From: Planctomycetota bacterium
GTDB lineage: Bacteria > Planctomycetota > Planctomycetia > Pirellulales > PLA5
Reading direction: 5' to 3'
Assembly (NCBI GenBank): GCA_003576845.1
Contig: QEVJ01000041.1
Coordinates: 1-42,652 of the forward strand
Length of the DNA stretch: 42,652 nucleotides
Shown in pieces: positions 1 to 42,652 of the stretch. How positions within the stretch are numbered: position 1 is the first letter of the stretch; each line of letters opens with the position of its first letter. Under the pieces are notes generated by a model. The model was not told the origin of the DNA. It saw only the letters and a program-made list of their open reading frames with translations, and searched no databases. The position numbers were made by a program, and so were the translations under genes.

Positions 1-349
1 GCGTTGTCGGGGCGGGCGTCGTCGGGGCGGGCGTTGTCGGGGCGGGGGTTGTCGGGGCGGGGGTTGTCGGGGCCGCAGCGTCGGGACCGGGAGTCGTGTC
101 CGCCGCCGGCGGAGTCGTGTCGGTCGCGGGTGGAACCGGCGCCACGTCGGGCGTCGTGGATGGGGTCGTCGGCGGAGTCGTTGGCGGTGTCGTCGGCGGT
201 TGAGGAGTCGTCGAAGGTGTGCTCGGCGGGCCGAAGATGTCGTCGGGATTCGGCTGCTGGGCAAGCGACGGCGATGCCGCCGAAGCAATGCCTAGCGCCG
301 CGGCGAAGAAGGTGATGCGGGTCCAAGTGCCGGCTGCGGTCTGGCTCAT
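1..349 (-). CDS. Secreted Pro/Thr-rich protein (N-terminal part, runs off window)
   Basis: The reading frame stays open from an ATG at 349 down to the window edge, so only about 116 residues are visible. Residues 1-31 form a signal peptide: a short N-terminal region with an Arg, a hydrophobic run (ITFFAAALGIASAA) and a likely cleavage after SLA, before QQPNPDD. The remainder is almost entirely Pro, Thr, Ala and Asp, and ends in PTTPA units encoded by a 15-bp tandem repeat. An AGAGG Shine-Dalgarno-like sequence sits about 8 nt before the ATG and supports this start. Such Pro/Thr tracts are usually extended linkers or wall-spanning stalks; the functional domain, if any, lies beyond the window. 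No function can be given. Confidence 0.7.
   Translation of the reverse strand, partial: MSQTAAGTWTRITFFAAALGIASAASPSLAQQPNPDDIFGPPSTPSTTPQPPTTPPTTPPTTPSTTPDVAPVPPATDTTPPAADTTPGPDAAAPTTPAPTTPAPTTPAPTTPAPTT
3..62. repeat. 15-bp tandem repeat inside the Pro/Thr-rich CDS
   Basis: Four nearly identical 15-bp units (GTTGTCGGGGCGGGC on the plus strand, with a few C/T and C/G changes) start at 3, 18, 33 and 48, followed by a degenerate fifth. On the minus strand each unit encodes PTTPA, so copy-number change keeps the frame and only alters stalk length. The array may extend past the window edge. Confidence 0.85.
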
Positions 350-444
350 GATGCGGTACCTCTTGCGGGTGCGGCGGCGATTCTTGCGGGAATTCGCCGC
401 GGTCTGTTCCGGTCTGCGGGTTCGGTATCGGCGCGGCCTCGATC

Positions 445-525
445 GGCAACTCCACCGACGGCAACTCCACCGACGGCAACTCCACCGACGGCAACTCCAC
501 CGACGGCAACTCCACCGACGGCAAC
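445..525. repeat. 15-bp perfect tandem array upstream of the Pro/Thr-rich gene
   Basis: Five perfect copies of GGCAACTCCACCGAC run from 445 to 519, with a partial sixth to 525. The array lies 96-176 nt upstream of the minus-strand ATG at 349, in its leader or promoter region. There are no spacers, so it is not CRISPR. The 15-bp period equals that of the coding array in the same gene, although the unit sequence differs. The rest of the 350-882 gap holds the palindrome at 751-817 and no convincing gene. Confidence 0.9.
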
Positions 526-750
526 CGTTGTTGTGGCCGGTCACCCGACCGAGCTACCGCGGTTGCCTCGCGCCTTGGGTCCAGTATAAACACGGGCCAT
601 CCGCCGATTCCATCGAACGGCATGCCTCCCGCAGCGTTTGCCGAGCCAATTTTCCTTCGCGCATCGGCACAATCACTACGAACGGCGCCAGCCGACCGTT
701 CGCGCCCATTTTGCCTGTGTCGCCGAAGTCGCTTGTCGCGAAAGCACGGC

Positions 751-817
751 TGTGGGAGGTTAATCCTTTCGCCGATGAATTGCCGCGCGCCGTCGGCGAA
801 AGGATTCGCCTCCCACA
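751..817. repeat. Long palindromic intergenic element (REP/MITE-like)
   Basis: The left arm 751-775 (beginning TGTGGGAGG) and right arm 793-817 (ending CCTCCCACA) are reverse complements at 23 of 25 positions; the only difference is TT against CG. A 17-nt loop (776-792) separates them. The element would fold into a very stable hairpin. It lies 65 nt before the epimerase start and has no T-tract, so it looks more like a repetitive extragenic palindrome than a terminator. No second copy is present in the window. Confidence 0.85.
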
Positions 818-882
818 GTTTCAAGCGATAATGAAGGCACTCGCGATCGACGGCCTTCTTTGATTAACCCAGCCACAGCAGC

Positions 883-1896
883 ATGAGCACCTACCTCGTC
901 ACCGGCGCGGCCGGCTTCATCGGTTCCCGCGTCGCAAGGCTGCTCGTCGACGCCGGGCATCGCGTAGTCGGCATCGACTCGCTCAACGACGCTTACGACG
1001 CGCGGCTCAAACACTGGCGGCTCGCGCAGCTTACCGGCCGCGCGGGTTTTGCGTTCGAGCAGCTCGACATCACCGACCGCCCCGGGCTCGCCGCCCGCTT
1101 CGCGGCCGACACGACCGCCGCCAAGAACGGCCCGCCCTACGACGCCGTGCTGAATCTCGCCGCCCGCGCCGGCGTTCGGCCATCCGTCGACAACCCGTGG
1201 ATCTACCTCGACGCCAACGCAACGGGCACGCTGAACCTCTTGGACCTCTGCCGACAGCACGGCGTCGGCAAATTCGTTCTCTCATCCACGTCGAGCCTCT
1301 ACGGCGCGCACAACCCGGTCCCGTATCGCGAAGACGCCGACACGAACCGCCCGCTCTCGCCCTATGCCGCGTCGAAGAAAGCGGCCGAGGCGATGTGCTA
1401 CTCTTATCACCATCTGCATAAGATCGACGTGACGGTCCTCCGCTACTTTACGGTCTACGGTCCCGCGGGCCGGCCCGACATGAGCGTGTTCCGCTTCGTC
1501 CGCAACATCGCCGAGGGCGACCCGATCACGGTCTTCGGCGACGGCAGCCAACAGCGCGACTTCACCTACATCGACGACATCGCCCGCGGCACGATCGCGG
1601 CCATCAAGCCGGTCGGCTACGACACGATCAACCTGGGCAGCGACCGCCCGGTGAAGCTCATTGAAGTGATCCGCAAGATCGAGTCGCTCGTCGGCCGCGA
1701 AGCGAAGATCGAGTATCGGCCCGCACATCCGGCCGACGTGCCGGCGACTTGGTCCGACATTCAACGGGCGGAGGCAGTGCTCGGCTGGCGACCTGCCACC
1801 ACCATTGACGAGGGGCTAAGCCGCTGCGTTCAATGGTATCTGGAAAACCGCGACGCGATGCGGTTGATTTCGACGAGCGACGCGCCGGCGAAGTAG
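883..1896 (+). CDS. NAD-dependent epimerase, UDP-glucuronate 4-epimerase-like
   Basis: This 337-residue protein belongs to the extended short-chain dehydrogenase/epimerase family. It has the N-terminal Rossmann motif GAAGFIG (residues 8-14), a Ser-rich STSSLYG strand, and the catalytic Tyr-Lys pair in YAASK (Y161, K165). The start of the protein, with GIDSLNDAYDARLKHWRL after the second strand, resembles UDP-glucuronate 4-epimerases, which convert UDP-glucuronate to UDP-galacturonate for surface polysaccharides; related UDP-hexose epimerases cannot be excluded. Length is normal for the family. The ATG has no clear Shine-Dalgarno sequence. No other sugar-nucleotide genes lie next to it. The TPR lipoprotein follows after 30 nt on the same strand, so co-transcription is possible. 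Confidence 0.88.
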   Translation: MSTYLVTGAAGFIGSRVARLLVDAGHRVVGIDSLNDAYDARLKHWRLAQLTGRAGFAFEQLDITDRPGLAARFAADTTAAKNGPPYDAVLNLAARAGVRPSVDNPWIYLDANATGTLNLLDLCRQHGVGKFVLSSTSSLYGAHNPVPYREDADTNRPLSPYAASKKAAEAMCYSYHHLHKIDVTVLRYFTVYGPAGRPDMSVFRFVRNIAEGDPITVFGDGSQQRDFTYIDDIARGTIAAIKPVGYDTINLGSDRPVKLIEVIRKIESLVGREAKIEYRPAHPADVPATWSDIQRAEAVLGWRPATTIDEGLSRCVQWYLENRDAMRLISTSDAPAK

Positions 1897-1926
1897 CAAA
1901 GCCGGTCGGCTTCGGCGGAGGTTTCG

Positions 1927-4050
1927 ATGCGAGCATTTCGTCTTTGCGCTCTGCTGTTTACAACGTTCGCGTGCGGATGCGGCTCAACGGAACCTGAAAC
2001 ACCGTCGACGCGCGCGTCGCAGAGCGTTACGGTCGCTCCATCAAAGCCCCAACCGCCGGAATGGAAAGTCCGCGGCGATTCGCTGGCAAACAAAGAGGAC
2101 TATCAGGGCGCGATCGCCATTTATGACGCGGCCCTCAAAGAATCGCCGGACAACGTCGAGATTCTTATCGCTCGTGCGGAAGCGCGGCAGTATTCGGATG
2201 ATATCGACGGAGCGTGGACGGATTGGCATGCCGTACTCAAGAGGTCGCCGCAAAATGGCCGCGCATGGTTGGGCGTAGGTGACTGCCTCATGATTCTCGG
2301 CAAACACGCAGAAGCGATTGCTGCCCTCGACGAAGCCATCGAAAACGGATCTCGCGACTATCGGACCTATCACACTCGTGGCGTGGCTCGCAATACGGCT
2401 GGGCAATTGCGCGAGGCACTTGCCGACTTTGATGAGGCGATCCGACTCAATCCCGAACGGACGAGCATCCGAGTCGAACGCGGCTATGTGTTCGCGCGCC
2501 TCGGCGAACACGAAAAGGCAATTGCGGATTTCACCGCGCACATCGACGCCGATCCGACCGATTCGCGGGCGTTGAGTTTTCGCGCTGTGTCCTACCAAGC
2601 AATTGGCGATGAGAAACGTGAAATTGCCGACATTGAAGAAGCAATTAGACGCACCCCGAACGAACCATACTATTGCAGCTATCTCGGGATTCTGTACGCG
2701 GATAAACGCGACTTTGCCGCCGCGGCAAAATGGCTGAATACCGCAATCGAACTGGACCTGAAGGCCCGACAATCCGTTGTACCTCCAATCGAGCCGAAGA
2801 CGCTGAGCGAGGATGATCTGGAATTCGGTCGCACTCAAGCTGCACAATTGCTGCGCGATCGACCAGTGCTCGCCGGGCATCTCCAAGATGGCGACATACT
2901 TTGGAACTGGATCGTGCGGCAGTTTGCCGGCGAGAGTGCGGGGTGCCGATGCCGTTGGAATCCCGAACCGCCGGGCAATTCGGATGGACAAGCGAGCGCG
3001 CCGGAGAACGGCGTAGGCGCCATCCAGGTGGCTCAATTCGATGGCGCCGAGGATGCTCGCGGACAACGGCTGACGTTCGATAGAGTGCTCTCAACGGTTG
3101 TCTTTGAGTGTTTCAACCACGCATCGTACGCCACATACGATGCAATTTGGAACCAAGTGTCGAAAGGGGAGATTGATCCGATTACATACGCCCGATTAGG
3201 CCTAGATACGGAGAACCAATCGGCGGTTCGTACGCGCCGCTTCTTTTGCAGCACCTATTTGGAATGGGCAAACGTCGAACAGTTTGCCGAAATTGATGCG
3301 CGCAACTGGTGCTTTAACGAATGGCTGCCTGCCGACTCAATTCACCGCAGCAACAAGCACCGTCAGGATTCGCGTTGGGAGCATTGGCTAATGGGTGGAA
3401 TTGAGTCCTTTGCCTACGGTGTATTCGAACGAGAAGGTCCCACGGCCGCGCTGAAGGTCCTGGATGCGGAACTTGCGAAACCAGGCCGCTCCGCCGCGAT
3501 CCGGGCGCAGGTCAATTATTTCCGCGCAAAAACCTTCGCCCAAACGGGTGATGAAAAGGCGGAACTAGCTGCACTCAACGAATCGATTCGGCTTAATCCC
3601 AAGCTGGCGGGAGCGTATTATCATCGCAGCGCAGTTTGGCGATCGACGGGCGATACCGGCAATGAGTTAGCTGACCTCGCAAAGTGCCTTGAGTTGGATC
3701 CCAATGAAGTGGGTGCCTACCACCGCCGAGCCGAGATTCTCGTGCTCGACGACGATCCGGCGATTCGTAACGGCAAGGCAGCGGTAGAGAACGCGACCAA
3801 AGCGTGCGAACTCACGAAATGGGAGGATGTCCCGTCGATCCTCATGCTCGCCGCCGCGCATGCCGAAGCCGGCAACCGCGACGAGGCCGTCAAATGGCAG
3901 AAAAAGGCCGCCGAGATGACGCCGGAAGCGAACCGCGGGCCGGTCGAGGCCGTCATTCCCATTTACGAAGCCGGCAAGACGCTTCGTGACGCTCCGCAGC
4001 CGCCGAGACCCGATGAGCAAGCAACCGGAGACGGCCGTCCCGCGAAATGA
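1927..4050 (+). CDS. TPR-repeat lipoprotein
   Basis: A 707-residue protein with a short lipoprotein-type signal (hydrophobic LCALLFTTFACGCGS; the first Cys follows TFA, an acceptable but not ideal lipobox). Tetratricopeptide repeats fill about residues 48-290 (for example DYQGAIAIYDAALKESPDN and REALADFDEAIRLNPER) and again about 525-680. They are separated by about 230 residues without clear repeats, with several Trp and Cys. A GGAGG sequence 5 nt before the ATG fixes the start. TPRs bind other proteins, so this is probably an envelope scaffold; no enzymatic motif is seen. Sampled codons are nearer 50% GC than the roughly 65% of neighbours (31 of 60 G+C in 2641-2700), which hints at a different origin. 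Confidence 0.75.
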   Translation: MRAFRLCALLFTTFACGCGSTEPETPSTRASQSVTVAPSKPQPPEWKVRGDSLANKEDYQGAIAIYDAALKESPDNVEILIARAEARQYSDDIDGAWTDWHAVLKRSPQNGRAWLGVGDCLMILGKHAEAIAALDEAIENGSRDYRTYHTRGVARNTAGQLREALADFDEAIRLNPERTSIRVERGYVFARLGEHEKAIADFTAHIDADPTDSRALSFRAVSYQAIGDEKREIADIEEAIRRTPNEPYYCSYLGILYADKRDFAAAAKWLNTAIELDLKARQSVVPPIEPKTLSEDDLEFGRTQAAQLLRDRPVLAGHLQDGDILWNWIVRQFAGESAGCRCRWNPEPPGNSDGQASAPENGVGAIQVAQFDGAEDARGQRLTFDRVLSTVVFECFNHASYATYDAIWNQVSKGEIDPITYARLGLDTENQSAVRTRRFFCSTYLEWANVEQFAEIDARNWCFNEWLPADSIHRSNKHRQDSRWEHWLMGGIESFAYGVFEREGPTAALKVLDAELAKPGRSAAIRAQVNYFRAKTFAQTGDEKAELAALNESIRLNPKLAGAYYHRSAVWRSTGDTGNELADLAKCLELDPNEVGAYHRRAEILVLDDDPAIRNGKAAVENATKACELTKWEDVPSILMLAAAHAEAGNRDEAVKWQKKAAEMTPEANRGPVEAVIPIYEAGKTLRDAPQPPRPDEQATGDGRPAK

Positions 4051-4052
4051 TT

Positions 4053-4061
4053 TGATATAAT
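4053..4061 (+). promoter_or_regulatory. Extended -10 promoter TGATATAAT
   Basis: A perfect TATAAT (4056-4061) preceded by TG and one base gives an extended -10 element, immediately after the TPR lipoprotein stop. No good -35 is present, as is usual for extended -10 promoters. Transcription would start near 4068 and reach the small ORF at 4083 and the gap with the parS-like site. Confidence 0.45.
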
Positions 4062-4082
4062 TTCGGTGGCGGTCAACGTAGG

Positions 4083-4286
4083 TTGACTCGACCGTCGCCG
4101 TTGCTCCTGCCGCCGCCGATGCCGATGCCGATGCCGATGTCAACTCCGCTTCCCGAAGCCCCACCTGCCGAGCCGGAGGTCGAACCGGAGACGCTGCCGG
4201 TCGAGGAGCCTACGCGCCGCTCGGCGCCGAGTCCGTTCGATCCCGACTGGCCCGACGACCGCCCGATGCCGCCGCCGAAAGCGTGA
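4083..4286 (+). CDS. Possible small Pro/Glu-rich protein
   Basis: This 67-codon frame begins with TTG at 4083, or with ATG at 4119 inside the hexamer repeat. It is rich in Pro and acidic residues (PPAEPEVEPETLPVEEP) and ends DWPDDRPMPPPKA. Part of it comes from a GATGCC hexamer repeat at 4118-4141, which encodes the Met-Pro run. The only support is the extended -10 promoter about 22 nt upstream and a biased, protein-like composition. There is no clear Shine-Dalgarno sequence and I recognise no family. It may be spurious. Confidence 0.28.
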   Translation: MTRPSPLLLPPPMPMPMPMSTPLPEAPPAEPEVEPETLPVEEPTRRSAPSPFDPDWPDDRPMPPPKA

Positions 4287-4346
4287 AGAGAGCGTAATAC
4301 AGGGCAAGCCGCAATCGACGTCGCCACTGCCGGTAACGCCGAACGG

Positions 4347-4397
4347 CGCCGCCCTGACGGCGCGGACGACGCAGGCACGATCCTGTCAGGGCGGCGC
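4347..4397. repeat. 13-bp perfect inverted repeat between convergent genes
   Basis: GCGCCGCCCTGAC (4346-4358) and GTCAGGGCGGCGC (4385-4397) are exact reverse complements around a 26-nt loop. The element sits between the ends of the TPR lipoprotein and the CAP lipoprotein, where a bidirectional stop or REP-like element would be expected. It lacks a U-tract, so intrinsic termination is not shown. Confidence 0.6.
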
Positions 4398-4468
4398 GGA
4401 TCGAGTCGATCTCGCGTAGCAAGATCCATCGCCGCTTGCCCTGACCTGCGGCGCCGCGATCCTTCAAA

Positions 4469-4502
4469 TGCAAACGATTTGCACAACGTTTCACGTGAAA
4501 CG
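4469..4502. promoter_or_regulatory. parS-like centromere palindrome with adjacent second palindrome
   Basis: CGTTTCACGTGAAACG at 4487-4502 is a perfect 16-bp palindrome. Its inner 14 bases, GTTTCACGTGAAAC, equal the core of the bacterial chromosomal ParB-binding site parS (consensus TGTTTCACGTGAAACA); only the two outermost bases differ. Three bases upstream is another palindrome, TGCAAA-CGA-TTTGCA (4469-4483). The pair lies in the gene-free gap between convergent genes. ParB loads on parS and spreads to organise chromosome segregation, usually near oriC. No parA, parB or dnaA is in the window. The Noc and E-box alternatives are less likely because Noc sites have a different core. Confidence 0.75.
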
Positions 4503-4704
4503 CACAACAAGGGTGAGAAAATCTGGGCTTGACGACGCCCCAGCTTCTCGGATTCCCCGCCCGCGAAGGGTTTGCGTCGACTGCACGCCCATGCGCAACG
4601 GCGTACGCGGCCAGATCGACAAGCGACTCGCGCTCGACTCGCCGTCGGTGTGCTTCTGGGTCGCGGATCGATTCTCGAACCGATCGCCGACGAGCGTCGG
4701 CGCT

Positions 4705-6978
4705 TTACCGCCCAAACATCTCGGTATAGTGCGCATTGTGTACGCCAAGTCCGATCCGTTCGTGGCTCCCGAGCATGTTCTTATGATGCCCCGGACTGTG
4801 GAACCAGCCTAGGTTCGCCGCGTTGCCGTCTGCGTAGCCCATGGCGATGTTCTCGGCCGACGCGGTCGTGTCGAAGTTCTTCGCCCGGTCCCACGGCGTC
4901 GTCTTGCCGGGCACGGGCGACTCGTGCGCGAAAAATCCTAGTGTCGCCATGTCCTTCGAGTGGTCACGGGCCGCGGCGCTGAGCTTGAGGTCGATCTTCA
5001 GCACATTCAGGCCGAGCAATTGCCGCATCAGGTTACAAGCCAAGATCGCCCGGGCCTCTTCCGTCTCGATCTGACCGATCAGTTTGCCGTTCGCCGCGAG
5101 CGTTTCGCGGGCCCGCTCGTCCATCGGCATGACCATTTTCGCCGCCAGCTCCTCTTCGCCCTCGAGATACTTGGCGAAGTTCGGCGGCGGTGGCGGCGCG
5201 GCTTCGGCTTCCGCGTTCGCGGCGTTCGCGTCGCCGGCCTCTTTCGCGCCGTCCGCTTGATTCGCGCCGCCAGAGCGACCGCTCGCCCGGCCGCCGCGTT
5301 TCGATTTGGCCTTGGATTCTTGTTCCTGCATCGCGGCGATCAGGTATTGCTGCGCCCGCTCCCATTGCCGGCCGATGGCGAGCAGCTTCGCCCGTTCGTC
5401 GCGGAGCTTCGCCGAACGTTCGAGGACCATCTGCGGCTGCACGACGAGCATCTCCGTCAGCTTCGCCATCGCCGGATCGCCCTGCTGCACGATTGCGTCC
5501 TTCGTGAGGTTCGGCATCTCCCTGAGCGCGAGAACTTGCGCCCGCAATCGCTCGACCTCGGCCATGTTCGCCCCGCCGCGGCTCGCTTGCACGGCGAGGG
5601 CCTGCTTCTGAAACTCCTGCCCGTACCGCTGCAACTGCGGCTGCAACTGCTTGTTGACTTCGACGAGCAACTGTGAAACGGCCGGGCCGCCGATGTTCAA
5701 GAGCTTGTTGGCCGTCGCTTCGAGCCGCGCGGGATTGCCGGCCGCATGGCGGAAGTCGGCCAAAAGCTGCTGCACGCGGCCACGCTGCGTCGGGCTGAGC
5801 TTGCCGGTCGCCTCGGGCAGTTCCGCGTCGAGACCGAGCGCCACGTTCACGCCCGTCGCAACCGCATACTTGTCGATCATCTCGATCCGGGCGCGGAGCT
5901 TTTCCTGCTCGTCCGCGGCGAGCGACCGGCGCATCTGGTCGTACCATTGCCTGGCCCGGAGCATGATCTGCGCTTTGGCGATCCCGTCTTGCCGACCCGC
6001 GACGAGCCACCACGCATCGGCGACGGCTTGCTGCGTTTCGGCGGCCGTCGGGTTGGCCAGGTCAAGCGTCGCCGCCTTCTGCGCGGCGGCGTCTTCGCCC
6101 TTGGCCAGGTGCGGCAAACCTTCGTCCCATTTGCCCTGTAAGTAGCAAAGGTAACTGCCCACGCCCGAGTTGGCGGCCGCTTCGCCGGCGTTCGCGGCGA
6201 GCTTTTCGCGGGCCGCCGTCGCCCGGCGAAACGCGGCTTCATACTGCGTCACTTTGCGTTTCGCTTTGGCCGCTTCGCCGGCAAGCTCCGTATCGGCCAG
6301 CGTCGGTGACATTTCCATAGCCATTGCCACGGCGCGGGTCGCAACCGCGAAATCGTCGGCTGCAATCGCTTCGTCGACAAGCGACAGCGCGTCCGTAAAA
6401 ACCTGCTCCCGGTCCTTCTCGTCGGCTTCGTCCGTAAGCGCGGCCTTGGCGGCGACGAGATCCTTTTCGAGCTCGCCGAAATCGATGGCCGCCGAGCGCG
6501 GCTTCGCGGCGCCATCCTCAGCCGCGGCGCCGTTATCTTCCGGCTCGCCCATTCCAGACCCCGGTCCGTCCGTCGCGGTCGTACCCTCATCGGGCGAACC
6601 GATCCGAGTCGAATCGGGCGGCGCTTCGGCATTGTCGCCATCTCGCGCTGCGTCGACCGGCGCGGGCGGCGTGCGTTCGCCCTTGTCGTCGTCCCAGTTC
6701 AACGCATCGGTCGGGTGCGGCGCGGGCGCAGCGGGAACGTTCGGCGCCGCCGGCACCTGACCGGACGCTTGCTTGCGAGGCGCCGGTTTCTTGGTCTTGC
6801 CCTTGGGCTTGGCCGACGTGGTCGCATCGCCCGGACCGCCGCAACCCGCTGTCCCGAAAGCCAACGCCATCGCGGCCACGACGCCGGCCGCAACGACCGC
6901 AAAACGAGTCACGACGCCCGCTCGCGCGCCGAAATAGGTTAATTGTTGCGGGACTTCCGCCGTTCCTCGAATCCGCAT
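4705..6978 (-). CDS. CAP/SCP-domain lipoprotein with coiled-coil middle
   Basis: The start at 6978 is chosen because GGAGAG stands about 4 nt before it and because it opens a lipoprotein signal: a hydrophobic VVAAGVVAAMALAFGTAGC ending in a lipobox TAGC. A longer frame reaches 7179 but has no signal features. The mature protein (757 residues before processing) has a Pro/Ala/Asp-rich linker, then a long Ala/Glu/Lys/Arg helical region. Roughly the last 125 residues form a CAP (SCP/PR-1-like) domain. It shows the usual conserved signatures: a His in ARDHSKDM, a Glu in SAENIAMG, and GHHKNML near the end. Bacterial CAP proteins are extracellular; their reaction is mostly unknown. The domain would be tethered to a membrane on a long arm. 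It is divergent from trpE. Confidence 0.8.
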   Translation of the reverse strand: MRIRGTAEVPQQLTYFGARAGVVTRFAVVAAGVVAAMALAFGTAGCGGPGDATTSAKPKGKTKKPAPRKQASGQVPAAPNVPAAPAPHPTDALNWDDDKGERTPPAPVDAARDGDNAEAPPDSTRIGSPDEGTTATDGPGSGMGEPEDNGAAAEDGAAKPRSAAIDFGELEKDLVAAKAALTDEADEKDREQVFTDALSLVDEAIAADDFAVATRAVAMAMEMSPTLADTELAGEAAKAKRKVTQYEAAFRRATAAREKLAANAGEAAANSGVGSYLCYLQGKWDEGLPHLAKGEDAAAQKAATLDLANPTAAETQQAVADAWWLVAGRQDGIAKAQIMLRARQWYDQMRRSLAADEQEKLRARIEMIDKYAVATGVNVALGLDAELPEATGKLSPTQRGRVQQLLADFRHAAGNPARLEATANKLLNIGGPAVSQLLVEVNKQLQPQLQRYGQEFQKQALAVQASRGGANMAEVERLRAQVLALREMPNLTKDAIVQQGDPAMAKLTEMLVVQPQMVLERSAKLRDERAKLLAIGRQWERAQQYLIAAMQEQESKAKSKRGGRASGRSGGANQADGAKEAGDANAANAEAEAAPPPPPNFAKYLEGEEELAAKMVMPMDERARETLAANGKLIGQIETEEARAILACNLMRQLLGLNVLKIDLKLSAAARDHSKDMATLGFFAHESPVPGKTTPWDRAKNFDTTASAENIAMGYADGNAANLGWFHSPGHHKNMLGSHERIGLGVHNAHYTEMFGR

Positions 6979-7178
6979 CGCTCTCTCCAAAGTTCCTGAC
7001 GCTTCCACCACGGACGCCGCCTGCCGTACAAGCGAGTGACGGCCCCGTTTGTACTCCTGCGTTTCCGCGCCGCGCTCGTGCCGCCGTCGACGATTATCAG
7101 CCCCTTTTGGGGTATTGGCAACCGCGAAATCGCTGGGCGTGGCCACCTTCGGTTCGCGCCACAGCCTGTTAGCAACCA

Positions 7179-7207
7179 TTAGAAATGTCCCCAGTTCTTG
7201 CTAAGAT
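7179..7207 (+). promoter_or_regulatory. Candidate sigma-70-type promoter for trpE
   Basis: TTAGAA (7179-7184) and TAAGAT (7202-7207) are separated by 17 bases, which is ideal spacing with 4/6 and 5/6 matches to consensus. Transcription would begin near 7214, leaving a leader of about 45 nt that consists almost wholly of the CTTCCCC/GAATCCC repeat words before the ATG at 7259. I see no trp leader peptide or attenuator. Confidence 0.4.
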
Positions 7208-7258
7208 AAGCCCGCCAATCTTCCCCGAATCCCGAATGCCGAATCCCGATCTCCGCAC

Positions 7259-8773
7259 ATGCACCCCGACTATCCCGATTTCGCCGCCCTCGCCCGCGAT
7301 TACGACCTCGTTCCGGTCTATCGGCGGCTGATCGGCGACGGCCTGACGCCCGTTTCGGCCTTTCATCGCCTCGATTCCGGCCCCGCCGCGTGCTTGTTCG
7401 AGAGCGTCATCGGCGGCGAAAAGGTCGGCCGCTACAGCTTTCTCACCTCGCACCCGTTCCTCCAACTCGAAGCCCGCGGCAACCGAGTTTCCGTCACGAC
7501 GCACGAAGCCCAGGGCAATTCCAATACCGAAACGTTCACCGCGGCCGACCCGATCGAAGAACTCCGCCGCCGGGTGGCGGCCCTTCGCGCCGCTCACTTG
7601 GCCGAGCTTCCGCCGTTCACCTCTGGCGCGATCGGGTACGCCGGATACGACGTCGTTCGCTACACCGAAAACCTTCCGAACGCTCCCGCAGACGACCGCG
7701 GCCTTCCCGATCTCGCTTTTGCGTTCTACGACCGGATGGTCGTGTTCGATCACGTGACGAAAACGGTCGTCGCGGTGGCGATGGCCCGCACGAATCGCGG
7801 CGAGGCCGATGCCCAAGCCGCCTACGACGACGCCTGTCGCCGCGTCGATGCGTTAGTCGCCGAGCTCTCCGCTCCCGTCACCGACCTTCCGCCCGTCGAC
7901 ATCGACACGACCGGCGACGCGACAATCCCCTACCGGTCGAACTTCGCCCAGACCGACTACGAAAGGGCCGTCGACAAGTGCGTCGAGTACATCCGCGCCG
8001 GCGACATCTTTCAAGTCGTTCTCAGCCAGCGGCTCGAAGTCGACATCCATTCGCCGCCGTTCGAGATTTATCGCACGCTCCGCGTCGTGAACCCGAGCCC
8101 GTTCATGTTCTACCTCCGCACGCCGACGGTGACGCTCGTCGGCAGTTCGCCGGAGATCATGGTCCGCGTGGTCGATGGGCTGGTCACGGTTCGCCCACTT
8201 GCCGGGACGCGCCGCCGCGGCGCGACCGAGGAAGACGACCGCCGCCTCGCGGAAGAACTGCTCGCCGATCCCAAGGAACGGGCCGAGCACGTGATGCTCG
8301 TCGATTTGGGCCGCAACGACGTCGGCCGCGTTGCCCAATACGGCTCGGTCAAGCTCTCCGACGTGATGACCATCGAACGCTACAGCCACGTCATGCACAT
8401 CACGTCGAACGTCACGGGCCAGCTCACGAAGGACCGCGACGCCTTCGACGCCCTCCGCGCCTGCCTTCCCGCGGGCACGGTCTCCGGCGCGCCGAAAGTC
8501 CGCGCCATGCAGATCATCGACGAGCTCGAACCCCATCGCCGCGGCCCCTACGCCGGCGCGGTCGGCTACGTCGACTTCGGCGGCAACATGGACACCTGCA
8601 TCGCGCTCCGCACGATGGTCATCCAAAACGGCAAGTGTTACATCCAAGCCGGCGCCGGCATCGTCGCCGACAGCAACCGCGAAGCCGAATACCAGGAAAC
8701 GCTCAACAAAGCCCGCGGGCTGCTCAAGGCGGTCGAAATCACGGAACGCCGCTGTGCGCAGCGCAACGCATGA
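7259..8773 (+). CDS. trpE: Anthranilate synthase component I
   Basis: TrpE makes anthranilate from chorismate, with ammonia supplied by the glutamine amidotransferase TrpG; this is the first step of tryptophan synthesis in the cytoplasm. The 504 residues show the N-terminal LFES motif (46-49), matching the LLES feedback-binding motif, and the C-terminal chorismate-binding domain: PLAGTRRRG (about 312), [10 protein letters not shown], the HITSNVTG segment, GTVSGAPK (about 406), and AGAGIVADS (about 465). Length is normal. No trpG, trpD or other trp gene follows; instead the stop overlaps the start of a zeta-toxin-like gene (ATGA). The related PabB is less likely because of the LFES motif and full TrpE length. 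Confidence 0.93.
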
Positions 8774-9288
8774 CCCGCCGCGTCGTCATCATCGCCGGCC
8801 CGAACGGCGCGGGCAAAACGACGTTCGCTCGCGAGTTTCTCCCACGCGAAGGCCGGTGTCCGAACTTCGTCAACGCCGACCTCATCGCGGCCGGTCTCGC
8901 CCCGTTCAACCCGGAATCGGCTGCCGTCCACGCCGGGCGCTTGATGCCCGAAGAAATCCAGCGCCACGTCGCCCAAGGCAACACGTTCGCCTTCGAGACC
9001 ACGCTCAGCGGGCGGACCTACGCGAAGATGATCTCGGATTGGAAAGCCGGCGGTTACCGAGTTGAGGTATACTTCATTAGGCTCGACTCCGCCCAAATGG
9101 CGCAAGCTCGCGTGCGTGCCCGAGTTAGGCAAGGCGGCCACGACATACGGCCGGAGGTGATCGAGCGTCGATTCGTCGCCGGTTGGAAGGACTTTCAATC
9201 GATCTACCGGCCGCTCGCCGAATACTGGGAACTTTACGATAACTCCGGAAACGCTTCGGTCTTGATCGAATGCCAGGGTGCCCCATGA
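8770..9288 (+). CDS. Zeta-toxin-like P-loop kinase
   Basis: The 172-residue protein opens with a P-loop, [11 protein letters not shown] (Walker A Gly10-Thr17), followed by VNADLIA and ETTLSGRTY. These match the zeta-toxin / COG4185 family of small kinases. Characterised zeta toxins phosphorylate UDP-N-acetylglucosamine and block cell-wall synthesis; others in the family have unknown substrates. Its ATG overlaps the trpE stop by four bases (ATGA), and its own stop overlaps the next small gene in the same way, so all three are probably translated from one mRNA. The Arg-rich segment [14 protein letters not shown] resembles the lid that clamps the phosphate donor. Toxicity is inferred, not shown. 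Confidence 0.8.
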
Positions 9289-9482
9289 CTCAAACCAAGA
9301 ACGGCAAGCATCCCGTTCCCGTTGCGCTTGCGGCGCTTCGCCGATCGGCAAAGGCCGCGCTCGAGTTGGCACGTCGGACGGGCACGCCCTGCTTCGTGCG
9401 AAAGGACGGCGAGATCGTCGACATCGCGAAAGCGAAAACCAAAGTCCGCACGACGCGACGTAACGCTTCGAAACGAAAATAG
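9285..9482 (+). CDS. Small basic protein coupled to the zeta-like kinase
   Basis: The 65-residue protein starts at an ATG overlapping the kinase stop (ATGA). A start five codons earlier (9270) is possible but lacks the overlap. It has an Ala/Arg-rich helix (ALRRSAKAALELARRTG), then a short PCFVRKDGEIVDI segment, and a very basic tail ending NASKRK. I do not recognise the family. Its size, charge and tight coupling make it a candidate partner or antitoxin for the kinase, although antitoxins are more often upstream. The Lys/Arg tail could also bind nucleic acid. Confidence 0.7.
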   Translation: MTQTKNGKHPVPVALAALRRSAKAALELARRTGTPCFVRKDGEIVDIAKAKTKVRTTRRNASKRK

Positions 9483-9538
9483 GTGATACGAGCGCGAAAG
9501 CGAATTGACTTATTGCACCCATGGGCACGCGGTCGCCT

Positions 9539-9688
9539 TCAACGCTTCGCGAATTTTCCCCATTTCCCCAAGCTCGGCGCGAAGCAATACCAGGACCCGG
9601 CCGCGTAGTGGTCCGACGTGTAGAAGAAGTCCGACCAACAGCCGACGACCAGCCGCTCGCCAGCTAGCTTGACTGCGCCATCAGGGCG
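9539..9688 (-). pseudogene. In-frame protein-like extension after the MFS stop
   Basis: After the TAG at 9691-9689 the same frame continues for 49 codons to a TGA at 9539. The sequence is protein-like, for example ERLVVGCWSDFFYTSDHYAA followed by GSWYCFAPSLGKW. No ATG, GTG or TTG with a ribosome site lies in front of it. It may be the remnant of a lost gene or an extension cut off by a new stop; it could also be chance. No family recognised. Confidence 0.3.
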
Positions 9689-11131
<1,443 letters not shown>

Positions 11132-11255
11132 GTGGCGGCTCCCAGCGAGACGGAACGGACGGTGAGAACGGACGGTGATTTCAGAAGCCGCATTCTAAAG
11201 GGCGGTCGGGCAAGAATAAAGCCGCGAGCCGTCGGCAAACATCGCGGGCGCCAAC

Positions 11256-11289
11256 AAAAAGCCCCCGACCGTCAAAATCGGCCAGGGGC
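11256..11289 (-). terminator. Intrinsic terminator after the propeller-metzincin gene
   Basis: Read on the minus strand, GCCCC (11289-11285) pairs with GGGGC (11265-11261), with a further inner CCG/CGG pairing around an A/T loop. It is followed at once by five T residues (11260-11256). It lies about 60 nt beyond the stop of the 1242-residue protein, the right place for its rho-independent terminator. Confidence 0.65.
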
Positions 11290-11347
11290 GGCGAGTGAGC
11301 ATCGAGTCGGACGGGTTTGAAATCCGTCCTTTGTTTTTGGCGAATGT

Positions 11348-14300
11348 CTACCCGGCCCGCATCTCGACCTTCGCGTCGAGCACCTTGCGAATCCGCGCCG
11401 CGGTTTCTTCGAGATGCGCCCGCGTGTAGGCGTCGAGCTTCAACTCCGGCCGACCGTTGAGCACCACGTCGATCCGCTTGGCCAGCGACGCGAGCTCCGC
11501 ATACGCGATCGTTTGGCAGTCCTGCGGCGCCGGGCGGTTGCCGAGGGCCAAGCCCGTGAGCATCTGCAAGTAGCTCCGCTGCAAATTGCGGCGCAGGCTG
11601 CTGATGGCCGGCTTGCGGTTGGTGAACTCGCCCTTTTGGAGCTCGTCGGCTTCCTTGAACACGGCGACGGTGAGCCGCTGGATCAGTTCCGCCGCGGTGA
11701 AGGCGTCCTGGTCCGCAGGCACCTTCAGTTCCGAGTCGTGCAGCCGTTCGAGCGTCACCGGCGAGAGGAATCGCTGGAGCATCCGCTCTTGCCACATCAG
11801 GATCGTTTCGTGGACCGGATAGTCCGTCCGCACGTCGGCGTTCGTGCCCCAGTGATACCACCGCGACACGGCGAGTTGGTTGTATACTTCGGGCGTGAAA
11901 CCGAACGGCTTGTCGCTCAAGACGTTCTCTTCGATCAGGGCGAGGGCTTCGCGTTGCTTGGCCGCTTCGACGACCGCGAACGGCGGCTTGGCATCCTTGT
12001 CGCCGCGATGACTCCGCGAGACGTACACGCCGCCGACGTAGCGCGAGGCAAAGTCCATCGCCCGGCCGTACTGAGCGAGCAACACGTTGAACGTCTGGCG
12101 GGCCTTTTGATAGCCTTCGCCGTTCTCGACGACGCGCTCGACGAGGCCGGGCCAGAGCTCGCCGATGAGCTTCGCCCGCAAGCGAGCATAGGCCACCGTG
12201 TCGTTGCCGAGGTCGAAGCGGTTCGAGAGCGGGTCGGGATCGACCGCGTTCGTGTCTTCGTCGGTGAGGTAAACGTGGTTCGCCTCGCCGCTGCGGGCGG
12301 CGATTTCCTTGAGCTTCGGCAGCTCGGCATCCGGCGAACCGCCGCCGATCGGCGTGTAGCCGTATTCGATCGCCCAATAGTCGTACGGGCCGATCGTCTG
12401 CGAATAGTATTCGCCCTGCGGCACGCCCTTGGGCTGAAGATTCGCCGGAGCGTAGTCCATGACCGAACCGGTGAGGCCGGTGACCTTCGTCTTCTCCGGG
12501 TTGTTGATGTCTTCGAGGCTGAGCATCGAGCTCGACTTGAAGTTGTGCCGCAGGCCGAGCGTGTGCCCGACTTCGTGCATCGTGACTTCCTTGAGGCCCT
12601 GCATGATGAGCTTCTCGACCTCTTCCGGCGAGTTCTGCCGTTCCATCAAAGCCGTCGCGCCGAACGCGAACTCGTGCGAAAAGCCGTGCGCGAACGTGCA
12701 GGCCGGGTTCGGGCAATTGTCCAGCGGGGCGAACGGCGAGTCGTTGTTGTGCTGGCGAATCGCCCGGATGTCGACCGGCCCGCCGCAGATTTCCTCGATG
12801 CTCTTGGGCGTGAAGTTTTCGAGTTCCGTCTTCCAGAAGCGGACGAAATCGGCGTCAAAGATGATGTCGGCGTCGAGAATCTGACCCGTCAGCGGGTTCA
12901 CGCGCGACGGACCCATTGCCATCGCCGCTTGGGCCGTAATCCAGCGGAACGTGTTGTAGTTGATGTCTTCGGGGTCCCACGTGGCGTCGTCCGGTTGGTA
13001 CTCGACACGGACGGCGTCGTAAAAGCCCGCTTTCTCGAACGCCTTGTTCCATTCGAGGATGCCGTCGGCGATCGGCTTGCGGTATTTGAGCGGCATCGTC
13101 TTTTCGATGTAGAACACGATCTGCTTCTTAGGAAGCGAGACCTTGGCCTTGGCGTCGGCTTTTTGCAGGTCCCAGCGATTGATGTAGCGGATGAACTGCT
13201 CGTCGTCGCCGCCCTTGGAAAAATCCTTCACGGCGGTGAGGAAGTAACCGACGCGATCGTCGGCCAGCCGCGGCACGTAGCCCGTGTTCGGCAGCCGGCT
13301 AATCGAATAGTGGACGTGGATCGTCGTGCCGCGGGCGTCGGGTACGGTGTCGATGTCGCCGTTGCCTTGATACGTCGCAGCGACTTGCAATTCGACGTTG
13401 TCCTTGAAGCCCTTGACCGCGTGCCAGGTCGACTTTTGCGGATTGAACGCGAACCCGCGAAGCACGTTGCCGATCTGCGGCAGGTCGCTCATGAAGACTT
13501 GCGTCAGGTCGACAAGGTCGCCGCCGTTTGGACCCTTCGCCATGACCGGCAGCGCGAACAGCACGCTATCCGTATAAGCCATCTGAACCGCATTCGCTTC
13601 CGGCGACTTGTCGTCGGCGCGGAACCGGACATTGCGGCGGACGACAAGGATGCGGTCGTCGGCCTTGCGGAACTGCCAAATCCAATCGTCGCCAAAACCC
13701 CAACTCATGCCGCCGAGCAGCGGCCGCTGGCTGATGCCCTTGGCGATCGAGATGATGACGACCAGGTCCTTGTTGAGATGCGTTTCCGACAACTCGCCGA
13801 TGAGGCGGATGTCCTTGTGATAGAGCGGAATCATGCCGGCGACCGGCTTGAACTCCTTGAGGATCGCTTCATAGGGCTTGGGTTGCGGCGACGGCGCCGT
13901 CGGCGCGGCGGCCGGAGCCTGGCCTTCCTTCTTTTCTTCCGGTTTGTCCTTGGGTTTGTCCTCCGGTTTGCTCTCCGGTTTCGGCAACGCATCCGAACCA
14001 CTCGTCGCGCCCTTCTTCGTAATCTTCAACAGCGCTCCCGGCTTGGCTTCTTCGCCTTCCTTCGCGGTGCCGAAAACCGTCACGTATAACGTCCCGTCGT
14101 TCGCGAACGCCAAGGCCGACGGCTTGTCGAGCGTCGCGAGTCGCGTCACCTTCACGCCCTTTTCCGGGTCGTCGTTCTTCTTGCCGTCGTCGTCCAAACG
14201 GAACAAGCCGCCTTCTTCCGGCTTCGCCCATGCGAAGTCGACGCCGTAAATCAGTTGCCCTTCGACCGGGTCGGTCCCTTCATAGCCGAGCGCGACGCCG

Positions 14301-15076
14301 GTCGGACCATACGCCAAACCGCACAGGTCGTGCAGCCCCGTCTTGAGCTTCATTAGCAGCTTGCCATCCGGCGTGCTATACCAGCAAAGCAGACTGTCGC
14401 CCGGAACGGTCACTTCGCCGCATTGACCGACCACCAGCCGGCCCTTGGGGCTCAGTGCCAGCGCAACGGGCGCGTCGACTTCGGTCGCCTCCTTCGTGGC
14501 GATGCCGCGGCGGAAGTTGTCGAACTTGCCGTCCTTGAGGTCGGCCATCGCGATCCAGCCCTTGGTGTCGTCGCCGTTAGCGGAGGTGTAGAGCCGGTCC
14601 TTCGTGAGGACGAGCGCGTAATAATTGCCCTCGGCTTGGGCATTCTCGGTCTTGTTGAGCGGGCCGAGCTTCTGCTTCGCATTCTCGATGGTGATCGACT
14701 TGCCCGCTTCCGGAACTTCGAACACGTACACGAGTTCCTCTTCGTCCACTTTGCCGCCGTCGGCGACGACGAGCGTGTTCTTGTCGAGGAACGCCAAACC
14801 GAGCGGGCCGATCTTGTACACGGGTCCCTTGCCGTATTCGTCGAGCGTAAAGCCCGTGATGACGTCTTCCGTCTTGTTGTCCTTGGGGTTGTAGCGAACG
14901 ATCTTCGCGCCGCCGCTCACCGCCACGAACACGTCGCCGGTCTCCGGCTGAACCGCCACGCCCGTCGGATTGTCGAGTCCGGGCACGACGGTATCCACTT
15001 TCACCAAATCCTCGGCCGATGCCCCGCCCGATACGACGAGCAACACCGCCACCGCGAGGCTCAAAAACTTTTTCAT
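11348..15076 (-). CDS. Secreted beta-propeller / metzincin-type zinc metalloprotease
   Basis: The 1242-residue protein has a signal peptide (MKKFLSLAVAVLLVVSGGASA). Residues about 24-355 look like an NHL/SMP-30-type beta-propeller (repeats such as DNPTGVAVQPETGDVFVAV and PSALAFANDGTLYVTVFG). A Lys/Glu/Pro linker covers about 362-399. The rest resembles the DUF5117-type zinc-dependent metalloproteases. The active site is HEVGHTLGLRH (H834, E835, H838, H844), the metzincin HExxHxxGxxH pattern, followed by a Met-turn SVMDY (M873). It probably cleaves peptide bonds outside the cytoplasm. The propeller may bind a partner or ligand. A cytochrome c peroxidase gene lies 188 nt upstream on the same strand. 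A GGAG lies about 11 nt before the ATG. Confidence 0.82.
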   Translation of the reverse strand: MKKFLSLAVAVLLVVSGGASAEDLVKVDTVVPGLDNPTGVAVQPETGDVFVAVSGGAKIVRYNPKDNKTEDVITGFTLDEYGKGPVYKIGPLGLAFLDKNTLVVADGGKVDEEELVYVFEVPEAGKSITIENAKQKLGPLNKTENAQAEGNYYALVLTKDRLYTSANGDDTKGWIAMADLKDGKFDNFRRGIATKEATEVDAPVALALSPKGRLVVGQCGEVTVPGDSLLCWYSTPDGKLLMKLKTGLHDLCGLAYGPTGVALGYEGTDPVEGQLIYGVDFAWAKPEEGGLFRLDDDGKKNDDPEKGVKVTRLATLDKPSALAFANDGTLYVTVFGTAKEGEEAKPGALLKITKKGATSGSDALPKPESKPEDKPKDKPEEKKEGQAPAAAPTAPSPQPKPYEAILKEFKPVAGMIPLYHKDIRLIGELSETHLNKDLVVIISIAKGISQRPLLGGMSWGFGDDWIWQFRKADDRILVVRRNVRFRADDKSPEANAVQMAYTDSVLFALPVMAKGPNGGDLVDLTQVFMSDLPQIGNVLRGFAFNPQKSTWHAVKGFKDNVELQVAATYQGNGDIDTVPDARGTTIHVHYSISRLPNTGYVPRLADDRVGYFLTAVKDFSKGGDDEQFIRYINRWDLQKADAKAKVSLPKKQIVFYIEKTMPLKYRKPIADGILEWNKAFEKAGFYDAVRVEYQPDDATWDPEDINYNTFRWITAQAAMAMGPSRVNPLTGQILDADIIFDADFVRFWKTELENFTPKSIEEICGGPVDIRAIRQHNNDSPFAPLDNCPNPACTFAHGFSHEFAFGATALMERQNSPEEVEKLIMQGLKEVTMHEVGHTLGLRHNFKSSSMLSLEDINNPEKTKVTGLTGSVMDYAPANLQPKGVPQGEYYSQTIGPYDYWAIEYGYTPIGGGSPDAELPKLKEIAARSGEANHVYLTDEDTNAVDPDPLSNRFDLGNDTVAYARLRAKLIGELWPGLVERVVENGEGYQKARQTFNVLLAQYGRAMDFASRYVGGVYVSRSHRGDKDAKPPFAVVEAAKQREALALIEENVLSDKPFGFTPEVYNQLAVSRWYHWGTNADVRTDYPVHETILMWQERMLQRFLSPVTLERLHDSELKVPADQDAFTAAELIQRLTVAVFKEADELQKGEFTNRKPAISSLRRNLQRSYLQMLTGLALGNRPAPQDCQTIAYAELASLAKRIDVVLNGRPELKLDAYTRAHLEETAARIRKVLDAKVEMRAG

Positions 15077-15264
15077 AATCCAGGGTCTCCAATGCGGGAG
15101 TTAATACGTCTGAATGCTCAATGCCCAATTCCCAGTTCCGAAATCTCCAACCTCCAACCTCCAAGTTCCGCCAACGCCTGGCCCGGAACATCCGGCAGTT
15201 TAACGCCTGACGCTCGTTCTGCCAGCGGCAGTTTGTCGAGCGAACGCCCTGGCCCGCCAAGCCG

Positions 15265-16275
15265 CTATTCCGGCAGCTTCGGCGGTTTCACGTCCGGGTA
15301 GCTCGCCCCGGCGAGTCCTTCTTTTAGGAACGTCACCAGATCGCGCTTCTCATCTTCCTTCAGGTTCAACGGAAAAATCGCCTCGTCCAATTGCGGATTC
15401 GGCGTGCCGCCCTTGTCGTAATACTCGACGACCTCCTCCAGCGTCGCCAGGCTGCCGTCGTGCATGTACGGGGCAGTTCTGGCAATCTCCCGCAGTGTCG
15501 GCGTCTTGAACGACCCGCGGTCTCCTTCGAGCTTGCTTTCCGTCCTGCGGCCTTCGTCCGGCTTCTCCTTGTCCATTCCGATGCCAATGTTGTGAAACGC
15601 GCCGTCGGTGAAGTTCGCTCCCGTGTGGCACGAGCTGCACTGGGCCTTGTTGAAAAACACCTTGCGGCCCCGCTCGGCCGCTTCCGAAAGGGCCTTCGCA
15701 TCGCCCGCCTTGAACCGGTCGAACGGTGCGTCGCCGGAAAGAACCGTCCGCTCGAACGACGCGATCGCCTTGGCTATCCCGTCCGAAGTCACCTCCGCGC
15801 CGAACACGTCCTGAAACTGCTTGCGATAACCCTCGATCGCGTTGAGCTTGGCAACGAGCTCGTCCAGCGACATGTTCATTTCGATCGGGTTCTGGATCGG
15901 GCCGAGCGCCTGGCCTTCGAGTTCCGCCGCTCTCCCGTCCCAGAACTGAAAGTATTGATAGGCCGAATTGATGATCGTCGGGGCGCTGCGGCCGCCCTTT
16001 TGCCCGTCGATGCCCGTCGCGACCGCTTCTCCGTTCGACCAGCCCTTGGCCGGATCGTGACACGAAGCACAGCTCACCGTGTTGTCGCGCGACAGCCGCG
16101 CGTCGAAATACAACTGCTTGCCCAGCTCGATCTTGGCCTCGGACAGCGGATTGTCCTTGGGCACTTTGAGCGCGGCGAGTCCTGCAGGGGGCTTGAGCGT
16201 AAACATCGCCGTCTCCTCGGCGGAAACGACGCCCCCCAACAGCAAGAAAACAACGCTACACGGCCAGATTCGCAT
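15265..16275 (-). CDS. Di-haem cytochrome c peroxidase (CcpA/MauG family)
   Basis: A 336-residue periplasmic protein with a signal peptide ending near VVSAEE. Two haem-binding CxxCH motifs, CASCH (C69-H73) and CSSCH (C213-H217), mark the family, which reduces hydrogen peroxide with electrons from cytochrome c; MauG relatives oxidise protein side chains instead. Supporting motifs are WSNGEAVATGIDGQKGGRSAPTI in part, FWDGRA, TPTLREIARTAPYMHDGS and LVTFLKEGL. The length fits bacterial CCPs. No Shine-Dalgarno sequence is evident before the ATG. It precedes the metzincin gene on the same strand with a 188-nt gap. Confidence 0.9.
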   Translation of the reverse strand: MRIWPCSVVFLLLGGVVSAEETAMFTLKPPAGLAALKVPKDNPLSEAKIELGKQLYFDARLSRDNTVSCASCHDPAKGWSNGEAVATGIDGQKGGRSAPTIINSAYQYFQFWDGRAAELEGQALGPIQNPIEMNMSLDELVAKLNAIEGYRKQFQDVFGAEVTSDGIAKAIASFERTVLSGDAPFDRFKAGDAKALSEAAERGRKVFFNKAQCSSCHTGANFTDGAFHNIGIGMDKEKPDEGRRTESKLEGDRGSFKTPTLREIARTAPYMHDGSLATLEEVVEYYDKGGTPNPQLDEAIFPLNLKEDEKRDLVTFLKEGLAGASYPDVKPPKLPE

Positions 16276-16473
16276 GACGCACCGTGGAATATCGAGGCGG
16301 GAAGGTAACGGCGGGAGGTTCGTCCAGCGCTATGGCCGCCAAACGAACCGCGAGGCATGAGCGTGGCAGCGTTGGCCTCAAGAACGGGCGATTTCGCTCG
16401 CTCGGCAACCCTGCCAATCGCGCCCGTATTGTCACGGACGCCGCCCCGCTTTTCAAGAGTTGCCCCGTGGGGA

Positions 16474-16557
16474 GCGCTGGTGGCTTGCCTACCCGTGCGG
16501 CGTCGCCGTTTGACGTGAATCCGTCGGTACCCCTCACTGGTGGACAAGCCACCAGTG
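16474..16557. repeat. Nested inverted repeat in the peroxidase-cyclophilin gap
   Basis: CACTGGTGG-ACAAG-CCACCAGTG (16535-16557) is a perfect 9-bp-arm hairpin. The segment GCTGGTGGCTTG near 16477-16488 is also nearly complementary to CAAGCCACCAGTG, so two alternative folds compete. There is no T-tract. The 16276-16590 gap otherwise shows no gene. Confidence 0.65.
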
Positions 16558-16590
16558 CCACCCCGACGCCAATCGACTCGTCAATGGAAC

Positions 16591-17400
16591 CTATTTCACC
16601 CGCCGAGCCGATTGAATCACGATCGGCTGTGTGGGCAGGGCCTCGAACGTCACTTCGTCGAACGCCGGTCCCTCGGCCGAAGCCGCGAGCAGACCGCTAT
16701 CCGTCGCATTGTTCTGCCCGGCGACCGATTTTGCCGCCCCCTCGCGCGCGATGCGCACGGTGCTGCTCTGCACCGCTGCGCTCGCGATCTGCTCGATCAC
16801 TTCCCAGCCCTCGACCACTTCCCCAAACACGCAATACCCGTATTGATCCGGCCCATTTTCCGGCATCTCGCGGCTCTTGTGATCCAGCGCTGGATTGTCG
16901 GCCAGGTTAATCAGGAACTGGCTCGTCGCCGTGTTCGGCGCTTCGGGCGAACGGACCATCGCCACGGCGCCGCGCACGTTTTTGAGGCCGTTGTGTGCCT
17001 CGTTGCGAATGGGCACTCCCGTCCGTTTGGGCTGCATCGTTTCGGTATACCCGCCGGCGACGACGACGAAGCCCTTGTCGACCTGATGGAACACGGTGCC
17101 CTGATAAAAACCGGACGCCACGTAACCCAAGAAGTTGTCGACGGTGCGCTCGGCTTTTGCGCGGTCGAGCTTGAGCTTGAACGTGCCCGCCGTCGTCGTG
17201 ATCTCGACGATCGGAAACAGATCGGCCTGCCGCTGGGCTTCGCGCTCGCGATTGGCTTGCGACGGCGTCCCGCTCGCGTCACTGCCCGATCCTTCGCCTT
17301 CGTTGATGCTCGCAGTCGGCGCATCGCCCGAGCCGCAACCCTGAGCCGCCAAGAGCGCGACTCCCCACAAGACCAAAGCCGAAAGCGAGCTGCGTCGCAT
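16591..17400 (-). CDS. Cyclophilin-type peptidyl-prolyl isomerase lipoprotein
   Basis: Start chosen at 17400, where GGAGG lies about 8 nt upstream and a lipoprotein signal begins (MRRSSLSALVLWGVALLAAQGC). The protein of 269 residues has a Ser/Gly/Asp-rich spacer and then a cyclophilin domain: TTAGTFKLKLDRAKAERTVD, NFLGYVASGFYQGTVFHQV, and the segment with QFLINLADNPALDH and YGYCVFGEVVEGWEVI. It catalyses cis-trans isomerisation of prolyl bonds, helping proteins fold outside the cytoplasm. In FHQV the usual FHR Arg is replaced by Gln, so catalytic rate may be reduced. An extra tail of about 50 residues follows the core. Confidence 0.85.
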   Translation of the reverse strand: MRRSSLSALVLWGVALLAAQGCGSGDAPTASINEGEGSGSDASGTPSQANREREAQRQADLFPIVEITTTAGTFKLKLDRAKAERTVDNFLGYVASGFYQGTVFHQVDKGFVVVAGGYTETMQPKRTGVPIRNEAHNGLKNVRGAVAMVRSPEAPNTATSQFLINLADNPALDHKSREMPENGPDQYGYCVFGEVVEGWEVIEQIASAAVQSSTVRIAREGAAKSVAGQNNATDSGLLAASAEGPAFDEVTFEALPTQPIVIQSARRVK

Positions 17401-17660
17401 TGCGATGCCTCCATGCATTTCCGAGTGACGTTTCGCGGCCCGCCGTCCTCCTTGACGGGAAAGCCGCACCAAGACCCGCCGCATCGCGCACCGAGGGCGT
17501 CGTCGGCAGGTCCTTGGCGAATGGGCCGCGTATCATCCGCGCAACCGCCCCGCAATGCAACAGCGGTTTGATGCCCGATCGCGCGTAATTGAGTCAGCAA
17601 CGCTAGCGCCCCATTGCGGCAAGTCTGTCCACTGCCCACTATCCACTGCCTTGCCCGCTC

Positions 17661-19118
<1,458 letters not shown>

Positions 19119-19303
19119 ACCCGTCTCCGATCAAAACCGAGCCACCGCATGGAAGCTTGCAACGATAAGGTCCGGCCGACCGGCGTTGTACCCGACATCT
19201 TCGCAAACGCTCAACCCGCGCCGGCACTACGGATACCGTCGCAAGTTATTCTACCTCCAACCCGCTCGCTAGCGCCCATTGCGGTTGTCCCGATCGACCC
19301 GGC

Positions 19304-19507
19304 CTACGCGTCCCGTGCGTCCGCCGTGTTCCGGCCGGCTCGGTGCAGCTCGCCGAGCAGTCGCGCCAGGACGCCGTGGTCGGCCGGTTTGACCAGGTGG
19401 TGGTCAAATCCCGCGTCCTGCGACTTTTGCCGGTCCTCTTCCTGCCCCCAGCCCGTCAAGGCGACCAGAACGATCGACTTGCCCCAGGTCTTTCCGAGCG
19501 TGCGGCG
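19304..19507 (-). pseudogene. Orphan C-terminal half of a response-regulator receiver domain
   Basis: On the minus strand VLVALTGWGQEEDRQKSQDA, then GFDHHLVKPADHGVLARLL, matches the second half of receiver domains found in hybrid histidine kinases, including the conserved Thr and Lys (LTG and VKP). The N-terminal half with the phosphorylated Asp is missing, and the upstream sequence in all three minus frames shows no trace of it. A frame continues to an ATG at 19609 but that part is Arg-rich and not domain-like. This is probably a deletion remnant. Confidence 0.65.
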
Positions 19508-19627
19508 GATCAGCGCGTACAACGTCGCCCCGAATCCCAAAGCGACCGGCCGCAGGCAGGGCAGAATTCGCCGCCGCGTCGACCGCGGCAACGCATGGCG
19601 AACCGTCACTTCACGCCGCCGCGCCGG

Positions 19628-19656
19628 TTGCCCCCGCTCGTAAAGCCATATATCCT
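19628..19656 (+). promoter_or_regulatory. Candidate promoter for the giant kinase
   Basis: TTGCCC (19628-19633) and TATCCT (19651-19656) are spaced by 17 bases. Each matches sigma-70 consensus at four of six positions. The ATG is 235 nt downstream, and the leader would include the strong hairpin at 19685-19721. Confidence 0.3.
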
Positions 19657-19684
19657 AAAGTGCTTGCCCCGCGCGGCAGCACTT

Positions 19685-19721
19685 GCGAGTGGCACGCCGG
19701 ACCGAGTCCGGCAGCCCTCGC
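19685..19721. repeat. Strong hairpin in the kinase leader
   Basis: GCCGGAC-CGA-GTCCGGC (19696-19712) is a perfect 7-bp stem with a 3-nt loop. It is extended by GCGAG/CTCGC pairing and GGC/GCC on the outside. It may be a REP element or an mRNA structure that affects translation of the kinase; no T-tract follows. The rest of 19119-19890 holds only the receiver remnant. Confidence 0.6.
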
Positions 19722-19890
19722 ACGCCGGCTCGGTTGGGCGTCTTGCGGGCCAGGTCGCTGAGGCGAAGGCGGCGGCTTGGCTCGGTGTCCGTCCCGTTGC
19801 GGAATCGTTCCCCCAGTTAACGCGCCTCGCCGTTGCGCGTCCGTAACCGACGCTCGACGGGGTTCGTTCAAGCCAGGCTTTCGCTTCGCC

Positions 19891-22800
19891 ATGCACTACC
19901 GCCCCGGTGTCGAGATCGTGCCCGGCTACCGACTCCAGAAGATGCTGGGGCGCGGCGGGTTCGGCGAAGTCTGGCAGGCCGAAGGCCCCGGCCGCATTTC
20001 CGCCGCCGTCAAGATCATCGACAAGGTCGAAGAAAAGGCCGGCCGCAAGGAATTCCGCGCCCTCAAGCTGATCAAGGACCTCCGCCACCCGAACCTCGTC
20101 TCCATCACCGGGTTTTGGCTCAAGGACGCCGACGGGCGACTGCTCGATTCCGATGCCTACATCGACGACACCGGCGCCAGCCAGGTCCGGCCGAGCGAGC
20201 TGATCGTCGCGATGGACTTGTGCGAGAAGAGCCTGCTCGACCGGCTGGCCGAGTGTCGCAAAGGACTCAGCGACGACACGCCCGGCGGAATTCCGCTCGA
20301 CGAGCTGCTCGAATACATGGAGGCCGCCGCCAAGGCGATCGACTACCTCAATCTGCGGCACCAGATCCAGCACCGCGACATCAAGCCGCACAACATCATG
20401 ATCGTCGGCGGTTCGGCGCAGGTCTGCGACTTTGGCCTCGCCTCGGCGATCAGCACGGCCCGCACGTCGATGGGCGGGGCCGGTTCGCTGGCATACATGG
20501 CCCCGGAAGTCTACTCGACCAAGCTGCCGAGCAGCGCCACCGATCAATACAGTCTGGCGATCTCGTATTGCGAGCTGCGCACCGGCCGCTTGCCGCTTTC
20601 CGACGTCGAAAGCTTCGCCGTGCTCGACGATGCCAAGCGCAAGGGCATGCTCGATCTCTCGCTGCTCGACGAACGCGAGCGCGGCGCGATCCTGCGGGCC
20701 ACGTCGCTCGATCCGGCAACGCGGTTTCCCACCTGCTACGACATGGTGCTGGAACTGCGGCGGTCGATGAGCGCGGGCTTTTCCGTTTCCTCGCCGGCCC
20801 GGGCCGAACCGATCGCCGGCTATCAGCTCGAACGCAACCTCCGCGAACGCGACGGCGAACAGATTTGGGAAGCCGTCGACCCCGACGGATTGCACGTGCT
20901 GCTGGTCGTGCGGACGATTGCCGACGCGCCCGGAACGGCAAGCTGGGCGACGCTGTCGGCCGTCCGCGACGTAAGCCGAAGCCATCCGCGATTGGCCGAA
21001 ATCTACGAGTTCGCCTGCCTGAGCGCGACGGACAAGGTATTGCCCGCGCGTCTCTTCAAGCTGCCGAATCCGCCGGCCCCCGCGAAAACCGTCGTCGCAG
21101 GCCGAAAACTGCCGGCCAACTTGTCCGAGCGGCTTTCGCTCGGCGGAATGCCGATCAAGCGGTTGTTGTTGCTCTTGGGCGATCTGGCCGAAGCACTCGA
21201 TTTTCTCAACGCTCCGCAACACGACGTCGCCGGGAAGCCGGCCGGATTTCAGCACACGAACGTCCGGCCCGTCAACTTCCTGCTCGACGACGATCGCGCG
21301 GTCCTCGCGAACTTTGCCGGCGTGCAGATGCTCGAAGCGGATGAAGCCGAATTCGCCGCCGGCAAGCAATTCGCCGAAAGCGCCTTCACGCCGCCCGAGT
21401 TCGCCGCGGGCAAGATCACGCGCTGGTCCGACCAGTACATGCTCGCCGTGTCGTACTTGCAGCTTCGCACCGGCAAGCCCTCCGCAAGCTTGAGCGGATC
21501 GACCGGCACGGGCAAGCGGCCCGACGTGCGCTCGCGGCTCGACTTGAGCGAACTCAAGCCGCGCGAACGCGAGATCGTGGCGCAAGCCACCGACGCCGAT
21601 CCGCGCAAGCGCTACGCTTCGTGCCGCGAGTTTGCCGCAGCGCTCGGTCGAGCCTGGGACGAACTGCTCGCCGCCGAAGCGCCGCCGAAGCCGCCCGAGT
21701 CGCCAAAGCGAACGTCCTCGCCCGATGCCGCCGCCGCGACGATCGATGCCGCGGCCGTCGAGTCGGTGTCGCTTTCGAGCGTGCGCGATTCGGCGCCGTC
21801 GGTGCTCGAACCCACGCCGCGACCTGCGCCGCGGCACGGTGCGACGCTCGTCCCCTCGGCCATCGAGACACGCCCGCCGCAGGACACCAATCCGGAATAT
21901 CCCGCCCCGCCGCAGCGGATCGCCGATGTGCCGCACCGCGCTGCGAAACCGCCCAAGCAACGCGGGAAACCAGCGTCCGTTTCGCCCGCAGGCGCCGCCG
22001 CCGAATCCGTCGCGCCGTGGTGGCGATCTCGCGCCGCGATCCTGGCTGGAATTGCGGTGGCCGTCCTTGCCGTGGCGATTCCCATTGGCCTTATGAACCG
22101 CGGCGACGAGAACGAGGGCGGTGGCGGCGGGAACGGAGGCATGAACAAAAACGGCGGCGAAGAAAAGCCCGCCGTCGATCCGGCGATTGCCGCGATGCAG
22201 AGCGAGATCCAGCGCGATATCGCCGCCCGCAAGTACTCCGACGCATTCGACAAGCTCCAGGCCAATCGTCAAAAGCTCGGCGGCACGGGCGATACGCTCG
22301 CCGACGAGTTGAACGCGGCCTGGACGAGCCACGTGGCCCGGCAGGTCAAAGCCGCAAGCGACCGAAGCGACCCGCCGGCGCTCCAGGTCGCGGCGGCCGA
22401 CGCGGCCGTGCTGCTGGGGCGAATGCCCGACAGTGCTCAAGGTCGCGCGTCGCTCTTGGCGGCGGCGCAAGCGCTCGTCGGCACGTTCAAGAAGGACCTC
22501 GCCAAGCCCCAATTGCCCAAGCCCGAGGCCGAGCGGATCGCCGCGGGCAGCGACCACCTGCTCGTAACGCTCGGCGCGGTGAAGCTGCGGGACGCGACGG
22601 TGCTCGCGGCGCCGACCGCGGCCGCCCAACTCGTCAAGGCCCGCGCGTTGCTCCGCGCAGAAGACGCGGCCAAGGCCAAGGTGATCTTCGCGAAGCTGGA
22701 TCCGCAATCGTTCGCCGATCCGCGCGATCGAGCCGTATGCGCGACGCTGCAGGCGCTCGTCGACGAAGCCAAGTCCGTAAACCAGCCGGCGCTCGAATCG

Positions 22801-25800
22801 CTCCTCGCGAATAATCAGAACCGGCTCGATCCCTGGGAACTCGACAAGCTGAAGAAACAGATTGACTTCGTCAAAGGCGGCGAGCTCGCGAGACTCAAAG
22901 CGCGGTGGAACGCGCTCGTCGCCGAGCTGCGCCAGCAAGCATCGGACGCCGGACCGGCACTCGCCGCCCTTCGCCGGCGTCTCGCCGAACTGCCGACGAC
23001 GGACGTCGAGATTTGGGGATATCTCACCAACGCCGCGAACACCGCGGACTATCGCGTCTATCGCGGATTGCTGCTGTTGGCGACGCTGCGGCTCGATGGA
23101 CTCGCCGATGCCGAATATGCCCAGGCGCTCGAAGACGTGAGCGAACGGATCCGCTCCGAGCGCGTGGCGGACGACGCGGCGGCGCTCTGTGCCGCGGCCC
23201 TCGAACGCGCCTTGGCCATCGAATCGGCCCTGACCTACGCCGATGCCGCCAAAACGGACGAAGCCCAGCGGCTCGTGGGTCTGGCGCGGGCAACGGCCGA
23301 GTTCGCCGCGGCTAACTTCAACGAACACGCCGCGAAGGTCTCCGAGGCGCTCGCCAGCGCCGATCGCCGCCGCGTCGAGTTGGCCGTTGCCCAGTTGAGG
23401 GCGCTTCGCGATGCGGCCGACTTCGCCGCGCTTACGCTTTATGCGGCAGGTACCGAAAGCGTCGTGCGGGGAAATCCTGCGGCGGCCGCGCTGCGAACGG
23501 CGTCTGCCGTCGAATGCGTATTGCAAGAAGACAAACGGCCATCGCCCGCCGACCGTGACGCCCTCCGCGCCGGCGCAGCCGCAGCATCCGAGCCGGACAA
23601 GCATTACGTGGCGTTCGTCGCGGCGATTTCGCGGCAAGACACGCTTTCGGAGCGGCTCGCCGAAGCGGCCGATGCGATACAGGCGGCCTACGCGGCGACG
23701 GGCCCGCACTTGAAGTGGCGCGAGCACAACGCCCGCAAGAAGTTCGCCGTGGAACGCCTGGAAGCGGCGGCGAAGGCGCAAGGCCAAGACTCGCTCGACA
23801 AGCTCGCGCCGCCGTTCTACGCGCCGCAGAGCGACGCGGCGCGAAAATCGGCCGCCTGGCTCTCGACCGCGGCGTCGATGTTTCCGGCCGAACGCACCGT
23901 GCAGGACAATTCGACGTTGCGCCGGCTGCGGCAATTGCAGGCTCTCGCGTCGTACTACGCGAACCCATCGGATAAACCCACGGCGAAGCAGGTCGCAGCT
24001 TGGACGGGCGAGTTGCTCGCGATCCCGGGCGAAGGCGCCCCGCCGCTGCACGTGGTGCTCGTCCATGCCCGCAGCATTGCGGTTGGCGGCGACAAGAGCG
24101 CGACGGTGCTGGCCTATCGGCAGCTCTACGATGCGTGCCGTGTAGCGATTGCCAAGGGTGCGAATGCCGGTCCCGCGCCGAAGGACATCGACGAGTACGC
24201 GCTCGCACCGGCCCTCGCCGCGCTCGGTAGCGCCGACGAAGCGCTCAAGTTGCAAGGCGATCCGCGCCGCGCGGCCGCCCGTCTGTTCGCCGCGAGCGGG
24301 CGCTACGCGCACCTTTATCCCGTCGTGCAGACGCGGGTCCGCAAGCAGCTTGCCTCGGGAGGCAACAACAACACGGTCGCGAAGGCGGCCTTCGACTGGC
24401 TCGACGCGGCGGTGAAGCTCGACCCGACGCGCGCCGAGTATTGGTACGGCCGCGGTTATGCGTGCGACCTGCGGCTGGAGATGTCGTATGCCGAACGAGC
24501 AGCTCAAATGGAGCAGGACGCCGCCGCGGCGCTTGCCGCCGAGCGCGAGCCGAAGAACTTTCCCGCCGCCCACGGCTTGCGCGGACTGGCGCTCTATTAC
24601 CGGACGCTGACCGTCGCCGATTTTGCCAAAAAGCGCGAGACGCTCGCCAAAGCCGACGAGGCGTATCGGCAAGCGATCGCGATGTGCGAAGCGGTGCAGA
24701 AGTCGCCGGCGCTCGCCGCGGCGAATCCCGAGCTGCTCGAAGATTATCCGGCGTTTCTCGTCGGCCGCGGATTCGTGCTGTTGCTTTCGGCGAATTACGA
24801 AACCGACCCGGCGAAAGTCGAGGCGTCGCTGGCCCAAGCACTGAAGCTCGGCTTGAGCGTGACCGACGACACGACGCCGAGCGAAGCGCCGACGCACTTC
24901 TTCGGCATCCATCCCGAGACCGCCTATCACCTCGTCGGCAATGCGCTCGAAGATTACGGATGGCTCCTCAAGCAGCCCGAGTATTATCCGCTGGCCCTGA
25001 CGCAGTTCGCCAAGGCCGAAGGCGCGGCGACGCGATTCGAGAATCCCGCCGGCGCGAACCTGAGCGCGTTTTATCGCGGCCGTTGCCGCTATAAATTCGC
25101 CGTGGACGGATACGGCGCCTCCGCGGACGTGTTGGCGTCGGTTCCGGCCGCAAAAGACAAGGAGGCCGCTCGGCAAGCGCTCGTCGCCGATTTCCGCGCG
25201 AAAGCGGCAACCGCCCTCAAGGACGCCGCCGGCGAGATCGAACAATACATCGAGAACGCGGACAAGCAAGAGGCCGACCTCAACGAAGCGTATGCGTTCT
25301 TGGCGCAAATCCATCGCGCGAACGCGGCCGTCGACGAATACGACGATTGCATGGCCGCGTTCGACATGGCCGTCGAAGCGGCCGTGCGCAATGCCCATTC
25401 GCCCACCAATCGCCAGGAGTTGCTGCTCGAACAGGCCGCCGCCGCCGTCGAGTACGCGGGCCGCGCGAAGGCGGCCAAGGACAACGACCAGGTGATCGCC
25501 CGCTGCCGCAAGGCATACGCGCTCGCCAACTCGCTGGCCACGGACGAGAAGGCCGAACCGGTCGTGCGCGCGAAGGCCAATCTCGTCGCCGCCGACGCTC
25601 GCTGGACCGAGGGGTACGAGTATCGGTCCGACGTTCAGGCGGCGCTGGATCGCGCGATCGAACTGGCCAAATCCGCCAAGGACGACCTCGTGCTGGCCAC
25701 CGCGTACTGGAAGCGCGGCGAGCTCAACGTGGCTACTGCGACCCGAGTTTCGCCGCTCGGCGCGCCGCAACACGATCAACTCGTCGACGCCACGGCCGAC

Positions 25801-26184
25801 TATTTCGCGGCGATCGAAGCCAAGGCGCCGCTGTCGGCCAGCCGAATCACGCACGCCAACAGCCTCGCCCACGTGATGAGCGCCTTGGTGCGCTCGAATA
25901 TCGAGTATCCGAAGAAAGCGGCCTTGGCAAGCAACAAGAAGAAGTACGCCGACAAGGTCGTCGAAGTCGCCCGCCAAATTCCCAGCGAGTATGGCTCGCG
26001 GCTCGACGTCAGACAGCGCGTGCAAATGGCGGCGCTCGCGAATAGTCTCGTCGATCATGCGGCGGGATTGGCCCGCGACGAGTCGCTCAAGGAGACGTTG
26101 AAGCCGGCGATTCAAACCGCCGCCGACGCGGCCGTCGCCGATCTCGAAGCCTGGCCGAAGCGCACGCCGTCGATCGAACCGTAA
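19891..26184 (+). CDS. Giant membrane Ser/Thr kinase: kinase, pseudokinase, TM, TPR-like ectodomain
   Basis: The start at 19891 puts MHYRPGVEIVPGYRLQKMLG directly before the glycine loop GRGGFGEVW; a frame extends back to 19777 without family features. Of 2097 residues, about 12-295 are a complete Hanks-type kinase: loop G20-V27, AAVK Lys41, HRD 161-163, DFG starting at D180, APEVY. Residues about 305-590 form a second kinase-like fold beginning IAGYQLERNL, in which HRD is HTN (near 453) and DFG is NFA (near 473), so it should be catalytically dead. A Pro/Ala/Ser linker and one TM (about 711-735, AAILAGIAVAVLAVAIPIGL) follow. The last 1360 residues are Ala-rich helical, TPR/solenoid-like, presumably outside the membrane. 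It likely senses an envelope signal and phosphorylates cytoplasmic proteins. Confidence 0.87.
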   Translation: MHYRPGVEIVPGYRLQKMLGRGGFGEVWQAEGPGRISAAVKIIDKVEEKAGRKEFRALKLIKDLRHPNLVSITGFWLKDADGRLLDSDAYIDDTGASQVRPSELIVAMDLCEKSLLDRLAECRKGLSDDTPGGIPLDELLEYMEAAAKAIDYLNLRHQIQHRDIKPHNIMIVGGSAQVCDFGLASAISTARTSMGGAGSLAYMAPEVYSTKLPSSATDQYSLAISYCELRTGRLPLSDVESFAVLDDAKRKGMLDLSLLDERERGAILRATSLDPATRFPTCYDMVLELRRSMSAGFSVSSPARAEPIAGYQLERNLRERDGEQIWEAVDPDGLHVLLVVRTIADAPGTASWATLSAVRDVSRSHPRLAEIYEFACLSATDKVLPARLFKLPNPPAPAKTVVAGRKLPANLSERLSLGGMPIKRLLLLLGDLAEALDFLNAPQHDVAGKPAGFQHTNVRPVNFLLDDDRAVLANFAGVQMLEADEAEFAAGKQFAESAFTPPEFAAGKITRWSDQYMLAVSYLQLRTGKPSASLSGSTGTGKRPDVRSRLDLSELKPREREIVAQATDADPRKRYASCREFAAALGRAWDELLAAEAPPKPPESPKRTSSPDAAAATIDAAAVESVSLSSVRDSAPSVLEPTPRPAPRHGATLVPSAIETRPPQDTNPEYPAPPQRIADVPHRAAKPPKQRGKPASVSPAGAAAESVAPWWRSRAAILAGIAVAVLAVAIPIGLMNRGDENEGGGGGNGGMNKNGGEEKPAVDPAIAAMQSEIQRDIAARKYSDAFDKLQANRQKLGGTGDTLADELNAAWTSHVARQVKAASDRSDPPALQVAAADAAVLLGRMPDSAQGRASLLAAAQALVGTFKKDLAKPQLPKPEAERIAAGSDHLLVTLGAVKLRDATVLAAPTAAAQLVKARALLRAEDAAKAKVIFAKLDPQSFADPRDRAVCATLQALVDEAKSVNQPALESLLANNQNRLDPWELDKLKKQIDFVKGGELARLKARWNALVAELRQQASDAGPALAALRRRLAELPTTDVEIWGYLTNAANTADYRVYRGLLLLATLRLDGLADAEYAQALEDVSERIRSERVADDAAALCAAALERALAIESALTYADAAKTDEAQRLVGLARATAEFAAANFNEHAAKVSEALASADRRRVELAVAQLRALRDAADFAALTLYAAGTESVVRGNPAAAALRTASAVECVLQEDKRPSPADRDALRAGAAAASEPDKHYVAFVAAISRQDTLSERLAEAADAIQAAYAATGPHLKWREHNARKKFAVERLEAAAKAQGQDSLDKLAPPFYAPQSDAARKSAAWLSTAASMFPAERTVQDNSTLRRLRQLQALASYYANPSDKPTAKQVAAWTGELLAIPGEGAPPLHVVLVHARSIAVGGDKSATVLAYRQLYDACRVAIAKGANAGPAPKDIDEYALAPALAALGSADEALKLQGDPRRAAARLFAASGRYAHLYPVVQTRVRKQLASGGNNNTVAKAAFDWLDAAVKLDPTRAEYWYGRGYACDLRLEMSYAERAAQMEQDAAAALAAEREPKNFPAAHGLRGLALYYRTLTVADFAKKRETLAKADEAYRQAIAMCEAVQKSPALAAANPELLEDYPAFLVGRGFVLLLSANYETDPAKVEASLAQALKLGLSVTDDTTPSEAPTHFFGIHPETAYHLVGNALEDYGWLLKQPEYYPLALTQFAKAEGAATRFENPAGANLSAFYRGRCRYKFAVDGYGASADVLASVPAAKDKEAARQALVADFRAKAATALKDAAGEIEQYIENADKQEADLNEAYAFLAQIHRANAAVDEYDDCMAAFDMAVEAAVRNAHSPTNRQELLLEQAAAAVEYAGRAKAAKDNDQVIARCRKAYALANSLATDEKAEPVVRAKANLVAADARWTEGYEYRSDVQAALDRAIELAKSAKDDLVLATAYWKRGELNVATATRVSPLGAPQHDQLVDATADYFAAIEAKAPLSASRITHANSLAHVMSALVRSNIEYPKKAALASNKKKYADKVVEVARQIPSEYGSRLDVRQRVQMAALANSLVDHAAGLARDESLKETLKPAIQTAADAAVADLEAWPKRTPSIEP

Positions 26185-26252
26185 ATTCTCGATATGCTGT
26201 TGGTTTCCCCACGGTTTTCCGGCCGCCTCCTTCTCCAGAGAAACCCGACGCA

Positions 26253-27311
26253 ATGGATTCCGCCGCTCTCGATTTCTTCAAGCGCATCCTGGCAACCCCC
26301 AGTCCCTCGGGCTACGAAGGCCCCGTGCAGGCACTCGTCCGCGAATACGCCGCGGGATTCGCCGACCGCGTGACCACCGACGTGCACGGCAACGTCATCG
26401 CAGTAAAAAATCCCGACGCGCCGCTCCGCGTCATGCTCGCCGGGCATTGCGACCAGATCGGTCTGCTCGTCTCGTACGTCGATTCGGAAGGCTTCGTCTA
26501 CATTCAGACGATCGGCGGGTGGGACCCGATGCAATTGATCGGCCAGCGGCTCACCGTCTGGAGCCAAAACGGCCAGGTCGAAGGCGTCATCGCCCGCAAA
26601 CCGATCCACTTGCTCACCGAGGAAGAGCGTAAGCAAGTGCCCAAGATCAAGGACCTGTGGCTCGACATCGGCGCGAAGAACAAAGACGAGGCGCTCGCAC
26701 GGGTGCGGATCGGCGATCCGGTGACGCTCGCGCTCGGATACACGGAACTGCCCAACGACCGCGCCTGCTCGCCGGCCATGGACAACAAGTCGGGCCTGTG
26801 GGTCGTGATCGAAGCGCTGCGACGAGCCAGCCAGCGCGGCGTCCGTTGCGGGCTGTATGCCGTATCGACGGTCCAGGAAGAAATCGGCCTCCGCGGCGCG
26901 AAAACCAGCGCGCACACGATCAATCCGCACGTCGGCATCGCCGTGGACGTGACCCACGCGACCGATTGCCCCACGATCGACAAGAAAGAGCAAGGAGACG
27001 TGGCCCTGGGCGGCGGGCCGGTCGTCTATCGCGGGCCGAACATGAACCTCAAAGTGACCGAACGGCTCATCGAGGTTGCGGCGCGTTCCGAAATTCGCAT
27101 TCAACCTGCGGCGATCGGCCGCGCTACGCCCAACGACGCCAACATGCTCCAAATCAGCGGCGGTGGCGTCGCCACGGGACTCATCAGCATCCCCAATCGC
27201 TACATGCACAGCGCCGTCGAGATGATCTCGCTCGAAGATATCGACCGCGCGGCGGAGCTGATCGCCAACTTCGCCGTCGGGCTCTCGGGCGACGAGGATT
27301 TTACGCCGTGA
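26253..27311 (+). CDS. M42-family metallo-aminopeptidase
   Basis: The 352-residue protein fits the M42 family of two-metal aminopeptidases (FrvX/TET type), cytoplasmic enzymes that trim peptides. Features are PSPSGYEGPV near the start, the metal-binding segment MLAGHCDQIGLLV, SPAMDNKSG, the catalytic VQEEIGLRGA, VDVTHATDCP, GGGPVVYRGPNMN, and the C-terminal IPNRYMHSAVEM with a metal-ligand His. One oddity: the family usually has HxDE after the first His, but here it is HCDQ. The older label endoglucanase M for this family is not supported by sequence. It follows the kinase gene after 68 nt on the same strand. Confidence 0.87.
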   Translation: MDSAALDFFKRILATPSPSGYEGPVQALVREYAAGFADRVTTDVHGNVIAVKNPDAPLRVMLAGHCDQIGLLVSYVDSEGFVYIQTIGGWDPMQLIGQRLTVWSQNGQVEGVIARKPIHLLTEEERKQVPKIKDLWLDIGAKNKDEALARVRIGDPVTLALGYTELPNDRACSPAMDNKSGLWVVIEALRRASQRGVRCGLYAVSTVQEEIGLRGAKTSAHTINPHVGIAVDVTHATDCPTIDKKEQGDVALGGGPVVYRGPNMNLKVTERLIEVAARSEIRIQPAAIGRATPNDANMLQISGGGVATGLISIPNRYMHSAVEMISLEDIDRAAELIANFAVGLSGDEDFTP

Positions 27312-27357
27312 GAACAGGGTCGGGGGTCAGGGTCAGAAGGCGAAATGAGTTGTGAAT

Positions 27358-27424
27358 GGAAAATGGTGAGTTGTAAATGGTGAATGCGGGGGCATTCGTT
27401 CACAATTCACAACTCACCATTTTC
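27358..27424. repeat. AT-rich imperfect inverted repeat
   Basis: 27358-27387 (beginning GGAAAATGGTGAGTTGT) and 27392-27424 (ending ACAACTCACCATTTTC) are imperfect reverse complements, with a 4-nt GGGG loop. It continues into further ATTCACCATTTACA words. The AT-richness contrasts sharply with flanking genes. It lies between the M42 and GHMP genes and may act as a terminator or be a short repetitive element. Confidence 0.7.
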
Positions 27425-27544
27425 GATTCACCATTTACAGACGCCGCGGGCGGCGGGGTTCGCCAGCCGGACCGCATGAGGCCATCAAAGAACATTAACC
27501 CTTCCTTCCCCGAATCCTGACCCCCGAATCCTGAACCCCGGCCC

Positions 27545-28567
27545 ATGCACGTCATCCGCCAACGCGCGTTTGCTCGGGCCGGGTTGGTGGGCAATCCGTC
27601 CGACGGGTATTTCGGCAAGACGATTTCCGTCGTCGTCCGCGACTTTGCCGCCGAGGTCGTGCTCTACCCCTGGGACGAGTTGGAAATCGTTTGGAGCCAG
27701 GAGGACCAGAACCGATTTCGCTCGATTCGCGATCTGTCCGACGACGTGCAAGCCCACGGCTACTACGGCGGCGTGCGGCTCGTCAAAGCGACGATCAAGA
27801 AGTTCTACGACTACTGCCGCAAGCGCGAAATCGCGCTCGCCGCGGACAACTTTTCGATCCGCTATCAATCGAACATCCCACGGCAAGTCGGCCTGGCCGG
27901 GTCGAGCGCAATCATCGTCGCCACGCTCCGCGGATTGTGCGAGTTCTACGGCGTAGCCATCGACCGCCGCGCGATGCCGTCGCTGGCGCTCTCCGTCGAG
28001 ACGGAAGAGCTCGGCATTCCCGCCGGTTTGCAGGACCGCGTGGCGCAGGTGTACGAAGGCGCGACGTACATGGACTTCTCGCGAGCCGCCGCCGAAGAGG
28101 TCGACGGGTACACGGTCGGGCGTTACGAACCGCTCGACCCGACGCTGCTGCCGCCGCTGTACGTCGCCTACGACCGCAGCGCGGCCGAACCAACGGAGAT
28201 TCCGCACAACGATCTCCGCCGCCGATTCGCCGCCGGCGATCGGGCCGTGCTCGCCGCGATGCAGACGTTCGCCTCGCTCGCGGAACGATCGCGTGCGGCG
28301 ATTCTCTCCGGAGACCACGCCGAGCTTGCCCGGCTGATGGACGAAAACTTCGACACGCGGCGCTCGATCTGTGCACTTGCCGACAAACACGTTCGCATGG
28401 TCGAAGCCGCCCGCACCGCCGGCGCGTCGGCGAAATTCGCCGGTTCCGGCGGCGCGATTGTCGGCATTTATGCGGACGAACCAATGCTCGATCGGATGCA
28501 GTCGGCGTTCGCCGCGGCGGGCCTGAACTGCGAAATCGTGCGATTGCGGTTTCCGCCCACGCACTAA
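27545..28567 (+). CDS. GHMP-family kinase (glucuronokinase-like)
   Basis: A 340-residue GHMP sugar/metabolite kinase. The phosphate-binding motif PRQVGLAGSSAII lies at about residues 112-124, and the C-terminal glycine motif in FAGSGGAIVGIY. The opening AFARAGLVGNPSDGYFGKTI and the pattern over the whole length resemble plant-type glucuronokinases and related bacterial proteins, which phosphorylate glucuronate or similar sugars at C1 with ATP; the substrate is not certain. The ATG has no Shine-Dalgarno sequence and is preceded by the CTTCCCC leader words. Its TAA overlaps the TAG of the convergent MBL gene in the sequence CTAA. Confidence 0.8.
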   Translation: MHVIRQRAFARAGLVGNPSDGYFGKTISVVVRDFAAEVVLYPWDELEIVWSQEDQNRFRSIRDLSDDVQAHGYYGGVRLVKATIKKFYDYCRKREIALAADNFSIRYQSNIPRQVGLAGSSAIIVATLRGLCEFYGVAIDRRAMPSLALSVETEELGIPAGLQDRVAQVYEGATYMDFSRAAAEEVDGYTVGRYEPLDPTLLPPLYVAYDRSAAEPTEIPHNDLRRRFAAGDRAVLAAMQTFASLAERSRAAILSGDHAELARLMDENFDTRRSICALADKHVRMVEAARTAGASAKFAGSGGAIVGIYADEPMLDRMQSAFAAAGLNCEIVRLRFPPTH

Positions 28568-29523
28568 AACAGCCGCGTTTGCCGTGCTGCTCGGCCCAAG
28601 ACGAACGCTTTCCAGCCTGCGTCGACGAGGCGATCGACGAAGCTCGCCGGGCCGTGCGTGCAATAGACTTCGCGCGGCTGGACTTGCTCGACCGCCGCGA
28701 ACAGGTCGTCGTAGTCGGCGTGATCGGAGAGCGGTACGGCATGATCGACGCCGAGGCGATATTTGGCCGAAGGATCGCCGGCCCAACCGGTAACGGCAAT
28801 CCGCACGGGCCGCTTGACGCCGGGCAGCGGCAGATGTCGCCGACCCGGCGGAACGACGACGGCCTTGCCCGGCACGAGCGGCGCCGCCAGCCGCAGGAAG
28901 TTTCCCAACGACATGCCCAGCTCGACGTAGACCTCCGACACCCGGTGCACTTCATAATGCTGGAGCACGACGATGCCTGCGTCGGTAAGAATCCGCGTCA
29001 CCTCTTGAGCTTTGCCGAGCGAGTAGGCTTCGATCACCGGCGTCTGGCCGCGTTCGAGCGTTTGCCGCACGATGCCGATTAGCTCGCCGATGACCTCCTC
29101 GCGCGGCGGCAGGCGATACTTGGGATCGCCGAACGTCGATTCCATCACGAGCACGTCGGCCTGGGGCAACTCGGCCGTTTCGCTGGTCGCCGAAGGGCCA
29201 AGCTTGAAATCGCCCGTGTACAGCAGCCTCGTTTCGCCGTCGTCGGCCAAGAGCATCGCCGAGCCGAGGCAATGTCCCGCAGGAAACGTTGTGAGCCGCA
29301 AGCCGCCCCACTCGATCGTCTGCCGATAGGGTAAGCACATCACTTGCCGCACGCCGCAGCGGAGGTGGTACAGCGCCGCCGTCGCCGGTGTACAGAGTGC
29401 GAGCACGTGCCGGGCCATGTGGTCCGTGTGCGCGTGCGAAATAAACCCGCGCGGTTGCCGGCGGCGAAAGTCGATAGCCAGATCGGCCGCAGTGAGTTTC
29501 AAGCCGCCGTCGAAGTGGAACAC
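28564..29523 (-). CDS. Beta-CASP metallo-beta-lactamase nuclease-like protein
   Basis: The 319-residue protein carries the MBL metal motif HAHTDH near residue 35, then HCLGSAM, TGDF, and beta-CASP elements: ESTFGDPKY, PVIEAYSLGKAQEV, LSDHADYDDL and THGP. This pattern matches the mRNA 3'-end-processing/DNA-ligase-associated exonuclease group of zinc-dependent nucleases. In some bacteria such genes stand beside an ATP-dependent ligase and helicase; none is here. It acts in the cytoplasm on RNA or DNA, with substrate unknown. The start is fixed by the family N-terminus (FHFDGGLKLTAADLAIDF). The leader is C-rich with CTTCCCC 38 nt upstream. Confidence 0.83.
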   Translation of the reverse strand: MFHFDGGLKLTAADLAIDFRRRQPRGFISHAHTDHMARHVLALCTPATAALYHLRCGVRQVMCLPYRQTIEWGGLRLTTFPAGHCLGSAMLLADDGETRLLYTGDFKLGPSATSETAELPQADVLVMESTFGDPKYRLPPREEVIGELIGIVRQTLERGQTPVIEAYSLGKAQEVTRILTDAGIVVLQHYEVHRVSEVYVELGMSLGNFLRLAAPLVPGKAVVVPPGRRHLPLPGVKRPVRIAVTGWAGDPSAKYRLGVDHAVPLSDHADYDDLFAAVEQVQPREVYCTHGPASFVDRLVDAGWKAFVLGRAARQTRLF

Positions 29524-29587
29524 GGCAGGGGCCGGGGGCTAGGGGCTGGGGACTGGGGAAGTAACGCGACGCCCTCCGCCCTCAATC

Positions 29588-30934
29588 CTACAAAATGAAC
29601 TTGCTCAAATCCTCATCCTTCGCCACGCTTTCGAGTCGCTCCTTGACATAGGCCGCGTTGATCTCGACTTTGCCGACCTTCATGTCGGGCGCCTCGAACG
29701 ACAGTTCTTCGAGCAGTCGCTCCATGATCGTGTAGAGCCGCCGGGCGCCGATGTTCTGCGTCGATTGATTGACCTTGAACGCATACTCGGCGAGCGCCTC
29801 GATCGCGTCGGACGTGAACGAAACCTCGACGTTTTCCGCCCCCATCAGCGCCGCGTACTGCTTCGTAAGCGCGTTCTTCGGCTCGGTCAGAATGCGGACG
29901 AAATCTTCCTTCGTGAGGTCCGACAGTTCCACGCGGATCGGAAACCGGCCCTGGAGCTCCGGCATCAGGTCGCTCGGTTTGGCGGCATGAAACGCCCCCG
30001 CCGCGATGAACAGCACGTGGTCGGTCTTCACGTAGCCGTACCGCGTCTGGATCGTCGTCCCCTCGACGATCGGCAGCAAGTCGCGCTGCACGCCCTGCCG
30101 CGAAACGTCCGCCCCGCGGCTGTCGCTGGCGACCACTTTGTCGATCTCGTCGACGAAGATAATGCCCAAGTTCTCCGCGAGCGAAACCGCTTCGCTGTTC
30201 ACCTTCTCTTGATTGACCAGCGCCTCGCACTCCTGCTCGAACAGCACTTGCCGGGCCTCGCCGACGGTCAGTTCCTTGCGCGAAGTCGACTTGGGCAGAA
30301 TTTTCTCGAGCATCCCCTGGAAATCGACGTCCATGTGCTCCATGTTCATGCCGCCGACCATGACGGGCACGGCCTTCGACTCGATCGTCATTTCCACGCG
30401 GCGCCCTTCGAGTTCACCGCCCGCGAGCATCGCCCGCATTTTCTCGCGCGTGCGTTGGTAGCGTTCGGGATCTTCGGCTTCGTCGTCGTCCTCGCCGGTG
30501 CCGATGGAATACGACACGGGCGGCGGGGCCAAGAGATCGAGCAGCCGCTCCTCGACCCGACGCTTGGCTTCTTCTTCGATGTTCGCCCGCTCGCGCTCGC
30601 GGACGAGGCCGATCGCATTCTCGACCAGCTCGCGGACCATGCTCTCGACGTCGCGGCCGTAATAACCGACTTCCGTGTACTTGGTCGCTTCGACCTTGAT
30701 GAACGGCGCGCCGGTGAGCTTAGCCAGGCGGCGGGCGATCTCCGTCTTGCCCACGCCGGTCGGCCCGATCATCAAAATGTTCTTGGGCGCGACCTCGGGC
30801 TGCATGTCGGCGTCGAGTCGTTGCCGCCGCCAGCGATTGCGGATCGCGATCGCCACGGCCCGCTTGGCGTCCTTCTGGCCGACGATGTGCCGATCGAGCT
30901 CGGCGACGATTTCCCGCGGGGTCAGGTCTCGCAC
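29588..30934 (-). CDS. hslU: HslU, ATPase subunit of the HslUV protease
   Basis: HslU is a AAA+ hexameric ring that unfolds proteins and feeds them to HslV. The GTG start at 30934 gives the family N-terminus [20 protein letters not shown], with GAGGAA about 6 nt upstream; a longer frame to 31564 is merely hslV read out of frame. The 448 residues include Walker A GPTGVGKT (57-64), the pore loop GYYGRD (90-95), Walker [10 protein letters not shown], and the C-terminus EDLSKFIL that inserts into HslV. The gene overlaps the hslV end by 13 bases, so the two are translationally coupled. Confidence 0.95.
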
Positions 30935-31473
30935 GATAGTTCCTCGACCACGATGTTGCGATTCGTATAGATGTCGATGTCGGCGGCGAGTTCCAGCGCC
31001 CGGCGAACGATGTCGGCGGCGGACATGTCCGTGTGGGCGACCAAGGCCCGGGCCGCGACCAGGGCATAGTTGCCGCCGGAGCCGATCCCCAATATCCCGT
31101 CCGTCGGCTGCACCACGTCGCCGTTGCCGGTCAGCAGCAACGAATACCGGGCGTCGACGACGGCGAGCAAGGCTTCGAGCCGCCGCAAGGCCCGGTCGGT
31201 CCGCCATTCCTTGGCCAGTTCCGTCGCCGCCCGTGGGACGTTGCCGGGAAAATCCTTGAGCTTGGTCTCGAACCGTTCGAGCAGCGCGAAAGCGTCCGCC
31301 GTTCCGCCGGCAAAACCGACGATCACGCGGTCGCCCGCAAGCCGGCGAATCTTCATCGCGTCGGCCTTCATAATGGCCGTGCCGAGCGTCACCTGCCCAT
31401 CGCCGCCAATAGCGACCTTGCCGCGATGGCGAACGGTGAGGATGGTGGTCGAGTGGGATTTTAGACGCGGCAT
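30922..31473 (-). CDS. hslV: HslV, peptidase subunit of the HslUV protease
   Basis: HslV forms the double hexameric proteolytic core, an N-terminal-nucleophile threonine peptidase. The 183 residues align closely with the family: [67 protein letters not shown] and [15 protein letters not shown]. The catalytic Thr should be Thr9 after removal of the eight-residue propeptide MPRLKSHS; in E. coli only Met is removed. The start has no good Shine-Dalgarno sequence and follows the CTTCCCC/short-period leader. It is the first gene of the hslVU pair. Confidence 0.94.
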
Positions 31474-31716
31474 GGCGGGCCGGGCGGGGAAGTGAGGAGT
31501 GATGATTGATGAACGATGAGCGATGAGCGATGAATGCAGACGCGAGCGGCCTCCAGGAACGCACGCCGATCGACGACCGTCGCGCGCCGGGCGGTCAATT
31601 CTACTCGCCAGGGGGCAGATGTTCTATGGATACACGGCGATTACCGGTTTCGCCTCCACCCGCGGAGTACGCCTCGAACTACTCTCGACCCAAGGTGGTT
31701 CGTGCTAGCTTGCCAA

Positions 31717-33300
31717 TTATTCATCATCCGGATTCGCGAGCCTTACTCGCATCGTCGTGTCGCCCGTGCCCGTAAACGTTGCCGTCACAGTTTTTTTCGT
31801 CCAGCGCGCTTTTCGCGTCGTGGCATGCGGCGAGAGTTCGATAGAAAGGGCAGAATATTCGCGGACAATTCGCCCTGCTTCGATCCTCTCGCCGAGCAGC
31901 GTATACGTGACGGATGAGACTATTTGCGCCGGCGCGGGACCGCGGGGGATCTGGTTCCGTTTCTTGATCAGCACGAGTTCGGCTTCCAATCGCACGTACG
32001 GCACTTTTTTTACCCATTCGCCCTCGAACAAAACGCCAAAAGCTTCATTGGCCGTGTCACACTCCTCGTCATCGAATGCCTTAAACGACCAAATCGGATT
32101 GATATGGAACCTCTTGGCCAGCTTTCTGGCTTTGTCGATCGCGGATAGGTATTTCACCACGTTTCGCGCAAACTCGTGAGATTGAAGTCGCGCCGTGAGT
32201 TCCGATAAGAGGTTTCCATTCCTTTCAAAACGAACAACGACGGCGTTTGTGCTCGTCAACTGATTGAAGAAACGAAGTAGATTGTCGAAATGCGCCAGTG
32301 CTTGCAGCCGTTGACCATCCCAGTGTGTGGGCTTGAAGTTCAAATTGAATCCGCCGTTATCGGCAGGAGTGAACGGACCAGCCGAAACGGACAACGGAGA
32401 GTTTTGAAGGGAGCCGAGGAACCTGTGCTCGCGCTGGCCGCCTTGAAATGCTCCCTGGATTCCTTGAACTGTGACCGAAACGCCGTTGTCAGCGCACGAT
32501 AGCACCAGACTTGCGGGAATGTTCACGGCCCATTGCATGGTCCCGCCATGATTTGTCAATTCGTCAAAGAGTCTCGTGCCTTCCGCAAATACTTCTCCCG
32601 GAGCGAATGAGACCGGAACACCTTGGTCGATTAGCTTTGCAAGCTTGCCCTGAAGATTCTCTGGGCTTCCCTTAAACCGCACCTTGAAAGTGACGTCCTC
32701 CTTGGGAGAAAAATGAAACCTCGGGACTTCGTCATCGAGCGTAACGCTGACGTTGAATCGAGTGTCCAGCAACTGCTTGTGCTCCTTTTGGGCAGCAATT
32801 GCCTCAGTGATTGATAAAGGATGCGCCGCCCGTAAAAAGCGCTTCGCCGAAAGGATTGCCTTGCGAAACTGCTCGAAGTTGCTCCAACTAAGCGTATTCT
32901 GCAGCGGCACATAAAGCGTCACGGTTTTTCGCGACCGCCAAGTCTGGTCGTGGCGCAGAGCTTCCTGAATAAACAGCCACCACGCACATCGGCTCTTCGT
33001 GTCGACAAGCACAAGGAAAATGGGCAGATCCTTGAGCTTGTCAAGATAGTAGATCGCATGCTTGGTCTTTAGTGGGTAGGCAAGGTGACTTCCGTCCCGA
33101 GAAGCCTTGAGCCGCGTCGAACCTTTGAGTTGCACGTAAAACGAATCGCCCGAGAGTGCTCCATCGGCGTCTCCAATCTCGACCACGTAATCTTTTCCGT
33201 AGTCGCGCTGAACACTGTTGCAAACCCAAGTGGTTGGCAGCGCAGACTCAAAGACCTGCCGTGCCGTTTCGTCGATCTGATGAGTTTGTGATCGCTTCAT
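31717..33300 (-). CDS. DUF4365-domain protein, possible PD-(D/E)XK nuclease
   Basis: The 527-residue protein starts with a DUF4365-like domain of about 150 residues. The sequence RDYGKDYVVEIGD followed by FYVQLKGS gives D37, E41 and Q57-x-K59, the D...E...QxK arrangement of PD-(D/E)XK nuclease folds; E13 in an early helix could be the fourth site residue. The rest, rich in beta-type segments, matches nothing I recognise. No membrane segment or signal is present. Its base composition differs from neighbours (29 of 60 G+C in 32041-32100, against 39 of 60 in a sampled kinase stretch), and it sits alone between hslV and ptsI, both housekeeping. Horizontal gain is likely, and a role against foreign DNA is a guess from the fold. 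Confidence 0.7.
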   Translation of the reverse strand: MKRSQTHQIDETARQVFESALPTTWVCNSVQRDYGKDYVVEIGDADGALSGDSFYVQLKGSTRLKASRDGSHLAYPLKTKHAIYYLDKLKDLPIFLVLVDTKSRCAWWLFIQEALRHDQTWRSRKTVTLYVPLQNTLSWSNFEQFRKAILSAKRFLRAAHPLSITEAIAAQKEHKQLLDTRFNVSVTLDDEVPRFHFSPKEDVTFKVRFKGSPENLQGKLAKLIDQGVPVSFAPGEVFAEGTRLFDELTNHGGTMQWAVNIPASLVLSCADNGVSVTVQGIQGAFQGGQREHRFLGSLQNSPLSVSAGPFTPADNGGFNLNFKPTHWDGQRLQALAHFDNLLRFFNQLTSTNAVVVRFERNGNLLSELTARLQSHEFARNVVKYLSAIDKARKLAKRFHINPIWSFKAFDDEECDTANEAFGVLFEGEWVKKVPYVRLEAELVLIKKRNQIPRGPAPAQIVSSVTYTLLGERIEAGRIVREYSALSIELSPHATTRKARWTKKTVTATFTGTGDTTMRVRLANPDDE

Positions 33301-33380
33301 CAGCCACTCGCGGGCCAGCGAAAGCGTATTGGTACAGTAACGTGATCTGGCCTCGGGGGATTTCGCGTCGCTTTGTCAAA

Positions 33381-35141
33381 TCACGCCGTATCCAGCATCG
33401 CCAAATTCGGCGCAATCTTCTTGATCTGTTCCGTCAGATACCGCGTCACTTGCGAGATTGCTTTGTGGCTTAGCACGCGGCGGTGGATGGATTCGGCTTT
33501 GGCGACCGTCAGGTGACAGAGGAGTTCCTTCATCGACGGGATGAACGCCGGGCTCATCGAGAAGCTGCGGAGGCCCATGCCGAAGAGCAGTAGAAAGCCG
33601 CGCGGGGAGCCGGCCATTTCGCCGCACAGCGTCACCGGCTTGTTCGCGGCGTTGCACGCGGCGATCACGTCCGTCAGCACGCGGATCACCGGCGGCGCGA
33701 GCGGCTGGCAAAGGTGACTCACCTTCGGGTTGTCGCGGTCGGCCGCCATCAAATACTGCACCAGGTCGTTCGAGCCGATCGACACGAAGTCAACCGTCGG
33801 CAAGAGCGACCGAATCGACACCGCCGCCGCCGGCACTTCCAGCATCAAGCCCACCGGCACCGATCCGACCCGGACGCGGCGCGATTCGAGCTGCCGACGG
33901 GCGCGATCGACCATCGTGCGCAGCCGCCGCATTTCCTCGAACGTCGTGACCATCGGAAAAAGCATGCGCACCGTGCGGCCGGACGCTTCCTGCTCGGCGG
34001 CGGCCCGGAGAATCGCGCGGATTTGCGTCGCGAACAGCTCGGGATGTTCGAACGACAGACGAATCGACCGCCAGCCCATGAAGGGGTTCGCCTCGCGGGC
34101 ATGGCCGAGATAAGGCACCGTCTTGTCGCCGCCGATGTCGAGCGTGCGGATCGTCACCGTGTTGCCCGGCGACGCGGCAATCACTTCCCGATAAGCCTGG
34201 AACTGCTCCTCTTCGTCGGGCACGCTCGGATGCGTGAGGAACAGGTATTCGGTGCGATAGAGTCCGATGCCGGTCGCGCCCATCGCGGCCGCCGCTTTGA
34301 CGTCGGCGACGTTGTTGATGTTGGCCAGAAGCTGGACCGTTTCGCCGTCGGCGCTCTTCGCCGGCAGATCGCGGTTGGCCGCGAGTTGGTCCTTGAGCAG
34401 AAAGAACTCGCGCTGCAGCTTGCGATAGGCGCTTTCGATTTCGGCGTCGGGATTGACGACCACGTGCCCATCGCGGCCGTCGACGACGATCCGATCGCCC
34501 GTTTTCACCTGCTTGAGAATCCCGCGAAGCCCGGAGACGGCGGGAATGCCCCGACTGCGGGCGAGAATCGCGGCGTGGCTCGTCTGGCCGCCGGCTTGCG
34601 TGACGATGCCCATGACCGGCCGATCGCCGAGCGCCACGACGTGCGACGGCAGCAACTCGTCGGCCACCACGATCAGCGGACCGGCGATCGCTTTGCCGTC
34701 GGGCTGGAGGACTTCCGACAAGTGACCGCTGATGCGAAGCACCACGTCGCGCAGGTCGTTGAGCCGCAGCTTGAGGTACTCGTCCTTCGTGCGGGCGAAG
34801 AGCGAGGCGTATTCGTTGAGCAGGTGGTGCAGCGCCGCTTGGGCCGTTTCGTGATGCTCCGCGATCCACGCCCGCGTCTTCTCGTCGAACGCGGGGTCTT
34901 CGAGAATGGCGAGGTGGCTGGCGAAGATGGCCGCTTCGTGCGGGCCGACCTGGCGGGCGACTTTTTGCGTCAGGGCCCGGAGATCGGCCGCCGTTTTCAC
35001 GCGCGCGCGTTCATACCGGGCCAATTCCGCCTGAACCTCGCCCGGTTCGAGGCGCTTGGTGTCGGGATTGACGAAGATTTCGTCGATGCAATAGGCCGTG
35101 CCGACCGCGACGCCGGGGGAAACGGGAATGCCGTTGCGCAT
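33381..35141 (-). CDS. ptsI: PEP-protein phosphotransferase (enzyme I)
   Basis: Enzyme I moves phosphate from phosphoenolpyruvate to HPr, starting the sugar phosphotransferase system. The start at 35141 gives the standard N-terminus MRNGIPVSPGVAVGTAYCID and 586 residues; a frame to 35252 adds an unrelated Arg-rich stretch. The phosphorylated His is His189 in GGQTSHAAILARSRGIPAV, at the same number as in E. coli. The PEP-binding domain shows IGLYRTEYLFL, RTLDIGGDK, PMVTTFEEM, GLMLEVPAA, FVSIGSNDLVQY and the active Cys in VTLCGEMAGSP. No ptsH or EII gene is in the window, so its role may be regulatory rather than sugar uptake. Confidence 0.94.
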   Translation of the reverse strand: MRNGIPVSPGVAVGTAYCIDEIFVNPDTKRLEPGEVQAELARYERARVKTAADLRALTQKVARQVGPHEAAIFASHLAILEDPAFDEKTRAWIAEHHETAQAALHHLLNEYASLFARTKDEYLKLRLNDLRDVVLRISGHLSEVLQPDGKAIAGPLIVVADELLPSHVVALGDRPVMGIVTQAGGQTSHAAILARSRGIPAVSGLRGILKQVKTGDRIVVDGRDGHVVVNPDAEIESAYRKLQREFFLLKDQLAANRDLPAKSADGETVQLLANINNVADVKAAAAMGATGIGLYRTEYLFLTHPSVPDEEEQFQAYREVIAASPGNTVTIRTLDIGGDKTVPYLGHAREANPFMGWRSIRLSFEHPELFATQIRAILRAAAEQEASGRTVRMLFPMVTTFEEMRRLRTMVDRARRQLESRRVRVGSVPVGLMLEVPAAAVSIRSLLPTVDFVSIGSNDLVQYLMAADRDNPKVSHLCQPLAPPVIRVLTDVIAACNAANKPVTLCGEMAGSPRGFLLLFGMGLRSFSMSPAFIPSMKELLCHLTVAKAESIHRRVLSHKAISQVTRYLTEQIKKIAPNLAMLDTA

Positions 35142-35235
35142 GACCGGAAATGGTAGCAGGCGAGCCGCGCGTCGGGAATCGGCGGTGCGGGGGCGTCGCG
35201 AGGGACGGCAGTTTTTGCGCGGTGTTGGGGACATT

Positions 35236-35259
35236 GCCCCCGGTGTGTTCACCGGGGGC
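35236..35259. repeat. Perfect 10-bp-arm hairpin and degenerate copies
   Basis: GCCCCCGGTG-TGTT-CACCGGGGGC is a perfect stem-loop. It is followed at 35260-35300 by two degenerate echoes of its right half: TCACCAAGGGCTAATT and TCGCCGGGGGATTAG. It lies in the divergent gap between ptsI and the AsmA-like gene (35142-35442), which otherwise shows no gene. It looks like a REP-type element with decaying neighbours; a terminator role is unlikely, as both flanking genes start here. Confidence 0.75.
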
Positions 35260-35442
35260 TAAATACTCACCAAGGGCTAATTGCTCGCCGGGGGATTAGT
35301 GTTTATTTGTTCACATTGGGGGAGCTAAATGGGGTTGTGTTGAACGCGGAAAGTCGGTAGATACCTGCCGCGGACGAGTTGCGCGCACTGGGGGCAGCTT
35401 GCGCTTGCGAAGCACGAAAACTGCGATTCACGGAAGGTTGCG

Positions 35443-38400
35443 ATGGCCACCGTATTGACCGAAGCGTTCGACGATGCCCTGCCTGCAAAGCCGGCTGCTG
35501 CGACGGCGGCGGTCCCGCGGCGGCGACGGTGGATTTGGCTCTTGGTCGCGCCCGTGCTGGTGGTGCTGGCGCTGCCGACGATCGTGTCGACGAAGCCGTT
35601 TCGCGGCCGCGTGCTAAAACTCGCCGCAAGCCAGATCGACGGCGAGGTGAACTGCGGATCGCTGTCGCTCGGCTGGTTCAGCTCGCAATCGGTCGGCGAC
35701 CTGTCGATCACCGGGCGCGACGGCCGCGTCTTGCTGTCGGGCGCGACGATCGAGGTGCCCAAGTCGCTGTTCTCGCTGGCGCTTTCGCCAGGTGACTTGG
35801 GAACGGTGAGAATTACCGGGCCGCAGGTGAACTTGTTCGTCCGCGCGGACGGCAGCAACTTCGAGGACGTGCTCGCCAAGCTGTTGAAGCCGGAAGAGCC
35901 GAGCGCGTCGACCGTAACCGGCACGATTGTGGTCGGCGGGGCCTCGGCGACGATCGTCGACGAAGTGCGGCAGCGCGAATGGAAGGTCACGGCGTTCGAC
36001 GCGAACGTGGAGCTTTCGCCCGACGCGACGACGGCGACCAAAGGAACGATCTCCGCGCAGCTCGCGGCCGATCCGGACACGCCGCGGCTCGCTTGCGAGT
36101 TCGTGCTGCCCAAGTCCGATGGCGGGGGCACGACGAATGGCGCCTCGGCGCAGTTGTCCCTCAAAACGGAGCGCTTTCCGCTCGATTTGTGCGAAGCAAT
36201 CGGACGGCGCTGGGACCAGAACCTGCGGTTGAGCGGACGATTGACGACCGACCTCGCCGCTCAGTGGCCGGCGGGCGAATCGGGCGTGTATGCGGCGCGA
36301 GGAACGCAGGCGATCGAGGCGCTGCGGTATCGAGCGACGGCCCTCGGCAGCGACGAACTGCGGCTCGTCAAAGCGGAAGGACCGTTCGACGTGCGATGGG
36401 ACGGACGGCAACTCGACGTGAAACCGACTTCGCTCAGTTGCGACGTGGGGCGCGTCGCGGTGCAAGGGACGGCGCCGGTGGAACGCTTTGCGATGGCGTC
36501 GCTCGTTGCGGCGCTCGCGACCGCATCGCTCGAAGCGTCGGCCGACGTCGACCTCGCCCGCGTGGCGGCAATGCTGCCGGAAACGCTCCGCGTGCGCCCG
36601 GGAACCCGCATTGTCGGCGGCAAGCTCCAAGCGAATCTCGGCCGCCGCAACGACGCGACGGGCCAGACCTCGATCGGCGATATCGGCATTACGGACCTCG
36701 CCGCGGAAGAAAACGGTAGACGGATCACCTGGGACCAGCCGCTGCGGTTGTCGTTCGACGTGAACGAGTCGCCGCGGGGCGTCGTCGTCAACCGGCTCGC
36801 GTGCGAGTCGGAGTTCTTGCAGTTCGACGGCCGCGGAACGCTCGCCGATTTTTCGGGCGAGATGCGATTCGATCTCGACCGCCTGATGCGCGAAGCGCGC
36901 CGCTTCATCGACGTGGGCGACGTCCAACTCGCCGGCACGGGCAACGGACAGCTTCAGATTCGCCGCGGCGACGACGGCGTGTTCGGCGCGAACGGGACCT
37001 TCGACGTCCGCGACTTTCGCTTTGCCATGCCGGGCGATCGCGTGTGGGAAGAGCATCTCGTGCGGCTCAAGCTCGACGCGAATGGCTTGATCGAGGATGG
37101 ATCGGCAGGTCGGCGACTCGCGGAATTGCACGCCGCGACCGCCAGCGTCGAATCGTCCGGCGAACAGGTCGTCGTGCAACTCGCCAAGCCGGTGTTCAAG
37201 ATCAATCGCACGACGCTCTGGCCAGTGAATGTCCGGATCGCGAGCGGCAATCTCGCGAATTGGACGCTGCGATTGCGGCCGTGGATCGACGTGGGCGGAT
37301 GGCAGGCGTCGGGGATCTGCAACGCGACGGCGAGCGCGACGATTTCCGTAGACGCCATCGACCTGGCGAAGTTCAACGCGGCGATCGACGACTTTGCCGT
37401 CTCGACCCAAGGACGCGATCGGTATCTCGACGAGAACGTGGCGCTGGCCGCATCCGGGCGATTTGAGTTCGCGCCCGCGCGGCTGGCGATTTACGACGCC
37501 AGCTTCCGCGGCACGGGAACCGCCGTCGACGCCAAGGAATTCCGCATCGCCCTCGATGCGTCGCAAGCGACCGGCGATGCGAGCTTCGAGTTGGACCTGG
37601 AGCGGGCTTCGCCGTGGTTGTCGCAATTGCTTGCCGGAACCGGCAGCGGCGGCCTGGCCGGGCAGCTCGTCGGCTCACTGCGGCTCGAAGACCAGGGCGG
37701 CGTCATGCGGATCGTGGCCAACCTTGCCGGCGACAACTTGGGCGTCGTGTCGCGCACCGCCGCGACAACGCCGGGATCAATGGCGCTCGTCGATCGCAAG
37801 CTGCGCGCAGCGGTCGACGCGACCTACGATCGGAGCGCCGGCACTCTACGGCTCGCAAGCGGCCAGATCGCGGGCGAAGCGGTCCAACTCGCCGCGCAAG
37901 GAACGGTGAAGGGAATCCAGGCGACGATGGAAGTCGACATCACCGGGCAGTTGGATTACGACCTCGCTCGGCTGACGCCCGTGTTGCGTTGGTACTTCGG
38001 CGACGGCATTCGGCTTTCGGGCCGAGGACCACAGCAATTTGCGATTCGCGGGCCGCTCGACGGGACGATGATTACCGCGGCGCCGTTCGCGGAAGGCGCC
38101 CGGCCGACTACCGTGCCGCGGTGGCGCGACGCGCTGGTTGTCGAAGCAGGAATCGGTTGGCAGGAAATCCAGTGGTACGACTTCCGTGCCGGGCCAGGGC
38201 AATTGCGCGGGCGATTGGCCAACGGGAGGTTGGCAGTGGACCCGATTCAGGTCGCTTTGCAGGAAGGGCAACTGACGCTGGCGCCGCAGGTTTACCTGAC
38301 GGCGGACCCGATGATGCTCGCGCTGCCCAAGGGGCAGGTGCTCAAAGACGTGCGGCTGACGCCCGACTTGTGCGCGGCGGGCCTGAAATACGTGCATCCC

Positions 38401-38958
38401 TTCCTCGCCGGGGCGACCAATGTTGACGGACACGTTTCGCTCGACTTGACGGGGGCATGGATTCCCCTGTCCGACATGCGGACGACGCAGGCGGCCGGGA
38501 AGCTTCAGATTCACAAAGTCGAAGTCAGCGGCGGGCCGCTCTTGGGCGACATGTTGCCGGCCGTGCTGATGCTCCAGCCGCAGCGCGTGCCCTTGTTGCC
38601 GGAAGTCGAGTTCTGGGTCGAGAAGGGCCGGGTCTGGCACCGGGGCGTCGGAGTCCAACTGCGGGAGACAGCCGTTTCGACCACCGGCTCGGTCGGATTC
38701 GACGAGTCGCTGGATATCGTGGCCGAAATGAATGTGCCGGAAAAATGGCTCGGCCAGAATGTCCTGGGAACGGCACTGAAAAATCAGAAAATCAAGATTC
38801 CGATTCGAGGGACGCTCTCCCGGCCCCAGGTCGACGCCCAGCAGTTGGCGAAACTGCGGGCGGAGTTCGTCGGCGAGGCGGCTGGGAACATCATTCGGGA
38901 CGAGTTATTCGACCGTCTGCTGAAGCCGCGCGAACCGGCCGACGGCCAACGCCGTTGA
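35443..38958 (+). CDS. Large AsmA/TamB-like membrane-anchored protein
   Basis: The 1171-residue protein has a short cytoplasmic N-terminus, one membrane segment (about 30-49, WIWLLVAPVLVVLALPTIV) and a long periplasmic part. Beginning with STKPFRGRVLKLAASQI and many repeated beta-rich segments such as SLSLGWFSSQSVGDLSI, the pattern is that of AsmA-like proteins. Towards the end it has AAGKLQIHKVEVSGGPLLGD and a segment resembling the AsmA-like C-terminal region (VGFDESLDIVAEMNVPEKWL, KIKIPIRGTLSRPQVD). Related proteins form bridges that carry phospholipids between inner and outer membranes; this role is inferred. GGAAGG about 5 nt before the ATG fixes the start. Confidence 0.75.
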   Translation: MATVLTEAFDDALPAKPAAATAAVPRRRRWIWLLVAPVLVVLALPTIVSTKPFRGRVLKLAASQIDGEVNCGSLSLGWFSSQSVGDLSITGRDGRVLLSGATIEVPKSLFSLALSPGDLGTVRITGPQVNLFVRADGSNFEDVLAKLLKPEEPSASTVTGTIVVGGASATIVDEVRQREWKVTAFDANVELSPDATTATKGTISAQLAADPDTPRLACEFVLPKSDGGGTTNGASAQLSLKTERFPLDLCEAIGRRWDQNLRLSGRLTTDLAAQWPAGESGVYAARGTQAIEALRYRATALGSDELRLVKAEGPFDVRWDGRQLDVKPTSLSCDVGRVAVQGTAPVERFAMASLVAALATASLEASADVDLARVAAMLPETLRVRPGTRIVGGKLQANLGRRNDATGQTSIGDIGITDLAAEENGRRITWDQPLRLSFDVNESPRGVVVNRLACESEFLQFDGRGTLADFSGEMRFDLDRLMREARRFIDVGDVQLAGTGNGQLQIRRGDDGVFGANGTFDVRDFRFAMPGDRVWEEHLVRLKLDANGLIEDGSAGRRLAELHAATASVESSGEQVVVQLAKPVFKINRTTLWPVNVRIASGNLANWTLRLRPWIDVGGWQASGICNATASATISVDAIDLAKFNAAIDDFAVSTQGRDRYLDENVALAASGRFEFAPARLAIYDASFRGTGTAVDAKEFRIALDASQATGDASFELDLERASPWLSQLLAGTGSGGLAGQLVGSLRLEDQGGVMRIVANLAGDNLGVVSRTAATTPGSMALVDRKLRAAVDATYDRSAGTLRLASGQIAGEAVQLAAQGTVKGIQATMEVDITGQLDYDLARLTPVLRWYFGDGIRLSGRGPQQFAIRGPLDGTMITAAPFAEGARPTTVPRWRDALVVEAGIGWQEIQWYDFRAGPGQLRGRLANGRLAVDPIQVALQEGQLTLAPQVYLTADPMMLALPKGQVLKDVRLTPDLCAAGLKYVHPFLAGATNVDGHVSLDLTGAWIPLSDMRTTQAAGKLQIHKVEVSGGPLLGDMLPAVLMLQPQRVPLLPEVEFWVEKGRVWHRGVGVQLRETAVSTTGSVGFDESLDIVAEMNVPEKWLGQNVLGTALKNQKIKIPIRGTLSRPQVDAQQLAKLRAEFVGEAAGNIIRDELFDRLLKPREPADGQRR

Positions 38959-39164
38959 GTCGCAACTCGTTAGCATATAAATCTTTAGGACGCTGGCCGC
39001 CTTTCCGCAAGTTGGCGCGTTTCGGCCCGGGCGGCGTACCGGGCCGGGGTCTTGGCGAGCCGAAGGGCCGCATCCTTTCAAGTCGTCCCAGGCTTCCCAA
39101 ATCCCCTAGTCTGGAGGTTAGGGTAGTCGTAGAAGTTTTTCGCCAAAAGTGGCAACGCGATATC

Positions 39165-39193
39165 TTGACGCTTGCCGCGGCCGGGCTAAGAAT
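39165..39193 (+). promoter_or_regulatory. Candidate sigma-70 promoter in a 790-bp gap
   Basis: TTGACG (39165-39170) and TAAGAAT (39187-39193) are 16 bases apart. Transcription would start near 39200, 550 nt before the next start codon at 39749. The gap 38959-39748 shows no convincing gene, so the transcript would have a long untranslated leader or include a small RNA. Confidence 0.35.
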
Positions 39194-39748
39194 GAAGGTG
39201 TCGTGATTTTGGGACGCGATTTCTGCGAAATTGTCTTGCCACCACAGTTGGCGAGAACTTTTTCCGCGGAAATGGCACTCAGCGCACGATAGGCCTGCGG
39301 CGACACGTCGCCAAACGGCCCGCGGCACGTGAACAGGCCGCGAGAGATCGAGGCACGTCGGCGGCCCAGCAATTGGGTCGCCGCCGCACGAACTGAACCG
39401 GGACAGGGAACGACAAAGTCGACCGGGAGAGTGAACCACGCGCATCGAAACCACGTAGTTGGGCGAAGAGGCAATACCGCGGCAGTTTTTAACGAATAGT
39501 CAAACGACGTTCGCGAATCACTGTGGCGTGGACCAACGACCGGAACCGTTTCGACGCGCTTGGCGACTAACTTTCTCGGTTCCCGCCTAACACACTACCG
39601 TGACGGCGCGCCCCACGCACCGTCCTAAACCGTAAACGTCGGCACACGATGTCGTCGGCGTTCCTTACTTGAAATGCAGCCCTTTGCTGCGTGCTGTTTT
39701 GCGTTGCGCGCCGAGTACTGCGCTCAACGCGAACAGGGGACCACTCAC

Positions 39749-40870
39749 ATGAAAATGAACAAAGCCACCTCCGTCGAAGAATTCAAACTCGTCAGCAGCT
39801 TCGAGAGCCTTCGCAAGACGCTGCTCCAAGAGCGCTACAGCGACCGCTTGGACCGGCCGCTGGCCTTTTGGGCATTGCCGAGCGACCGGCGTTTGCCGCT
39901 GGCCTTTCTCGGCCGCTCGATCGGCGAGTTGCTCAATACGCCGTTTGCCGACCTCAACGCCACGCCCGGCATCGGGCAGAAGAAAATCAGCTCGCTGATC
40001 AAGCTGCTCGCCCGCGCGACGCGCGACGAGCCGCCGGCCGTGCCGTTCGGCGTCTCCGATAACGAACCGGCCAAAGCCGAGACAAGCCAGCGCGAAGAAC
40101 TGCCCGCGGGCTTCGACCCCATGTGCGTCTCCGAAGCGCTGTGGGTCCAATGGCGCGACACCGTCCGCCGTCTGGGCCTCGGCTACGAGAAGCTGGGACG
40201 CCTCGCGCCTTCGCTCCAAGAGCTGCCGACTGTCATCTGGCACACGCCGCTCGATCAATACGTCGATCGGACGTTGGATGAAATCCGCAATCTCAAAACG
40301 CACGGCGAAAAGCGCGTCCGCGTCGTGCTCGAAGTGTTTTGCGTCGTGCATCAGATGCTCGTCGACGCCGGCCCGCAGGATCATCTCGTCGTGCGGCTCG
40401 CGCCGCGGTTCGTCGTGCCGATCGAGAATTGGATTCGCCGCTGGATGGACCAGCCGGGCGTGCCTTCGGCCGACGAAGTGCTGCAAAACCTGGCGAATCC
40501 GCTCATCGAACAGTTGACCGTCGACGCCGGCGAAACGGTGATCCAACTCGCCAAGGGCCGGCTCGGCTTGGACGGCCCGCCGCAGAGCGTTCGCACGCAG
40601 TCGCGGCGAATGGGCGTCACGCGGGCCCGCGTCTATCAATTGCTCGACGAATGCAGCAAGGTGATGGGCATCCGCTGGCCGGAAGGTCAGGCGCAGCTTC
40701 GCGCGTTGTGCGAGAAGGTCCGCGCCGAGAACGCCGACGGCAAGGTCGACACCAAGCTCCTCGACGCGACGGTCGAGTTGTTCTTCCCGCGGAAGTACGA
40801 CGCCCTGGCGGACGCCGACGGCGATCAGGACGAAGCGGAGCCCGCGACACAGGAGTTCGCCGAAGTCTAA
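39749..40870 (+). CDS. Putative transcription factor with alpha-CTD-like HhH and sigma-region-4-like HTH
   Basis: The start at 39749 (ATG AAA ATG AAC) follows an AGGGGA sequence; the frame extends 25 codons further but with no ribosome site. Of 373 residues, about 58-88 (LGRSIGELLNTPFADLNATP, then GIGQKKI) resembles the helix-hairpin-helix of the RNA polymerase alpha C-terminal domain. A second similar motif lies around 175-200 (TLDEIRNLKTHGEKRVRVVL). From about 279, SVRTQSRRMGVTRARVYQLL resembles the sigma-70 region 4 helix-turn-helix that reads -35 boxes. The acidic tail (DADGDQDEAEPATQEFAEV) could contact partners. It probably binds DNA and may touch RNA polymerase, but I do not know a named family. 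Its TAA overlaps the TAG of the convergent GT2-like gene (CTAA). Confidence 0.7.
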   Translation: MKMNKATSVEEFKLVSSFESLRKTLLQERYSDRLDRPLAFWALPSDRRLPLAFLGRSIGELLNTPFADLNATPGIGQKKISSLIKLLARATRDEPPAVPFGVSDNEPAKAETSQREELPAGFDPMCVSEALWVQWRDTVRRLGLGYEKLGRLAPSLQELPTVIWHTPLDQYVDRTLDEIRNLKTHGEKRVRVVLEVFCVVHQMLVDAGPQDHLVVRLAPRFVVPIENWIRRWMDQPGVPSADEVLQNLANPLIEQLTVDAGETVIQLAKGRLGLDGPPQSVRTQSRRMGVTRARVYQLLDECSKVMGIRWPEGQAQLRALCEKVRAENADGKVDTKLLDATVELFFPRKYDALADADGDQDEAEPATQEFAEV

Positions 40871-41862
40871 GCCGCTTTGCGCGCCATAACGGGCGACGGT
40901 GCTTCGTCGCGCATGGCTCGTGATAGCTCTTCGAAACTCATACTCACGCTCGCCGGCGACTCGTCGTCGGCGAGCCTGATTTGTTGCGCGAGGTGGCCAC
41001 CGTGGCTCAGATGCCGCGGAAGTTCGCACAAGCCGATCAATCGTCCCAAGAGCCGCTTCGCGATCGCCGGCCGGACGAGCGCGGCGCACAGTTCGCCGCC
41101 CACGAGCACCGCGTGGGCAATGAGCGAAACCGCGAACCCTTGACCGTTCGCGTGTCGCCAAAACACCGCCTCGGCCGCGCGGCCCGCGCCAATCGAATCG
41201 CCCGCCTGCGCCGGCGCCGGTCGAGCGAACACGAGCGACCGCGGTTCGAGCACGGCGAGGAATCCCAGCTCCGAAAGCGACAGCGCGACGTCGGCGTCGG
41301 CCATTGCATGCTTGCCGACGACGCCCACACAGGCGACGGCCGCAAGCAACGCATCGCGGCGATAGAACCCAGCCGAAAGCGATGGTCCCAATACGACTTC
41401 CGGCCGCGCATGCGATTCGCATATCCGGCTGCGGGCCAGCGTCGCCCGCCGCGGCCGCTGCTTTCCGCCGCGATGATAGTGGATCCCGGCGGAAACGACC
41501 GTCCGCGAATCCGCCGCGTCGAGCACCAGCGGCGCCACCGCGCCAATGTGCGCGTCGCGAGCAAAATGACCGAGCGCCGCGTCGGCCCAACCGTCGTTGA
41601 CCTGGGCTCCGGCGGCGAGCACATGGATCGCATCGCCCTGACATTCGCCGATCGCCTCGACCGCCGCGGAGATGCCCGAAGCCCCGTCCCGCCCGCGGAC
41701 GAATCGCACTTCGCCGTCCAACTGATACGGGTCGGCATAATCGTGGGCGAGGGCAACCACGATTTCGCAGTCCGTCGGCCGATTCTCCAGCACCGACACG
41801 AGCGTGGTCTCCAACTCGCGGGCCGAGCGATTCGACACGATTACGATCGAAAGCCGAGGCAC
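40867..41862 (-). CDS. Glycosyltransferase family 2-like protein
   Basis: The GTG start at 41862 is supported by AAGGAG about 7 nt before it. The 331-residue protein opens with the GT-A fold signature RLSIVIVSNRSARELETTLV and continues DCEIVVALAHDY and FVRGRDGASGISAAVEAIGE, as in GT2 enzymes that transfer sugars from nucleotide donors. At the expected DxD metal site the sequence reads HVLAAGAQVNDGW, without the usual aspartates, so catalysis is doubtful or altered. No membrane segment is evident. No other polysaccharide genes are close. The tail overlaps the convergent gene's stop in CTAA. Confidence 0.72.
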   Translation of the reverse strand: MPRLSIVIVSNRSARELETTLVSVLENRPTDCEIVVALAHDYADPYQLDGEVRFVRGRDGASGISAAVEAIGECQGDAIHVLAAGAQVNDGWADAALGHFARDAHIGAVAPLVLDAADSRTVVSAGIHYHRGGKQRPRRATLARSRICESHARPEVVLGPSLSAGFYRRDALLAAVACVGVVGKHAMADADVALSLSELGFLAVLEPRSLVFARPAPAQAGDSIGAGRAAEAVFWRHANGQGFAVSLIAHAVLVGGELCAALVRPAIAKRLLGRLIGLCELPRHLSHGGHLAQQIRLADDESPASVSMSFEELSRAMRDEAPSPVMARKAA

Positions 41863-42323
41863 GGTGCACTCCTTGCAAGAACGCGGCCGCCTGTAAACGT
41901 CCGATGTACGCCGCGCGTCGAACGGCGCCAGCGCACTCGGCCGCTTCCCCTACCATTGATTCGTCCGTTCGCCGTGCCTGCATTGACAACACCGGCCAGA
42001 CCCCCAAAGTCGCCGCCAATTGCCTAGCCCAGCCAAACCACCGACGCGCGGCTAGCGCCATGATTCCGCGACCAAGAACGGCAAAGTGGATAGTCCGGGC
42101 CGCCGCGCAGGTTAGTTAATAGGCATACAGCACGGCGGCGCCGATCCGGCTGTCGAGCGATCCGGCTTGCCATGACGCCCACCCTACCCAAGCGTCGCAT
42201 CCCGCAACGTCCGACGGGTCGGCCCGCGTAAGTTAAGAACCGCGCGGCCGTTCGCGTACGAAAGCATCGTTTGCCGTACGCCCGGATCGACGCCGCCGGC
42301 GTTTGCCCAATCCGATCAACGCC
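41863..42323. other. Gene-free gap
   Basis: This stretch between the GT2-like start and the transposase fragment contains no convincing gene, RNA or repeat on either strand. A long minus-strand open frame passing through it (39665-42061) is the opposite-strand shadow of real genes. The transposase reading frame stays open back to 42238, but 42238-42323 is Arg-rich with no transposase likeness. Confidence 0.5.
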
Positions 42324-42652
42324 GTGACCGGTTCACCCGCTGGCGACGAAACGTTTCTGCTGGCGCGCAGCGCCGATCGCCGCGCCAAAGAACTGGCGAT
42401 GCACGAGGAATTCACCGCGCGGCTGGAAGCCGGCTTGCAGAAGATGGCCGCCGCGGCCGAAGCGGGACGACTGAAAGACGAACCGACCGCCGGCGAACGC
42501 TTGGGGCGACTGAAACAGCGGAACTGGCGCGCTTCGCACGCCTTCGACGTGACGATCCAAACGCTCGCCGTTCCGCGCGGCAAGCAGCGGCTGGAAATCA
42601 CCTGGCGACGAAACGCCAAGTTCGCCGATTGGTCGCAACTGGCCGATGGCTG
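42324..42652 (+). mobile_element. IS4/IS1634-type transposase fragment (5' truncated, runs off window)
   Basis: From GDETFLLARSADRRAKELAM through LGRLKQRNWRASHAFDVTI to KFADWSQLADG, the frame matches the middle-to-C-terminal part of IS1634/IS4-family DDE transposases. These typically continue with a CYLLRSN segment, which would follow immediately. The N-terminal half with the first catalytic Asp residues is missing: the frame begins after a stop at 42235-42237 and has only a GTG at 42324 without a ribosome site. No terminal inverted repeat is visible. It is therefore a decayed element; the end lies beyond the window. Confidence 0.75.

Follow-up and report, generated by a model that had tools for sequence, protein, structure and literature searches.

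A conserved pseudokinase domain directly behind the kinase domain of a giant planctomycete receptor-type kinase

The gene and its first kinase domain

The window, by which we mean the whole stretch of DNA analysed here (42,652 nucleotides), comes from a planctomycete with a genome of 7.05 Mb. At 19891..26184 on the + strand it contains an open frame that starts with ATG at 19891 and, on translation, runs for 2097 codons without a stop. The deduced protein (2097 aa) consists of a kinase domain (D1), a pseudokinase domain (D2), a linker, a transmembrane (TM) helix, and a TPR-like ectodomain, in this order. All the parts named in the initial annotation, namely a Hanks-type kinase, a second kinase fold with HTN and NFA, one TM helix, and a helical ectodomain, were borne out, and the positions given for them were accurate. 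The N-terminus (MHYRPG) is kept in the same-genus genome and in paralogues. A Pfam search with the full protein gave no significant match beyond the first kinase.

A frame on the opposite strand, 19606-26253 (-), is also open, for 2215 codons (2215 aa). That this or another frame is the true gene is hardly conceivable, as the family matches are all on the + frame and none is antisense, and synonymous change in the + frame greatly exceeds replacement change. With a GC3 of about 0.8, an open antisense frame is expected.

The neighbouring genes within the window encode a peptidase M42, a GHMP kinase, a DUF1501 protein, a cyclophilin, and others; no defence cluster was found among them. Comparison of synteny with the homologues indicated that the M42 and GHMP genes are retained as neighbours in the same genus only. 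A reading as a defence gene was rejected, since the PADLOC matches to PD-T4-6 and mad6 are cross-matches of the kinase domains and the neighbours form no defence cluster. A TonB-dependent receptor gene adjoins several related giant kinases, though not the gene in the window.

D1 occupies residues 13-290 (19927..20760, + strand) and has every element expected of an active Hanks-type kinase: the Gly loop (GRGGFG, 20-25), the beta3 Lys (K41), the alphaC Glu (E54), HRD (161-163), the Asn (N168), DFG (180-182), and APE (204-206). Residues 13-240 matched the Pfam family Pkinase (PF00069) with an E value of 1.4e-32. In an alignment of the protein with six homologues, K41, E54, D163, K165, N168, and D180 are invariant, and the motifs of D1 are conserved in all seven sequences except for the Arg of HRD, which is replaced in three (HCD). 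In a two-domain model of D1 and D2, D1 matched PknB (1mru) with a Z of 27.6 and an rmsd of 2.6 over 255 residues by VIA-align; the rows of this search were filled by D1, so that the lack of rows for D2 is not evidence against it. Judging from its sequence, D1 is an intact cytosolic Ser/Thr kinase. Its identity as a PknB-type PASTA kinase was rejected, because the corresponding model gave 86.8 bits, over the kinase part only, against a cut-off of 450, and the ectodomain is helical.

Fold, lost residues, and conservation of the second domain

D2 corresponds to residues about 308-595 (20812..21675, + strand). When it was searched alone against Pfam, as was the D2 of the paralogue, no match was obtained even at an E value of 10; Pfam-based kinome counts miss domains of this kind. 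The kinase fold is seen by other means. D2 aligns over its whole length to D1 of its own protein (E about 1e-18), and a profile of seven homologous D2 domains found M. tuberculosis PknB first in the PDB (E 9e-14), followed by other kinases. AlphaFold2 (AF2) predicted a bilobal kinase secondary structure for D2, with pLDDT mostly 70-94. The two-domain model, which rests on an alignment of five sequences, has kinase secondary structure in both domains (mean pLDDT 77.9); its pTM of 0.50 means that the relative placement of D1 and D2 is not fixed by the model. Its best PDB match by Foldseek was the pseudokinase-kinase pair of TYK2 (4oli, E 9e-20), with both domains aligned, and the TM-scores of 0.35-0.39 and rmsd of 13.5 indicate that the domain placement differs from that in TYK2.

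The residues required for catalysis have been lost from this fold. At the position of the beta3 Lys, D2 has V339 (20905..20907, + strand), and the ATP-binding Lys is absent from all seven proteins of the alignment. HRD is replaced by HTN at 455-457 (21253..21261, + strand), a change of the catalytic Asp to Asn, and DFG by NFA at 474-476 (21310..21318, + strand); the latter Asn is fixed in all seven D2 domains, most of which have H-x-N-x-R-P-x-N; the changes thus follow a constant pattern and are not scattered. The alphaC Glu is likewise lost in 7/7, and the Gly loop is degenerate. The HRD Asp is lost in six; the D2 of one homologue (L037) keeps it as HTD. A domain is counted as a pseudokinase when at least one of the beta3 Lys, HRD Asp, and DFG Asp is lost, and D2 of the window protein has lost all three. 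Residues for folding of the C-lobe (the APE Glu, the alphaF Asp, and a late Arg, R574) are retained in every sequence. On the alignment and the model, D2 is a kinase fold whose ATP-binding, Mg-binding, and catalytic residues have been lost. The initial annotation had described exactly such a dead kinase; the AF2 prediction and the PknB profile match agree with the fold, and the profile search for homologues found none of the seven D2 sites intact.

We consider it improbable that D2 keeps an unconventional catalytic activity or senses a nucleotide, for example with R341 substituting for the beta3 Lys and with N462, the Asn of the catalytic loop. N462 is retained in 7/7 and R341 in 6/7, and the L037 domain has the catalytic Asp. 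There are also precedents: SelO and SidJ are active pseudokinases, and the DYD pseudokinases, with Lys replaced by Arg and without the alphaC Glu, have been modelled with ATP (PMC12599244). However, R341 lies two residues past the Lys position, not on it, and the losses listed above are shared by all or, in the case of the HRD Asp, by six of the domains.

Among 396 Pirellulales genomes searched, D2 was found in at least seven genes from five genomes and four families, and in a phylum sample of 392 genomes it was found in the window genome only, the other matches being cross-hits of live kinases; these counts are lower bounds, as the profile searches scored few candidates per genome. The six further homologues all have the order kinase-pseudokinase-TM, and five of them carry the long arm. 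They include one in Planctomycetota bacterium OFTM264, the only same-genus relative found, and one in Pirellulales bacterium HOT.MB2.34. By Pfam, about 35 kinase genes are present in the window genome itself, two of which are of the kinase-pseudokinase type. In the genomes sampled, every D2 immediately follows a D1 kinase; among the loci scored, none outside the tandem held a domain with a better fit to D2 than to D1, and a plasmid search gave matches to single kinases only and no tandem. The homologue from Planctomycetales bacterium 10988 (L036, 789 aa) consists of D1, D2, and the TM helix, in which it ends, and has no ectodomain. This shows that kinase-pseudokinase-TM is the conserved core, and that D2 does not require the sensor.

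The seven D2 domains formed one clade in a maximum-likelihood tree (support 100/99), to be taken with caution because of the long branches. In a leave-one-family-out comparison, each D2 scored 56-112 bits higher with the D2 profile than with the D1 profile. The dN/dS ratios between same-genus copies (NG86) were 0.12 and 0.09 for D2, 0.07 and 0.08 for D1, 0.29 and 0.13 for the ectodomain, and 0.32 and 0.58 for the linker, all of which are approximate, because synonymous distances were mostly near or above 1. The identity between these copies was 78% and 86% in D2 versus 53% and 70% in the ectodomain. Residues conserved specifically in D2 lie in the catalytic loop and around the alphaEF-alphaF turn (R511, W512, S513, Q524, and K529).

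As estimated from these sequences, purifying selection acts on D2 (dN/dS about 0.1) nearly as strongly as on D1. The loss of the catalytic residues and the long branches, together with the rare and patchy occurrence within the order, could be taken to mean that D2 is a decaying duplicate without function, carried along by D1. We regard this as very improbable and rejected it on account of the dN/dS ratios, the high identity between same-genus copies, and the D2-specific residues fixed across families. As D2 was found in just 5 of the 396 Pirellulales genomes, its role would be dispensable for most relatives.

Linker, transmembrane helix, and outer arm

D2 is followed by a cytoplasmic linker rich in Pro, Ala, and Ser, as judged by composition (residues 600-713; 21688..22029, + strand), which evolves fast (53% identity to the same-genus copy, with a dN/dS of 0.32). 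A single TM helix is predicted at residues about 715-736 (22033..22098, + strand), where the hydropathy reaches its maximum of 2.66; no other strong peak was found.

The remainder, residues 740-2097 (22108..26181, + strand), is an ectodomain of roughly 1360 aa with 23% Ala, predicted to be periplasmic. The initial annotation had suggested a long helical solenoid, and the AF2 model of residues 741-1840 (1100 residues) agrees: it is an all-helical, TPR-like solenoid with a pLDDT of 74.5. The C-terminal half of the modelled arm matched the TPR domain of LGN (4wnf; Z 18.7, rmsd 3.4 over 239 residues), and other TPR superhelices were also matched. Pfam found a single weak TPR stretch in the ectodomain (E 0.068); thus, the repeats appear to be divergent. 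An hhalign comparison showed homology between the ectodomain and its counterparts in single-kinase Pirellulales relatives (probability 99.5).

Planctomycete Ser/Thr kinases (STKs) with periplasmic TPR arrays behind one TM helix have been described (PMC11032199). The window protein shares this STK-TM-TPR layout, having an N-terminal cytosolic Pkinase domain, one TM helix, and a long C-terminal array of TPR-like helical repeats. The homology to the ectodomains of single-kinase relatives, taken with the published layout, makes the solenoid ordinary for the phylum and D2 the addition. A second, dead kinase is present in the window protein but is not named for the planctomycete STKs in the parts of PMC11032199 that we read, where, being invisible to Pfam, such a domain would have been missed.

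Comparison with other tandem kinases and a possible role of the second domain

Pairs of a live and a dead kinase have mostly been discussed for the animal JAKs and for plant tandem kinase proteins. The initial annotation had compared the window protein with the JAKs and had called its layout non-standard for bacteria. The former comparison holds in so far as the JH2-JH1 part of JAK/TYK2 is also a pseudokinase and a kinase adjacent in one chain. However, the order is dead-live in the JAKs and live-dead in the window protein, JAKs are animal Tyr kinases whereas D1 is a bacterial Ser/Thr kinase, and JAKs are not known to have a TM helix or ectodomain of their own. No Pfam match to FERM or SH2 was found in the window protein. 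Membership of the JAK family is excluded by the order, by the absence of FERM and SH2, and by the local ancestry of the dead domains. As the order is reversed and the dead domains cluster with local bacterial kinases, the resemblance to JAK can be functional at most and is not one of homology. By this analogy, a JAK-like way of working would be compatible with the order, ancestry, and domain content.

As to bacteria, the layout is unusual but not unique. Two proteins from another Pirellulales genus (L087 and L110) have three kinases in a row, with HGD in the first, HCR or HAR in the second, and HGD in the third. They belong to the same kinase subfamily as the window protein and, like it, have live and dead domains in tandem; L110 also has a TM helix and a long C-terminal arm after the kinases. 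In contrast to D2, their dead domain keeps the Lys and DFG and lies between two live kinases. In the tree it is not part of the D2 clade, and its fit to D1 is better than that to D2, which points to a separate event; apparently, the triple-kinase tandem arose independently.

The chain of MAD6, from the MADS defence system, likewise comprises two kinase folds, of which one is dead. With the PADLOC mad6 profile, a single alignment runs through both kinase domains of the window protein. Identity with MAD6 was rejected, because the window protein gave 116.5 bits with the model NF047741 against a cut-off of 460, and no Pfam match to the NERD domain was found. One related genome contains a true MAD6 (743 bits); a more distant relative was identified as well. 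In the MAD6 proteins L148 and L149, the motifs are HRN/NFD followed by HCD/DFN, and HRA followed by HRD/DFG, respectively. Unlike the window protein, they have NERD first, then the dead and then the live domain, and a P-loop part at the C-terminus; a TPR arm was not seen. By their motifs, live/dead tandems in bacteria are of at least three forms; the tandem arrangement is rarer than the STK-TM-TPR layout.

Among the known bacterial pseudokinases, ActPs1-3, GLW, DLHK, CP1, and DYD resemble D2 in that they are derived from bacterial STKs, have degraded catalytic motifs, and are in many cases membrane-linked (PMC12599244). When compared by eye with the published motifs, D2 differs from them in its combination of motifs and in having a live kinase in cis. 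Neither "tandem" nor "Planctomycet" occurs in the text of that review. In the open-licence literature on planctomycete pseudokinases and bacterial tandem kinases, no description of a kinase-pseudokinase-TM-TPR layout was found. The layout of planctomycete receptor kinases is known; the conserved pseudokinase in cis is the new element, undescribed in the literature searched.

We consider it fairly probable that the protein is a single-pass receptor kinase of the inner membrane with a TPR-like periplasmic sensor, in which D1 is regulated or scaffolded in cis by D2; regulation is the role that we infer. The TPR arm would sit in the periplasm and bind an envelope protein or peptide, and binding may, through the TM helix, alter how the cytosolic halves cluster or are oriented. 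D2, as a non-catalytic partner, may hold D1 either auto-inhibited or competent for dimerisation, and upon its release or upon dimerisation D1 would phosphorylate its own activation loop and its targets. D2 may have originated when a kinase domain from this Pirellulales subfamily was duplicated, and may have been retained for its role in cis.

On sequence grounds, regulation of D1 by D2 is plausible, and docking of a substrate is its close rival. In the latter case, D2 would be a scaffold that recruits a substrate or downstream protein and leaves the activity of D1 untouched, in the manner of EssB/YukC, a scaffolding pseudokinase that recruits partners (PMC12599244). Besides this precedent, the position of the D2-specific residues, on surfaces that kinases use for protein contacts, speaks for docking. 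A mere scaffold could stand alone, however, whereas D2 was never found without D1 in cis, and no conserved neighbouring substrate gene was found across the loci of the homologues; we regard docking as doubtful. We favour regulation over simple scaffolding, since D2 invariably shares its chain with a D1 and is under nearly equal constraint.

A more far-reaching proposal, which we put forward tentatively, is that a dedicated pseudokinase in cis exerts allosteric control over the live domain, and that the TPR arm signals from the outside in. This would be a bacterial version of the JAK principle with independent origins, two or more in Pirellulales and a further one, with the order reversed, in MAD6. 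If this is true, the conserved pair in this bacterial membrane receptor would demonstrate that control of a kinase by a dead neighbour has arisen repeatedly. The 789-aa form of Planctomycetales bacterium 10988 would offer a compact test system.

Dead kinase domains in the paralogue and in other kinases

A paralogue of the window gene is located in the same genome (contig C179, positions 57334-62520); it is 38% identical to the window gene and has its own dead kinase domain, in which HLN and NFS replace HRD and DFG. The gene preceding it encodes a glycerophosphodiester phosphodiesterase.

The order kinase-pseudokinase-kinase was observed in two proteins from other genomes, one of 2384 residues (locus L110, 1131-8282, minus strand) and one interrupted by the contig end (locus L087, 4618-7386, plus strand). 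In both, the catalytic Asp of the middle domain is replaced by Arg, and the middle domains are 84% identical across the two genomes.

The published defence kinase MAD6 itself seems to contain a dead kinase domain. MAD6 (locus L148, 1-3444, minus strand) and a MAD6-like protein (locus L149, 1381-4677, plus strand) share the order NERD-pseudokinase-kinase-P-loop.

TonB-dependent receptor genes beside large kinases

In 6 Pirellulales genomes from 5 families, genes for TonB-dependent receptors of one subfamily (about 35-44% identical to the two query sequences) directly adjoin large Ser/Thr kinases: L037, 262-3018; L039, 272-3052; L046, 361-2760; L087, 2164-4578; L092, 960-3725 (all minus strand); and L134, 9317-12022 (plus strand). 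This adjacency hints that an outer-membrane barrel is what some of these kinases monitor with their periplasmic arm. The genome of the window has its receptor gene of this kind on contig C73, with no kinase nearby.

Other frames and genes in the window

On the opposite strand, a reading frame of 2215 codons without a stop (19606-26253, minus strand) mirrors the whole kinase gene; it is a high-GC3 artefact, but could mislead gene callers. A separate 707-residue protein (1927-4050, plus strand) consists largely of TPR repeats clear to Pfam, whereas the arm of the window kinase is divergent and TPR-like.

Follow-up and report, generated by a model that had tools for sequence, protein, structure and literature searches.

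Does a planctomycete protein that joins helix-hairpin-helix (HhH) motifs to a helix-turn-helix (HTH) of the sigma factor kind work as a partner of RNA polymerase, or does it act on DNA in its own right? The protein, P0001, is encoded in the window, the 42,652-nucleotide stretch of DNA analyzed here, which is contig C254 of a 7.05-Mb host genome in 289 contigs. The reading frame at 39749-40870 on the forward strand translates into 373 amino acids plus a stop codon (coding part 39749-40867). A start of the form M-K/R-x-x-K lies at the same point in many of the 56 homologous ORFs, and 39749 is preferred over the in-frame ATG at 39674 because many homologues begin there. Relative to the gene of a same-genus orthologue (L033), dN is 0.117 and dS 0.896 (dN/dS about 0.13), with codon positions 1, 2, and 3 differing at 56, 25, and 150 sites, respectively. 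Translation, homologue starts, and dN/dS agree with the 373-residue protein proposed in an earlier note on this DNA; P0001 is a genuine protein under purifying selection. Conservation within the family is based on an alignment (A1) of 46 proteins, consisting of P0001 (for locus L001) plus 45 homologous ORFs chosen from the other 55; the ten ORFs omitted resemble near-duplicates of included rows.

The HTH is part of a genuine sigma-70 region 4 domain (sigma4), which spans residues about 234-327 (40448-40729, forward strand, as are all features of the gene). Within the domain, the HTH occupies residues about 281-309 (40589-40675) and contains the motif GVTRARVYQLL, and an RWPEG signature at residues 309-313 (40673-40687) aligns with the R-x-P turn of sigma region 4. 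R309, W310, and G313 are present in all 46 members and P311 in 45, while the HTH residues R292, R294, and Q297 are each retained in 43. P0001 alone has no Pfam Sigma70_r4 match. The family profile aligns with 29 local sigma-70 region-4 sequences at 75% in hhalign (E 2.6e-5), and with seven longer relatives added the same comparison gives 95.3% (E 2.3e-8). Four of the six longer relatives scanned exceed the Sigma70_r4 gathering score of 24.1 bits (27.3, 28.1, 28.4, and 33.2 bits) and the remaining two reach 19.0 and 21.4 bits. The best solved-structure matches of one of them, L179, are sigmaA region 4, with a PDB chain at 2.9e-6. The longer relatives carry TRERIRQ, TRERVRQ, or SRERVRQ in the motif, like true sigma factors, and most members from the order carry TRARVYQ or a close variant.

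The AlphaFold model of P0001 (mean pLDDT 87.9, pTM 0.79) is consistent with this assignment. The top rows of the VIA structural comparison are sigmaA region 4 chains, led by 8cyf_B with a Z of 8.4, an rmsd of 2.6, and 88 of 89 residues aligned; whole sigma factor chains align at about Z 7 over 80 residues. Because Z values below about 13 can arise among helical proteins, the sequence evidence for sigma4 weighs more. The best E value of a Foldseek search with the model is only 0.29, yet sigma chains top the list. In a viral structure library, phage sigma factors rank near the top of the list, and no row has an E at or below 0.001. The sigma-region-4-like HTH of the earlier note therefore holds on family profiles, on the Pfam scores of longer relatives, and on the model.

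The best reading is nevertheless that P0001 is not a sigma factor. P0001 gives no Sigma70_r2 match even with E allowed up to 10, and this model is absent from the best 25 of the 33 Pfam families listed for the 46 members. R292 and Q297 are the presumed equivalents of R584 and Q589 of sigma-70. The alignment also contains a position that presumably corresponds to E585, a residue that contacts a base in sigma-70. This position is alanine in 40 of 46 members, which makes a true -35 preference doubtful.

The N-terminal half of P0001 contains two HhH modules. The first domain consists of residues 29-92 (39833-40024), with the motif TPGIGQKK at residues 72-79 and its hairpin GIGQKK at about 39968-39985. 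The second region consists of residues 147-204 (40187-40360), with the hairpin HGEKR at residues 185-189 (40301-40315). Residues 97-117 (40037-40099), between the two, form a low-confidence linker with pLDDT below 50. G76, K79, G186, and R189 show no variation across the 46 aligned members, both hairpins are flanked by helices in the predicted models, and the N-terminal half modelled alone has a pLDDT of 85.1. Among the 46 members, 18 match the Pfam HHH_5 model, with a best E of 4e-5; P0001 itself has no relevant Pfam match. Both modules are HhH.

The earlier note had gone further and likened both hairpins to the C-terminal domain of the polymerase alpha subunit (alpha-CTD), for which the evidence is weak. 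Residues 29-92 can be superposed on 9mse chain G (its residues 248-312), which is probably the RNA polymerase alpha subunit judging by its residue numbering; the match, at a Z of 4.5 (rmsd 3.0, 62 aligned, 24% identity), is weak and confined to this one chain. Residues 147-204 align with DisA residues 293-354 at a Z of 3.2. The alpha-CTD Pfam model (PF03118) matches four of 46 members (best E 0.051), and hhalign of the family profile against 46 alpha-CTD segments of local genomes gives 3.6% and 4.0%. This comparison is not significant; the HhH label is safe and the alpha-CTD label is unproven. Foldseek with the N-terminal model has a best E of 1.7, and a CODH/ACS chain, the top VIA row for that model (Z 5.3, among weak rows), is taken as a common helical arrangement. 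Structure prediction of both motifs, the check proposed earlier, thus returned the sigma4 fold in VIA and the hairpin helices, and only a weak match for alpha-CTD. Alpha-CTD domains do occur elsewhere in these genomes. L059 (G000:C289) encodes a TPR protein with two tandem C-terminal alpha-CTD domains, paired matches of this kind are found in 24 of the 25 genomes searched in the order, and many genomes carry an additional short alpha-CTD frame.

Beyond sigma4, P0001 continues into a C-terminal helix and the residues FFP (residues 336-348; 40754-40792), and most members likewise have a C-terminal helix followed by FFP or FYP. The usual place of sigma region 4 is within a sigma factor that is held by the polymerase flap, to which region 4 of true sigma factors binds. 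In sigma4-flap chimeras, the flap-tip helix of the polymerase is placed after sigma4. Five rows of this type (8cyf, 8d5v, 7kug, 7kuf, and 6ido) align the P0001 model through residues 346-350, and the other 45 VIA rows stop at residues 312-323. Because only the chimera alignments extend this far, helix 336-348 seems to occupy the flap-tip docking site, a lead drawn from alignment ranges rather than inspected coordinates. If the placement is right, it argues against an ordinary contact between sigma4 and the flap. Sequence mimicry of the flap tip was considered and rejected: when the family tail profile is run along 12 RpoB chains from local genomes, the segment of the flap tip scores -6.6 bits; its rank is 10 to 16 in the 11 chains with 1081-1291 positions and 2 in the twelfth, a partial one with 640. 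In the absence of sequence likeness, the cap is suggested by structural position only. The remaining residues, 349-373 (40793-40867), have a net charge of -8. The acidic tail described earlier is therefore real in P0001 but variable across the family, in which tails past residue 347 have a median charge of -2 (29 of 46 at or below -2), and it is not a strict family feature.

Of 396 sampled genomes of its order, 114 contain a match to P0001, covering 74 of 144 genera; of 294 phylum-wide genomes four do, every one of which is the host or belongs to the same order. The family gene usually occurs once per genome in the order. The host genome harbors a second copy with 45% identity, L044 and L045 are tandem pairs of family copies, and genome G305 has several divergent paralogues. 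A scan of 297 class genomes with profile A1 gives matches in 48 (E up to 1e-5), including seven outside the order, and a contig search with a single sequence returned two loci. The key residues of the two HhH motifs and the HTH co-occur in 39 of 46 members. Partial-profile matches are found in ten of 294 phylum genomes, four being the host or same-order genomes and six others. The two inspected among these six were rejected as family members: by eye, L064 resembles a NusA-type protein and L066 resembles a sigma-70 factor. The phage and plasmid collections hold no family match and none was confirmed in viral contigs, and a mobile origin is accordingly rejected. No publication on the family was found among the openly licensed PMC papers searched. 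P0001 belongs to a conserved, unnamed planctomycete family.

The core of P0001 is also contained in seven ORFs of 518-998 amino acids from other orders, the longer relatives. The first HhH region is present in three copies in L174, two in L176, L178, L179, and L180, and one in L175 and L177. L174 to L178 extend about 300-430 residues past the matched core, and their post-sigma4 regions look alike by eye. In six longer relatives, sigma regions are the only Pfam domains with E up to 0.01, and the C-terminal part of L176 has no solved-structure match. The gene that starts at the stop codon of L174, the longest relative, encodes an SF2 helicase whose PLD-like match is weak (L174:7339-9468), a defence-like pairing seen once. 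In the window, the gene upstream of P0001 (35443-38958, forward strand) encodes 1171 amino acids; its weak DUF748 match does not reach the curated cut-off. The downstream gene (40867-41862, reverse strand) is convergent with the P0001 gene and overlaps its end; it lacks Pfam matches at E up to 1e-4 and reads by eye like a glycosyltransferase. Of 22 further loci, which differ in length, 11 again have the downstream gene and six have the 1171-residue gene. Ten neighbor genes scanned have mostly metabolic or general-enzyme matches, and neither these nor the 22 loci contain an operon partner that suggests a function or provides a regulon clue. Elsewhere in the window, ORFs of 2215 (19606-26253, reverse strand) and 2135 amino acids (19777-26184, forward strand) share the same stretch on opposite strands, and probably only one of the two is real.

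Upstream of the gene, TTGACG-17-AAGAAT at 39165-39193 (forward strand) is the sole promoter-like match in 38800-41000, with 9 of 12 positions matching; shuffled sequence is expected to give 0.2 such matches. Both hexamers are identical in L033 and the spacer is partly changed. Judged on sequence, a putative promoter at 39165 with a leader of roughly 550 nt is plausible. Within this leader, a block at 39406-39505 is 82-88% identical between the two species of the genus and more conserved than its surroundings. A structured leader RNA was rejected: 38900-40000 has no Rfam match at E up to 1, and neither strand of 39395-39520 folds better than its shuffled versions (z 1.59 and -0.02). Matches to 39395-39600 occur in two of 57 genomes, the host and one of the same genus. 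The block may hold putative regulatory sites.

Taken together, P0001 is probably a DNA-binding regulator. Its fuller description as a chromosomal non-sigma regulator, in which a detached sigma4 and two HhH domains modulate transcription, has a slightly better than even prospect of being correct. In this mechanism, the detached region 4 (234-327) would use its HTH to read the major groove at a -35-like or related sequence, and the flexibly linked HhH domains 29-92 and 147-204 would grip the adjacent DNA backbone without sequence specificity. Bound P0001 would most likely block or reshape promoter or operator DNA, and transcription would be modulated without replacement of sigma. DNA binding and promoter targeting are what we infer, and the direction, repression, is a guess. 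The reading is weakened by the lack of basic character in the sigma4 and second HhH regions, with a net charge of -1 each in P0001, and by neighbors that give no regulon clue. The role of polymerase partner, in which the HhH domains lie on UP-element DNA like alpha-CTDs and sigma4 at the -35 box or flap so that P0001 bridges the two, draws on the real sigma4 homology, on the flap binding of sigma4 in true sigma factors, and on the weak match of the first HhH to residues 248-312 of a chain in an RNA polymerase complex. It is unlikely, given a C-terminal helix that seems to sit in the flap-docking site, a protein with no recognizable sigma region 2, and no significant alpha-CTD profile match.

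A role in DNA maintenance or in the nucleoid, with the HhH and HTH binding the chromosome for repair, replication, or compaction, is rather improbable. HhH motifs are widespread in repair proteins, weak ERCC-1 matches appear here, and the longer relatives have more HhH repeats; one of them adjoins the SF2 helicase and one a LigD-type phosphoesterase gene. However, these two neighbors were each seen once and in distant relatives only, and the best conserved homology is the sigma4 HTH. A role as a defence-associated DNA sensor, with the module found in the BREX kinase PglW or in MzaA of the MZA system, appears very improbable, since the loci examined have housekeeping-type surroundings with no defence cluster and a single copy is retained in many genomes of the order. 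Its support comes from PglW, which has HhH and HTH in the same order (PMC12839542) and whose PADLOC model matches two of 46 members (best 2.9e-4), and from longer relatives that match the sigma4 stretch of MzaA; against this, the likeness to PglW is weak (hhalign of the family against PglW, 30.7% and 43.9%) and that to MzaA is sigma4 only.

A further reading is speculative and doubtful: an untethered sigma4 with its own substitute for the flap-tip helix, which would fold and read promoter-like DNA without polymerase while anchored by HhH. Such a protein could be a competitor of sigma at -35 elements, and polymerase docking could be switched on when the cap opens. The combination of a detached sigma4, HhH domains, and a helix at the flap site would, if true, represent a core promoter-recognition domain turned independent regulator, and the family would then provide a handle on the little-studied gene regulation of planctomycetes.

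Known systems share parts of this architecture. P0001 resembles sigma-70 region 4 proteins (PF04545) in fold, in the R-x-G-L ... GVTRxRVxQ motif, and in the R-x-P turn after the recognition helix; it differs in having no recognizable region 2, mostly alanine at the E585-equivalent position, and an extra C-terminal helix. The RNA polymerase alpha-CTD is a small helical HhH-based domain with a weak structural match to P0001, but the VRSxNCL stretch of local alpha-CTDs is missing from P0001 and the profile match is not significant. In the anti-phage system MZA, the sigma-like protein is MzaA (NF041931); what the longer relatives share with it is confined to its sigma4 stretch, where the best E is 1.9e-7. 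All 294 phylum genomes match the MzaA model though none exceeds its cut-off, and these matches are taken as ordinary sigma factors. The middle region of PglW, the kinase of BREX type 2, has an HhH (alpha-CTD-like) domain before the helix-turn-helix, the order seen in P0001 and in PglW of related genomes, and the alpha-CTD model scores above its cut-off within the PglW frames of G121 and G298. PglW itself is about 1400 amino acids long with nuclease-like, kinase, and STAND parts, none of which is found as a Pfam domain in the 373 residues of P0001, and the similarity is weak and local. PMC12839542 describes PglW as having three wHTH modules after an alpha-CTD-like domain, which tempers the earlier claim of a new type of polymerase partner: the HhH-plus-HTH combination is already known, though not as the whole-protein architecture that P0001 displays.
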